From Opitutales bacterium (GTDB lineage: Bacteria > Verrucomicrobiota > Verrucomicrobiia > Opitutales > UBA953): 52,472 nucleotides of DNA. Made by a program: the position numbers and the translations under genes. The notes below the pieces were generated by a model that saw nothing but the letters and a program-made list of their open reading frames with translations, had not been told where the DNA came from and did not search any database. This document shows positions 1 to 52,472 of this stretch, in pieces. How positions within the stretch are numbered: position 1 is the stretch's first letter; each line of letters begins with the position of its first letter. The DNA is taken from contig JAFYWY010000082.1 in assembly GCA_017546455.1 (NCBI GenBank), positions 1-52,472 of the forward strand, written 5' to 3'.

Positions 1-87
1 CGAAACCCGCGGACTAAGCTCCAATCACACATGCGCTGCTTGCTGACTCGGATATGTCTTCCGGCGTTCCCGCGGCGGAATGGAACG
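1..87 (+). repeat. 132-bp repeat family, copy A (cut by window start)
   Basis: Right-hand part of an intergenic repeat with four other copies in this window (2645-2776 minus, 3004-3137 plus, 22738-22868 minus, 23179-23310 plus). It keeps the 'aacccgcgga' half of an internal hairpin and ends in 'gcggcggaatggaacg', matching the 3' end of the other plus-oriented copies. The match in between is loose. Like copies C and E it lies just upstream of a PEP-CTERM gene in the same orientation. No coding potential is evident. Confidence 0.6.
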
Positions 88-157
88 TTTTCTTTGCCTG
101 TGCCTACGGGCTGTTTCCCGCAGACAAAACGGCCCCTAAATGCGCCCGAAATAACGC

Positions 158-182
158 TTGACGACTTTTAGGGGGGTAAAAT
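158..182 (+). promoter_or_regulatory. PEP-CTERM gene 1 promoter with G6 spacer run
   Basis: A -35 hexamer TTGACG (158-163) is followed by ACTTTTA, six G (171-176) and a -10 hexamer TAAAAT (177-182). The spacer is only 13 bp, against 17 bp in the two sister promoters at 3208-3236 and 23362-23390. Such a short spacer should be poor for sigma70-type polymerase, so this copy is predicted to be weak or off. The leader after it (CCCTC...AAAATCTAAC) is shared with the other two copies and has no Shine-Dalgarno sequence. Confidence 0.7.
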
Positions 183-224
183 AAACCCTCACTTTAAAAT
201 CTAACATCAGAACACGATAACTCT

Positions 225-971
225 ATGAAAAAATATATCACGATTGCTGCGCTCCTCGCCGCAGGAAGTGCATTCGCTAATGCGACTGAGACGTTTATGA
301 ACCTTTCTACGGACAGTACTTCCGGGGATGTCACGTTTTCGGCGGAGACTTCTTCCTTTACAGGAGGTGGAATTTGGGCAACCGGAGGGGGAAATCGGGC
401 TCACACAGGAGTAAGCTTTGTTCTCAATTTGACTAAGGCTCAGGAAGTTACATCCAATACAGTTTTAATCAACTTTGATATGTCGGCGGATATCGGTCTT
501 TACCTCACGTCGTCGGGAGTAGTTTCTAAGTGGCAGAATGACACGTGGAATACTTCTTCATCTTATTCTGTACTCAGCAATCTTGAGAGCGCTTGGACGG
601 CAACGGATGGGAATATATACCTTGCATTGACGATTACGCTCGCGAACACTGAAGGAGGGCAAGGAGGAACGCAACTCTACTCTGCGGATTCAGGTTCTTC
701 ATTGTTGATTAATGCTGAGGGGAATACGGTGAATGGACTTGGAAGTTCTAGCAACACTTCAATTGATGGAATTACAGTGAACACAGATTACGTTGTCGCG
801 GCAGCAGTTACTCCTGGATGGGTCCCGGGTAACACCGCGCAGTCTCTCTCTGCCAGCTTGATGTCTGAAGCCCAAAAGATTTATATTCCCATCCCTGAAC
901 CCTCGACGTTCGGTTTGCTCGCGGGCTTGGGTGCTTTGGCTCTCGTTGGCACGCGTCGCCGCCGTCGCTAA
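225..971 (+). CDS. PEP-CTERM surface protein 1
   Basis: A 248-residue secreted protein. Residues 1-20 (MKKYITIAALLAAGSAFANA) are a signal peptide nearly identical to those of the genes at 3275 and 23426. The end carries a PEP-CTERM sorting signal: IPEPSTFGLLAGLG, a short hydrophobic stretch, then an RRRRR-type basic tail. In known systems such tails are processed by an exosortase and the protein goes to the outer surface; no exosortase gene is in this window. The core (about 21-222) is Ser/Thr/Gly-rich and looks beta-structured, has no recognisable domain and does not resemble the cores of its two sisters, except for EAQKI just before the anchor, which gene 3 shares. The ATG was chosen because it starts the conserved signal peptide. 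The function of the core is unknown. Confidence 0.88.
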   Translation: MKKYITIAALLAAGSAFANATETFMNLSTDSTSGDVTFSAETSSFTGGGIWATGGGNRAHTGVSFVLNLTKAQEVTSNTVLINFDMSADIGLYLTSSGVVSKWQNDTWNTSSSYSVLSNLESAWTATDGNIYLALTITLANTEGGQGGTQLYSADSGSSLLINAEGNTVNGLGSSSNTSIDGITVNTDYVVAAAVTPGWVPGNTAQSLSASLMSEAQKIYIPIPEPSTFGLLAGLGALALVGTRRRRR

Positions 972-1007
972 GCGACGCAGTTGCGAATTCCGAATTACTT
1001 AGAGAAG

Positions 1008-1044
1008 AACGTTCCCGTGATGGATTTCGCGGGAACGTTTTTTA
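1008..1044 (+). terminator. Rho-independent terminator after PEP-CTERM gene 1
   Basis: The inverted repeat AACGTTCCCG / CGGGAACGTT, separated by about 12 bases, is followed by a T-rich run (tttttatta). It lies 36 bp after the stop codon. The same 10-bp stem is used by the terminator at 37805-37841. Confidence 0.85.
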
Positions 1045-1268
1045 TTAGCACTAAGCATCAAGCGAAGTAAGAAAAGAGGGATATTGCCGCTTGGCGTCTA
1101 GGTGCCTTTGCGAGAGATTTTACTGGGTCGCAGGTTCTCGCAAATTTCTCCTTCGCCGCAGAGCGAAGTGTAACCTATCTCTGACTCTACTGCGCCCTCT
1201 TTAAGCTCTAAGCATTAAGCTTTAAGCTTTCATTTTCAATTTGATTTTCGCGCCCGCGCGGCGCATGA
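1045..1268. other. Intergenic spacer, no gene seen
   Basis: Between the terminator of PEP-CTERM gene 1 and the argG promoter I find no convincing ORF or RNA. A small inverted repeat TTCGC/GCGAA lies near 1151-1166. The stretch 1198-1234 is a run of degenerate heptamers of the TTAAGCT type, like those at 2574-2600, 4021-4052, 5183-5219 and 5270-5302. Confidence 0.5.
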
Positions 1269-1296
1269 TTGCCGCTTTCTTTTAACACATTAAAAT
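1269..1296 (+). promoter_or_regulatory. Possible argG promoter
   Basis: TTGCCG (1269-1274), a 16-bp spacer and TAAAAT (1291-1296) stand 10 bp before the argG ATG. That would leave a very short or absent leader. No ARG box was recognised. Confidence 0.4.
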
Positions 1297-1306
1297 ATTC
1301 ATTGAT

Positions 1307-2539
1307 ATGAAGATTCTTCTCGCATATTCCGGCGGATTGGACACCTCCGTGCTCCTTTCCTGGATTAAAGAAAAATACAACGCTGAAATGGTCGCTTACT
1401 GCGCGAATGTCGGCCAAGAAGAAGAGCTTTCCGGGCTCGAAGAAAAGAGCAAAAAGACCGGAGCTTCCAAAATTTACATCGAAGACCTTCAGGAAGAATT
1501 TGCCCGCGACTTCATTTTCCCGATGATGCAGGCCGGCGCGATCTACGAAGGCCAGTACTTCCTCGGCACGTCCATTGCACGCCCGCTCATCGCGAAGCGC
1601 ATGGTTGAAATCGCCAAGGCGGAAGGCTGCGACGCCATCGCTCACGGCGCAACCGGCAAGGGCAACGACCAGGTGCGTTTTGAACTCGCCGCCGCCGCGC
1701 TCGCTCCGGATCTCAAGATCATCGCTCCGTGGCGCGACGAATCCTTCCGCTCGCAGTTCCCGGGCCGCAAGGAAATGATCGACTACTGCGTGGCTCAGGG
1801 TCTCCCGGTCGAAGCCAGCATGAAGAAGCCGTACTCGATGGACCGCAACCTCCTCCACATCTCCTACGAAGCCGGCATCATGGAAGATCCGTGGTTCGAC
1901 GCGTTCTGCCCGGAAAACAAGGCGATGTTCAAGCTTTCCGTCGCTCCGGAAGATGCGCCGGACGCTCCGGAATTCATCGAACTCGATTTCGAAAAGGGTA
2001 ACTGCGTCGCCATCGACGGCAAGAAGATGTCCCCGCTCGAAGTCATGCAGACGCTCAACAAGCTCGGCGGCAAGCACGGCATCGGCCGTGTTGACATGGT
2101 GGAAAACCGCTTTGTCGGCATGAAGTCCCGCGGCGTTTATGAAACCCCGGGCGGAGCCATCCTTTTCTTCGCACACCGTCAGATGGAATCCATCACGATG
2201 GACCGCGATACGATGCACCTGCGCGACAGCCTCATCCCGAAGTATGCAGAGCTCGTTTACAACGGATTCTGGTATGCGCCGGAACGCCTCGCTCTCCAAG
2301 CGCTCGTTACGGAAACGCAGAAGAACGTTACGGGAACGGTGCGCGTCAAGCTCTACAAGGGCAACTGCTATGTCGCCGGCCGCAAGTCGCCGTGCTCGCT
2401 CTACAACCCGGACATCGCGACGATGGAAGCCGACCCGACCAACGCTTACGACCAGGACGATGCTTCCGGCTTCATCCACCTGAACGCGTTGCGCCTCAAG
2501 GTCAACGCCAAGGTCAACGGACCGGAAAACATGATGTAA
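1307..2539 (+). CDS. argG: Argininosuccinate synthase
   Basis: A 410-residue protein of full family length. It joins citrulline and aspartate, using ATP, to make argininosuccinate, the penultimate step of arginine biosynthesis in the cytoplasm. The N-terminal AYSGGLDTS (residues 6-14) is the N-type ATP pyrophosphatase P-loop. [17 protein letters not shown] and [15 protein letters not shown] are the substrate-binding blocks of the family, and [16 protein letters not shown] continues the conserved core. The ATG at 1307 begins directly with the conserved [10 protein letters not shown]. The gene is transcribed alone, with its own terminator, between two PEP-CTERM genes. No other arg genes lie nearby. 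Confidence 0.98.
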
Positions 2540-2542
2540 TAA

Positions 2543-2573
2543 AAAAAGCGCTCCGGAAGGGGCGCTTTTTTTT
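2543..2573 (+). terminator. argG terminator
   Basis: AAAAGCGCTCC and GGGGCGCTTTT form a stem with one G-T pair and a GAA-type loop, followed by a run of eight T. It starts 3 bp after the argG stop. Confidence 0.9.
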
Positions 2574-2632
2574 AGATTAAAGATTAGAGATTAAAGGTTG
2601 AAGAGCGTCCCTGCGGAATTCGCGGGGACGCC
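2574..2632 (+). repeat. Heptamer tract plus hairpin unit (copy of the PEP-CTERM gene 2 tail)
   Basis: Degenerate TTAAAGR heptamers (2574-2600) are followed by GAGCGTCCCTGCG and CGCGGGGACGC separated by GAATT. This hairpin is almost base-for-base the terminator of PEP-CTERM gene 2 (4052-4083), but its T-run is degraded to ctttctg. argG already has its own terminator, so this looks like a leftover 3' end. Confidence 0.65.
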
Positions 2633-2644
2633 TTTCTGTGTTTA

Positions 2645-2776
2645 GTTCCATTGCGCCGCAGGCGGGTCGGAGATGTATAGAAGCCGTTGAGCGGCGCATG
2701 TATTTTGGGGGATTGTCCGCGAGCTTCGGCTCTGCCTACACCCGCGGTTATCCCATGTAGTGCACCTCCGGCGCAC
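2645..2776 (-). repeat. 132-bp repeat family, copy B (minus orientation)
   Basis: Starts with TTCCATTGCGCCGCAGG and ends with GTGCACCTCCGGCGCAC. Inside is the family hairpin half ACACCCGCGGTTATCC. It is the reverse complement of copies C and E and parallel to copy D (22738-22868). Together with copy C it forms an inverted pair about 490 bp across, upstream of PEP-CTERM gene 2. Confidence 0.75.
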
Positions 2777-3003
2777 AGCCTCGAAGTTGCAATTGCGAAT
2801 TCTAAATTCCGAATCCCGAATGATTGCTGATTCGCGAATTCGATAATTGGCCTTAGGGTAATTACACCCCGAAATTTCAAGACTCTGCAACTCTGCCTAA
2901 ACCGGTTTTTGCAGGCAGATGCTTCACCGCGAAATGATGTTCGCTCCCTTTCTCTGCCGCGCCCAAAGTAATTATTCGGGATTCGTAATTGCGAAGCCCG
3001 GCT
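2777..3003. other. AT-rich spacer between repeat copies B and C
   Basis: No gene seen. The first ~80 bp (2777-2860) are rich in GAATTC/CCGAAT words and match the equivalent stretch after copy D (22869-22955), so the repeat unit extends beyond its 132-bp core on this side. The remainder shows no feature I recognise. Confidence 0.5.
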
Positions 3004-3137
3004 TCCCCGCTTGCGGGGAATACATTGGATAACTGCGGGTGTCGGCGATAGCCGAAACCCGCGGACAGACGGCTCAACGCCATGCGCCGCTCGAAAATAT
3101 GCCTGTGTCTCCGACCTGCCTGCGGCGCAATGGAACG
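3004..3137 (+). repeat. 132-bp repeat family, copy C (plus orientation)
   Basis: Contains TACATTGGATAACTGCGGGT, a hairpin with GCGGGT and ACCCGC arms around CGGC/GCCG (about 3035-3063), and ends in CTGCGGCGCAATGGAACG. Its first bases (a CCCCGC/GCGGGG mini-hairpin) replace the GTGCGCCGGAGG start seen in copy E. It ends 70 bp before the -35 box of PEP-CTERM gene 2. Confidence 0.75.
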
Positions 3138-3207
3138 TAATCCTTGCCCGCTCCTATAAGGTGCATTCCGTGGTCAAAACCGCGCCTAAATGCGCCCAAA
3201 ATAAGGC

Positions 3208-3236
3208 TTGACGACTTTTAAAGGGGGGGGTAAAAT
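3208..3236 (+). promoter_or_regulatory. PEP-CTERM gene 2 promoter with G8 spacer run
   Basis: TTGACG (3208-3213), a 17-bp spacer ending in eight G (3223-3230), then TAAAAT (3231-3236). Spacing and hexamers are near the sigma70 optimum, so this copy should be on. Upstream bases GCCTAAATGCGCCC (3183-3197 region) are shared with the gene 1 promoter. The leader CCCCTAAAAATTAAATTCTAAC matches the sister leaders in pattern. Confidence 0.8.
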
Positions 3237-3274
3237 TAGCCCCTAAAAATTAAATTCTAACTCAAACAATAATT

Positions 3275-4018
3275 ATGAAAAAATATATCGCAATCGCTGC
3301 CCTCCTTGCCGCAGGAAGTGCATTCGCTAATGCCATAACTGCAACGAATGCAGGCAGCAATGGTACTATCACGCTCGATGGAACGCAGGCCACGGATGCT
3401 CGCTTGGACTTCACGTATAACACGACGACAACGCAAACTCTCACGACAACGGTTGATTCCGTTACGATTTACGGAACAGACGGCTACGGGATGGGTACTG
3501 GGGATGTTTCCCTTGTGTTTAATATTCAAGATACGTTGACTGCAACGAATAACATTAAGCTTGTAAGTACGGGAGCGTCGTCAACGTGGACGGTGAATAC
3601 AAATCTTGATGCTGAAGAACTTTCGTTGTTCAATTCCGAAAAATTTGTCAGTCGTTGGGTTGTTACTGCAGACATTATTGAAAATATTGCAGCCTACATT
3701 GCCAACGATCACATCGACGTTTCCCTCGGAAATGTTAACGGGTTGAAGGATGGCGGAATTGTCTTCTGCCTGAATTCGAATTATTACGCGTCAAGTGACA
3801 TTACTTTTGATAGTAATTATGCGACCATTAATGCCGGAGCGCAGGCTCTTACGCTTGAGGAAGGTGTTCTTTACACGGTGGCAAAAATTACGGCGGATAA
3901 CGGTGCTTCCGTGAAGGGGATCGGCTTTGTTGCAGCCATCCCCGAACCCTCGACGTTCGGTCTGCTCGCGGGCTTGGGCGCTTTGGCGCTCGTCGGCACG
4001 CGTCGCCGCCGCAAATAA
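3275..4018 (+). CDS. PEP-CTERM surface protein 2
   Basis: A 247-residue secreted protein. The signal peptide (residues 1-20, MKKYIAIAALLAAGSAFANA) and the C-terminal IPEPSTFGLLAGLG anchor with hydrophobic stretch and RRRRK tail are nearly identical to those of the genes at 225 and 23426. The central ~200 residues (rich in Thr, Asn, Asp, Val) share no clear similarity with either. It is predicted to be exported by Sec and sorted to the cell surface by an exosortase encoded elsewhere. The core binds or does nothing that I can name. The ATG is fixed by the conserved signal peptide and lies 38 bp after the -10 box. Confidence 0.88.
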   Translation: MKKYIAIAALLAAGSAFANAITATNAGSNGTITLDGTQATDARLDFTYNTTTTQTLTTTVDSVTIYGTDGYGMGTGDVSLVFNIQDTLTATNNIKLVSTGASSTWTVNTNLDAEELSLFNSEKFVSRWVVTADIIENIAAYIANDHIDVSLGNVNGLKDGGIVFCLNSNYYASSDITFDSNYATINAGAQALTLEEGVLYTVAKITADNGASVKGIGFVAAIPEPSTFGLLAGLGALALVGTRRRRK

Positions 4019-4020
4019 GA

Positions 4021-4089
4021 GAGCTTAAAGTTTAGGGCTTAAAGCTTAAAGAAGAGCGTCCCTGCGGAATTCGCGGGGACGCTTTTTTT
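4021..4089 (+). terminator. Heptamer tract and terminator of PEP-CTERM gene 2
   Basis: Degenerate TTAAAG heptamers (4021-4052) lead into the stem AGCGTCCCTGCG / CGCGGGGACGCT with a GAATT loop (4055-4082) and a run of seven T. The hairpin is duplicated at 2601-2631, downstream of argG. Confidence 0.85.
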
Positions 4090-4153
4090 GTCGGGCAAAT
4101 ATAATCTTGTGAGGTGCGGCGTAATGGTCTGATTGCGGGAAATAATAATAAAA

Positions 4154-4170
4154 GTGTGATTTATATCACG
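4154..4170. promoter_or_regulatory. CRP/FNR-type palindrome
   Basis: TGTGATTTATATCACG is a near-perfect match to the CRP-family operator pattern TGTGA-N6-TCACA. It lies in the convergent spacer between PEP-CTERM gene 2 and tatC, with no obvious promoter or gene to control, so binding is uncertain. Confidence 0.35.
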
Positions 4171-4257
4171 AAAAACCCAATAATAGTGTGAGCGCGTGTT
4201 GCTATGGAACTCCTGATCGGGCTGGCATTGGAAGCTCGGAACGGTTGATTTCGTCGC

Positions 4258-5175
4258 TTAGTCCAAAATTCTGAGGTCGCCGTTTTCGTCGTCGGTGACG
4301 GGCGTGGCTTGGGTGCTGGACGGTTCAGGGTGTTTTTGCGGCGTTGCGGCGGCGAATTTGGCATCGAATGCGGCTTCGTCGGCGGCGCGGGCGGCGAGTT
4401 TTCTTTTTAACAGGCAGTCGCCGACGAAAACGGCGCAGAGGAAAAGGAGGAAGAGCAGGCCGGTGAGCGCGAGCAGGGTAATCGGATCGCCGACGGGTGA
4501 GACGAAGGCGATGGCGACGAGGATGCCGCTAACGACCCAGCGCCATTGTTTCAACAGGGCTCGCGGGGCGATGATTTCGAAATAGATGAGTGCGGTGATG
4601 AGGAGCGGGAATTCGAACAGCAGCCCGACGAAGAGGACGAGAATAACGATAAAGGCGTAGTAGTCGGCGGCGAGCCAGTTGACTTGCAGACCCATTTCGC
4701 TCGAGAAAAAGTACATGAACTCGATGGAAATCGGTGCGATTTCGACGAAGGCGAGCAGAGCTCCCGCGATGAAAAGCACGCTTGCGGAGAGGCAGATCGG
4801 AACGAGCCGCCGCTGTTCCCGTTGGCTGAGCGCGGGAGCGACAAAGCGTCCGAGTTTGTAGAGGACGAAGGGACCGGAAAGGACGATGCCGCCGAGGATG
4901 CCGATGTAGAGTAGGATGGAAAAGGGGTCCGTGAAGTGCATGGACGTCAGCGCATTTTGCATGGCGCCGCTTGCGTCGCCGGCGCGCTCGAGCGGGAGGC
5001 GCAGGAGCGAGAAGATTTCCTTGTAGAAAACGAGAGCGCCGACGGCGGACCCGACGAAGGCGAGCAGGCAGGCAAAAAGCGTCATGCGCAATTCCTCGAG
5101 ATGCTCCCAAAAACTCATTTCTTTTTCCGGGGAGGCATCGTCGCGGGAGCGGGGACTGGCGGGTTCTTTGTTCAC
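4258..5175 (-). CDS. tatC: Sec-independent translocase subunit TatC
   Basis: A 305-residue inner-membrane protein, the signal-peptide receptor of the twin-arginine export system. The cytoplasmic N-terminus carries SFWEHLEELR (residues 21-30), the hallmark TatC motif. Six hydrophobic segments follow, and Glu188 in LLFEFPLL matches the conserved membrane Glu. The C-terminal tail (about 245-305) is longer than usual, polar and Pro/Thr-rich. The short charged leader before the motif supports the start used. The partner tatA is not adjacent but lies at 41606-41908 with dsbD. The gene is monocistronic by appearance, separated from the SulP gene by a hairpin-rich spacer. Confidence 0.95.
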   Translation of the reverse strand: MNKEPASPRSRDDASPEKEMSFWEHLEELRMTLFACLLAFVGSAVGALVFYKEIFSLLRLPLERAGDASGAMQNALTSMHFTDPFSILLYIGILGGIVLSGPFVLYKLGRFVAPALSQREQRRLVPICLSASVLFIAGALLAFVEIAPISIEFMYFFSSEMGLQVNWLAADYYAFIVILVLFVGLLFEFPLLITALIYFEIIAPRALLKQWRWVVSGILVAIAFVSPVGDPITLLALTGLLFLLFLCAVFVGDCLLKRKLAARAADEAAFDAKFAAATPQKHPEPSSTQATPVTDDENGDLRILD

Positions 5176-5182
5176 GCAGGGA

Positions 5183-5302
5183 AATTAAAGATTAAAGCTT
5201 AAAGGTTAAAGCTTAAAGAGGCGCTTCCGAAGAAACGCCTCTTGTATCAGGAGTTTAGCGTCACGCTAAGCTTCTTTAATCTTTAAGCCCTAATCTTTAA
5301 TC
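5183..5302. repeat. Face-to-face heptamer tracts with hairpins; sulP terminator
   Basis: Plus-sense TTAAAG heptamers (5183-5219) run into a hairpin GAGGCGcTTC / GAAaCGCCTC (5216-5243). Minus-sense heptamers (5270-5302, partly within the sulP stop region) run into a small TTAGCGT/ACGCTAA hairpin (about 5254-5269). Read on the minus strand the first hairpin is followed by a short T run and probably ends sulP transcription before tatC. The tract-plus-hairpin layout is the same as at 2574-2632 and 4021-4089. Confidence 0.55.
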
Positions 5303-7060
5303 CTCTTTGTTGTTTTCCGCTTCGAGGCGGGCGCGTTCGCGCTCACGCAGGATGGCTTCTGCGCGTTCGATCGAGGATTGCATGTCCGGGCAGATATTTT
5401 CCGCGCCGATCTGTTTGTCGAGCTCGGCGTGACAGATGGCTTTTTTCGGTTGCGGGTGGAGGCCGGCGATGATCAGAGCCGTTCCGCTGCGTTGCATATC
5501 CGTATGGGTTTCGGAGATGGCACGAATGCCGGTGGCGTCAATCGAAAGCAGGTTGCTCAGGTCGAGGATGAAGATTTTCGGCGTACGGCCGACGCGCTTG
5601 AAGTTTTCGCGGAACTGATCGACGGCGCCGAAGAAGAGCGAGCCGAAGACTTCGAAGACTTCCACGTCGTCCGGCAGCTTATCGCGCCAGAGCGAGAGCG
5701 TGCCGTGCGGGTCGAATTGGTTTTCGCCCAGTTGCTTGCGGGAGAAAACGTGGAATTCCGCGGTTTCGGATTCGCGTTTGAGGAAGAGGAAGGCGGAAAG
5801 GACGACGCCGACTTCGATTGCGACCGACAGGTCCACGAAGACTGTGAGCAGGAAGGTCAGAATCAAAACGATGATGTCGCTCTTAGGCGAGGTTTTCAGC
5901 AAGCCGCAGAAGGAGCGCCAGCCGCTCATCGTATAGGAGACGAGGACGAGGACGGCGCCGAGCGCGCACATCGGGACGTAGGTGATGAGCGGTCCGAGGC
6001 AGAGCAGAATGAGCAGGAGCACGATGGCGTGTACGATTGCCGCCACGGGGGTGCGTCCGCCGTTTTTGATGTTGGCGGCCGTACGTGCGATCGCGCCCGT
6101 TGCGGGAATCCCGCCGAAGAGCGGGGAAAGGATATTGCCGACGCCTTGAGCGACGAGTTCCGCGTTCGGGCGGTGGCGTCGGCCGGTCATCCCGTCGGCG
6201 ACCACGGCGGAAAGCAGGGATTCGATAGCACCGAGGAGGGCAATCAGGAAGGCGGGAGCGATAAGCTCGCGCATCTTTTCGAAATTCAGATCGGCGAAAA
6301 TCCCGAAGTCCGGAGCCGGGAAGCCGGTCGGGAAGGGCTTATCGAGGAAGAACTTGCTGCCGATGGTGACGATGCCGGCGGAGTCTTTCGTCGCGCCCAG
6401 ACCGAAAACGGAGACGACGAGCGTTGCGACGGCGATGACGGCCAAGGCTCCGGGGACTTTGCTCGTGATGCGCGGCCAGATGAAGACGGCGAGCACGCAG
6501 AAAATCGACAGAATGAGGGTCGGGACGTGAACCGTGTTAAAATGCTGGAAGTAAACGGACCATTTGCCGACGAAGTCGCCCGGGACTTTCACACCCGTCA
6601 GATCCAAGCCGAAGAGGTCCGGAATCTGCGTCGAGAAGATCGTCACGGCGATCCCGGCGGTGAACCCGACGATGACCGGATAGGAAATAAATTTAAGAAA
6701 CGCGCCGAGTTTGGCTAAACCCATCGCGACGAGGATGAAGCCCGCCATCACGGTCGCGAATACCAAGCCGCTGATGCCGTACTGGCTGACGATGCCGAAA
6801 ATAATCGGAATGAATGCACCGGTCGGTCCGCAGACCTGCGTGCGGCTTCCGCCGAAAACGGCGATTACCAAACCGGCGATGATGGCCGTATAAAGGCCCC
6901 GCTCCGGTTCGACGCCCGAGGCGACGGCAAACGCAATCGCGAGCGGCAACGCAATCACTCCGACGATGATCCCGGAGATGCAGTCCGAGCGGAAATCCCG
7001 CATTTTATAGCCCTCTTTAAAAACGGTAAAGAGCTTCGGCGTTAGATCTGAGCGAAACAT
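5297..7060 (-). CDS. SulP-family anion transporter with STAS domain
   Basis: An inner-membrane SLC26/SulP protein of 587 residues from the ATG at 7060. An in-frame ATG at 7099 would add 13 residues, but MFRSDLTPKLF fits the usual start of the family. Residues up to about 420 form the transport domain with the signature ALPLAIAFAVASGVEPERGL and GGSRTQVCGPTGAFIPI. The last ~130 residues are a cytoplasmic STAS domain with FILDLSNLLSIDATGI. Members carry sulfate, bicarbonate, dicarboxylates or other anions, usually with Na+ or H+. The substrate cannot be read from sequence, and no carbonic anhydrase or sulfur genes are nearby. It is divergently transcribed from mazG. Confidence 0.93.
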   Translation of the reverse strand: MFRSDLTPKLFTVFKEGYKMRDFRSDCISGIIVGVIALPLAIAFAVASGVEPERGLYTAIIAGLVIAVFGGSRTQVCGPTGAFIPIIFGIVSQYGISGLVFATVMAGFILVAMGLAKLGAFLKFISYPVIVGFTAGIAVTIFSTQIPDLFGLDLTGVKVPGDFVGKWSVYFQHFNTVHVPTLILSIFCVLAVFIWPRITSKVPGALAVIAVATLVVSVFGLGATKDSAGIVTIGSKFFLDKPFPTGFPAPDFGIFADLNFEKMRELIAPAFLIALLGAIESLLSAVVADGMTGRRHRPNAELVAQGVGNILSPLFGGIPATGAIARTAANIKNGGRTPVAAIVHAIVLLLILLCLGPLITYVPMCALGAVLVLVSYTMSGWRSFCGLLKTSPKSDIIVLILTFLLTVFVDLSVAIEVGVVLSAFLFLKRESETAEFHVFSRKQLGENQFDPHGTLSLWRDKLPDDVEVFEVFGSLFFGAVDQFRENFKRVGRTPKIFILDLSNLLSIDATGIRAISETHTDMQRSGTALIIAGLHPQPKKAICHAELDKQIGAENICPDMQSSIERAEAILRERERARLEAENNKED

Positions 7061-7175
7061 AAGTAGAATCGATTTGTAGGGCAAAAATACTCCTCTCAAA
7101 AAATATTTTCAAGAAAGCTCTGAGGGCGGAAGCTTTCTTGCAGATTGCGGCGGGAAAGCGTAATTTTAGCGCATT

Positions 7176-7835
7176 ATGGTTTCTATCGATCATTTGCTCG
7201 AAACGATTACGCGCTTGCGTGCTCCGGACGGTTGTCCCTGGGACCGCGAACAGACGCACCGTTCGCTCTGCGGCTGCCTCGTCGAAGAGGTGGCGGAATT
7301 CATCGAAACGGTGGACTTGGACGAAAAGGCGCACATGTGCGAGGAGCTCGGCGACCTTCTCCTGCAGGTGGTTATGCATGCCGAAATCGCGCGTGAAAAC
7401 GGCGACTTTTCGTTTGACGATGTCGCCCGCGTCGTGAACGAAAAAATGATTTCCCGCCATCCGCATGTCTTCGGCGAGCTGAAACTGGCCGATTCGGATG
7501 CCGTCCTGAAAAAGTGGGACGAAATTAAGGCCGGAGAAAAAAGCAACAGCACGAAGCCGCAACGTTCTGCCCTGTTTAAGGATCTTCCCGCGACGTTGAA
7601 CAACATTCTCCGCGCCCGCGATACATGGAAGGCCGTTGAAAAAAAGAACCTCTGTCCGGGGGATACGGCCGACCGCGAGAAAATCGACGCCTTGGCGGGC
7701 TCGCTCACCGAAGAAAGCGCCGGCAAGCAGCTTTTCGAGCTCATCGCCGCTTGCCGCCAAGCCAAAATCGATCCGGATTCCGCGTTGCGCCGCCATACGC
7801 AACGGGTCGTTGCCGCCTGCGAAGCCAATGCCTAA
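7176..7835 (+). CDS. mazG: Nucleoside triphosphate pyrophosphohydrolase MazG
   Basis: A 219-residue cytoplasmic protein that hydrolyses (d)NTPs to monophosphates and pyrophosphate, a house-cleaning activity. The N-terminus has LRAPDGCPWDREQTH, then the metal-binding helices EEVAE (residues 37-41) and EELGD (56-60), then the typical VNEKMISRHPHVFG. There is one clear catalytic MazG domain. The C-terminal half is reduced relative to the ~260-residue E. coli enzyme, which has two domains. The stop overlaps the start of the DUF192 gene by 8 bp, so the two are likely translationally coupled. Confidence 0.93.
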   Translation: MVSIDHLLETITRLRAPDGCPWDREQTHRSLCGCLVEEVAEFIETVDLDEKAHMCEELGDLLLQVVMHAEIARENGDFSFDDVARVVNEKMISRHPHVFGELKLADSDAVLKKWDEIKAGEKSNSTKPQRSALFKDLPATLNNILRARDTWKAVEKKNLCPGDTADREKIDALAGSLTEESAGKQLFELIAACRQAKIDPDSALRRHTQRVVAACEANA

Positions 7836-8403
7836 GGACGCGAGCCGCCGACCGGCGCCCGGTTGCCGTACGCCCCGCCGGAAGCGATTCGTCCGGGCGC
7901 CGGCTTTGGCCGCCGCCGGGATTGCGCTTGCCGCGTTGTTTTCCCCGTTCGCCTGCACCGCAGAAAATGCCGGGAGTGTCGCGTCGAATCCGCTGCCGGC
8001 ACAAACCCGTTTCCCGATTAAATTTAACAACGGAAAATGCATCCGGGCGCGTTTGGCGCTTACGGACATTGAGCGTTCGCGGGGGCTGATGGGCTGTCGC
8101 GGGCTTGAAGCCGACGAGGGCATGCTTTTTGTTTACCGGACTTCCGAGTTGCGGGCGTTTTGGATGAAAAACGTCCCGATCGACCTGGATATCGGCTATT
8201 TTGACGCGGCGGGACGGCTCCTCGAAGTCCATCCCCTGCGCGCGAACGATACGGAGTCCGTCTATTCCGATTCCGGGGAAGTCCGCTTTTGTCTGGAGAT
8301 GAACCGCGGCTGGTTTGAGCGAAACGGGATGTTTCCCGGCAACGGGCTTGCGTTGGACTTGCCTTCGCTCGAGGCGGCCGTGCGGGCACGCGGCTTTCGT
8401 TAA
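7828..8403 (+). CDS. Exported DUF192 family protein
   Basis: A 191-residue protein. The ATG at 7828 overlaps the end of mazG; the frame stays open upstream, but only this start gives a sensible N-terminus (basic RRPAPGCRTPRRKRF, then hydrophobic APALAAAGIALAALF). The region from about residue 70 on is the DUF192 fold: RARLALTDIERSRGLMGC, LEADEGMLFVY, AFWMKNVPIDLDIGYFDA, then a conserved Leu/Gly-rich end. DUF192 proteins are small exported or membrane-anchored beta proteins of unknown function. A Cys in SPFACTAEN follows the hydrophobic stretch, but it is a poor lipobox, so I would not call a lipoprotein. Confidence 0.85.
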   Translation: MPKDASRRPAPGCRTPRRKRFVRAPALAAAGIALAALFSPFACTAENAGSVASNPLPAQTRFPIKFNNGKCIRARLALTDIERSRGLMGCRGLEADEGMLFVYRTSELRAFWMKNVPIDLDIGYFDAAGRLLEVHPLRANDTESVYSDSGEVRFCLEMNRGWFERNGMFPGNGLALDLPSLEAAVRARGFR

Positions 8404-8472
8404 GCCGTGCCGTGCGGGCTTCTTAAATTTCTATTTGAAAGCTTCCGTTTTTCCGTTCATTTTTGATTTTCA

Positions 8473-9240
8473 ATGAGTCATCCGTCGTTAGATATTCGCA
8501 ATTTGTGTGTTTCCATCGGAGAACGTGAAATTCTCAAAGATTTTTCGCTGACCCTGCCGAAAGGCGAAGTGCATGCGATCATGGGGCCGAACGGCACGGG
8601 AAAATCGACGCTCGCGAAGGCGCTTGCCGGCCACCCGGATTACACCGTCACCTCCGGTGAAGCGTGGATGGACGGCGTACAGATTATCGGAAAGAAGCCC
8701 GACGAAATCGCCCGACTCGGACTTTTCATCGCTTTTCAGTACCCGGTCGAAATTCCCGGCGTGACGATTGCAAATTTCATCCGCGCGATGAAGAAAGCTC
8801 GCCTCGCCCCCGGCGAAACGCTCAACGCCAAGGCGTTTTATGCTGAACTCTACGAAAAAATGGACGCGCTGAAGATGGACCGCAAGTTCACGGCGCGTGC
8901 CGTCAACGAAGGTTTTTCCGGTGGTGAAAAGAAGCGTTGCGACATTTTGCAGATGATGATGGTCAACCCGGCCTATGCCATTTTGGACGAAACGGACTCC
9001 GGTTTGGACATCGACGCCCTGCGCATCGTTTCCGAGGGCATCAATCTCATGCGCGGAGACGGCTTCGGTGCCCTCGTCATCACGCACTACCAGCGTCTGC
9101 TCGATTACATCGTTCCCGACAAGGTGCATATCATGGCGGAAGGGCGAATTGTTCATTCCGGTGACAAAAATTTGGCTCTGGAGCTCGAGAAAAACGGCTA
9201 CGAGTGGGTCAAAAAGACCTTTGTCGACACCAAAGCCTAA
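8473..9240 (+). CDS. sufC: Fe-S cluster assembly ATPase SufC
   Basis: A 255-residue ABC-type ATPase that powers the SufBCD scaffold in iron-sulfur cluster assembly. Walker A is GPNGTGKST (residues 38-46). It also has the SufC-typical [13 protein letters not shown], the ABC signature FSGGEKKR, Walker [12 protein letters not shown], and the H-loop in [16 protein letters not shown] near the end is also typical. Unusually there is no sufB, sufD, sufS or sufU beside it; the next gene is the autotransporter and a terminator follows. Its partners must be encoded elsewhere. Confidence 0.96.
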
Positions 9241-9262
9241 AGCCCGGCATTGCCGCAATTTT

Positions 9263-9296
9263 AAAGGCGACTTTTCTTTCGGAAAGGTCGCCTTTT
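9263..9296 (+). terminator. sufC terminator
   Basis: AAAGGCGACTTTTCT pairs with GGAAAGGTCGCCTTT (one G-T pair), ending in TTTT. It starts 22 bp after the sufC stop. Confidence 0.8.
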
Positions 9297-9418
9297 GCGT
9301 TCCCGGAGAGCGGAAAATTTTGTTGCGGGAAGCCTGTAAAGCGCTCATGATTTCGTGAAACTGCGTGGACTCTCTGCGCAAAAATTTTGCTTTTACTTAA
9401 TCGCCCAAACATACCTTT

Positions 9419-12400
9419 ATGAAGACTTCCAAGTTTTTCCTGACGACCCTTTTTGCTGCAGCAGCTATGACTGTTTCCGCGCATGCGGCTGAGTATAAAA
9501 TAACGGCATCGGGAGACCAAAAACTGATTGATGCCGCCAGTGGCGATACCGTGACGATTGATTTTTCGTCCAACGACAATTCCTATTTTTATGCGGTCAG
9601 CAGCTCGGCTTCCTATGTCGTAAATGCCGATGTCGTCGTTGTCGATGCGACGCTTCACAACGGCTCCAGCAATAAGACCTACACGTTCAACGGGGCGATT
9701 AGCGGAACGGGTGCGTTTTATTATCAGGCGAACAAGGGCTCGAATACGCAGACCTACGTTTTCAACGGCGACGTCAGCGGCTACTCCGGAGCGATGTCGA
9801 TCGCGTCGAACAAGGTCGGGACTTTTACATTCAATAATAACAAGACGGGTACCGGAACAATCAGCGCGACGAGTGCCGGAAGCGTCCTGAATCTGAACGG
9901 CGTGACCGTCAACAATTCCGCGATTAACGTTACGACGATTAATGTTCGCGGAAAGACCTCGTTGGCCGCCGACACGGTTTGGACCGGCAACGTTTCCGTC
10001 GCTTCCGGCGCGGAAGTCTCGGCTTCGGGCGCGAAGGTCTTCGATTTTGCCGCCGCAACGCTTACGAATGCCGGCACGCTTGATTTGTCCGACGTTTCGG
10101 TTTCGATTAAGTCCGCCATCACAAACACGGGGACGGTTGTCGTGTCCGAAGATACGACGTTCAGTCTCGACCATCTGACGGCTTCGAACGGCGTTTACAC
10201 GATTATTTCCGGCGGTACGCTGAGCGGTAGCTTGGATTACTCGAACTTCTCGCTGGCCGGAGAAGCCCTCTCCAATCGTGCGGTGGTTTCGACCGAAAAC
10301 GGAGTCGTCACGGTCTCTTCGGCGGCTCTGGATCTCATTTGGGCCGGTTCCGCAGACAGCAATCTGTGGACGAAGGCGGCGAACGTCGAAAACTGGTCGA
10401 CGATGGAAGGTGCGTCCGTCGCATTCTCGAATCTTGACAGCGTTACCTTCGCTTCGGAGGGCTACTCGAACGTCCGTGTTCAGGAAACGATTATTGCGTC
10501 CTCGATTGCCGTCGGCGGCGATTACACCCTCGAACTTTCCGGCGACGCGAATATCACGACCTCGGAACTCGCGATTACGGCAAATAAGAGGCTGACGCTC
10601 TCAGGCGACGGTTCTTTCTCCGCGCAAAAATTCTCGGGCACCGGTACGCTGTGCCTGGACGGCGTTGACTTGCAACTGAGCGCGGCAACGACGCTTTCGA
10701 AGCTCGAAATCGGCTCGAAGGGTAGTGAAGTCAACGCTGCGGCGGATTTGACGATTACGGAACTTTCTTTCCAACGCGGTGCCGTTCTTTCGAAGACCGG
10801 TGTCGGCACGCTCCTGCTTTCGGGCGACTTGGCCTTGGCTTCGGGACAGCGTCTGGAAATCAATGCGGGCTTGCTCCACATCGGAAGCGGCACGCCGATC
10901 GCAACGACCGGAACGGGAACGATCGCGCTCAAAAATGGCACGGGACTTTATCTCGACGGGAAAACCTCCGTTCACAAGCTCTCGCAGAATATCGAAACGC
11001 AGGGCGACGTCACGTTGACCTGGAAGGATGCTCCGCAGTCGAGCGCTACGGCGTATCAGTACGAATTGACCGGTGACATTGCCGTCGCGAACGGCACGCT
11101 CTCGATTCACAGCGACACGAACAACTGGGCGAAGGAAATTGCATTTAAGGGAAGCCTCTCCGGCGCAGGAACGGTGCACTACTACCGCGGTTCCAGCGAC
11201 TCCGAATACAATTCGAACGGCCGCCTCATCATTGCGGGCGCGGACAATTCCGGATTTACGGGAACGGTCTTCGTCGAAGCGAAAAACAATTTCAGTGCCG
11301 GCTTGGACTTGCTCAGCTCTCTGAAGAACGCCACGCTCAAGCTCAGCGGTAACTCCGGCGGGCAGGACGCATTTGTGCGCGTTTTGGGCGACGTTGCGGT
11401 CAAGCGCCTCGAAGGCAATGCCGGTTCGCAAATCGGCGCCGGTAACATTCTCCAGGGCGGCACCGTCGGCAACTACACCCTGACGGTCGGTGAAGGTGAT
11501 TACGCCGGGAAGCTCGAAAACTACGGGGTGGCTCGTCAGTACGGAAGCAACTCCAAGCAATACGTTAATTCCGGCTCTCTCTCCCTGCGCAAGGTCTCGG
11601 ACGGCGCGTTGACGCTCTCCGGAACGGTGGCGCTGAAGCGCATCACCGTGGACGCGGGAACGCTCAATCTGACGAGCACGAACGGCGTGACGCTCGAAGA
11701 ATTTGCTCAATCCGGCGGAACGACCTCTGTCAGCAAGAACCTGACGGCTTCGACCTCCCTGACCCAGTCCGGCGGCTCCCTCAGCATCGCCGGTACGCTC
11801 AGCACCGGTGCGCTGAACCTCGGCGGCGCCTCTGCTTCCGTGACGGGTAATGCGACCGTGCAGTCCGCTATTCTCGGCGCCGACTCCACGCTCTTCAAGG
11901 GCAAGCTGACGGTTTCCGACGTGCTGACGGTTCAAAAGGGCACGACCACGATTTCCGGTGTGCTCGATGCGACAAATATCGTCGTCGCCGGCGGCAAGCT
12001 TTCCGCTCCGTCGCTCGCTCAGCATCCGGCTATTTCCCTCTCGGTCTCCGGTGGCGAACTCGTTCTGAGCAATGCAGTCTCGACCGAATACACCGTCGAT
12101 TTGAGCGGCGGTAAAATCACGGGGCTGAATCTTTCCGCCGCCAAGGAAACGAGCACCGTCAGCCTCCACGCGGGTACGCTCGATGCGGCCAATCTCTCGA
12201 ACGGCACCATCGTGCTGTATGCAGAATTTGTTGATGCCGCAGAACGCGACAGCGCTTATCTGAACAATGACGTTGCGCTCACGATCGACGGTTCGCTGAC
12301 GCTTTCCGCGGACAAGACGGTCCTCGACATTTCGAATCTTATTTTTGAATCCGCAGGCGACAAATACGCCCTCTTCAATATCGGCAACGGAGCAAGCGGA

Positions 12401-15400
12401 GAAGCCATCGTTACGGCTCTCGGAACGGTTGCCGGCTTGCCGGGTACCTTCTCGGTTGAAGGCAACTACGTCGTCTTTACGGCGGATTCCGCGATGGAAA
12501 TCGCGATGCCGTGGAACACGCAGGCCGGCAACGACTACTGGTCGGGAACGGAATTCCAGGGCACGGCTATCGGCAATCTCGAAAGCCGCATGGTGCGCTT
12601 CGGCCGCATCCTCCCGGTCGGTACGAATGTCGAAAACGTGAACATTCTCGCCGGTGCCAAGGCGAAGAGCCTCCTCGTTTCCGCTTCGGACACCGATGTT
12701 TACAACCTGAATGCCGCCGAAACCAATGCAAGCCTCACGCTCGATTCCCTGCGCGTGGCACGCGGTACGCTTAAGGTAAACACCGAGACGAAACTCGGTA
12801 GCTTGGAGCTTGCCGGAGGTACCTTGATCGCAAGCGTGAAAAACGCGTTGGCGATGACGACGGATGCGGCGATCAAGGTGGACGGCGCCGTTCTCTCCCT
12901 GCAGAATGCTTCTGCAACCAATGCGAAGAATATCACGCTCAACGGTGCCGCGACGCTCGAATTCGTTAACGGCGCGTTGAATGCCTTGGCGGATAAGGGT
13001 GTCAAGATTACGGGAACTTCCGAAAATACCCGTGCGACGCTGAGCTGGCTGAGCGCGAACACCGACGACGTCGCCGGTAAGGTAAGCTTTACGCCGGGCT
13101 CGTATGTTAATTTCAATGTCACGCAGGGCGTTGCCTCCTGGGGCGCCGGTGCGGCGGAATCGAATTCCGGTAATGTCTATTACAAGACCGGTGCCGGCGT
13201 GCTCTTCCTCGAAGACCCGGCGACGCTCAACGGCGAATTCTTCGTCAATGAAGGCACCTTGCGTTTGGGCTGGGCGGACAATTCCCGCGTCTTCTTGGGC
13301 AACATTACGGTTGACGGAGAAAACTCCGTTCTTCACCTCGCCGACGAAAACTCTTTCGGTACCGAATCCGGTTTGGGCGATGTCCGTCTCGCGGTTAAGA
13401 ACGGCGGTAAGGTTTACCTCTTCAGCGATTTGAACACCGACGTTCAGACCTTGAACGACGTGGAACTCGTGCTCGGCGACAACGCGCTCGTCGCGTCGGA
13501 TCCGAATGCGGAACGCCGCAATCGCCAAGGTCTCATTATCGGTACGGGAACGACCGTGCGTGCGGAAGGCGATGCGGAAATTTCGACGGTTATCCAGCTG
13601 GCTCAGGACGGCGGAGCGACGTTCGAAGTGGTTGCCGGCGCGACCCTGACTTTGTCCGGTGCTCTTGTGGACTCCCTGGAAGAGGCGGAAAAGGGACGCG
13701 GTCTCAACAAGACGGGCGCGGGAACCTTGGTGCTCTCCGGTGCCATCCCGACCGAAGTGGCCAATACTTTTGAAAATTACACCGGCAACACGATGATTTC
13801 GGAAGGCGTTCTGCGCTTTACCGGCAGCGCGGTTCCGGGAAGCGGCAAGATCACGGTTCAGAGCGGGGCAATGCTCGAAGCCGCCGGCTCGGGAACGCTT
13901 GCCTTTACGTCGGAAATCGACGGCAACGGCGACGTCCGTGTGGTGAGCGGTACGGCTCTGTTCAGCTCAAATCTCTCCGGAGTGAATGCGATGGTGGACG
14001 CCGGAGCCCGCTTTGAATTGGCGGAAGAAGCCGCATTTAACGGCTCCGCAAACATCTCCGGCGAATTCGGCGGAAACGGTACCTTCAAGGGAGCTGCGAC
14101 CTTCGGCGAAGGCGCAAAGCTTTATGCCGGTGCCGATGCCAGCTTCCTCTTTGAAGCAACGTCCGTTGCGGGCGAACACAGCTTCACGAAGACGGGTAGC
14201 GGCGATGTTACGGTTGCTGCGGACCTGGCGAATGACTTTAGTGTTGCGGTGAAGGAAGGTACGCTTATGAGCGACCGTGCACAGACCGTTGATACCGTTA
14301 CTCTCTCCGGAGGTAATTTGGGCACGACGGCCGGAGGCGCAGGACGTTGGACCGCTTCCAAGCTCTATGTCGGCCAGGGAATCAGCTCGATTCAGTCGAA
14401 TTTCACCCTCTCCGGTCCGATGGGACAAAACAATCTCCACCTTGAAGGCGCCCTCTACGTCGGCGGTGCCTTGGGCAACGGAGAATTCGGTTCTCTTGAA
14501 GTTGAAGGGACCCTCAATCTCTCGGGAACGACCGCAGGCGCACTTTCCGTCGGCGCTTTTGACGCAGACGGCGTTGTTGCCGGCGGCCGCGTTTATGCGG
14601 ATACCCTGAATGTCGCTTCCACGGTGAAGACGATTACGCTCGGCACGATGGCTGCCGGCGACGTCCTGAGCGAACTCGCATTCACGGACGCCAATTTTGC
14701 GGGCAATATTGATATCCGCGGCACCTCGGGCAAGGTTACGGCCTCCGGAACGGTCACGTTCGCGGGTTCCGGCACCTCCGTCATTGACGGTCGTTTGCAC
14801 TCCGACAATGCCGTGTTCGACATCACCGGCTTGAGCGCGATGCTCAAAGTCGGCGACAAGTTCTCCGGCTCGCTCACGAAGACGGGCGAAGGAAAGATGG
14901 ACGTTGCTCTCGTTCAGTTGAACGAAGTCGAAACCCTGAACGTCGAAGACGGCCAGCTCATCATTGAGTCGGTCCGCAAGCCCGAAGGCGGTGTCGCAAG
15001 CACGCTTAAGCAGGTTTCGCTCGTTGACGGAGCAATCCTCTCCGTCCGCCAAGGCGCTTTGGAATTTGCAAACGGCGGTACGCTCACGCTCACGGACGCT
15101 TCCCGCTATGTCGGCAATGTCCTCATCGGCGAAAATGCGAGTCTGAACATTGCCGATTCCGAAATCGTCGGAACCGTCGAGCTCCTCGGCAATGCCTCGG
15201 TCGCCGGCGCAACGATTAAGGAAATTTCTTTCGGTAAGGTGGAAGTTGCCGACGACGGCGCAGCCTCCTACACGCAGATGACGGGCAAGCTTACCGTGTC
15301 GGGCGGATCGCCGGCTATCAAGGCGGAAGACCTCGCGATTGTCGGCGGTTTGACGCTCGACAATATCTCCGTCGATTACAGCACGCTGGGTGCGGAATTC

Positions 15401-18400
15401 ACGATCGTGAATTTCGAAGAAAGCCTCGACCTGCTCAATTACGACCTCGAATTCTCGGATAACAAGGCGGTACTCGCGAACACGAAGGTCGATGGCCGCG
15501 ACATCTACCTGACGATCGAAAACAACGGGACGAACCCCGGCGGCGCCCTTAAGATTGTTGCTTACGGAACCCTGTTGTGGGACGGCGCAACGACTTGGAA
15601 TGTCAACGGCGACCGCGGCTGGATCCTGACGAATGTCGGCGGCAATGATGATAAACAGGCTTTCACCAACGACAAGTATGTCGGCTTCAATTTCTCCGGC
15701 AATCACCGCATCACGGTTGCCGAAGACGTCAATGTCGGCGGCGTGGTCTTCAACGGTGCCGGCGAATTTACCTTGGACTTCCAAGGCGGTCTCATCAAGG
15801 ACAAGGCTGACGGCAAGGCTGCTTCCGTCTCGGTTCAAGCCGGAACGGTGGTCTTCAACGACAAGGGCCTCGCTTCGACGGACGGTGCTTTCTCCGGCGG
15901 TTTGAACATCGCTTCGGGTGCTTCGGTTAAGACGAACAGCGACAAGCTGATCGGTTCCGGCACGATTGCGCTTTCCGGTACGCTCGCCTTTACGGGAGCC
16001 AACAAGGAATACAATTTGGCGAAGGTAACGACCGACGGTAACGCGGCCGTCCTGAATGTTGCGGGCGCAAGCTCGGCGACGATTGCAAGCCTCACGGGAA
16101 CGACGCTGACGAAGGCGGGAGCCGGTGCTTTGACGCTCTCCGGCGAGGCTACGCTCGGCAAACTGCTTGTGAACGGCGGTGATGTCACCGTCGGCACGGC
16201 CGGTGAAGTCGGCATCGGTGCAATCGAACTCGCTTCCGGCGCAGGTAAGCTTGTCTTTGAAGCGAACAGCTCGCTCGGTAGCACGACGTCTCTGACCCTT
16301 GCAAGCAGCAAGCGTGTCGAATTCGTCGCGACGGCAAGCAAGCTTAACAACGTCAGCCTGGAATCCGGCGCGGAAGTCGCATTCCGCACGAACGGCACCT
16401 TTACCGTCGGCGGAGAGAACGTTGCAACGTTTAAGAATGCTTCGGGTACGGCTACCATCTCCGGCAATTTGGCGCTCCAAGGCGTTGAAAGCGACGGCGA
16501 CGCAGTTGTGAGCGGCGCGACCTTCGAAGTCGCCGATGCCGCGACGCTGAAGATCGACGGCTCCGTCAGCGATGTTGCGGACGCCGGCGCAGGCAATTTC
16601 CTCATCAAAAAGTCGGGTAAGGGCGCTCTCGTCATTACGGGAGACGTTGACACGAAGGCTTCGCTCCTCCTGACCTCCGGCAGCATTGTTGCGGAAGGCT
16701 CCGTCAATTTGTCGGGCGACGTTGAAGTCGGCGGAAACGCTTCCTTCACGGCAGACGCCGGCGGCTGGATCGGCATGAAGAACAAAAACTTGGTGGTCGC
16801 GGAAGGCGCTACCCTGAACCTGAAGTCTTCGGAAGGTCTTTCCGTTCTCAGCAATCTGACGGTTGCGGGCGCGTTGGTAGCTCAGGGAGAAGTTGTTTTC
16901 TCCGGCAGCGAAAATATCTTTAAGTCCGTTGACGTGGCATCGAACTCGCGCCTCACGCTGTCCTCCGAGGTCAACTCGTTCAAGGGCGAAGCGATGAAGT
17001 TGGGTGCGAACGCCGAGCTCGTTGTTGACGATGCACGCTTGAGCGAATCCTCCGGCGTTTTGACCGTCGATGCGGCGGGAACGTCCGTTAATTTTGAAAA
17101 CGACGGAAAGATCGTCTTCTCCTCCGTTTATGTCACCGGTGAACAGACGATGGACGTGACCGGCGACGGGGAAATGGTTGTCCTCGGCGAAATCGAAACG
17201 AAGTTGACCGTCAATATCGCGGCGGATGCCGGAGTTACGATCGACAACGCAAAGACGGTTCAGGTCGGCAAGTTCCTCGGTGACGGTGCCTTGAAGAAGA
17301 CCGGTCGCGGAGAACTCTACATCCTGCAGAAATCGGCGGACAGCTTTGCCGGTACCTTCGAAGCGCAGGAAGGCTCGACGTATTTCTACGGCAACGGCTC
17401 TTTGGGTCAGGCTCAGATGATCGCGGATGCCGAAGTTGTCTTCGCCCGTAAGGCTGTCATCGGCAACAGCGGCAAGGATGTTGTCGCCAATGCCCTCATC
17501 GGCGGCACGGGAACGGTGGCCGTTATCGGTTCCGAAAACTCGCTGACCTTCGCGAACGCGATCGGAAGTGCCTTCACGGGGGCGCTCGAAGCGCGCGAAG
17601 GCGGAACGCTCGTTTACAATCGCTTCGCAGCCGACACCGCACGCAACGTCAAGTTGGCGGATGCAGGTGTGCTGAGTGTTGCGGCCCTCAATGACGTCGC
17701 CGGCGAAACGGCTACGGCGCTCGCTCTCGGCACGCTTTCGGTCTCCGGCAAGGGCAATGAAGTCGCTCTTGCGGAAGGACGCGAGCTCAAGCTTGCTTCG
17801 GTGGCACTTGCCGACACGAAGGGTGTTGCGACGCTCACGTTCTCCGGTTCCGGCTCGGCTTCGGTCGCGGGAAGCATTTCCAAGAATGCCGGCGGCAAGG
17901 GTGAACTCGACCTCTACACGGCTGAAGATTTCTCGGGCACGCTGACGCTTGCAGGCGCAGACAATGCTCACCGCAATACCTATGTCAATGCCGGTACGCT
18001 CGTCATCGAACACGCGAGCGCAGGCGGAACGGGCACGCTCTTCCTGAGCAATCTCGAAAAATCCGTCGTCCGCTTCGACGTCGGTGAAGGGAATGTCGTA
18101 TCGACCGCAGTTTCCGGTGTCGGTAGCCTCGAAGGTAAGTCCGGAACGATTACGAACTTGGACGCGTTTTCCGGAGTGCTCGTCGCCGTTGACGGCGGAG
18201 CCTTCACCCTGGATAAGGGCGCCTCGGGAGTCTTGGCTGCCAAGACGCTCATTCTGAGTGCGGAAGAAGATGCGAAATTGGTCGTGACGACGGATAAGAC
18301 GGTCGCCGAGCTCGATATGGGTGCAGCGGTCTTCTCCGGCAACGGTATGGTCTCTTTGGATTTGGCTGCTACGCAGGAGCTCTCGGTTTACACGTCGAAC

Positions 18401-21400
18401 GCGATTACGGGCACGCTCGAAATCGCCGGCGGCTCCGTCCGAGTCCTGGAAGAAGGTAATCTCGGCACTGCGGCGGTTGCTATCCGCGCCGGTGCAAGCC
18501 TCAATGTTGCGGCGGACGTGTTGACGAATCGCGAAATCTACGGCGAAGGCTCAATCGTTAAGAATACGAGCGGAACGAGCTTTGTAGCCGGCGTCATCAA
18601 CGCGAAGACCTCGGTTTCCACGGGAGCTCTCTCGATTACGGCAACGGGCGAAAACGCACAGTTCGAAATCCGTAACGGTACGCTCGAATTCTCGCAGGTC
18701 TATGAAGACGGCCGCGTGATTTCCCGTAAGACGGGTACGCAGACCTTTAATGCCGATTATGTCGCAGACGGCGTTGCACGCTTCTCGCACAGCGCACGCA
18801 ATTCGAACTCGGTGATTGACGGCTCGTTTGCATGGAAGGCGGACGCCGCAGGTACCCTGATCTTCGCCGGCGGCGGAACGGGCTCCGAATTCCTCCCGGA
18901 AATCGAAAACGGCAATGTCGTCAAGACCGGCGCCGGCAAGTGGCACCTCGACGCATTCTCCTCGTCCGGATCGATTAAGGTCGAAAACGGCGGCGGCACC
19001 TTGGCGCTTGGCGGCTATGTCGGCGATGCAGCCCAGGAAATCTTCATCGGCCGCGACGGCGTTTTGGAAATCGCCGAATTCGGCGGAACGGCCGCCCCGG
19101 TCGTCAAGGGCAAGGTCTCGGGTAGCGGTATGTTGGCTGTTTCGGTCACGACCAGCGAAGTGACCTTCGACGTGACGGGCGACAGCGACTGGGTCCTGCG
19201 CGTGGATGCGGATGCGGCTGTTAAGTACGGCAGCGGTCTTTCGGCCAACAACATTTTGCTCTCCTCCAGCAACAGCACGCAGAAGGCGGGCGGTACGCTC
19301 AATATTGACGTTGCGGCGGGAACGGTTACGGAACTCGCAGGCAAGACGTTCTCGATCCGGGGAACGAGCAAGGACTTCTTGGATCTGCGCAACGCCAAGC
19401 TCGTCAAGCGCGGCGCCGGAGTCTTGGATCTCACGGCATCCTCCGTCGAGCTCAACGGTTTGCTGCTCATCGAAGAAGGTACGCTGAAGGCTGCTTCTTT
19501 CAAGAGCAACCCGACCACCGGCGTTATCGAAGTCCAAGGCAACGGCACGCTCGAAGTCGGCCTCGCCGGCCAGACGGGCAGCCTCGCGGCACTCGCGGGC
19601 GCCGGCTACGTCAACGTCGTCGCGGGAACCGTGCTCGTTGAAAACATCAACGGGGCTCAGACTCCGGAAGAATTCAACAGCGACTTCTCCGGCTCCGTCT
19701 GTGTCGATGCGGGCGCCAAGCTCGTCATCAAGCCTTACGCTTCTTTGGGCAACGCCGGTGACATCCGCGTTCTCGGTACTTTGGAAAATTCCCAGATGGC
19801 CGAATCCGCGCTGAACAAGCTCAGCGGCAACGGTACGCTCGTGATTGCCAACACGCAATCCGATGTCCGCACGATTTACGGCAATGACAACGCGTTTGCG
19901 GGTAACATTGAAATCAAGAGCGGCCGCCTGGTCGTGAACGCATCGAGCTTCGAATCGATGACGAATGCGATTACGCTTTCTGCGGACGCCGCTTCCGGTC
20001 TTGCTCTCCGCAACGACGGCGCAAGCCCGCTTTCGCTCTCCGCACTCGGCGAAAAGAATATCGGAGCTTCCGGAACGTTCTTCCTTGAGTCCGCAGACGC
20101 AAACGGCAGCTTCGTCCTCGTGAACGGCGCAAGCTTCGGCTTCGGTTCGCTCACGCACCTGACGGCGGGTGCCGACTTGGCATTCGGCAAGGGCGCAACG
20201 CTCACGACGGGACTCTATGTCGCCGAAGGCGCAAGCCTCCGTCTCGAGTCCAACGTGTCGCACTCCATCGGACTGCGCGGCGCCGCGGCCAATGCAAGCC
20301 GCGAAGTCGAAGGCGATCTGACCATTGCCGGTAAGCTCTTCGCCGATATTCCGGCTGCGGGAACGACGGCAATTCACGCCAACGGTACGGCCGTCATCGA
20401 AAAGACGGCAGTCGTCGAAATCAACGGCGTGCTCGCCGAAGGCAACGAATTGGCTCTCGTCTCTTCGGATGTTAAGGCAATTGAAAACGGTGCGCTCTTC
20501 CGTTCCGCAAGCGGTGAACGTCTCTCTGCACGTGTTGCCGACAACGCGACGAAGATTCTCGTCGGCTCGGCAACGCCGATCGAAAACCTCGTCCCGAGCG
20601 GCATGGGTACGCTCGCCGAAACCGTCTTCTCGAACACGGATAGCGACATTTACAAGGCCATCTACTGGTCCGGAAACGACGCGGAACAGCGTGCGAAGCT
20701 GACGAATTTCTCGCCGGTTTCCTTCGCCGGTGCGCTCGAACTCTCGACCGAACTGACGAAGTTTGAAAACGACTTGCTCCGCCAACGCCTCGAACAGCGC
20801 CGTTACGATCGCGCTTACTCGGAAGCGGAAGGCACGATCAAGGGTTACGCCAACATCATCGGCGGCACCTCGGAAACGAGCGAAGGCAAGAACAAGACCG
20901 CGAACTACGACCTGAGCCACAGCGGCGCAGTTGCGGGCTTCGACTCCCTCGTCACCTACGATTTCCTCCTCGGCGCAAGCTTCACCTACGACTTCGGTAA
21001 GGCAAGCGTCCACAACGGCGGCGGAAAGCACGAAACGGATACGGCTCGCGTGAACTTCTATGGCATGGCGATGCTCGACGAAGTTTCTTACTTCGGCTTC
21101 AGCGCCGGCTTCGGGGTCTCCGGAGTGGATATGAAGCGCACGAATGCGCTCGAAACGCTCAAGAGCGAATCCTCGGGAACGGACATCTCGCTTTCGACCA
21201 CGCTCGGAAGAATGTTCGTCCTCAGCGAAGCCTACGGCTTGCACGTTTCGCCCTATATCGGCTTGGATTACACCTACTCCCGTATCGGCGGCTTCCGTGA
21301 AGTCGGCGGTGAAAGCGCGTTGGAAGTCGATGATCTGGAACGCAACTCGTTGCGCGGAACGATCGGTGCGACCCTGAACTGGTTGCCGACCGCTGATTGG

Positions 21401-21664
21401 CGCTTCACCCTCGAAGCGGCTCTCCGCCACGAATTCCTCGATTCCGACACGGACGTCGAAGCGAAATTCGTCCGCGGTGCTTACGCGGGTATGAGCGCGA
21501 CGTCGACGGCGTACTTCGGCGACGAAAACGTGATCAGCGTCGGTCCGCGCGTCGAATACCGCATCAATTCCGAATGGGCGGTTTCCGCCGGCTACACGCT
21601 GGAATCCGATTTGGACAACACGACGACGCACTCGGCGAACGTCGGTATCCGTTGCCGCTTCTAA
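9419..21664 (+). CDS. Giant type V autotransporter (4,081 residues)
   Basis: A very large outer-membrane protein. Residues 1 to about 24 are a Sec signal peptide (ends SAHAAEYK). The passenger, about 25-3,760, is a long Ser/Thr/Gly/Ala-rich beta-helix-type region with many autotransporter-associated repeats of the form K-T/S-G-x-G-x-L-x-L-S-G, seen near residues 458, 1430, 1590, 1819, 2230, 2396, 2626, 3165 and 3329. The last ~300 residues are an autotransporter beta-barrel (YANIIGGTSETSEG onward, alternating aromatic strands) ending in Phe (GIRCRF), as barrels inserted by BAM do. Cysteines are very rare. I see no protease, pertactin-like or RGD motif, so adhesin or surface-coat roles are only plausible. 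The ORF is uninterrupted, is preceded by a 178-bp spacer with no clear promoter, and has its own terminator. Confidence 0.94.
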   Translation: MKTSKFFLTTLFAAAAMTVSAHAAEYKITASGDQKLIDAASGDTVTIDFSSNDNSYFYAVSSSASYVVNADVVVVDATLHNGSSNKTYTFNGAISGTGAFYYQANKGSNTQTYVFNGDVSGYSGAMSIASNKVGTFTFNNNKTGTGTISATSAGSVLNLNGVTVNNSAINVTTINVRGKTSLAADTVWTGNVSVASGAEVSASGAKVFDFAAATLTNAGTLDLSDVSVSIKSAITNTGTVVVSEDTTFSLDHLTASNGVYTIISGGTLSGSLDYSNFSLAGEALSNRAVVSTENGVVTVSSAALDLIWAGSADSNLWTKAANVENWSTMEGASVAFSNLDSVTFASEGYSNVRVQETIIASSIAVGGDYTLELSGDANITTSELAITANKRLTLSGDGSFSAQKFSGTGTLCLDGVDLQLSAATTLSKLEIGSKGSEVNAAADLTITELSFQRGAVLSKTGVGTLLLSGDLALASGQRLEINAGLLHIGSGTPIATTGTGTIALKNGTGLYLDGKTSVHKLSQNIETQGDVTLTWKDAPQSSATAYQYELTGDIAVANGTLSIHSDTNNWAKEIAFKGSLSGAGTVHYYRGSSDSEYNSNGRLIIAGADNSGFTGTVFVEAKNNFSAGLDLLSSLKNATLKLSGNSGGQDAFVRVLGDVAVKRLEGNAGSQIGAGNILQGGTVGNYTLTVGEGDYAGKLENYGVARQYGSNSKQYVNSGSLSLRKVSDGALTLSGTVALKRITVDAGTLNLTSTNGVTLEEFAQSGGTTSVSKNLTASTSLTQSGGSLSIAGTLSTGALNLGGASASVTGNATVQSAILGADSTLFKGKLTVSDVLTVQKGTTTISGVLDATNIVVAGGKLSAPSLAQHPAISLSVSGGELVLSNAVSTEYTVDLSGGKITGLNLSAAKETSTVSLHAGTLDAANLSNGTIVLYAEFVDAAERDSAYLNNDVALTIDGSLTLSADKTVLDISNLIFESAGDKYALFNIGNGASGEAIVTALGTVAGLPGTFSVEGNYVVFTADSAMEIAMPWNTQAGNDYWSGTEFQGTAIGNLESRMVRFGRILPVGTNVENVNILAGAKAKSLLVSASDTDVYNLNAAETNASLTLDSLRVARGTLKVNTETKLGSLELAGGTLIASVKNALAMTTDAAIKVDGAVLSLQNASATNAKNITLNGAATLEFVNGALNALADKGVKITGTSENTRATLSWLSANTDDVAGKVSFTPGSYVNFNVTQGVASWGAGAAESNSGNVYYKTGAGVLFLEDPATLNGEFFVNEGTLRLGWADNSRVFLGNITVDGENSVLHLADENSFGTESGLGDVRLAVKNGGKVYLFSDLNTDVQTLNDVELVLGDNALVASDPNAERRNRQGLIIGTGTTVRAEGDAEISTVIQLAQDGGATFEVVAGATLTLSGALVDSLEEAEKGRGLNKTGAGTLVLSGAIPTEVANTFENYTGNTMISEGVLRFTGSAVPGSGKITVQSGAMLEAAGSGTLAFTSEIDGNGDVRVVSGTALFSSNLSGVNAMVDAGARFELAEEAAFNGSANISGEFGGNGTFKGAATFGEGAKLYAGADASFLFEATSVAGEHSFTKTGSGDVTVAADLANDFSVAVKEGTLMSDRAQTVDTVTLSGGNLGTTAGGAGRWTASKLYVGQGISSIQSNFTLSGPMGQNNLHLEGALYVGGALGNGEFGSLEVEGTLNLSGTTAGALSVGAFDADGVVAGGRVYADTLNVASTVKTITLGTMAAGDVLSELAFTDANFAGNIDIRGTSGKVTASGTVTFAGSGTSVIDGRLHSDNAVFDITGLSAMLKVGDKFSGSLTKTGEGKMDVALVQLNEVETLNVEDGQLIIESVRKPEGGVASTLKQVSLVDGAILSVRQGALEFANGGTLTLTDASRYVGNVLIGENASLNIADSEIVGTVELLGNASVAGATIKEISFGKVEVADDGAASYTQMTGKLTVSGGSPAIKAEDLAIVGGLTLDNISVDYSTLGAEFTIVNFEESLDLLNYDLEFSDNKAVLANTKVDGRDIYLTIENNGTNPGGALKIVAYGTLLWDGATTWNVNGDRGWILTNVGGNDDKQAFTNDKYVGFNFSGNHRITVAEDVNVGGVVFNGAGEFTLDFQGGLIKDKADGKAASVSVQAGTVVFNDKGLASTDGAFSGGLNIASGASVKTNSDKLIGSGTIALSGTLAFTGANKEYNLAKVTTDGNAAVLNVAGASSATIASLTGTTLTKAGAGALTLSGEATLGKLLVNGGDVTVGTAGEVGIGAIELASGAGKLVFEANSSLGSTTSLTLASSKRVEFVATASKLNNVSLESGAEVAFRTNGTFTVGGENVATFKNASGTATISGNLALQGVESDGDAVVSGATFEVADAATLKIDGSVSDVADAGAGNFLIKKSGKGALVITGDVDTKASLLLTSGSIVAEGSVNLSGDVEVGGNASFTADAGGWIGMKNKNLVVAEGATLNLKSSEGLSVLSNLTVAGALVAQGEVVFSGSENIFKSVDVASNSRLTLSSEVNSFKGEAMKLGANAELVVDDARLSESSGVLTVDAAGTSVNFENDGKIVFSSVYVTGEQTMDVTGDGEMVVLGEIETKLTVNIAADAGVTIDNAKTVQVGKFLGDGALKKTGRGELYILQKSADSFAGTFEAQEGSTYFYGNGSLGQAQMIADAEVVFARKAVIGNSGKDVVANALIGGTGTVAVIGSENSLTFANAIGSAFTGALEAREGGTLVYNRFAADTARNVKLADAGVLSVAALNDVAGETATALALGTLSVSGKGNEVALAEGRELKLASVALADTKGVATLTFSGSGSASVAGSISKNAGGKGELDLYTAEDFSGTLTLAGADNAHRNTYVNAGTLVIEHASAGGTGTLFLSNLEKSVVRFDVGEGNVVSTAVSGVGSLEGKSGTITNLDAFSGVLVAVDGGAFTLDKGASGVLAAKTLILSAEEDAKLVVTTDKTVAELDMGAAVFSGNGMVSLDLAATQELSVYTSNAITGTLEIAGGSVRVLEEGNLGTAAVAIRAGASLNVAADVLTNREIYGEGSIVKNTSGTSFVAGVINAKTSVSTGALSITATGENAQFEIRNGTLEFSQVYEDGRVISRKTGTQTFNADYVADGVARFSHSARNSNSVIDGSFAWKADAAGTLIFAGGGTGSEFLPEIENGNVVKTGAGKWHLDAFSSSGSIKVENGGGTLALGGYVGDAAQEIFIGRDGVLEIAEFGGTAAPVVKGKVSGSGMLAVSVTTSEVTFDVTGDSDWVLRVDADAAVKYGSGLSANNILLSSSNSTQKAGGTLNIDVAAGTVTELAGKTFSIRGTSKDFLDLRNAKLVKRGAGVLDLTASSVELNGLLLIEEGTLKAASFKSNPTTGVIEVQGNGTLEVGLAGQTGSLAALAGAGYVNVVAGTVLVENINGAQTPEEFNSDFSGSVCVDAGAKLVIKPYASLGNAGDIRVLGTLENSQMAESALNKLSGNGTLVIANTQSDVRTIYGNDNAFAGNIEIKSGRLVVNASSFESMTNAITLSADAASGLALRNDGASPLSLSALGEKNIGASGTFFLESADANGSFVLVNGASFGFGSLTHLTAGADLAFGKGATLTTGLYVAEGASLRLESNVSHSIGLRGAAANASREVEGDLTIAGKLFADIPAAGTTAIHANGTAVIEKTAVVEINGVLAEGNELALVSSDVKAIENGALFRSASGERLSARVADNATKILVGSATPIENLVPSGMGTLAETVFSNTDSDIYKAIYWSGNDAEQRAKLTNFSPVSFAGALELSTELTKFENDLLRQRLEQRRYDRAYSEAEGTIKGYANIIGGTSETSEGKNKTANYDLSHSGAVAGFDSLVTYDFLLGASFTYDFGKASVHNGGGKHETDTARVNFYGMAMLDEVSYFGFSAGFGVSGVDMKRTNALETLKSESSGTDISLSTTLGRMFVLSEAYGLHVSPYIGLDYTYSRIGGFREVGGESALEVDDLERNSLRGTIGATLNWLPTADWRFTLEAALRHEFLDSDTDVEAKFVRGAYAGMSATSTAYFGDENVISVGPRVEYRINSEWAVSAGYTLESDLDNTTTHSANVGIRCRF

Positions 21665-21679
21665 TTAAAGATGCGAACG

Positions 21680-21730
21680 TAACTGATAACGGTGCCCCTG
21701 CAAAGGGAACGCCGTTATCAGTTTTGTTTT
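21680..21730 (+). terminator. Autotransporter terminator, abutting ribF
   Basis: A perfect 12-bp stem AACTGATAACGG / CCGTTATCAGTT (21680-21722) is followed by TTGTTTT. The last T of the run is the base immediately before the ribF ATG. Confidence 0.88.
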
Positions 21731-22687
21731 ATGGAGACTCTAAGTTCACTCGCGGATTTCCCGCACTCGCTTTCGGATCGCCCCGTCGTTCTCTGCATCG
21801 GGAATTTCGACGGCGTGCACTGCGGGCATCGTGCGCTGTTCTCGGCGGCGCAGGCAATGGCGCAGTCCTGCGGCGGGCGTTGCGGCGTGCTGACGTTCAA
21901 TCCGCATCCGGAAGTCTTTTTCCGCGGAGAGGGCGCCGTAAAGCTGATTTATTCTCAGGCGACGAAAACGGCGCTGTTCGAGCGCCTCGGCTTGGACTTC
22001 GCGATTTTCTGTCCGTTTACTCCGGAGATTGCCGGCTTGGCGGCGGAAGATTTTGTGCCCGCGCTCAAAAAGGCGATTCCCGCACTCGCCGGGATTTTCG
22101 TCGGAGAAAATTTCCGCTTCGGGGCGCGCCGCCGGGGCGATGTTACGCTTCTTCGGGAAAGCGCCCGTGCGCAGTCGGTGTCGGCTAATGCCCTCACTCC
22201 CGTTCTGTTCGGGTCGGAGAAAATTTCTTCCTCGCGCATCCGTGAATGCCTGGAACGCGGGGAAACGGAAGCGGCCGATGCCATGCTCGGCGAAAATTAT
22301 TTTGCGTCTGGGACGATTACTTCGGGCCGCCGCTTGGGGCGCACAATCGGTTTTCCGACCCTGAATTTGCCCTGGGAGCCGGAATTGCGCCCGCGTTTCG
22401 GTGTTTATGCCGTGAAGGTCAAATTCGGTGAACAGGTATTTCCGGGAGTCGCCAATTACGGAGTTCGTCCGACCGTGGAGCGCGAGGGAACACCGGCTCC
22501 GCTTTTGGAAACGTTTCTGCCGGAGGTGCCTGCCGGCGCAAGCATGCCGAGCTACGGCGATTTCATTGTCGTCGAATGGCTGAAGTTCCTGCGCCCGGAA
22601 CAACGCTTTGAATCCGTTGATGCCTTGCGCGAGCAGTTGCGGCTCGATCGCCTCGCCGCTGCGGATTTTTTCGCATCAAGGGCTTAA
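21731..22687 (+). CDS. ribF: Bifunctional riboflavin kinase / FAD synthetase
   Basis: A 318-residue cytoplasmic enzyme that phosphorylates riboflavin to FMN and adenylates FMN to FAD. The N-terminal nucleotidyltransferase domain shows CIGNFDGVHCGH (residues 22-33) and FVGENFRFGARRRGD. The C-terminal kinase domain begins at TSGRRLGRTIGFPTLNL and has FGVYAVKV and GVANYGVRPTV. The ATG at 21731 is preferred; the upstream in-frame GTG at 21692 lies inside the autotransporter terminator. No promoter is visible and the leader would have to be absent or contain the hairpin. Confidence 0.95.
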   Translation: METLSSLADFPHSLSDRPVVLCIGNFDGVHCGHRALFSAAQAMAQSCGGRCGVLTFNPHPEVFFRGEGAVKLIYSQATKTALFERLGLDFAIFCPFTPEIAGLAAEDFVPALKKAIPALAGIFVGENFRFGARRRGDVTLLRESARAQSVSANALTPVLFGSEKISSSRIRECLERGETEAADAMLGENYFASGTITSGRRLGRTIGFPTLNLPWEPELRPRFGVYAVKVKFGEQVFPGVANYGVRPTVEREGTPAPLLETFLPEVPAGASMPSYGDFIVVEWLKFLRPEQRFESVDALREQLRLDRLAAADFFASRA

Positions 22688-22737
22688 GGATGCCTCTATC
22701 GTTTTCAGAGATTTACCTACGAAAAGAGTACGCACTC

Positions 22738-22868
22738 GTTCCATTGCGCCGCAGGAAGCTCGGGGGCGCATCATCGTCGCTTAGCGGCGCATGACGGCGA
22801 AGCGCCTGGCCGCGGGTTTCGGCTTTGCCTACACCCGCGGTTATCCCAGTAGCGCACCTCCGGCGCAC
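22738..22868 (-). repeat. 132-bp repeat family, copy D (minus orientation)
   Basis: Starts TTCCATTGCGCCGCAGG, includes a hairpin CCGCGGGT / ACCCGCGG (22819-22840) around TTCGGCTTTGCC, and ends GCGCACCTCCGGCGCAC. It is parallel to copy B and inverted relative to copy E. The D/E pair spans about 570 bp upstream of PEP-CTERM gene 3. Confidence 0.78.
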
Positions 22869-23178
22869 AGTCTCGAATAGGCAATTGAGAATAGCGAATC
22901 TCGAATTCCGAATGATTACCGCTCAGCGAATCCTGTAGTTAGCTTTAGGACGCCATAGATCTATTCCGCCGTGGCATCTTTCACAATCCCTTTTTGCTGC
23001 GGCAAAGCTTACGGCGAGTGAGATGCTCGGGAAAACCGGCGACTCCGTGCAGTTGTTTCCCTGAGCTCGCAGAGCTGTGTCCGTGTCGGAGCGAGAGTTT
23101 CCGGAGTCCGTGGTGTCGGTGAAAAGAGTCTGCTTGAGCGGAGTCATTAGGGATTGAGATCTCGAGCCTCTTCGAGGA
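22869..23178. other. Spacer between repeat copies D and E
   Basis: No gene recognised. The first ~85 bp repeat the GAATTC/CCGAAT-rich stretch found after copy B. The rest (about 22956-23178) contains several short inverted repeats (for example GAGCTC-type words near 23062 and CTCGAGCCTCTTCGAGG at 23161-23177) but no convincing coding or RNA signature. Confidence 0.45.
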
Positions 23179-23310
23179 GTGCGCCGGAGGTGCACTACAT
23201 TGGATAACCGCGGGTGAAGACGTCGTCGGAACCCGCGGATAATCCATAAAAGCAAGCGCCGCGAAGTGACTGGTAAAGCTCTGTTTACGTGCCTGCGGCG
23301 TAATGGAATG
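23179..23310 (+). repeat. 132-bp repeat family, copy E (plus orientation)
   Basis: Begins GTGCGCCGGAGGTGCACTAC, continues ATTGGATAACCGCGGGTG, closes the internal hairpin with GAACCCGCGG, and ends CCTGCGGCGTAATGGAATG. It is the best-preserved plus-oriented copy. It ends 51 bp before the -35 box of PEP-CTERM gene 3. Confidence 0.78.
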
Positions 23311-23361
23311 AGTTGTGTGTGTGCAAAAAGCGAATTTATAGCGGTAGCCTGGTGTAAATTC

Positions 23362-23390
23362 TTGACAACTTTTGAGGGGGGGGGTAAGAT
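23362..23390 (+). promoter_or_regulatory. PEP-CTERM gene 3 promoter with G9 spacer run
   Basis: A consensus TTGACA (23362-23367), a 17-bp spacer ending in nine G (23376-23384), and TAAGAT (23385-23390). It is predicted to be active. Its leader (GAACCCTC...AAAAATCTAACTCAGG) shares the pattern of the two sister leaders. Confidence 0.8.
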
Positions 23391-23425
23391 TGAACCCTCA
23401 AATTAAAAATCTAACTCAGGACACT

Positions 23426-24169
23426 ATGAAAAAATATATCACGATTGCCGCGCTTCTCGCCGCAGGAAGCGCTTTCGCTAATGCTGTAGAGCTTTCAGAT
23501 GCGGGCTTTTCAGTTAAGTACCCTACGCTTGCGTCGTACGCCCTTGATAGTAGCGTGTTTGATTCCACAAGTTTCAGCTTTACGTTTACGCTTGCTCCGG
23601 ATGTTGTTGACGTTATTGGAGAGTTGACTAATTCTGCGGCTACGGCGATTAAGCCGACTTTGGTTTCTGTGCAGGCGGGGGAAGCTCATTATGTTGGCAC
23701 AGGGGTCGGGTATTCTTCTACCCAAGCGGGCGTAATTACTGCGGCGGGTATTTGGGGACAAGCAACGAAGGCTTCTGCTACGACCGCTTGTGGCGGTTAT
23801 TTTGGTGGTAGCAATATCAATAATCTTGCTGCCGTTGATATTATCGCAGTTACTGTTAGCCATGAAGCTAGTTCGGGAACTACATTTTTTATTTCCGCTC
23901 TTTCTGATGGCCGCTGGACTGAATATACTCCGGATAAAAATCTTAACCTTAAATGGTCTAGCGGAAACACTGCTCCGTCCGAATTGAGCATTAATACACT
24001 TGCCGGAATTTCTTCTGTGTACGTTTTTGACCATGTAATTTCTTCGGCTGTCGAAGCCCAAAAGATTAACCACGCCGCAGTTTCGGCCATTCCCGAACCG
24101 TCTACGTTCGGCTTGCTTGCGGGCTTGGGGGCTTTGGCGCTTGTCGGCACGCGTCGCCGTCGTCGCTAA
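23426..24169 (+). CDS. PEP-CTERM surface protein 3
   Basis: A 247-residue secreted protein. The ATG at 23426 starts the conserved signal peptide MKKYITIAALLAAGSAFANA; an upstream in-frame extension to 23372 would run through the promoter and is rejected. The C-terminus has the same IPEPSTFGLLAGLG anchor, hydrophobic stretch and arginine tail as proteins 1 and 2. The core (about 21-221) is different from both, except that EAQKI before the anchor is shared with protein 1. Codons in the core are AT-richer than in neighbouring housekeeping genes. Predicted exosortase-sorted surface protein of unknown function. Confidence 0.88.
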   Translation: MKKYITIAALLAAGSAFANAVELSDAGFSVKYPTLASYALDSSVFDSTSFSFTFTLAPDVVDVIGELTNSAATAIKPTLVSVQAGEAHYVGTGVGYSSTQAGVITAAGIWGQATKASATTACGGYFGGSNINNLAAVDIIAVTVSHEASSGTTFFISALSDGRWTEYTPDKNLNLKWSSGNTAPSELSINTLAGISSVYVFDHVISSAVEAQKINHAAVSAIPEPSTFGLLAGLGALALVGTRRRRR

Positions 24170-24189
24170 GCTTTAGTTCAGCCTAATAA

Positions 24190-24226
24190 AAACGCCTCAC
24201 CGGGAAACTTGGTGGGGCGTTTTTTA
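24190..24226. terminator. Bidirectional terminator between PEP-CTERM gene 3 and menC
   Basis: AACGCCTCACC and GGTGGGGCGTT form a stem with T runs on one side and A runs on the other, so it can serve both convergent genes. Confidence 0.85.
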
Positions 24227-24263
24227 TTTGGAGTGCGCTCGGGTGGGCAGTGCGCCGGCGGGT

Positions 24264-25232
24264 TTAATTTTCAAATGCGGCGGTGGTGGCGATTCCGGCG
24301 GCGAGTGCCCGGGGATTGCTTTGCGTCTCGCGGCAGAGTTCCCGCAGAAGAACGCGGCCGCATTCCGTTTCGAAGACCGAGGAAATGACAAAGCGCGGAG
24401 CGTGTTGTGTTTCCAGAAGCCAACTGCGCAGGCGCGGGAAATCGCCGACGAGCAACGGCTTGACGACGGCGACGACGCTCGTGCCTTCGGGCATTTTCCA
24501 CGGTTCGCGGAGGGATTCGTCGAGGGCGGTTTTGGCGGCGTGTTCCGGCGGGAGTGCGTAAACGGCGGCATCGTTTTCCGGCGTTGCGGCGAGAGGTTGC
24601 TCGATGAACTCGAGCTGCGGAAAGGCGTAGAGCGGGGCGAGGGCGGTGAGTGCTTCGGGGCTTTGCCAGGCGCCGTTGGCGTCGAATCGAATTCGGGCGT
24701 CCGGGCGGAGTTCGGCACAGCGGCTCAGGATTTTTTTACAGAAATCCATTTCGTCCGGAAGCGGCGCGAGTCCGATTTTGATTTTGAAGCTACGGTATCT
24801 GCGGTCGGCGAGCAGGGCTGCGGCGAGGCTTTCGGGATCGGAGGCTGCATCGCGTAGGAGCAGGCGGCAAATTGCCGTATCCGGCGGCTCGGGGGCGTGT
24901 TGCGCTTCGGGATTTTCTAAAAGGAAAAATGCGGCGGTGAGGGCGTGCTGCGTGCACGGAAGCGTTTTCAGCGAGGCGAGCAGATTTGATTTTTCACTTG
25001 CGGGAAATGCCTGAGCGGTGAGGGTGTTGAGGACGTTTCTTGCCTCGTCGAGGGGCTCGCAGCCGAATCCTTCCCAGGGTGCAATTTCCGTCTCTGCCCG
25101 GTTGCCGAGACTGTCGGAAAGCGAAACGATCAGGCCTTCGCGCGTTGTCGACAGCCCGCGAGAGGTTTTGACGGGGACGCGGAATCGGCGGGAATAGTGC
25201 CGGGAGCGGAGAGTGTAGAGGACTTGATTCAT
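24264..25232 (-). CDS. menC: o-Succinylbenzoate synthase-like enolase-superfamily enzyme
   Basis: A 322-residue cytoplasmic protein. The active-site set of the muconate-lactonising subgroup is present: KIK (Lys150 and Lys152), RFDANGAW (Asp184), FIEQPL (Glu211), ALDES (Asp238/Glu239) and VVKP (Lys258). The late SSVFETECGR resembles the SSxxET block of o-succinylbenzoate synthase, which dehydrates SHCHC to OSB in menaquinone biosynthesis. No other men gene is adjacent, and dipeptide epimerases share this fold, so the exact substrate is inferred. It is convergent with PEP-CTERM gene 3. Confidence 0.82.
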   Translation of the reverse strand: MNQVLYTLRSRHYSRRFRVPVKTSRGLSTTREGLIVSLSDSLGNRAETEIAPWEGFGCEPLDEARNVLNTLTAQAFPASEKSNLLASLKTLPCTQHALTAAFFLLENPEAQHAPEPPDTAICRLLLRDAASDPESLAAALLADRRYRSFKIKIGLAPLPDEMDFCKKILSRCAELRPDARIRFDANGAWQSPEALTALAPLYAFPQLEFIEQPLAATPENDAAVYALPPEHAAKTALDESLREPWKMPEGTSVVAVVKPLLVGDFPRLRSWLLETQHAPRFVISSVFETECGRVLLRELCRETQSNPRALAAGIATTAAFEN

Positions 25233-25308
25233 TTCGCGGGAAAGGGCGGAAATCGTTTTTTATGATTCCATTTTAGCGGGAAAAGCTGTTTCATAAAACC
25301 ATTAACTT

Positions 25309-26307
25309 ATGAGAACTCCAACACCGTCCGTTTATGTTCGCGGCATGGGCGTTTATACGCCGGAGCGCCGCCTGACCAATGCCGATTTGACGCGCCTTGT
25401 CGATACCTCCGACGAATGGATTCGTACGCGTACGGGAATCATTGAGCGTCGTCTTGCCGATGCGGATGAAAGTGCTTCGGATATGGCGGCGAAGGCCGGG
25501 GAAAAGGCCATCGAGAACGCCGGAATCTCCAAAGAAGAAATCGATTTGATTATTGTCGCGACGGCGACGCCGGACCACTCCTTCCCGTCAACCGCCTGCC
25601 GTACGCAGGCGAAGCTCGGAATCAAGGATGTGCCTGCGTTCGATATGTCGGCCGCCTGCTCGGGCTTTATTTACATGATGCAGGTCGCCAACCACATGCT
25701 ACGCGCCGGCGACTACCGCAATGTCCTGATTATTTCGACGGAAAAGCTTTCCTCGATCGTCAACTGGGAAGACCGCAATACCTGCGTGCTTTTCGGTGAT
25801 GCGGCGGCGGCATTCGTGCTCACGAAATGCAACGAACCCTATGTCGGCATTCTCGGTAATATTCTCGGTGCCGACGGTTCGAGCGGCGACCTGCTGAGCC
25901 TCCCCGCCGGCGGAAGTGCCTGCCCGGCGAGCTACGAAACCGTTCACGACGGAGGCCACTATTTGCGCATGGCCGGCCAGGAAGTCTTTAAGGTGGCGGT
26001 TCGTACGATGTCCGACTGCTGCAAGCGCCTGCTCGAAAAATGCAATGTTTCCGCAGACGAAATTAAATGCGTCATCCCGCACCAGGCGAATTTGCGGATT
26101 ATCGACGCCGTGGCGCGTCAGGTCGGCATTCCGCTCGAAAAGTTCTGTGTCAATCTCCAGAACTACGGAAACACGTCGTCGGCCACGATCCCGAATTGCA
26201 TGAAGGAAGCCTACGATGCCGGACGTTTCAAGGCCGGAGATTTGGTGCTTCTGACGGCATTCGGCGGCGGATTTACCTGGGGCGCGACGCTCATCCGTTG
26301 GAAATAA
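25309..26307 (+). CDS. fabH: Beta-ketoacyl-ACP synthase III (FabH)
   Basis: A 332-residue cytoplasmic enzyme that condenses acetyl-CoA (or another starter) with malonyl-ACP to begin fatty acid synthesis. The catalytic triad is visible: Cys117 in SAACSGF, His258 in IPHQANLRI and Asn288 in NYGNTSSAT. DTSDEWIRTRTGI near the start and the C-terminal GGGFTWGATLIRW are family hallmarks. It is followed after 6 bp by the TPR protein and then lptE, suggesting one envelope-biogenesis operon. No plsX, fabD or acpP lies next to it. Confidence 0.97.
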   Translation: MRTPTPSVYVRGMGVYTPERRLTNADLTRLVDTSDEWIRTRTGIIERRLADADESASDMAAKAGEKAIENAGISKEEIDLIIVATATPDHSFPSTACRTQAKLGIKDVPAFDMSAACSGFIYMMQVANHMLRAGDYRNVLIISTEKLSSIVNWEDRNTCVLFGDAAAAFVLTKCNEPYVGILGNILGADGSSGDLLSLPAGGSACPASYETVHDGGHYLRMAGQEVFKVAVRTMSDCCKRLLEKCNVSADEIKCVIPHQANLRIIDAVARQVGIPLEKFCVNLQNYGNTSSATIPNCMKEAYDAGRFKAGDLVLLTAFGGGFTWGATLIRWK

Positions 26308-26313
26308 TCCGGA

Positions 26314-27675
26314 ATGAAGGCTTTCGCGACAGCGTTGTTGGCTACGGGCCTGCTGGCTCTTCCCGCATGGGCGGAAACCGCAGACGCAAAGGCGGCGGCA
26401 GTGGCTGCTCCTTTAGAAAATGCCGCGGGATTTGATGCCCGTTGGGCAGAACTCGTGCCCCGGATCGAGGGCCGCGTCGGGCCGCTCGGCGAACGGGAGG
26501 CGCTTGTGCGTGCTTACGCAGAGGGACTTTGGGCCCGTTCGCGCAATTGGCGCTTGGCGGATGCGCTTTGCCTTGATGCCATCGCGCGTCTTGCGGGAGC
26601 TTACAGCCTGCAACGGGAACCGAATCATGCCGATGCTGCCGGCGAATCCGCGCTTTATACTTTGAGCGGAGACTGCGACGCGGCCCGATCGGCCTATGAG
26701 GCGGTGATTGTCGCGTTTCCGACAACCCTTTTTGCCGCGGAAGCCATGTATCAGCAGTGCGTTATTCTGGCGATGACGCGCCGCTTTGAAGACGCCTTTG
26801 CTCGTATCCGCGCCTTGGTTGAGACCTATCCGGGCTCGGATCGCATTGCCGATGCCCTGACGCAGGGCTACATGATTGCCGAGATGGGCCGCCAGGGCGT
26901 ACGCCCGCGTAAGTTCGGTATGCCGTGGCTGAAAGACCGCAAAGCCGTATTGCGTTTTTACGACGAACTTTATGCGATGGCGCCCCAGTCGGCGATTGCT
27001 CCGCGCGTGCTTTTCCAAAAGGGCGTCTTTGCTTCGGAGATTGCGACGGAAATCTTCGAGAGCGAACGGACGCAAGAGGCGATTGATGCTTTCGAACAGC
27101 TCATCAGCGTGCATCCGGAGTCTCCGCTTGTACCCGAAGCCTATCTGCGCTTGGCGGCAACTTATGAGAGCCTTTGCCCGGGAGCGGATTGGGACCAGGT
27201 GTCCACGCGACGGGCGCTCAATTATTACACCGATTTTTACACGCTCTATCCCGAGCATCCGCAGGCAGAATTCGCGTATAACCGTACGGAAGAGCTGCGT
27301 TCGTTGATTGCTCAGAATCGGCTTTCCGTGGGCGATTTCTATTACGTGCGACGCAACAACATGCGCTCGGCACTTGTCTTTTACAACGAAGCGCTGACGC
27401 ATGCGCCGGATTCTCCCGCTGCCGACGAAGCTCGCCGACGCATTGAAAAAATCCGCCGCGGGGAACGTGCCGAGCTGACTTTCATCGATTGGCTTTTCGG
27501 ACGCTATCCGGCTCCGCGGACGAAAGACTTTGCGGACGCGCCTTCACAGCAATCGCTTGAGGAAATGGGATTCCGTTCTGCGGAATCGCCGGAGCGAGCG
27601 AGTGACTCGGAAGATAAGAAGCCGCCCGTCAACGACTCACGCCGCGTGTTTACCGAACCCGGAGAAGATCTCTAA
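26314..27675 (+). CDS. Exported TPR protein, BamD-like
   Basis: A 453-residue protein. Residues 1-20 are a signal peptide (ATALLATGLLALPAWAE) with no lipobox Cys. Helical tetratricopeptide-type repeats follow: SAYEAVIVAFPTTLFAAEAM, AIDAFEQLISVHPESPLV and YYTDFYTLYPEHPQAEFA. This pattern is typical of the BamD/YfiO outer-membrane assembly family, but the protein is nearly twice as long as E. coli BamD and lacks the lipid anchor. The polar C-terminal tail (about 400-453) looks disordered. Its position between fabH and lptE fits an outer-membrane biogenesis role. A more general TPR scaffold is the alternative. Confidence 0.7.
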   Translation: MKAFATALLATGLLALPAWAETADAKAAAVAAPLENAAGFDARWAELVPRIEGRVGPLGEREALVRAYAEGLWARSRNWRLADALCLDAIARLAGAYSLQREPNHADAAGESALYTLSGDCDAARSAYEAVIVAFPTTLFAAEAMYQQCVILAMTRRFEDAFARIRALVETYPGSDRIADALTQGYMIAEMGRQGVRPRKFGMPWLKDRKAVLRFYDELYAMAPQSAIAPRVLFQKGVFASEIATEIFESERTQEAIDAFEQLISVHPESPLVPEAYLRLAATYESLCPGADWDQVSTRRALNYYTDFYTLYPEHPQAEFAYNRTEELRSLIAQNRLSVGDFYYVRRNNMRSALVFYNEALTHAPDSPAADEARRRIEKIRRGERAELTFIDWLFGRYPAPRTKDFADAPSQQSLEEMGFRSAESPERASDSEDKKPPVNDSRRVFTEPGEDL

Positions 27676-27679
27676 TACT

Positions 27680-28186
27680 ATGCTGAAACGCCTGTTTATC
27701 GTTATTTGCTTGTTTGCGGGAATGCTTTGCTGCGCTTCCTGTTCCTATTCCGTCGGAGGACGCGGGAAACTGCCGTTTTCGACCGTCATGCTCGCGCCCG
27801 TGGAAAATATGACCGATCTGGCGCAGACGCAGGCGACGCTCGCACGCAATATCATCGACCGCCTGAATGATGAGGCCGGCTTGGAAGTCGTTCCCTACAA
27901 CGGGCAGGCCGAATTGACCGTCGTTATCGCAGATGTGACGCGGCGGATTTCTCTGACGAATTCCCGCAATACGGACGTGGCCAGCACGACGACGATGACG
28001 GTGAAACTGAATTGCTCGCTGCGCAATATGCGTACGGGCGAGTACTATTTCCGAAATCGCTCAATCAGCGTCAGCTCCGAAAACTATATGGGCGGTCAAG
28101 CCGGGCTTTTGGAAACGCAGGTTTTCCCGCAACTCGCCCGCGACGCCGCCCGCAAAATCAGAGACGCCGTCGTCGGTGTCTGGTAG
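27680..28186 (+). CDS. lptE: LptE-family LPS assembly lipoprotein
   Basis: A 168-residue protein from the ATG at 27680. A hydrophobic signal with Cys21 in MLCCASCSYSVGG suggests a lipoprotein. The mature part has the LptE-family pattern: LPFSTVMLAPVENMTD, helix ATLARNIIDRLNDEAG, then ELTVVIADVTRRISLTNSR and STTTMTVKLNCSLRNMRTGE, ending in a helix with FPQLARDAARKIRDAVVGVW. LptE plugs the LptD barrel and guides LPS to the outer leaflet. It lies 4 bp after the TPR gene. No lptD is in the window. The call rests on fold-level resemblance. Confidence 0.8.
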   Translation: MLKRLFIVICLFAGMLCCASCSYSVGGRGKLPFSTVMLAPVENMTDLAQTQATLARNIIDRLNDEAGLEVVPYNGQAELTVVIADVTRRISLTNSRNTDVASTTTMTVKLNCSLRNMRTGEYYFRNRSISVSSENYMGGQAGLLETQVFPQLARDAARKIRDAVVGVW

Positions 28187-28252
28187 CTGCCGCCGGTTCG
28201 CGACACGCCTCCGGATACGTGAACTTTCCTACTGTTTTCCTCCGTTTTGTGA

Positions 28253-28280
28253 TTGAAACAGCGCTTCTAAAGCCTTTAAT
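28253..28280 (+). promoter_or_regulatory. Probable promoter of the pilus-like operon
   Basis: TTGAAA (28253-28258), a 16-bp spacer and TTTAAT (28275-28280) lie 44 bp before the ATG at 28325. Confidence 0.5.
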
Positions 28281-28324
28281 TTATGCCAATCAGTTTTCTC
28301 GCAAACCCCTAAATCTTGCCCTTT

Positions 28325-29086
28325 ATGAAAAATCCCTTACGAAAAATCCTCGTACTGTTCTCTGCGTTTGCGGCTCTCGCCGTTTCCGCATTTGCCCAAG
28401 ATGTCGCCGCTAAAGTTCCCGACATTCAGGTGCAAAAAGTTGATTTCAAAGTTGTTCAAATGCCGAATGCCGACCCCGCGTACAAATGGGGCCAAACCAA
28501 GGTGGAATTTAAGGTTAACGCTACTAAAGACTATCTGCCTTCGACCTTCCTGAATAACGTGAAGCTTCGCGTGACCTTGGTTTATGACAAGACGGCGGCT
28601 TCGCTTTCTTCCGAAGGCGCTCCCGGCTCCCGCGCCCGCGGCAGCAAGGGCAAGGCTATGGTTGAAAAGGCGGTTGCAGAAGCCGGCGGCGGACAGGGCG
28701 ATGCCTACACGTACTACCGTGCTGCCGTGACCTTCGCCGCTCTCAAGGTTAACGACGGCAAGAAGGAATTCACGTTCTACATCCCCGGCGAAATCGTTGA
28801 ACGCGACAAGGAAAAGATGTCCGGCAATGCCAAGCCGAAGTTCTATTACATCGAATTCGAATACAACGATATGGTAATCGGAGCCTTCGACGCCGCCGGA
28901 AAGCGCCGTGCCAACTACATCGACCCGCAAATCAAGGAAGTGAAGCACTTCGAACAGCTTTGCAATTGGGCTGACGCTGCGGTTTCGGAAACCAAGGGCA
29001 TCTTCCTGCCTGCGTACCTGACGCCGGGCGGATACGGATTCCTCAAGGCCGCTCCGTCCGTCGTGCGCGACGAAGTCCAACAATAA
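28325..29086 (+). CDS. Secreted Amuc_1102-like protein
   Basis: A 253-residue exported protein. The ATG at 28325 opens the signal peptide (KNPLRKILVLFSAFAALAV, cleaved near AFA-Q); a TTG three codons earlier is less likely. The mature part is beta-rich: VEFKVNATKDYLPSTFLNNV, YYRAAVTFAALKVNDGKKEF and KFYYIEFEYNDMVIGAF. By order and general character it matches Amuc_1102, the first gene of the Akkermansia Amuc_1102-1098 locus, which has been linked to type IV pilus-like assembly. Function is not established by sequence alone. It heads the operon that runs to the secretin gene. Confidence 0.72.
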   Translation: MKNPLRKILVLFSAFAALAVSAFAQDVAAKVPDIQVQKVDFKVVQMPNADPAYKWGQTKVEFKVNATKDYLPSTFLNNVKLRVTLVYDKTAASLSSEGAPGSRARGSKGKAMVEKAVAEAGGGQGDAYTYYRAAVTFAALKVNDGKKEFTFYIPGEIVERDKEKMSGNAKPKFYYIEFEYNDMVIGAFDAAGKRRANYIDPQIKEVKHFEQLCNWADAAVSETKGIFLPAYLTPGGYGFLKAAPSVVRDEVQQ

Positions 29087-29121
29087 TTCTTTTTTTACTT
29101 AAACTCTTCTCGATACGTCCT

Positions 29122-30867
29122 ATGGGCAGTAATGCTACAAAAACTATAATTAACTGCGGGACGACGCAGGTCTCCGTTTCCGTATTTTCTGCGGATTCGG
29201 GGACGCTGGTGCTTGAAAAGCTCGTCGTCGAAAATCTTGTTTATAATTACACGGAAAAAGAGGAGTGGCCGGTTGCAGCGACGAATGCGCTGCGCAATAT
29301 CTTCTCGACGATGAAGCCGAAGGGCGAAATCGTAGTCATTGCTCCCGGACAGCTTCTTTTGACCCGCAACGTTCGCGTCCCGCAGGTTGAAGCTTCGAAG
29401 CGCGAAGGCGTTATCGCGTTCGAAGCCCAAAGCAATTTCCCCTTCCCGCTGGAAGAACTCGTTTGGGGTAGCCAGGTTATCGCTTCCGACGGCGTCGAAG
29501 AAAGCGTCGTTATCTTTGCGCTGAAGCGTACCGAAATCGTACGTTTCACGAACTTGCTCATCAAGGAAGCCAAGCTCGTTCCCGACACGATTCAGCCGGC
29601 AACGAACCTCGACGTTCAGGCCTACCGCTACCTGCTTGCTCAGGGCGGAGAAGATGTCGGCCCGGTTCTCATTGTCAACGTCGGTGCCCACACGACCAAT
29701 CTTACCTTCGTTACCGAAAACGGTTTCGATATCAACAATATCGGTCTCGGCGGGAATTATGTGACGCAGAAGCTCGCCGAAGCGACGGGCGTCGCATTTC
29801 AGGCGGCAGAGCAGAAGAAAATCGCGTATTTCACGGAAACGGCCCGTTTTTCGTACGATGACCCTGTGCCGGCGACGATTCTTGCTGCGGCGGATTCGTT
29901 TATCCGCCGTCTCAGCCAGGATATCACGCGCCGTCTTATCGCGTTCAAGCGTGCTAACGGCGGAGTCGGTCCGAAGAAAATTTTCATTTCCGGCCGTGGC
30001 TCGCTTCTGCCGGATATGGCGAAGAAGCTTGCGGAACTGCAGCGCGTCCCCGTCGAAGTTCTCGACGTGACCCCGCTCCTTTCCTGTGCTTCCGGCGTCG
30101 ATACGGATATGGTCTTCAACGAACGCTTCGAATTGCAGGAAGTGATCGGTGAGGCTTCCGCTCTCGTTATGCCGGGCGTCGAAGGCGTCAACCTCCTTCC
30201 GCCGGAAATCGCCAAGGAACTCGATTTCAAGAAAAAGATGCCCTTCCTGGCACTCGCCGGTATCTTCCTGGCGCTTGCTCCGTGGCCGGTGTGGATGCAC
30301 TTCTCCGATGTCGGTGCGACGCTCGAAAGCGCGCGTGCGGCTCAGGCTAAGCAAATCAAGGTTCTCGAAGACCGCGAAGAGCAACTTACCAAGTTGGACG
30401 AACAGAGCCAGAAGATGAAGGCTTATTTGGACGAAGTGTTCTCCGTGCTCGACAAGCGCTTCCGTTGGAACGACTTCATGGCGGATGGACAGGCCTGCCT
30501 GTCGCGTCTGCAAACACGCACCGCAACCGGCGAAGAAGGCGAAACGATTTTCTCCTCGGACCGCCACATTTGGCTCGATTCGCTGGTTGTACGCCGCTCG
30601 CTCAAGAAAGCGGACGGAGACAATCCCGCGAGCGTCGTTTGCGACGTCGATATCAAATTCGCGATGCTGATTCCGGAAGTTGACGCCGATAATCCGGAAC
30701 ACAATTCCGGGCTCTTCGAAGCGCGTCGCAACCTGATCCTCGAATCGTTGAAGGCGGCTGAATTCGTCGATAAAAGCGTGAAGATCAAGGACAAGCCGGA
30801 CTTCTCCAAGCCGCATTTGCCGACTCTGACGCTCACGCTCCGTATCAAATCCGACAAAGGACTCTAA
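29122..30867 (+). CDS. pilM: PilM-like ATPase fused to a PilN-like membrane segment
   Basis: A 581-residue protein. Residues 1 to about 345 are an actin-like PilM domain, with IINCGTTQVSVSVFSAD, REGVIAFEAQSNFPFPLEE, VNVGAHTTNLTFV and FISGRGSLLPDMAKKL. A single membrane segment follows (about 373-390, MPFLALAGIFLALAPWP). After it comes a coiled coil (about 398-435) and a periplasmic C-terminal domain. In type IV pilus systems PilM is cytoplasmic and binds the tail of PilN; here both parts appear joined in one chain. It is equivalent by position to Amuc_1101. The next gene starts 3 bp after its stop. Confidence 0.82.
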   Translation: MGSNATKTIINCGTTQVSVSVFSADSGTLVLEKLVVENLVYNYTEKEEWPVAATNALRNIFSTMKPKGEIVVIAPGQLLLTRNVRVPQVEASKREGVIAFEAQSNFPFPLEELVWGSQVIASDGVEESVVIFALKRTEIVRFTNLLIKEAKLVPDTIQPATNLDVQAYRYLLAQGGEDVGPVLIVNVGAHTTNLTFVTENGFDINNIGLGGNYVTQKLAEATGVAFQAAEQKKIAYFTETARFSYDDPVPATILAAADSFIRRLSQDITRRLIAFKRANGGVGPKKIFISGRGSLLPDMAKKLAELQRVPVEVLDVTPLLSCASGVDTDMVFNERFELQEVIGEASALVMPGVEGVNLLPPEIAKELDFKKKMPFLALAGIFLALAPWPVWMHFSDVGATLESARAAQAKQIKVLEDREEQLTKLDEQSQKMKAYLDEVFSVLDKRFRWNDFMADGQACLSRLQTRTATGEEGETIFSSDRHIWLDSLVVRRSLKKADGDNPASVVCDVDIKFAMLIPEVDADNPEHNSGLFEARRNLILESLKAAEFVDKSVKIKDKPDFSKPHLPTLTLTLRIKSDKGL

Positions 30868-30870
30868 GCC

Positions 30871-31983
30871 ATGAAGAAAAATTTACCTCTAATCCTGATT
30901 CTGGCTCTCTGCGGAATCGTGTTCGTCGGCGGTCTTGCCGTGACGGTTTCGACCATGCTCGACAACGGGAAGAAAGAAGCGACGATCGAGAAGAATAAAA
31001 AGAAGCTCGATAAGCTGGTGAAACGCAAGACGCTCGCGCTTTCCGAAGAAAACCTCGAGCAGGGTACGGCTTCGATCGATGCCCTGAAAGACTCGATGAA
31101 GGTTCGCGTGGGAACGCTCCTGCAACCCAAGCGCCTTGAAACCTTCTTCAAGGGCGATGCTACGCAGTTCATGTCTCTCCTGACGGAACGCAACCGCGAT
31201 TGGACGCGCCTTTGCGAAGAACAGCGCGTGGAATTGGCTCCGGCTACGCGCGGGTTCGGATTCTCCCGTTACCTCGTAGCGAATGAAAGTGCACCGGCTG
31301 ACAAGCTTGAAAAATTGGATCTCGAAGCCGCCGTCACGGGCGCGCTCCTGAAGACGCTCATCGAGGCCCGCGAAGAAAACGAACGCGAATTGCGCGCCGC
31401 GAACGTGCTCTCCGCCTCGGATACGACCTATCTGAAGCTGATGGCGATGGCGCGTGAAGGCCTCGAACTCTCGCAGGTTCAGCGCCGCTCGCTGCAACGC
31501 GACGAAATCGTCGTGGATGCAATCGCGGAATCCGGTGATACCGGCTTTGTGAAACTCTCGGACGCCGCCTCGAAGGAAGCGAGCTATCTGTCGCTTCGCC
31601 GCGATCGCGCCGTGGATGCCCTTGCGTTCCGCATTGCTTTCGTCGGCGACACCGGCGTGTTGCGTAAGTTTATGCAACGCCTCGAATCTTATCCGATTTA
31701 TGTCCGCGACATTGAAGCGTCGCGCGCTACGCCGGATATGCTTCCTCCGAAAAACACGCCCGCACAGGGGCCGGCAGTCGCCGCACCGGCATCTGCCAAT
31801 CCGTTTGACCTCTTCGGAGCCGGCACGGCCGTTGCCGCAACGGAGCAGGCGAGTGCCCCGCGCGCGCCCGCCCGCCGCGTCATCGTCGAAAATGTGCCGG
31901 AACTGTTCACTGTCACCTTGGAATACATCACGCCGAAGGTGCAGAAGAAGGAAGAAAAGGAAGAGGCTCAAAAATCCGAATAG
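30871..31983 (+). CDS. Amuc_1100-like pilus alignment protein
   Basis: A 370-residue protein with an uncleaved N-terminal membrane helix (PLILILALCGIVFVGGLAV), a coiled coil (about 35-85), and an alpha/beta domain with DALAFRIAFVGDTGVLRKF and FTVTLEYITP. It matches Amuc_1100 of Akkermansia in position and architecture; the Amuc_1100 structure resembles PilN/PilO-type alignment subunits, and that protein is reported to signal through TLR2. This homologue carries an extra Pro/Ala-rich insert (about 290-330) and a charged KKEEKEEAQKSE tail. I infer a structural role between the PilM-PilN fusion and the secretin. Confidence 0.8.
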   Translation: MKKNLPLILILALCGIVFVGGLAVTVSTMLDNGKKEATIEKNKKKLDKLVKRKTLALSEENLEQGTASIDALKDSMKVRVGTLLQPKRLETFFKGDATQFMSLLTERNRDWTRLCEEQRVELAPATRGFGFSRYLVANESAPADKLEKLDLEAAVTGALLKTLIEAREENERELRAANVLSASDTTYLKLMAMAREGLELSQVQRRSLQRDEIVVDAIAESGDTGFVKLSDAASKEASYLSLRRDRAVDALAFRIAFVGDTGVLRKFMQRLESYPIYVRDIEASRATPDMLPPKNTPAQGPAVAAPASANPFDLFGAGTAVAATEQASAPRAPARRVIVENVPELFTVTLEYITPKVQKKEEKEEAQKSE

Positions 31984-31995
31984 AAAGTTTTCACA

Positions 31996-33006
31996 ATGAA
32001 GCATTACGATAAGATTGTTTTTATTTTGGGTTTGGTTGCCTGCCTCGCCGGTTTCGGGGTTTATCTCGGAATGAAGCCGGCCGCCAAATCGGGAAGCAAC
32101 CTGAAGCCCACGGGTGCCGTCTTCGCCGAATGGAAGGATGACAAGTCTTTTGCCGCAGCTCCCGAAAAATGGAATACGCCGAGCCTGGATATGGAAACGG
32201 GATGGAACTACGACCTGTTCTCCACGCCGGAAACGACTTGGCTTTCCGGGGAAAAGAAGTATATCGCCAAAGAATTGCCCGTCCCGCCGGAAGAACCTTT
32301 CGGAATCAGCCTCGTGTCGATGGAAAATCCGCTTTCCCGTCTGCGCGTCGCTGCCTGTTCCTCCGACGTGCCGCCGCGCCGCGTTAAAAATGCCGACGGG
32401 AAGGGAACCGCTTTCCAGACCTTCGTAAAGTTCGCCGACCCCAAGGGCGGAGAAGCTTCCGTGGACTTCCGCCGTATTGCGGGTGTCAAAATGAGCAAGG
32501 AGGAACTCGAGGGACGTACGATTATTTCCTTGACTCCGCGCCGCCCTGCAGAAATCGCCGGCCAAAACGTCGCTCTGAAGGATTTCAAGATCGTTCGCGG
32601 CGAAAGCGAAAGCGGTGACGGTACGTTCTATACGAAGTATATGGCGACCTTTGTTGACCATGCCGACAAGGATAAGGAGTTCCGCGCGCTCGAAGAATTC
32701 ATCCGCGACTCCTCCCGCGTCGAAGCGGTGTTCCGCGACGAGTTTTCTTCTCGCGAATGGCGCTATCGTGAAACCTTTGTCGCCGGGGCGGAAAAGCCCG
32801 AGGTCGAACTCATGACGCGCGAATCCTCCGCAGAGCCGTGGGTTTCCCTCGGAAATGAGCCTTCTTTCCAGTCAGGAAGTGCAACTTATTTTGTCAAAAT
32901 TGTTGACATTTCCGCTCAACAGGCAACAATAACCAAACAATCGGAGTCTAACGGCAAATCGAAGCGCCCCAAGGTTCGCCAAGTTGTTTTAGACCTCGCA
33001 CGTTAA
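31996..33006 (+). CDS. Amuc_1099-like membrane-anchored periplasmic protein
   Basis: A 336-residue protein with an N-terminal membrane helix (KIVFILGLVACLAGFGVYLG), a polar linker, and two beta-rich regions (about 120-220 and 260-336), the last ending SKRPKVRQVVLDLAR. No named domain is recognised. It sits between the Amuc_1100-like gene and the secretin, as Amuc_1099 does, and may play a PilP-like part linking inner-membrane subunits to the secretin. It starts 12 bp after its neighbour's stop. Confidence 0.68.
   Translation: MKHYDKIVFILGLVACLAGFGVYLGMKPAAKSGSNLKPTGAVFAEWKDDKSFAAAPEKWNTPSLDMETGWNYDLFSTPETTWLSGEKKYIAKELPVPPEEPFGISLVSMENPLSRLRVAACSSDVPPRRVKNADGKGTAFQTFVKFADPKGGEASVDFRRIAGVKMSKEELEGRTIISLTPRRPAEIAGQNVALKDFKIVRGESESGDGTFYTKYMATFVDHADKDKEFRALEEFIRDSSRVEAVFRDEFSSREWRYRETFVAGAEKPEVELMTRESSAEPWVSLGNEPSFQSGSATYFVKIVDISAQQATITKQSESNGKSKRPKVRQVVLDLAR
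32903..32930 (+). promoter_or_regulatory. Possible internal promoter before the secretin gene
   Basis: TTGACA (32903-32908), a 16-bp spacer and AACAAT (32925-32930) fall in the last codons of the Amuc_1099-like gene, about 140 bp upstream of the secretin ATG. It could allow extra secretin synthesis; chance occurrence in coding sequence is possible. Confidence 0.25.
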
Positions 33007-33070
33007 TTTAACCCGAAATTTCAACCAGACCCCAGCTCTGATATAACCACTTAACTCGAATTGGCCCCGC

Positions 33071-36028
33071 ATGAAAAACCAGTTGCGCATCCAAAAAGTC
33101 ATTTCCTCCGCTTTCATCACGACCGCCCTCGCAGGCGCGGTTGTCGCGTCTCCGAGCGCGTTTGCAGAAGGTGAGGACAACGATCAACTCAAAGCCAAGC
33201 TTTACCTCGAGGCGGAAAGCGCTGCGTCCGAACAGAAGTTCGACGTTGCAATCGAAAAGTATCGCGCCTTCCTGAAGCTTGATCCGAACAACGAGCAGGC
33301 TAAGGGACGTCTCGCGGAAGCGGAACTCGCACTCCGCGACATCAAGTCGGCGGCGACGGCGGGAACCGAAGGTGCTCCGAAGAACGAATTCGAACGCATC
33401 ATCCAGCAGCGCAACGCGATTTACCGCGAAGCCGATGCGGCCATTCAGGAAGCCGAATTTATTGCTCCCACCGACCCGGAACGCGCACTGCGTCTCTTGG
33501 CCGACATTCAGAGCGCACTTCCGAAGACCCCGGCATCCCGTCCTTACTTCGATAAGATTGCGGTTGCTCGTCAGAAGGCACAGTTGGAGGTCACGAAGCT
33601 CGATCCGGCTCAGCTCGCCGAAGAAATGACGGCTGCCGAACGCGAAGCCATCCGCGAAAGCACCTTGGCTGCGCGCCGCTCCCTCTCCCGTGCGAAGGAA
33701 GAACGCTCCCGCCACATGCTCGCCGAAGCGATTAAGTCTTTGGACGAAGCGAAGCTCCTCCTCCCGAACGTTTCTTCGACCGCCGAAGTTTCCAAGGAAA
33801 TCGACGAAGAACGCGCGCTCGTTTACTCGGGTTATTTCTTCGACATGGTCGAACGCCGCTCCGCCGTTGAAGCCGCTTCCTACATGAAGATGGTGGAAGA
33901 ACTCCTCGGTAAGGAACACAAGATTTACAAGCAGCTCGCTGCATTCTATCAGGAATGGCGCAGCACGGCAGATGCCCAGAATCCGGAAACCCTGAACCCG
34001 GCCGCTATCCGCGCACAACGCGAATGCAAGGAAGCTCTCCTCCGCGGTAAGGCTCAGTACCAGTACGGCGACTACCTGAGCGCTCTCGAAAGCTACCAAA
34101 AGGCGTTGCTCTACATGCCGGACAATGCGGAAGCTAAGGCGATGCAGATTCGCATCCGCAAGATTCTCGCTAATTCGGGCGAATACAACCACGAGCTGAC
34201 CCGCGAAACGATGTTTGCGGATCTCCGTGAAAAGTGGAAGCTCGCTATGCCCTTTACGGCTGTCGCAGCCGTTGACGATTCGGAAGAAAAGACGAATCCG
34301 GTCGAAGCCAAGATGTCGCGCATCAATGTCGCCGTTACCCTGCGTGACGCTCCGCTCCAGCGCGCAATCGACACGATTGCCGAACTCTCGGTCATCAACG
34401 ACCCGGTCGGACGCGGTATCGACATCGTTCTCATCGACCCGGAAAACAAGAATCCGCCGCTCGTCAACCTGCAGATGAAGAGCCAGCCGATGGACAAGGT
34501 CCTGAAGACGATGCTCAGCACGGTCGGCTACCGCTACGACGTGAACAAGGACGGCATCGTCGAAGTCACGCCGAATATCGGCTCCGCGGGTCTTGACCAG
34601 GAAGAATTCACGGTTTCCCCGAAGGTTGTTGCCCGTATGGCCGGCAAGAAGAGCTCGGCAGCGGGAGCCAGCAGCCCCTTCGGCTCCTCCGGAGAAGAAG
34701 TTGCTGAAGAAAACGCAGAAGAAATCGGCATCAAGAACTTCTTGGCCCGCGCAGGCGTTAACTGGGAAGGTGACCGCTCGCTCGTTTACGATGCGACTTC
34801 CAACCTCCTCATCGTTACGCAGGACCGCAAGGGTATGGACCGCATTCGCAACATCCTCCGCAGCTTGAGCACGGCGGAAACGAAGCAGGTTAACATCGAA
34901 GCGAAATTTATCGAAGTCAATAGCACGGTCTTGAACCAGGTCGTTACGAACTGGGCCCTGACGCGCGGCGAAGGCAATGACATGTTCACGCGTGCAACGA
35001 CGAACAATCGTACGGTTGCCGGTGCACACGCCACGATCTCCGAAGACTCCAAGACGCTCATCTACACGCCGCCGACGGACGAATACACGGACGAAGAAGG
35101 TATCTTCCACCCGGGTAAGGAAGCCTCCGAAAAGGAATTTGCACAGAAACCGCCGCAGGTGACGCGCCAGCCCAACTACGGGATCGACGCACTCCCGACC
35201 TTCACGGGGGTTATCGGCACGGTCGGTAACTACGACCTCCGCCTCATCCTGAATGCGCTCAGCGCACGTGACGGAACGGACCTCATGGCGGCTCCGAGCC
35301 TCACGGTTCAATCGGAAATGGAAGCAACGATTAAGATCGTCCAGCTCCTCCGTTGGCCGCAGTCCTATGACGACATGGAAATTTCCGTCAGCGGAAGCAA
35401 CAACAATAACAACAACGACAACAATAACAGCGGCTACGGAAATGCTTCCGTCGGTATCACGCCGGGTACGCCGCAGTTCGACGAAGAAGCGACCGAAGTC
35501 GGTATCCAGATGCGCGTCCTTCCGCGTGTGAACAACACGGAAAAGTCGATCACGCTCGAGCTCGCTCCGGAAATTAAGGAATTCGAAGGCTTCATCGAAT
35601 ACGGCGGAACGGCTGTCGCGATTGCGGGCGGTATCGTCGTTACGACGCCGGCAGGCTTCTTCCAACCGGTCTTCAATCTCCGTCAGGTTTCCACGACGGT
35701 GGAAGTTTACGACGGCGGTACGATCGTTATCGGTGGTTTGACGCGTGAAGAAATTCGCACGGTTAACGATAAGGTTCCGGTTCTCGGTGACTTGCCGCTC
35801 ATCGGTTCCGCGTTCCGTTCGACGGGCAAGTCCATCACGAAGAAGAACCTCCTCATCTTCGTCACGGCCAACCTCATGGCTCGCGGCGGGGGAACGGAAG
35901 ACGGTCTCTTCAAGGGCGTCCAAACGGGATCGACCTATTCGAATCCGAGCCTCTTCATCTCTTCGGGACCGATTTACCGCGATTACGACACGGTACCGGT
36001 TGCGGACGAAAACACGGGCCTCCAATAA
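33071..36028 (+). CDS. Secretin with N-terminal TPR region (Amuc_1098-like)
   Basis: A 985-residue outer-membrane secretin. After a signal peptide (ends SAFAEGED) there is a tetratricopeptide-type helical region (AKLYLEAESAASEQKFDVAI, QYGDYLSALESYQKALLYMP), then N-domains (NVAVTLRDAPLQRAIDTIAE, VNLQMKSQPMDKVLKTML), then the secretin core starting near VNIEAKFIEVNSTVLNQV. The signature VYDGGTIVIGGLTREE and VPVLGDLPLIGSAFRS lies near residues 880-915. An Asn-rich run interrupts the core near residue 775. Secretins form the outer-membrane gate for type IV pili or type II secretion. It is the last gene of the operon, 64 bp after the Amuc_1099-like gene, and has a terminator. Tethering by TPRs within the same chain is unusual outside this phylum. 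Confidence 0.93.
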   Translation: MKNQLRIQKVISSAFITTALAGAVVASPSAFAEGEDNDQLKAKLYLEAESAASEQKFDVAIEKYRAFLKLDPNNEQAKGRLAEAELALRDIKSAATAGTEGAPKNEFERIIQQRNAIYREADAAIQEAEFIAPTDPERALRLLADIQSALPKTPASRPYFDKIAVARQKAQLEVTKLDPAQLAEEMTAAEREAIRESTLAARRSLSRAKEERSRHMLAEAIKSLDEAKLLLPNVSSTAEVSKEIDEERALVYSGYFFDMVERRSAVEAASYMKMVEELLGKEHKIYKQLAAFYQEWRSTADAQNPETLNPAAIRAQRECKEALLRGKAQYQYGDYLSALESYQKALLYMPDNAEAKAMQIRIRKILANSGEYNHELTRETMFADLREKWKLAMPFTAVAAVDDSEEKTNPVEAKMSRINVAVTLRDAPLQRAIDTIAELSVINDPVGRGIDIVLIDPENKNPPLVNLQMKSQPMDKVLKTMLSTVGYRYDVNKDGIVEVTPNIGSAGLDQEEFTVSPKVVARMAGKKSSAAGASSPFGSSGEEVAEENAEEIGIKNFLARAGVNWEGDRSLVYDATSNLLIVTQDRKGMDRIRNILRSLSTAETKQVNIEAKFIEVNSTVLNQVVTNWALTRGEGNDMFTRATTNNRTVAGAHATISEDSKTLIYTPPTDEYTDEEGIFHPGKEASEKEFAQKPPQVTRQPNYGIDALPTFTGVIGTVGNYDLRLILNALSARDGTDLMAAPSLTVQSEMEATIKIVQLLRWPQSYDDMEISVSGSNNNNNNDNNNSGYGNASVGITPGTPQFDEEATEVGIQMRVLPRVNNTEKSITLELAPEIKEFEGFIEYGGTAVAIAGGIVVTTPAGFFQPVFNLRQVSTTVEVYDGGTIVIGGLTREEIRTVNDKVPVLGDLPLIGSAFRSTGKSITKKNLLIFVTANLMARGGGTEDGLFKGVQTGSTYSNPSLFISSGPIYRDYDTVPVADENTGLQ

Positions 36029-36045
36029 TAGAGGCTTGCAAGAGC

Positions 36046-36076
36046 AGGGCGGGTCTTCGGACTCGCCCTTCTTTTA
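36046..36076 (+). terminator. Terminator of the pilus-like operon
   Basis: GGGCGGGTC and GACTCGCCC pair around a TTCG tetraloop (one G-T pair), followed by TTCTTTTAT. Confidence 0.82.
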
Positions 36077-36098
36077 TCCTTAAATTTCGCAAAATTTC

Positions 36099-36127
36099 TT
36101 GAACAGAATACGTTTTAAGCGTATTGT
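36099..36127 (+). promoter_or_regulatory. Promoter of the tandem paralogue pair
   Basis: TTGAAC (36099-36104), a 17-bp spacer and TATTGT (36122-36127), 33 bp before the ATG at 36161. The spacer contains the inverted repeat AATACG/CGTATT (36108-36124), which could be an operator. Confidence 0.5.
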
Positions 36128-36160
36128 TGAAAACGAGTTTTATCATTCGATTACAAGCTT

Positions 36161-37021
36161 ATGAAAATTAAAAATATTCTATCCGTTCTCGCTACGGCTT
36201 TTGCTTTTTCCGCCGTTGCATACGCCGAAGAAGCGGCTCCCGCAAATCCGAGCAACGACGTTGCTGTCGAAAAGAAGCTGGATTATATCGAACAGAACGG
36301 TTTGAAGTTTCTCCACGTTTCCACGCTGTCCACGGTTGAGGCCAATCAGGAGTTCGTGCGCAATGTTCAGGTTATTTCTCAGCTGCGCCAAACCCTGATC
36401 AAACTCAACGAACACCGCAAAATGGCCTTTACGGAAGAAGAACGTAAGGCGACGGATGACAAGATCAAGGAATTGACGGAAGAACTTAACAAGGGCGATC
36501 AGACAATGGCCAAGAGCTACGGCTACTCGCTTTCCCGCGACTATATCCACGTTCCCGTGGTGACCTACGTTTACCTGAAGCTTACGGAAGACGAATACAC
36601 GAAGATGAAAGAAGCGGAAAAGGAACTCAAGGTCGGGGAAGACTTCCTGGTCAAGGGCGACGACAAGTTCCGCCGCGTTTCCGTGATTTCGAACGAGCAG
36701 GGCAATTTGGAATTCCGCACCAACGTTCAGAAAATGCAGGCCATGCGCAATCACCTGCGCCAGGCTGCCGAAGCGCTTAAGAAGATGCCCGAAGGCGAAG
36801 AAAAGCAGAAGGCCGAAGCCCAGTTCTCCGAAAACGAGAAGAAGTTCCTCGAAGCGAATGAGCAGATGGTGAAGGTTTACGGCTATTCCATTGCCCGCGA
36901 CTATCTCATGGAAATCGCCGTCTCGAAGCTCTATACGAAGGTGACCGAGGAAGAATTCCTGCGCGCCGAAGCTCAAAAGGAACTCGAAGACGAAACGCTC
37001 ACTTCGGAACCCGCAAAATAA
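36161..37021 (+). CDS. Exported two-module helical protein, paralogue 1
   Basis: A 286-residue protein with a signal peptide (residues 1-22, ending VAYAEEA). The rest is two copies of a ~115-residue, charged, mostly helical module. Each contains a VEANQEFVRNVQ-like start, a Lys/Glu-rich helix with R/Q pairs, a YGYSLSRDY or YGYSIARDY block, and a TEDEYTKM/TEEEFLRA end. I know no named family for it. It follows the secretin operon after a terminator and has its own promoter, so a link with the pilus-like machine is possible but unproven. The same module makes up the next gene, which is in the same reading frame. Confidence 0.82.
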   Translation: MKIKNILSVLATAFAFSAVAYAEEAAPANPSNDVAVEKKLDYIEQNGLKFLHVSTLSTVEANQEFVRNVQVISQLRQTLIKLNEHRKMAFTEEERKATDDKIKELTEELNKGDQTMAKSYGYSLSRDYIHVPVVTYVYLKLTEDEYTKMKEAEKELKVGEDFLVKGDDKFRRVSVISNEQGNLEFRTNVQKMQAMRNHLRQAAEALKKMPEGEEKQKAEAQFSENEKKFLEANEQMVKVYGYSIARDYLMEIAVSKLYTKVTEEEFLRAEAQKELEDETLTSEPAK

Positions 37022-37051
37022 TTTTTATTCACCCTTAAATACAAACCCATT

Positions 37052-37786
37052 ATGGCAGAAAACACAGCACTCGACTTTATCGAGCAGAACGGTCAAAAAT
37101 TCATCCACGTTTCCACGATCAACACCGTCGAAGCGAATACGCAGTTTGTTCAAAACGTCCAAGTCGTTCAACGCCAGCGCCAGGCAGTCGTTGAATTGAA
37201 CCAGCGCGCAAAGACGGCACTGACGGACGCAGAACGCACGGCAGCCCTCGAAAAGAGCAAGGAAATCGTCAAGAAGCTCGAAGAAAACAACCAGGCAATG
37301 GCCCGCGCTTACGGCTATTCTTTGGCTCGCGACTACCTCCATCAGATTCTCAAGACGCGCATCTTCCTCAAGCTTACGGACGCCGAGTACGCGGCCGCCA
37401 AGGACGATGCCGCAGTTCCGGCTGAACAGCTCCTGGTCAAGGGCGACGACAAGTTCCGCCTTATCGCCGAAATCCCGGGTGCGGAAGCGAACACGCAGTT
37501 CCGTCACAATGTCCAGGTGATGCACAACCTGCGTCAGCAGCTCGTTGCGCTCAACGAATCCATCAAGAAGATGCCGGAAAGCGAAGAAAAGGCCAAGGCT
37601 TTGGAAAACGTCAAGACGGCTGAAGAAAATCTGATCAAGAACAACGACCTGATGATCAAGCAGTACGGCTTCTCCTTGGCTCGCGACTACCTCATGGAAA
37701 TCGTCGAATCGAAGCTCTACACGAAGGTAAATGAGGAAGAATTCCTCGCTGCCCAGAAGAAGGCTTCGGAAGCCGCCGCTCAATAA
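37052..37786 (+). CDS. Two-module helical protein without signal peptide, paralogue 2
   Basis: A 244-residue protein made of two copies of the same module as its upstream neighbour (VEANTQFVQNVQVVQRQRQA, YGYSLARDYLHQI; then AEANTQFRHNVQVMHNLRQQ, YGFSLARDYLMEI). It begins almost directly at the module (MAENTALDFIEQNGQ) and has no signal peptide. It is in the same frame as paralogue 1, separated by its TAA and ten sense codons. It could be a cytoplasmic form, a coupled second cistron, or the rear half of a once longer four-module protein. Function unknown. Confidence 0.8.
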   Translation: MAENTALDFIEQNGQKFIHVSTINTVEANTQFVQNVQVVQRQRQAVVELNQRAKTALTDAERTAALEKSKEIVKKLEENNQAMARAYGYSLARDYLHQILKTRIFLKLTDAEYAAAKDDAAVPAEQLLVKGDDKFRLIAEIPGAEANTQFRHNVQVMHNLRQQLVALNESIKKMPESEEKAKALENVKTAEENLIKNNDLMIKQYGFSLARDYLMEIVESKLYTKVNEEEFLAAQKKASEAAAQ

Positions 37787-37804
37787 GGCTTGAGCTGCTG
37801 ATAC

Positions 37805-37841
37805 AAAAAACGTTCCCGTGGTTGCGGGAACGTTTTTTTGT
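37805..37841. terminator. Bidirectional terminator between paralogue 2 and tsaB
   Basis: AAAAAACGTTCCCG and CGGGAACGTTTTTTT flank a 6-base loop; A and T runs on both sides serve both convergent genes. The inner 10-bp stem equals that of the terminator at 1008-1044. Confidence 0.9.
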
Positions 37842-37856
37842 TTTAGGAAAGCGGGC

Positions 37857-38516
37857 TTAGCGGTGGCGCTCCGGCGTCCATTTAGCGTAACCGGAGGCAG
37901 CGGAGGTATTCGTGGCGTCCGGAAGTCCGTGGCAGTCTTGCAGGAGCGCGGGAGTGTCGGCGAAGACGGCAGGATCGTCCTGCAGGAGACGAGCCGGGTC
38001 AATGGGAGTCGTCGGAATCGGCGGCGCCGCCGGGCGGCGTTGCGGCAGGAGGAAGACCTTCCCCAAGGATAGATTTGTCAGTTCTGCGGTTTTGACTTCA
38101 CGGAAGCTTTCGGCGGGAATGCCTCCTTCGACGCTTAGCAGATTCCAGGCGTTCATGCGCGATTCCGCAAGCACGGTAAAGTTCTTTTCTTCCGGGAAGC
38201 GGCGTAGGAGCAGGGTAGCAAGGAGGCGGAGGCTTTGAAAGGCCAGTACGGGGACGGTCGGGCCGAGGGCGTTGCGGCCGCGGATTGCTGCAGCGGCGAT
38301 ACGTATGCCTAAAATAGAGCCGGGACCTTCGCAGAACAGGAATCCGGCCGGAGAAAACTGCGGGCTGGCCTGTTCGGCTGCCGTAAAGATGCCTTCGAGC
38401 GCGGCGCTCGGCTCTTCCGTAAATTGAGCCCAGGTGCGTCCGCTGTCATCCAAACGGGCGACAATGGCGGAATTGGGCGACGAGGCATCGATGAGCAGAT
38501 AAGACGCGAGCTTCAT
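37857..38516 (-). CDS. tsaB: tRNA threonylcarbamoyladenosine protein TsaB-like
   Basis: A 219-residue cytoplasmic protein, divergent from the usual TsaB/YeaZ. The ASKHA start reads LLIDASSPNSAIVARLD, and the family block CEGPGSILGIRIAAAAIRG is clear, followed by LAFQSLRLLAT. TsaB pairs with TsaD to make t6A37 on ANN-decoding tRNAs. The C-terminal third (about 155-219) is Pro/Ala-rich and not typical. It is the last gene of tatA-dsbD-lpxR-tsaB, 6 bp after lpxR. Confidence 0.82.
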   Translation of the reverse strand: MKLASYLLIDASSPNSAIVARLDDSGRTWAQFTEEPSAALEGIFTAAEQASPQFSPAGFLFCEGPGSILGIRIAAAAIRGRNALGPTVPVLAFQSLRLLATLLLRRFPEEKNFTVLAESRMNAWNLLSVEGGIPAESFREVKTAELTNLSLGKVFLLPQRRPAAPPIPTTPIDPARLLQDDPAVFADTPALLQDCHGLPDATNTSAASGYAKWTPERHR

Positions 38517-38522
38517 GGTCGT

Positions 38523-39446
38523 TTAGAAAGAGTAGCTGAGGCGGATGCCGCCGAAGCAGAAAAACGGACTATCTGCCGAGGAAAAATCGCGGCTTCGGAA
38601 GGATTGGAAAAGGGTCACGGAACAATTCCCGTAAACGGCAGTCGCGCCGACGGAGAATTCCGCCGTGAGCGGGTAAGCGTAAATGTCCGATTCGTGCTTG
38701 CGTAGCAATTCGCCGCCGAGCGTGACATCGTAAATGTTCAAATCGGCCTGAAAATCGGCGAATACATAGAAGCTCACGGGCGCGTTCGGCTTGATGACGA
38801 CGGAGGTGCTTTGCCGCATCGGTACATAGCCGAAATCCTGCGGGAGATTGAGACCGTAACGGAACTGGATCCCGCCTGAAAGCTGTGTGCGCACCGTCCC
38901 CAGTGCGAAGAAACCGCGGACAATGGCATCGCTTGCATAGCCTTCGCCGAGTGTTCCGGAGAGCAGGGTGCGCAGTCGGGTTTCGCTCAGCAGATTGACG
39001 GCCGGTTGGTCTTTTACCTGCGAATCCCAGCCGTTCGGCGTATGCTCGTTAATGAGGTTGTGATAGTCGCGCTGGCATTCGCCCGCTCCGGCGCTGGGGC
39101 CGATGATGCCGAGTTGAAGTTCGACAGCGTTGAGGAGATTGGCGTTGCTTTGAGCAAATCCCGCGGAGACGTAGAAAACGCCGGCGTAGGGATGGTCATT
39201 CGCGGGAGGGACCTTTGAGAATTGCTCTGCCGACGTGTACATTTCCTGTCCGAACGAGAAAAAATAGTGCTCGCCCGGGTTTGTAGCGGAATCGTAAGTG
39301 TAGCCGAATCGCGTGTGATTCGTGTAGTACTTATCGGACCAGGATCCCCAGTAGTCGTTCTCGTCCCAAGCGGAAAACGTGTCTGCGGACGCGGGAAGCG
39401 CGTACAGTAGGCAGGCGGCAGGGACGAGTGCGACGGGGAGTTTCAT
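38523..39446 (-). CDS. lpxR: LpxR-type lipid A deacylase (DUF2219)
   Basis: A 307-residue outer-membrane beta-barrel enzyme. It has a signal peptide (ends LPASADT), then ENDYWGSWSDKYYTNHTRFG with Asn30/Asp31 and Thr42 at places matching the active-site Asn, Asp and Thr of Salmonella LpxR. NDHPYAGVFYVSAGF, LQLGIIGPSAGAGECQ and His129 in QRDYHNLIN complete the catalytic set. The protein ends in a barrel-type Phe (LSYSF). Known members remove the 3'-acyloxyacyl chain of lipid A and lower TLR4 signalling. It lies 11 bp after dsbD. The assignment to DUF2219 is firm; the exact bond cut is inferred. Confidence 0.9.
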   Translation of the reverse strand: MKLPVALVPAACLLYALPASADTFSAWDENDYWGSWSDKYYTNHTRFGYTYDSATNPGEHYFFSFGQEMYTSAEQFSKVPPANDHPYAGVFYVSAGFAQSNANLLNAVELQLGIIGPSAGAGECQRDYHNLINEHTPNGWDSQVKDQPAVNLLSETRLRTLLSGTLGEGYASDAIVRGFFALGTVRTQLSGGIQFRYGLNLPQDFGYVPMRQSTSVVIKPNAPVSFYVFADFQADLNIYDVTLGGELLRKHESDIYAYPLTAEFSVGATAVYGNCSVTLFQSFRSRDFSSADSPFFCFGGIRLSYSF

Positions 39447-39457
39447 CGAGCGGAGGA

Positions 39458-41563
39458 CTATTCCTTGATTTCTTCGAGGCCGGCGGAAACAGTACCGGGG
39501 CCGGCGAAGAGTTCTCCGAGGATCACGGGCGCCTTGTCCTTTTTCAGGAAGACGTTTACGGGGACGGCGGCACGGCCGTACTTGCGGAGTTCGGAGGCGA
39601 TCGTCGCGTCCTTATTCGTCCAGTCCGCACGCATTTTGACGACGTTGGCGGCCTTGAATTCCGCTTGCAAGTCGTCATTGGAGTAAACGGCCTTGTTGAC
39701 CTGGCAGGTTGCGCACCAACGCGCCGTGAAGTCGATGTAAACAATCTTTCCGTCTTCAAGAGCGGCGGCCTGTGCAGCCGGCGACCAGGCGACCCATTCG
39801 TCTTCCTTTTCGCCGTAGATCAGGTTCGTGCAATAGAAAATCGTTCCTACGAAAAGGACAAGGGCGACGAGGGTACCCGTGATGCGGGAAAGGCGGCTGC
39901 GCCAGGCGACGGCCCAACGTCCGTAAATCCAGCAGGCGAGGGCGATGACGGCGAAGGAGATCAGCAGGTCGCGCTGGGCGAAGGGATCTTCAATCTGGCC
40001 CAGGAGCACCCAGGCGAAATAGAGCGCGGGAGCGTAGAGCAGAAATGCCATGGCCTGTTTGAACGTTTCCATCCAAGCGCCGGGCGTCGGAAGGAATTTC
40101 AGCAGGGTGGGGACGCAGGAAAGAATGACGTACGGGGCGGCGAGACCGACGGCGATCGCCGTGAACAAAGAGAACGACGGAACAGGCGGCAGGGCCAGCG
40201 CGCTTCCGAGAGCCGGAGCCAGGAACGGCGCCGCGCAGGGAGTTGCGATGATGACGGCGAGGACGCCGGAGAAGAAAGAGCCGGCATAACCGGATTTTTC
40301 CGTGAGCGAGCCGCCGACACTCGTGGCGCCCGTGCCGAATTCGAATACGCCGGACATCGACAGGCCGAAGACGAGCATCAGCAGAATCATACCGTAAACA
40401 AAGCCCGGTTCCTGGAGTTGGAAGCCCCAGCCGAGTTGTTCTCCGCCGCTGCGGAGCGCGACGAGGATGCCTGCGAGGACCCAGAACGAAATCAGGACGC
40501 CGGCGCCGAAGACGAAGCCGTGGCGGGCAATCTTGCTTTTATCTTCGCCGGATTTGCCGACAAAGTGCATGATCTTCAGGCCGAGGACCGGGAAGACGCA
40601 GGGCATCAGGTTCAGGATGAGGCCGCCGGCAAACGCGAGGGCCAGAAGACCGAGAAACGCGAGGTCGAAACTGAATTCCGCAACAGGGGCGGCTTCGGCG
40701 GCCGAATTGTCGCCCGGAAGCACTTCGTAGGATTCGCCGGTGCCGCTGATCAGAACGCCGACGACGTCGCTCGGGTTTTCAATCGTTTCGCCTTCATTGA
40801 GCGTAAGCGTGAAGCTCAGCGTGCCGTTGTTGACGACCGGGGTTGCCGTGGCGGACACCGTGGAGAATTTAGCGGATTCCGGGAAGAAACGTGCGGCCTC
40901 CGAAAGCGATTGGGCGGCGTCGCCCTTGACGGTAACCGTGACGCTGCTCGCATTTTGCGTGTAGCTCAGGCTCAGCACGCCGCTCTTCGGGAAGAGCTTT
41001 TGGGCGTCGGCGAAAACGAGTGGCGGATTGACGGGGATGCGCTCCGAACCCGGCGCAAGCACGTTGAACTTTACGTTGACGCGGGCTTCTTCCGGGTAGC
41101 ATCCGTTGTCGTCGCAAGCGAGCCACGACGCGGTTCCGGAAAGTGCCAGTGCACCGGCGGGAAGATTTTGGGCGAGGGTGACGGGAATTTCGACGTAGGC
41201 AACGTCTTCATAGACGTAGCTGCCGAGCCCCTGAAGTGCATAGTACTTCGGTTGGCTCCAGCGCCATTGGCCGAGCGTGACGCCGGCGGGGACGGAGTTC
41301 CACTCGATGGAGAGCGGCATTCCGGCTTCGCCCGGATTTTTCCAGTAAACATGCCAGTGCGGCTTCATCGTGATGCGCGCGAGCAGCGTGAAGCTTTCGC
41401 CGGCGGGAATATTGTCGGCGCTGGAGAAGACGGCGACCGAGGTGGACGGACCGCGCTGAGCGGCGCCGAATCCGAAGGCGGAGGGCGGGTTCCACTCTTG
41501 AGCGGCGAGCGGTGTACAAATCGCACAGAGTGCGAGAAACAGGCTTGTGAGAACTTTTTTCAT
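39458..41563 (-). CDS. dsbD: Thiol:disulfide interchange protein DsbD
   Basis: A 701-residue inner-membrane protein that passes electrons from cytoplasmic thioredoxin to periplasmic thiol proteins. After a signal peptide (ends TPLAAQEW), the periplasmic alpha domain has the Cys pair in WLACDDNGCYPEEA. The membrane domain has LNLMPCVFPVLGLKI and ATPCAAPFLAPALG, whose Cys residues carry out the transfer. The C-terminal thioredoxin-like domain shows ARWCATCQVNK (Cys617 and Cys620). All three redox pairs are present, so the protein should be functional. It is transcribed with tatA upstream (42 bp) and lpxR downstream (11 bp). Confidence 0.96.
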   Translation of the reverse strand: MKKVLTSLFLALCAICTPLAAQEWNPPSAFGFGAAQRGPSTSVAVFSSADNIPAGESFTLLARITMKPHWHVYWKNPGEAGMPLSIEWNSVPAGVTLGQWRWSQPKYYALQGLGSYVYEDVAYVEIPVTLAQNLPAGALALSGTASWLACDDNGCYPEEARVNVKFNVLAPGSERIPVNPPLVFADAQKLFPKSGVLSLSYTQNASSVTVTVKGDAAQSLSEAARFFPESAKFSTVSATATPVVNNGTLSFTLTLNEGETIENPSDVVGVLISGTGESYEVLPGDNSAAEAAPVAEFSFDLAFLGLLALAFAGGLILNLMPCVFPVLGLKIMHFVGKSGEDKSKIARHGFVFGAGVLISFWVLAGILVALRSGGEQLGWGFQLQEPGFVYGMILLMLVFGLSMSGVFEFGTGATSVGGSLTEKSGYAGSFFSGVLAVIIATPCAAPFLAPALGSALALPPVPSFSLFTAIAVGLAAPYVILSCVPTLLKFLPTPGAWMETFKQAMAFLLYAPALYFAWVLLGQIEDPFAQRDLLISFAVIALACWIYGRWAVAWRSRLSRITGTLVALVLFVGTIFYCTNLIYGEKEDEWVAWSPAAQAAALEDGKIVYIDFTARWCATCQVNKAVYSNDDLQAEFKAANVVKMRADWTNKDATIASELRKYGRAAVPVNVFLKKDKAPVILGELFAGPGTVSAGLEEIKE

Positions 41564-41605
41564 GGGAAACTGACTAAAACTGGGTCGGAACGGGATTATG
41601 CGAAA

Positions 41606-41908
41606 TTACTGCTTGTCGGCATCGGCCTTGGCGCGTTCTTCCGCTTCGATACGCGCGCGGATGGCGGCACGCTCTTCCTCTTCGATGATCTTGCGGCGGG
41701 CTTCCTTGCGCATCGCCTCCTCTTCGCTTTCGGCGAATTCGCGTTCCACTTCGTCCGTCGCCTTTTTAAATTCCTTCCGGGCTCGGGCAAGACCACGGGC
41801 CAGCTCCGGAATTTTGCTCCCGCCGAAAAGCAGGAGAATGACGACAACGACGATGAAGATTGTGACTCCGGTAGGGAGTCCGAAGAAAATAGGGGAAATC
41901 AAATCCAT
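41606..41908 (-). CDS. tatA: Twin-arginine translocase subunit TatA/TatB
   Basis: A 100-residue protein with one N-terminal membrane helix (TIFIVVVVILLLFGGSKIPE), the FGGSKIPELARGLARARKEF hinge and amphipathic helix typical of TatA, and a long Glu/Arg-rich charged tail. It multimerises to form the Tat pore together with TatC (encoded at 4258-5175). TatB-like function cannot be excluded, as many bacteria use one bifunctional TatA. It is the first gene of a minus-strand operon with dsbD, lpxR and tsaB. Confidence 0.9.
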   Translation of the reverse strand: MDLISPIFFGLPTGVTIFIVVVVILLLFGGSKIPELARGLARARKEFKKATDEVEREFAESEEEAMRKEARRKIIEEEERAAIRARIEAEERAKADADKQ

Positions 41909-42034
41909 GTCGTAAGTATGTTTTTCGAGGCCGTTTCCCGCAACCGTTTTTTCCGCTTTATCGCCCCTGCGCGAATTTATTTTTACGGGGCTTTTCTTTT
42001 GACCTGCGCGCGCGGGAACGTTTGAATCTTTCCC

Positions 42035-44491
42035 ATGAAATCCCCGACACTCTCTTTGTTTTTGGCACTTTCACTTTCCGCGTTTGCCGTTCCGTTTGCA
42101 CACGGCGCTTCCGCGAAGGACATTTATCCGGTTCCGCAGCTCGTAAAGGAAAACGGCGGACAGAGTGTTGATGCCAAAATGCTTTCGACCGGCACGGTGC
42201 GCAAATACGCGCCTTTGACGGCCGTTTTCAAAGAAAAGAAGCTGACTCCGGCCGGAAGCCTTGCCGTGAGCGTCGAAAAGGACGGAGCAACGCTGAAAAA
42301 GATGCTCAAGGCGGAAAAGACCGAACCCTGTGCCGGGGCTTATTTCCTGAAAATTTCTCCCAAGGAAATCGTCGTCAGCGCCTTGGATTCCGCCGGTGAA
42401 TTCTACGCCGTTCAGACGATGGCGCGAATGATTGAAGCCGACGGTCAATTGGCCTGCGGAACGGTCTTGGACTGGCCGGACGTGCCCTACCGCGGAAGCG
42501 TCGAAGGTTACTACGGACGTCCGTGGACTCCGGAAGCCCGCTTCAGCCAATTTGATTTCTACGGAAAATACAAAATCAATACCTACATCTACGGTCCGAA
42601 GGATGACCCGTACCACCACGCTCGCTGGTGGGAACCGTATCCGAAAGAAACCGCGGAACTCCTGAAAAAGCAGATCAAGGCGGCACACGATAACCGCGTG
42701 GATTTCGTTTGGGCGGCGCACGTCGGAAGCATCATCACGAACCCGGCGAATGCGCGCGAAAACATGAAGAAACTCGTCGAAAAATTCGAACTGATGTACG
42801 GCCTCGGCGTACGTTCCTTCGGCGTGTTCTTCGACGACATTTTTAAGCACGATGCGGACCTGCAGGCGGAAGTTTGCAACTACGTGGTCGATAATTTCCT
42901 CGCGAAAAAGACCGACGTCGCTCCGCTTATCATGTGCCCGAGCCAGTACAACAAGGGCTGGTCCGGCGGCGATTACCTGGACATTCTCGGTAACAAGCTC
43001 CAGCCGAGCATCCGCGTGATGTGGACCGGCAATTCCGTTTGCACCGATATCACGGAAGATACCGTGGATTGGGTCTCGAAACGCCTCAAGCGCCCGCCGT
43101 ACATCTGGTGGAACTGGCCGGTCGTCGACTACTGTGCCAGCTCGCTCCTCCTCGGCCGCACCTACGGCTTGGCAAAGGAAAACAAAGGCAAGTACGCCGG
43201 CCTCGTTTCCAATCCGATGGACAAGCCGGAAGCCTCGAAAATCGCACTCTTCGGGGTTGCGGACTACTGCTGGAATATCGACGACTTCAATTCCGAAAAG
43301 TCCTGGAAGGCGGGGATTCGTCAGCTCTTCCCGCAATACGCGGGCGCGATGCAGACGCTCGCCAACCACAGCTCCGACCAAGGACCGAACGGCCACGGCT
43401 ACCGCCGCGAAGAATCCGTGGAATTTAAACCCGTCATCGACGCCGCGTTGGACGAATACAAAAAGAGCGGAAAGATTTCCAAGGCGAACGAAAAGAAACT
43501 GATGGACGAATTCTCCAAGATGAACAAGGCGTCCAAGGATCTCATCAAGCTCGTTCCGTCGGACAATCCGGCGCTTTGGGAAGAAGTCGAGTTCTGGGTG
43601 CGCACGCTCGGTGAAACCGGAAAATTCGGTGGTGCCACGGTGAAATTCATCACGGCGACGGATATGAAAAAGCGCGAAGAATTTGCGGCCAAGGCGGCGA
43701 AGTTCTACGATTTGCGTGAACGTACGATGGAAGCTCAGGCCGGGCATGCCGACAAAATCGGCGCGCCGCACCGCAATCCGAGTAAGGTGGCCGAACGCGT
43801 CGTTATGCCGTTCCTCAACGAAATCTTCCTCGCCGAATGGGAAAAGTTCCACAAGCAATTGGGCGGTCAGGCCGTCGTTGCGGGCTCCGGCGAAGCGCTG
43901 TACAAGGTGATTTCCGACGTCGATCAGATGAAACGCGACGTCGCGCAGCGTGACGGTAAGTACGTGCGCATCCGTAAGTTCGAACCGATTACGCTGGGGC
44001 CGAAACAGTACGTCGGTATTGAGCTCCCGGAAGGCATTTACGGCAATTACATCCACCTGAAGCTTGAGAATCCCGACGCGTCCAAGAGCGGTCATGTCGA
44101 AGTCTCCAAGGACGGAACGACGTGGACGCGCTTCAATACGCGCAACAACGGCGCCGAGCTGCAAAACTCGCTGGACGTGAAGCAGAAGATTCGCTTCTTC
44201 CGCTACGTCAATAATTCCGGAAAGCCGATCAGCATTAAGCTGAACGAATTCAAGTTCGACATCCCCGAAGATGCCAAGGCCAGCTCCCGTGCGGCGATGA
44301 CCGACGGCGATCCGCGTTCCGGCTACAGCTTCGCGAGCGCAACGACGATTCCCGCGGAGAAGGGCTTCCGCAAGGTTCACGTTATTTCGTCTCATCCCGA
44401 GCGCGTGAAGGTGAACGCCGACGGCGCGATCCAGATCAATCCGGAAAAGGATAAGCCGGTGAAGGTTTTCGAAATTATCCGTGTGAAATAG
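42035..44491 (+). CDS. GH84 beta-N-acetylglucosaminidase
   Basis: An 818-residue exported enzyme. The signal peptide ends AHGASAKD. Then come a GH84/GH20-type N-terminal alpha/beta domain (KEIVVSALDSAGEFYAVQTM) and the catalytic barrel: VPYRGSVEGYYGRPWTPEAR, YIYGPKDDPYHHARWWEPYP, and the paired catalytic acids Asp267-Asp268 in GVFFDDIFKHDAD. PYIWWNWPVVDYCAS and GVADYCWNIDDFN continue the family core. The C-terminal ~180 residues look like a beta-sandwich (F5/8-type) binding module. GH84 enzymes remove terminal beta-GlcNAc from glycoproteins; in gut bacteria this suits mucin O-glycans. It is transcribed alone, divergent from tatA, with a downstream terminator. Confidence 0.93.
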   Translation: MKSPTLSLFLALSLSAFAVPFAHGASAKDIYPVPQLVKENGGQSVDAKMLSTGTVRKYAPLTAVFKEKKLTPAGSLAVSVEKDGATLKKMLKAEKTEPCAGAYFLKISPKEIVVSALDSAGEFYAVQTMARMIEADGQLACGTVLDWPDVPYRGSVEGYYGRPWTPEARFSQFDFYGKYKINTYIYGPKDDPYHHARWWEPYPKETAELLKKQIKAAHDNRVDFVWAAHVGSIITNPANARENMKKLVEKFELMYGLGVRSFGVFFDDIFKHDADLQAEVCNYVVDNFLAKKTDVAPLIMCPSQYNKGWSGGDYLDILGNKLQPSIRVMWTGNSVCTDITEDTVDWVSKRLKRPPYIWWNWPVVDYCASSLLLGRTYGLAKENKGKYAGLVSNPMDKPEASKIALFGVADYCWNIDDFNSEKSWKAGIRQLFPQYAGAMQTLANHSSDQGPNGHGYRREESVEFKPVIDAALDEYKKSGKISKANEKKLMDEFSKMNKASKDLIKLVPSDNPALWEEVEFWVRTLGETGKFGGATVKFITATDMKKREEFAAKAAKFYDLRERTMEAQAGHADKIGAPHRNPSKVAERVVMPFLNEIFLAEWEKFHKQLGGQAVVAGSGEALYKVISDVDQMKRDVAQRDGKYVRIRKFEPITLGPKQYVGIELPEGIYGNYIHLKLENPDASKSGHVEVSKDGTTWTRFNTRNNGAELQNSLDVKQKIRFFRYVNNSGKPISIKLNEFKFDIPEDAKASSRAAMTDGDPRSGYSFASATTIPAEKGFRKVHVISSHPERVKVNADGAIQINPEKDKPVKVFEIIRVK

Positions 44492-44512
44492 CCTCGATTC
44501 GGCGACACATAA

Positions 44513-44543
44513 AAAAGTCCTCCCCGCAAAGGGAGGACTTTTT
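44513..44543. terminator. Bidirectional terminator between the GH84 gene and ispG
   Basis: AAAAGTCCTCCC and GGGAGGACTTTT form a perfect 12-bp stem with a CGCAAA loop; T runs occur in both directions. Confidence 0.9.
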
Positions 44544-44563
44544 GTTGCGAATAGCGAACGGCT

Positions 44564-46603
44564 TTAGGCCGGTTCTTTCCAGCGGCCGTGTTGCTTAATC
44601 AGCGCAATGAGGCGGTCAACGGCTTCGGCTTGCGGGATGCCGGTGGCGACACATTCCTTGCGGACGTAGAGATTGATTTTTCCCGGTGCGCCGCCGACGT
44701 AGCCGAAATCGGCATCCGCCATTTCGCCCGGTCCGTTTACGATGCAGCCCATGATTCCGATGGTCACGCCGTCGAGGTGTGAGGTGCGGGCTTTGATTTC
44801 GCGCACGGTTTCCTGGATGTTGTAAAGCGTTCGGCCGCAGCTCGGGCAGGCGATGTATTCCGTTCGCGTTTGGCGGGTGCGGGCGCCTTGGAGGACGGCG
44901 TAGGCGAGCTGAAGATTCTTTTTGAGGTCTCCGGCAGTTTCGACTGAGAGAATGTCCCCGATCCCGTCGCAGAGCAGAGGCCCGGCAAGCAGGGCGGCTT
45001 CGAGCGTCGGAGCTTCGTCCGGAGACGCCGTCGGGATTTTGGAGAAGGGAAGAATCGTGTTCTTGGCGCTGGCTCGAATCCAAATCGGCGAGTGAATGCC
45101 GACATTGGCCAAAGCCTGAGCCAATTGGCGATAGCCGCCGACCATGTGGACGCCGGGCGATTTGCGGCTCGTCGTAAAAATGAGTTGCTCCTGCGGGAAG
45201 TCGCGCAGTTCCGGAAGTACGGCGGAGCGTGCGGCAGCCGTGGAGTCGACGACGAGACCGACGCCTTTTTCGCGGCAAACGTTTACCCAGGACGGAATGA
45301 TTTCCGCATTCGCCGGATTGAATCGGCGCTGGATGTAGGAGGCGGACCTACGCGACGGGCGGAAGTGTTCAAAGAGCTCCGGAACGCTGTCTTTTACCGG
45401 GTCAAAAATGAATGCGGGAATTTCGTCTTCCAGGGCGCATTGTACTTCGCAGGCGGCGGCGAGGTCGGATTGCGTCGCGACGGGAAGGACGATGCCTTCG
45501 ATCGGGGTTGATTTGGAATTGGCTTCGCGAATGTCGCAGATAATTTGTGCCAACGGCTTTTCGACGTCCGCAAACGCGAAAACGCGCGGCGGGGCGGCGA
45601 CGGAAATTTCACATTGCGCGTTGAGCGTTACCGGTACGATATCTCGGCGGTGATAGTCGAGCGGATTGACGCTGCGGTCGCAGACGGGGCTTGAGGCGAT
45701 GCCGCCCGAGACCACTGCTTTTTCCGGACGAATGCGGGAGAGAATTTCGCGGCAGACGGGGATTTCGTACCACGGATCTTCGGTGAGCGAGACGCGGATG
45801 GTATCGCCGATGCCGTCAACGAGGAGAGACCCGATGCCGATTGCGGATTTGATGCGGGCATCCTCGCCTTCTCCGGCTTCGGTGACGCCGAGGTGGATCG
45901 GATAATCCATGTGCTCGGCGTTCATTTTTTCGACGGCGAGGCGATAAGCTTCGATCATGACCTTCGGGTTCGACGATTTCATCGAAAGCACGAGGTTGTG
46001 GAAATTTTCGGCTTCGCAGATACGGACGAATTCGAGGGCGGCTTCGACCATGCCGGCAGGCGTATCGCCGAAGCGGCGCATTGTGCGTTCCGCCAGCGAG
46101 CCGTGGTTGGTGCCGATGCGCAAGGTGCGCCCGAGTTCCTTGGCGCGGCGAATCAGCGGGGCGACGGCAGCATGGATGCGTTCGAGTTCTTCCGCGTATT
46201 CTTTGTCCGTGTAATCACGTGCTTCGGCGGAACGTTTGTCTGCATAATTGCCCGGGTTGATGCGGACTTTTTCGACGTGCTCGATCGCTTCCATGGCTGC
46301 GGCGGGCAGGAAGTGGATGTCGGCAACGAGCGGTTGCGAAAATCCGGCGGCGCGGAATTGCTCGCGGATCGGCTTGAGCGCTTGCGCGGCGGCGACACTC
46401 GGGGCCGTGATGCGAATCAGCTCGCTTCCGGCTTCCGCAAGGCGGATACATTGGGCGACGGTCGCGGCGACGTCGAGCGTGTTCGATGTCGTCATCGACT
46501 GGATACGGATCGGGTTGTTGCCTCCGATGCCGATGGTGCCGCCGACGAGTACTTCTCGGGTCTTGCGGCGAATCGTGTTAAAGCGTGAGATGGCGTAGCT
46601 CAT
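44564..46603 (-). CDS. ispG: Long-form (E)-4-hydroxy-3-methylbut-2-enyl-diphosphate synthase IspG
   Basis: A 679-residue cytoplasmic [4Fe-4S] enzyme of the MEP isoprenoid pathway that converts MEcPP to HMBPP. The ATG at 46603 (MSYAISRFNTIRRKTREVLV) fits the family start; the frame is open for 112 more codons upstream, but that part is shadow of the udg gene. The N-terminal TIM barrel has RIQSMTTSNTLDVAATV, LVADIHFLPAAA and KVRINPGNYADKR. A large insert of ~270 residues, typical of the three-domain long form in plants, chlamydiae and Bacteroidota relatives, separates it from the cluster domain. Ligands are Cys586 and Cys589 (CPSCGRT), Cys620 (MGCIVNGPGE) and Glu627. It is last in the sppA-udg-ispG operon. 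Confidence 0.95.
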   Translation of the reverse strand: MSYAISRFNTIRRKTREVLVGGTIGIGGNNPIRIQSMTTSNTLDVAATVAQCIRLAEAGSELIRITAPSVAAAQALKPIREQFRAAGFSQPLVADIHFLPAAAMEAIEHVEKVRINPGNYADKRSAEARDYTDKEYAEELERIHAAVAPLIRRAKELGRTLRIGTNHGSLAERTMRRFGDTPAGMVEAALEFVRICEAENFHNLVLSMKSSNPKVMIEAYRLAVEKMNAEHMDYPIHLGVTEAGEGEDARIKSAIGIGSLLVDGIGDTIRVSLTEDPWYEIPVCREILSRIRPEKAVVSGGIASSPVCDRSVNPLDYHRRDIVPVTLNAQCEISVAAPPRVFAFADVEKPLAQIICDIREANSKSTPIEGIVLPVATQSDLAAACEVQCALEDEIPAFIFDPVKDSVPELFEHFRPSRRSASYIQRRFNPANAEIIPSWVNVCREKGVGLVVDSTAAARSAVLPELRDFPQEQLIFTTSRKSPGVHMVGGYRQLAQALANVGIHSPIWIRASAKNTILPFSKIPTASPDEAPTLEAALLAGPLLCDGIGDILSVETAGDLKKNLQLAYAVLQGARTRQTRTEYIACPSCGRTLYNIQETVREIKARTSHLDGVTIGIMGCIVNGPGEMADADFGYVGGAPGKINLYVRKECVATGIPQAEAVDRLIALIKQHGRWKEPA

Positions 46604-46623
46604 AGGGATACAGAAAATGAAAA

Positions 46624-47361
46624 TTAAGCGGCGGGCCAGATGCCGTTGCGGACGAGCGCGCCCGAAGCGTTTTCCGCCCAGCCCTTGTTCGCGAGCGGCG
46701 ATGCGGGTGACGGGTGGATGACCGTCGAATATTTCACGGGGAGGCCGTCGCAGGCGCGCATGGCTGCCTTTTGGGCGAAGGCTCCGACGCCGACGAGCCA
46801 TTCCGGTTCGAGCAGTTCCGTCAGTCTGCGGAGAAAGGCGTCGCAGGGCGCGAGCACGGCATTGCGTTCTTCGGGGACGAGGTCTTCCGGCGTGAGGTTT
46901 TTCCCGCGGGGATTGTCCGCCGTAAAGAGCAACGGGCAAAAATTGGTGACAAAGTGTTCTTCGAAAAAGCGTTCCGGGGTGACGAAGCGCTCTTTGAAAA
47001 GTCCCCAGAGTCTTCTTCCGCTGACTTCCGAGCGCTTGCAGGCAAAGCCTTCGACCGGCTTTGCCGGGTGTTCCCGATCGGGGTGGCCGACAAAACCGAA
47101 AATGCCTAACCAGTTTTGGACGGCATCGATTTCGCCGAACGGAACGCCGGTTTGCGCCATGCCGAAGGGGCCGGGATTCATCCCGATGAAAATGATACGT
47201 TTTTGGGTTGCGGCGTAGCGCTCAAGAAAAGCTTCGTGAGTTTCCCGCGCGTACTCGAGCGGATTGTAAACGTAGGCGACGGGATCCGAGAAGCGGAGAG
47301 CGGAGACGGCATCAGAGAGTTCGCGCGTCGCGTCGATAACTTGTTGGGAGAGTGTAGACAT
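46624..47361 (-). CDS. SMUG1-type uracil-DNA glycosylase
   Basis: A 245-residue cytoplasmic DNA repair enzyme that excises uracil (and oxidised pyrimidines in some members). The active-site loop GMNPGPFGMAQTGVPFG (residues 60-76) is the SMUG1 signature. NFCPLLFTADNPRGKNLTP and HPSPASPL (His216) complete the pocket. The ATG at 47361 lies 10 bp after the sppA stop; a longer frame to 47682 only reads the shadow of sppA. It stands 20 bp before ispG. Confidence 0.92.
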   Translation of the reverse strand: MSTLSQQVIDATRELSDAVSALRFSDPVAYVYNPLEYARETHEAFLERYAATQKRIIFIGMNPGPFGMAQTGVPFGEIDAVQNWLGIFGFVGHPDREHPAKPVEGFACKRSEVSGRRLWGLFKERFVTPERFFEEHFVTNFCPLLFTADNPRGKNLTPEDLVPEERNAVLAPCDAFLRRLTELLEPEWLVGVGAFAQKAAMRACDGLPVKYSTVIHPSPASPLANKGWAENASGALVRNGIWPAA

Positions 47362-47371
47362 GGAGCGATGA

Positions 47372-49222
47372 TTAGCGGGTTTCCGTCGTGAAGTCCCAGG
47401 GCAAACGTGCGTAGATGCAGTTCGGGTCGTTGAGAGCACGCAGGTTCTTCCAAAGCGCTTTGAGTTCGCGCGAGAGCGTTTCCGTCGGAGAATTCTTTTC
47501 CCCGAACGCCCGCGCGGCAAAAATGAAGGGAGCGTTTTCCGGAGCGGCAATCGCATCCGCAAGTTGCTGGTAGGGATTGACCGCGCCCGGGTACTGACGC
47601 AATTGCGTATTCGGAACATCCAAGAGCTTGCGGGTGTAGTTAATCGCCGCGGCCAGGCCGCCGATTTCGTCCACAAGCGCATGTTGTTTGGCGGCCTTGC
47701 CGTCCCAGATACGGCCTTCGGCGAGTTCTTTCACGCGTGCCTGCGGAAGCTTGCGGCTTTGCGCGACGAGCAGGGTAAAACGTTCGTAGATTTTATCGAC
47801 CGATTTTTGGAAAACCGCAAGCTCCTGCGGCGTTTGCGGACGGCGCATCGTTCCGAGTTCGGCGAACGGCGCGCTGGTGATGCCGGTCGTCGAGACGCCG
47901 ATTTTATTGCCGAGCGCTTCGAGATTGGGCAAGACGCCGAAAACGCCGATGGATCCCGTGACGGTCGTCGAATCGGCGAAAATTCTTTGCGCGGGCGTGG
48001 AAATCCAGTAGCCGCCGCTTGCCGCGACATCGCCCATCGAGACGACGACGGGGAGGTCGCGCGCGGCCAATTCCAGTTCCCGGCGAATCTGTTCGCTGGC
48101 AAACACGGAGCCGCCCGGGCTGTTGACGCGCAAGACGATAGCGAGAACATTCGGGTTTGAACGGAGGTCGCGAAGCATCTCGGCGAGACGTTCGCCGCCG
48201 ACATTGTCGATTGCCCCGTAGCCGTCAACAATTTCGCCTTCGGCGTAAACGACGGCAATTTGGTTTTCGACGTCTTCCGGCATGGCGTTGAGGGCGGGGA
48301 TGGCAGCAATCGATTTTTGTTCGATATAATCGGCGAGGTCGATTTGGCGGAAGGAATTGAGCGCCTCATCGTGCATCCCGAAAGCGCAAACCGCTTCGAT
48401 CGCTTGGTCTTTGTAAAATGTCGTGTCGGCGAGACGCAGGGTCAGTGCCTCTTCTGCATCGACAAAGCCTTCCTGCTCGGAGAGATTTTCGAGTACTTCC
48501 GGAGCGATTTTTCGTCCGTTCGCGACGCCGTCAAGGATACAGCCCCATTGCGTGCGAAGAATGGCCTCCCGTTGGCGGCGGTCTTCGTCACTCATCGTGT
48601 CCGCAATCATCGGTTCCACGGCGGCTTTGAATTTGCCGACTTTGACGATTTGTATGCCGATACCGAGGTTTTCGAGAGCTTTTTTGAAATAAATGCCGTC
48701 GGAGCTGAGGCCGTTGAGGGGGATTTCTGCAAGCGGGTGAATCCAAATTTTATCTGCGGTGCTTGCGAGAAAATAATTGCCGAGAGTCGGCGAGGGAAGA
48801 TAGGCAAAAACCGGTTTGCCGGATTGGCGGAAATCGCTCAGTGCCTTCCGCAGCTCTTCGAGCGTGGGAAGCCCGGCGGGGCAATTCGTCCCCGAGAGGA
48901 AAATCCCTGAAATTTTCGGGTCTTTCTTGGCTTCGGCGACGGCGAGGAGCGTGTCGAGCAAGCCGTAGGCGCCGCGTCCCTGAGCGAGCAGGGTGTCGTT
49001 GCGGTTGTATGCACTGAATGTCGGGTGGTCCGAAAAACCGCGGGAGAGGTCGATGACGAGAAAGCTGCGGGCCTGGAGAGGCGCGGCGTTGCCGGAGGTG
49101 CTCTCGGAGACGAGGGAGCAGAGGACCAAAATCACAAGGAGCAGGGGGAGCCCTGCGAACGTTACGATACCGAGGCAGGAACCGAAATAGCTTGCGAAGA
49201 AGGACTTGAAGAACGATTTCAT
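47372..49222 (-). CDS. sppA: Signal peptide peptidase SppA, 67K type
   Basis: A 616-residue inner-membrane serine protease that degrades cleaved signal peptides. One N-terminal membrane helix (FAGLPLLLVILVLCSLV) precedes two SppA repeats in the periplasm. The Ser-Lys dyad is Lys199 in VGKFKAAVEPM and Ser402 in MGDVAASGGYW, the same spacing pattern as E. coli Lys209/Ser409. RVNSPGGSVFASEQIRREL and VTGSIGVFGVLPNL are conserved. It leads a minus-strand operon with udg (10 bp) and ispG. Large numbers of exported proteins in this organism make a signal-peptide disposal role reasonable. Confidence 0.95.
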   Translation of the reverse strand: MKSFFKSFFASYFGSCLGIVTFAGLPLLLVILVLCSLVSESTSGNAAPLQARSFLVIDLSRGFSDHPTFSAYNRNDTLLAQGRGAYGLLDTLLAVAEAKKDPKISGIFLSGTNCPAGLPTLEELRKALSDFRQSGKPVFAYLPSPTLGNYFLASTADKIWIHPLAEIPLNGLSSDGIYFKKALENLGIGIQIVKVGKFKAAVEPMIADTMSDEDRRQREAILRTQWGCILDGVANGRKIAPEVLENLSEQEGFVDAEEALTLRLADTTFYKDQAIEAVCAFGMHDEALNSFRQIDLADYIEQKSIAAIPALNAMPEDVENQIAVVYAEGEIVDGYGAIDNVGGERLAEMLRDLRSNPNVLAIVLRVNSPGGSVFASEQIRRELELAARDLPVVVSMGDVAASGGYWISTPAQRIFADSTTVTGSIGVFGVLPNLEALGNKIGVSTTGITSAPFAELGTMRRPQTPQELAVFQKSVDKIYERFTLLVAQSRKLPQARVKELAEGRIWDGKAAKQHALVDEIGGLAAAINYTRKLLDVPNTQLRQYPGAVNPYQQLADAIAAPENAPFIFAARAFGEKNSPTETLSRELKALWKNLRALNDPNCIYARLPWDFTTETR

Positions 49223-49267
49223 TGAGACGAAGGATAGAGAGCCGTTGCGGCGGGCGCGATTCTTTTT

Positions 49268-49302
49268 AACAAAAACGCCCTCGTGAATTCACGAGGGCGT
49301 TT
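49268..49302 (-). terminator. Terminator of the PEGA/SHOCT lipoprotein gene
   Basis: A perfect 30-bp palindrome (49273-49302), left arm AAACGCCCTCGTGAA, with no loop bases. On the minus strand it is followed by TTGTT, so it ends the lipoprotein transcript before sppA. Confidence 0.85.
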
Positions 49303-49317
49303 GAACTCGAATCCGAA

Positions 49318-50100
49318 TTAGTAGGTTCGAGCAACTTCGGCTGCGAGAGCTGCCGTGCGCTTGTCAAATTCTTCCGCGGAAATGAGGTTCAGCTTGCGGA
49401 GGCGCTTGATTTCGGCGAGCTCGGCTTCGAGTTCCGCCAGCGTGCGCGTTTTCACGACCGGGGCGACAACCGGAGTTTCGGGTTCTGCCGGAACGACAAC
49501 TGCCGGGGCGACTTCCGGAGCAGCTTCTTCTTTGACTGCCGGAGCAACTTCCGGTTCTGCAACCGGTTCTTCTGCCGCAGGTTCGGCTTCAGGCTCAACT
49601 TCCGGAGCTTCTTCCGCGGGTTCCGCTTCGGGCTCGGCTTCAACGGCCGGTTCTTCAGCTTCCGGAGCTTCTTCAACTTCCGGAGCGACTTCCGGTTCTG
49701 CTACCGGGACTTCGGGCTCTGCGACCGGTTCTTCTGCTGCAGGGACAACTTCCGCTACGGCTTCAGCTTCTTCGACCGGAGCGACTTCGAGTTCCGGGCA
49801 ATAAACTTCTTCCACGAAAGCGGCTACGCCCGTGTCCGGATCCGCATAGGGCGTCAGCTCGTAAGTTGCCGAGCGGTAACCCGGCTTGGAAAATACCACC
49901 GTGTAGCTTGCCGCACGGTCGAGAACCGTCGAACACGTCGTTTCGCCGAGGACTTGCCCGTTGAGGGAAACGGTCACCGCGGGAGTGTCTTCCGAATAGA
50001 AAGTAACTTCCTGCTGGACGGAGTTGTCGTAGCTTGCGCAACCGGCTGCGGCTGCACAGAAAGCCGAAAGAGACAAGTATTTGATGAGGTTGAGGTTCAT
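49318..50100 (-). CDS. Lipoprotein with PEGA-like domain, Pro/Glu/Ala-rich linker and SHOCT-like end
   Basis: A 260-residue envelope protein. A lipoprotein signal ends in AAAAGC with Cys21. Residues about 37-90 are PEGA-like (TPAVTVSLNGQVLGETTCST, YTVVFSKPGYRSATYEL). Residues about 108-220 are low-complexity repeats of Pro-Glu-Val-Ala and Ala-Glu-Glu-Pro words that should be extended and could span the periplasm. The last ~40 residues (LAEIKRLRKLNLISAEEFDK) look like a SHOCT short helical domain. It is monocistronic with its own terminator. The role is unknown; the shape suggests a spacer or wall-spanning tether. Confidence 0.8.
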   Translation of the reverse strand: MNLNLIKYLSLSAFCAAAAGCASYDNSVQQEVTFYSEDTPAVTVSLNGQVLGETTCSTVLDRAASYTVVFSKPGYRSATYELTPYADPDTGVAAFVEEVYCPELEVAPVEEAEAVAEVVPAAEEPVAEPEVPVAEPEVAPEVEEAPEAEEPAVEAEPEAEPAEEAPEVEPEAEPAAEEPVAEPEVAPAVKEEAAPEVAPAVVVPAEPETPVVAPVVKTRTLAELEAELAEIKRLRKLNLISAEEFDKRTAALAAEVARTY

Positions 50101-50239
50101 AAGTTATTCGGGTTGTAGCTTTTTTAGAAAGTAATAAGTTTCCCCAAATCCTATTGATTGCCGCTTTTTTTTCAATGGTAAATTTTCCCAAAGAGATTTT
50201 TGGCGCAGGAAATATTTTTTATTTTCGGGATAAATTGAG

Positions 50240-50268
50240 TTGACGTATGTGCGGGAAAATGAAACTAT
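50240..50268 (+). promoter_or_regulatory. Possible promoter of the tRNA pair
   Basis: TTGACG (50240-50245), a 17-bp spacer and AACTAT (50263-50268), 47 bp before tRNA-Thr. The -10 box is weak. Confidence 0.4.
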
Positions 50269-50314
50269 CAGAACCCTATTTTGCTTTTCCGCACGGAAAG
50301 GCGAAGTGCCGGAG

Positions 50315-50389
50315 GCCAGAATAGCACAGTGGTAGTGCAATCGCCTTGTAAGCGATAGGTCGTCAGTTCGATCCTGACTTCTGGCTCCA
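50315..50389 (+). tRNA. tRNA-Thr (anticodon TGT)
   Basis: The cloverleaf is complete: acceptor GCCAGAA/TTCTGGC, D arm GCAC...GTGC, anticodon stem ATCGC/GCGAT with loop CTTGTAA, and T arm GTCAG-TTCGATC-CTGAC. CCA is encoded. It should read ACA and other ACN codons. Confidence 0.96.
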
Positions 50390-50403
50390 GTTAAGCATTT
50401 TTT

Positions 50404-50478
50404 TGCCCGATAGTGTAACGGTCAGCACCAATGACTCTGACTCATTTAGTCCAGGTTCGAATCCTGGTCGGGCAACCA
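50404..50478 (+). tRNA. tRNA-Gln (anticodon CTG)
   Basis: Acceptor TGCCCGA/TCGGGCA, anticodon stem AATGA/TCATT with loop CTCTGAC, T arm CCAGG-TTCGAAT-CCTGG, discriminator A and encoded CCA. It reads CAG. It lies 14 bp after tRNA-Thr and is probably cotranscribed with it. Confidence 0.96.
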
Positions 50479-50484
50479 CTTTTG

Positions 50485-50515
50485 AAGTCCCGTATGCAAG
50501 TACGGGACTTTTTTG
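50485..50515 (+). terminator. Terminator of the tRNA operon
   Basis: AAGTCCCGTA and TACGGGACTT form a perfect 10-bp stem with a TGCAAG loop, followed by TTTTTTG. Confidence 0.92.
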
Positions 50516-50587
50516 TGCTCTCGCGTTAAAAAATGTTCGCACGGAAGGTCTCGGGACGATATAAAATTGCTTTTTAATTTATTCGAG

Positions 50588-52472
50588 ATGACCACTGAAA
50601 TTAACGCATTGACGCGCGCGGCCGACGAGGCCCGCGGTTTGGCTATCGACGCAATTGCCGGTTGTAATTCCGGGCACATGGGGCTCCCGCTCGGCGCCGC
50701 CGAAATCGGCGCAGCGCTCTTCGGCCGTTGCCTGAACGTTGCCCCCAAGCATGCGAAATGGATCAATCGTGACCGTTTCGTACTTTCCGCCGGACACGGA
50801 AGCATGTTCAGCTATGCGTGGTTGCACTTGGCGGGCTTCGCAATTTCGCTGGACGACCTGAAGACCTTCCGCAAGCGCGGGAGCCTCACGCCCGGTCACC
50901 CCGAATTCGGCGATACCCCCGGCATCGAAGCAACGACGGGACCGCTCGGTCAGGGTATCGGCAATATCGTCGGTATGGCGCTCGCCGAAAAGATGGCGGC
51001 TGCTAAGTTCAATACCGAAGAACACACGATTTTTGACCACGTTGTCGTCGGACTCTGCGGAGACGGCTGTCTGCAGGAAGGCATTTCTTATGAGGCGGCT
51101 TCCTTCGCGGCGCGTTTCGGTCTCGATAATCTGATTCTTTTCTATGACGCCAACGACATCACGCTCGATGCTCCGGCCGATAAGACTCAGCGCGAAGACA
51201 CGATGCTCCGTTTCCAGGCGGCCGGCTGGGATGCCTGGCTTTTGGAAGACGGACACAGCATTCCGGACCTGATCCGCGTTTACGAAGACGCGAAGTCGCA
51301 CAAGAACGGTCGTCCGAAAATCATCGTTTGCAAGACGCTCATCGGTAAGGGCGTTGCCGAAGTGGCAGGAACGACGAAGGCGCACGGCGAAGGCGGTGCG
51401 AAGTTTGCGGAAGCGGCGCGCAAGGGCTGGGGCCTTCCGGAAGAACGTTTCTACGTTTCGCCGGAAACGCGCGAATACTTTGCCGCGCTTGCCGCTCGTC
51501 GCGAAGACGCTTATCAGGCTTGGGAAAAGACTTTCGCCGCATGGCAGGCCGCCAATCCGGAGCTTGCCGCGTTGCTCGACAAGGGAATTGCCGGCGATCA
51601 CGGAACCGCCGAAGCGCTGCTCGCGCTCATTCCCGAATTCGGCGCCAACAACAACGCTACGCGCGTTTCCGGCGAAGTCGCGCTCAATGCACTTGCCAAG
51701 CAGAACCCGCTTATGCTTGCCGGTTCGGCCGACCTCTTCTCCTCCGTCAAAACCTACATTAAGGACGGCGGTGATTTTGACGTCGAAACGCCGACGGGAC
51801 GCAATATTTTCTACGGCATCCGCGAACATGCGATGGCTGCAATCACGAACGGTATCGGCTACTACGGCATCTTCAAGCCGATGGCTTCGACCTTCCTGAC
51901 CTTCATCGACTACGCACGCGGCGCCGTCCGTGTCTCCGCTCTCGCGAAGCTCCCGGTTTACTACGTGCTGACGCACGATTCCGTCGCCGTCGGAGAAGAC
52001 GGTCCGACGCACCAGCCGGTGGAACTCGTTTCGTCGCTGCGTTGCATTCCGAACCTCGACGTCATTCGTCCGGGTGATTCGGAAGAAACGGCTGCGGCTT
52101 ATGCGTATGCGGTTGCCCGCAAGGACGGTCCGGTCGCGCTTTGCCTCTCCCGCCAGAATGTGCCGGCACTGGAAATGATTCCGGCGGCAACGCGTCGTGC
52201 GGGAACGCTGAAGGGCGCGTATATTGCCGTGAAGGAAACGGCGGCTCTCGAACGCATCATTATCGCGACGGGCAGCGAGCTGCAGTTGGCGGTTGCGGCG
52301 GCGGAACAGCTCGGCGCCGGAACGCGCGTCGTTTCTATGCCATCGATGGAAATTTTCGACAAGCAGGCTCCGGAGTATCGCGAAGCAGTGCTTCCCGCCG
52401 CCTGCACGAATCGTGTCGCGATCGAAGCCGGTATTTCGACGATGTGGTGGAAATACGTCGGGCTTAACGGCA
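50588..52472 (+). CDS. tkt: Transketolase (3' end beyond the window)
   Basis: The frame is open from the ATG at 50588 to the window end, 628 codons, so some 30-50 C-terminal residues are missing compared with the usual ~665. Transketolase moves two-carbon ketol units between sugar phosphates in the pentose phosphate and related pathways, using thiamine diphosphate. The N-terminal [20 protein letters not shown] and [18 protein letters not shown] fit. [20 protein letters not shown] and the cofactor motif [15 protein letters not shown] (about residue 158) fit as well. The pyrimidine domain has [18 protein letters not shown] and [18 protein letters not shown]. It follows the tRNA terminator by about 70 bp. 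Confidence 0.96.

Follow-up and report, generated by a model that had tools for sequence, protein, structure and literature searches.

Promoters in which a mononucleotide run lies between the -35 and -10 elements were found to recur across one genus of Opitutales, mainly on genes for PEP-CTERM proteins, with runs made of G, T, A or C. This genus-wide family of homopolymer-spacer promoters is more interesting than the single copy that an earlier note on the same DNA had described as switched off, namely the promoter at positions 158 to 182 of the window (the whole stretch of DNA analysed, 52,472 nucleotides). Judging from sequence comparison, the G6 run of that copy likely belongs to a slippage-prone, length-sensitive promoter family, phase-variable or rheostat-like, that serves mainly PEP-CTERM genes. 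The window corresponds to contig C74 in a draft assembly of 2.15 Mb and 105 contigs, and all genomes compared appear to be drafts.

The G6 promoter and its relatives in the source genome

The features of the window considered here, all on the forward strand, are the following.

158 to 163: -35 element TTGACG, read from the sequence and aligned with seven sister promoters
164 to 176: 13-bp spacer ACTTTTAGGGGGG, ACTTTTA followed by G6 (G-run at 171 to 176), read from the sequence
177 to 182: -10 element TAAAAT, from the sequence and the promoter alignment
225 to 971: intact gene for a PEP-CTERM protein of 248 aa with the signal-peptide-like N-terminus MKKYITIAALLAAGSAFANA and the PEP-CTERM at residues 222 to 246
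3208 to 3236: sister promoter TTGACG-ACTTTTAAA-G8-TAAAAT, 17-bp spacer, G-run at 3223 to 3230, read from the sequence
3275 to 4018: PEP-CTERM protein of 247 aa (PF07589 and TIGR02595 profiles)
9419 to 21664: one open frame of 4081 codons
23362 to 23390: sister promoter TTGACA-ACTTTTGA-G9-TAAGAT, 17-bp spacer, G-run at 23376 to 23384, read from the sequence
23426 to 24169: PEP-CTERM protein of 247 aa (PF07589 and TIGR02595 profiles)

The hexamers and the 13-bp spacer with G6 that the earlier note had given for 158 to 182 read exactly so in the sequence, the run lies within the spacer of a sigma-70-like promoter, and the note's estimate that about four extra G would bring the spacer to the optimum is correct arithmetic (G10 gives 17 bp). 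The G count itself comes from a site 158 bp from the end of a contig in the 105-contig draft, and the stretch upstream of the promoter is common to the copy at 3208. By eye, no alternative -10 or -35 element was seen that would put the spacer of the 158 copy at 16 to 18 bp, and a promoter scan covering 16- to 18-bp spacers listed the 3208 copy and had no entry at 158.

The ATG of the gene at 225 to 971 starts 42 bp 3' of the promoter. Its product has the PEP motif, hydrophobic segment and basic end of a PEP-CTERM protein and scored above the curated cut-offs of both profiles (PF07589, 24.6 bits, cut-off 20.7; TIGR02595, 20.5 bits, cut-off 16). The proteins downstream of run promoters have signal-peptide-like N-termini and PEP-CTERM motifs and are predicted to be surface proteins sorted by an exosortase. 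The genome holds 35 PEP-CTERM matches to PF07589, and several contig ends adjoin PEP-CTERM genes.

Runs of at least six G, on either strand, occur only three times in the window, and all three lie in these promoter spacers. GGGGGG matched 8 times (overlapping matches counted) versus ~22 times in dinucleotide-preserving shuffles, so G-runs are depleted in the window except in these spacers. Across the genome we found 12 promoters whose spacer holds a G-run, 9 of which have a PEP-CTERM gene downstream. They are given below by contig, with run and spacer length.

C74:158, G6, spacer 13 bp
C15 (L139), G7, spacer 14 bp, precedes a 76-aa small membrane protein, non-PEP-CTERM
C68:5952, G7, spacer 14 bp
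C42, G7, spacer 15 bp
C37, G8, spacer 15 bp
C68:39788, G8, spacer 15 bp
C27 (L130), G8, spacer 15 bp, precedes a 67-aa non-PEP-CTERM protein
C21 (L138), G9, spacer 16 bp, -35 element TTTACA, precedes a 141-aa non-PEP-CTERM protein
C74:3208, G8, spacer 17 bp
C74:23362, G9, spacer 17 bp
C100, G12, spacer 17 bp, PEP-CTERM gene assigned by frame
C11, G10, spacer 18 bp

Since 3 of the 12 precede other genes, PEP-CTERM genes are not the only ones with this type of promoter; conversely, only 9 of the 37 PEP-CTERM upstream regions read in this genome have a spacer G-run. Both points weigh against the explanation favoured here. Half of the genome's 16 runs of at least eight G sit in such spacers. The pattern TTGACN{6,16}G5N{0,5}ANNAT gave 9 matches and its reversed control none. 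A loose reverse-strand control, with 20 of 127, carries little weight, as poly-T upstream of the -35 element reads as poly-A on the opposite strand; the controls relied on were reversed-pattern searches in the family and order genome sets.

The 17-bp spacing that had been attributed to the sister promoters holds for the two in the window and fails genome-wide, where G-run spacers form a graded series from 13 to 18 bp; 17 bp as the value for all sisters is thereby ruled out. The 158 copy is thus the shortest member of that series, in both run and spacer, and not an exception among 17-bp sisters. A spacing of 13 bp falls beyond the range in which sigma-70 promoters usually work. The 158 copy would be the weakest state seen in the family, probably off or nearly so, and we consider it somewhat probable that the sequenced consensus has this promoter silent or at very low strength, either as a switchable off state or as a decayed promoter. 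In this genome spacers of 14 to 16 bp are common, and congeners repeatedly show a 15-bp class, so it cannot be assumed throughout that any spacer below 17 bp means off. With spacers of 13 to 16 bp in most G-run copies, most of them would be weak at once, which counts against control by slippage.

Decay of the promoter, with the run shrunk to G6 and the gene permanently silent or weak instead of phase-OFF, is a possible but rather unlikely reading. No promoter of the class has a shorter run or spacer than this one (G6, 13 bp), and short homopolymer runs slip rarely, so the 158 copy could be locked off and not switchable. Against this, the downstream gene is intact over 248 codons with its PEP-CTERM above cut-off, which is unlike long-term silence, and both hexamers and the flanks of the promoter are preserved.

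The architecture in congeners and its specificity

Upstream regions of PEP-CTERM genes were read in seven congeners. The spacer there mostly contained poly-T (T9 to T12) and occasionally poly-A, poly-G or poly-C. Examples of the poly-T form are TTGACG-GGCACG-T11-GC-GACAAT in G002, TTGTCA-GAGCAC-T11-GT-CAGAAT in G001 and TTGCAT-CGCCAC-T10-GC-GAGAAT in G003, and the conserved flanks can be written TTGACG-GAGACG-Tn-GCGACAAT. Poly-A spacers were found at L197 and L195 (G003/G005), poly-G spacers in G006 (G8 to G9) and once each in G003 (G13) and G001 (G10), and poly-C spacers of C10 to C12 at three G006 loci (L296, L299 and L312), where the -10 elements are poor. In G001 (L083, contig C41), a GTPase-like gene, dynamin-type by eye, has the promoter TTGACAAAGT-G10-CAGAAT with a 14-bp spacer. 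Upstream of a PEP-CTERM gene in G006 (L304, C151:580-1430), a C52 run follows an N gap, the assembly having broken at a homopolymer promoter, and several G006 contigs end less than 100 bp 5' of PEP-CTERM starts.

The poly-T spacers are narrow in length, mostly T10 to T11 with the main spacer mode at 18 to 19 bp, over dozens of genes in several species. Given this mode, the optimal spacer may be 18 to 19 bp instead of 17. A second poly-T class with a 15-bp spacer (TTGACT-NNNN-T10/11-CARAAT-like) was seen in G005 (L236, L241 and L245), G002 (L254 and L256) and G007 (L237), and its existence indicates that spacing alone does not decide activity.

A poly-T pattern blind to the downstream gene (TTGACN{4,9}T9N{0,6}ANAAT) was searched in 61 genomes of the family. 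It gave 51 matches in five genomes of the genus (29 in G002, 13 in G004, 4 each in G003 and G005, and 1 in G007) and none in the 53 family genomes from four other genera, and the reversed pattern had no match in any of the 61. Across the order, four further scattered single matches were found, in other families. Genomes from other genera in the family carry PEP-CTERM genes (20 matches in G009, 14 in G011) without the poly-T promoter. At least 27 of the 30 blind-search loci that were fetched have PEP-CTERM genes downstream, and one more (L249) has a PEPA variant; with such counts, poly-T spacers cannot be a trait of the genus's promoters in general.

For a strict poly-G pattern, the sole match in the GTDB genome collection, which may omit records of the source genome, was in a Treponema MAG, and viral contigs gave no match to this pattern. 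The Treponema locus (L142; Treponema sp. MAG RGIG9695, JAGCDP010000017.1, 3587 to 3616, reverse strand) is a lipoprotein-like gene with the promoter TTGACAACTTTTCGA-G8-C-TATAAT and an 18-bp spacer, and is apparently an independent case.

Run-length variation and the proposed mechanism

Run lengths were compared between promoters whose 40 flanking bases differed at no more than 4 positions, paralogues and cross-species pairs included. The runs, all placed between the -35 and -10 elements, differed in length in 14 of 25 such near-identical pairs. Both pairs without any flank mismatch differed (L191/L250, T11/T10; L172/L230, T11/T12), as did the near-identical G006 paralogues L273/L284 (G8/G9) and a cross-species pair whose proteins start with MKKYITLAALLAVGSAFANAASLGYNSMTD (L187 of G002, T10; L171 of G004, T11). 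Some promoters in G002 and G004 (e.g., L175, L179, L211 and L212) contain a second T-run of 6 to 21 bases, located where an UP element would be. In 19 promoters with two T-runs, the run upstream of the -35 element ranged from 6 to 21 (variance 17.8) and the spacer run from 9 to 12 (variance 0.40). The differing pairs and the variable outer run indicate that such runs gain and lose bases in these genomes. The tight spacer run versus the loose outer run indicates that length is constrained only at the place where it determines the -35/-10 distance, as expected of a promoter tuned by slippage.

We infer that runs slip within populations and that slippage affects transcription. In the mechanism we propose, a mononucleotide run of ~6 to 15 bases would occupy most of the gap between the two elements, slipped-strand mispairing would add or remove bases and shift the -35/-10 distance, and the altered distance would change how strongly RNA polymerase binds. 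With its own run at many PEP-CTERM genes, each cell could have a specific mix and level of surface proteins, heritable yet reversible. As the usual poly-T spacer is 18 to 19 bp and the loss of one or two T would bring it near 17, we regard a rheostat and an on/off switch as equally likely.

A static design appears doubtful. In that reading the homopolymer would serve as a structural spacer under constraint, in a promoter class specific to the genus (e.g., one read by its own sigma factor or by a regulator dedicated to PEP-CTERM genes), and length differences would reflect ordinary slow divergence. The uniformity of the poly-T runs, held to T10 to T11 over dozens of genes in several species, fits such a selected design and counts against control by slippage; the flanks are conserved, and the class is nearly confined to PEP-CTERM genes, as a regulon would be. 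The static reading is opposed by the promoters with identical 40-bp flanks that differ in run length, by the 6-to-21 range of the adjoining T-run outside the spacer, and by the occurrence of T, G, A and C runs, which no single structural or binding role explains. The variety of bases also speaks against a curvature element or a site for a protein that recognises one base, and a G-specific or curvature-specific role of the run is disfavoured by the T, A or C that congeners carry there. The regulon part of the static reading may be true alongside a switch.

It is very unlikely that the G6 is an assembly artefact, i.e., a longer run whose length was misread close to the end of the contig, where the upstream sequence is repeated. 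The proximity of the site to the contig end, the upstream sequence shared with the 3208 copy and the C52 run beside a gap in a congener assembly would suit such an error, but runs of 6 to 12 recur at many loci with consistent flanks, and G6 is easily spanned by short reads. An ordinary sigma-70 promoter with a chance G-run and no regulation by length is scarcely credible: runs of at least six G are not rare in the genome (96 in 2.15 Mb), but all three in the window occupy the same position of one promoter type, and reversed-pattern controls gave zero. The outcome of the blind poly-T search, with the PEP-CTERM genes found at its loci, also makes this reading unlikely.

Relation to known systems

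To our knowledge, known spacer-run switches concern single genes or small groups of genes, mostly in pathogens. The earlier note had named porA and opc of Neisseria as precedents for a homopolymer between -35 and -10. For porA of N. meningitidis this fits, as its poly-G lies between the two elements and transcription is abrogated once the spacer is shortened to less than 17 bp (summarised in PMC7864442); porA differs from the promoters described here in being a single gene for which strain-level length variants are known. For opc it does not fit, as the poly-C encompasses the -35 element (PMC7864442); opc is similar in that a promoter homopolymer tunes an outer-membrane protein, but it is not a spacer-length switch like the one proposed here. 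The better second precedent is tp0126 of Treponema pallidum, encoding an OmpW homologue, with poly-G between -35 and -10 and transcription best at 17 bp (PMC7864442); for this geometry both tp0126 and porA have experimental backing. It resembles our case in having a spacer poly-G on an outer-membrane protein gene, and differs in concerning few loci in a pathogen, whereas here a PEP-CTERM gene family of an unrelated genus has T, A and C runs besides G and a predicted effect on expression. That homopolymer-spacer promoters recur on PEP-CTERM genes throughout the genus strengthens the analogy with phase variation drawn in the note.

Within the Verrucomicrobiota, Akkermansia muciniphila has invertons (group 138) near PEP-CTERM genes (PMC11892184), which likewise represent promoter-type phase variation of PEP-CTERM surface genes but act by DNA inversion and not by homopolymer slippage. 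Slippage-type phase variation has also been proposed for long G/C runs in capsule genes of A. muciniphila (PMC3048395); those runs lie inside coding sequences, and no link to promoter spacers or PEP-CTERM genes was reported there. Our literature search found no paper on homopolymer spacers in PEP-CTERM promoters.

Here the device appears on a large share of the genes for one protein class throughout a genus, and the base is exchanged from species to species. This swap is a natural experiment, pointing to a need of a phase-variable promoter for a slippery run of the right length and not for a particular base. On balance, we favour the view that the genus sets its PEP-CTERM repertoire through distributed homopolymer-spacer promoters that slip independently of one another and number in the tens in some genomes; the exchange of the base between species with the architecture kept would then reflect selection on slipperiness and spacer length and not on the base. 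If true, this would be a second, independent route to PEP-CTERM phase variation beside the Akkermansia invertons, and would suggest that PEP-CTERM proteins in general are variably displayed.
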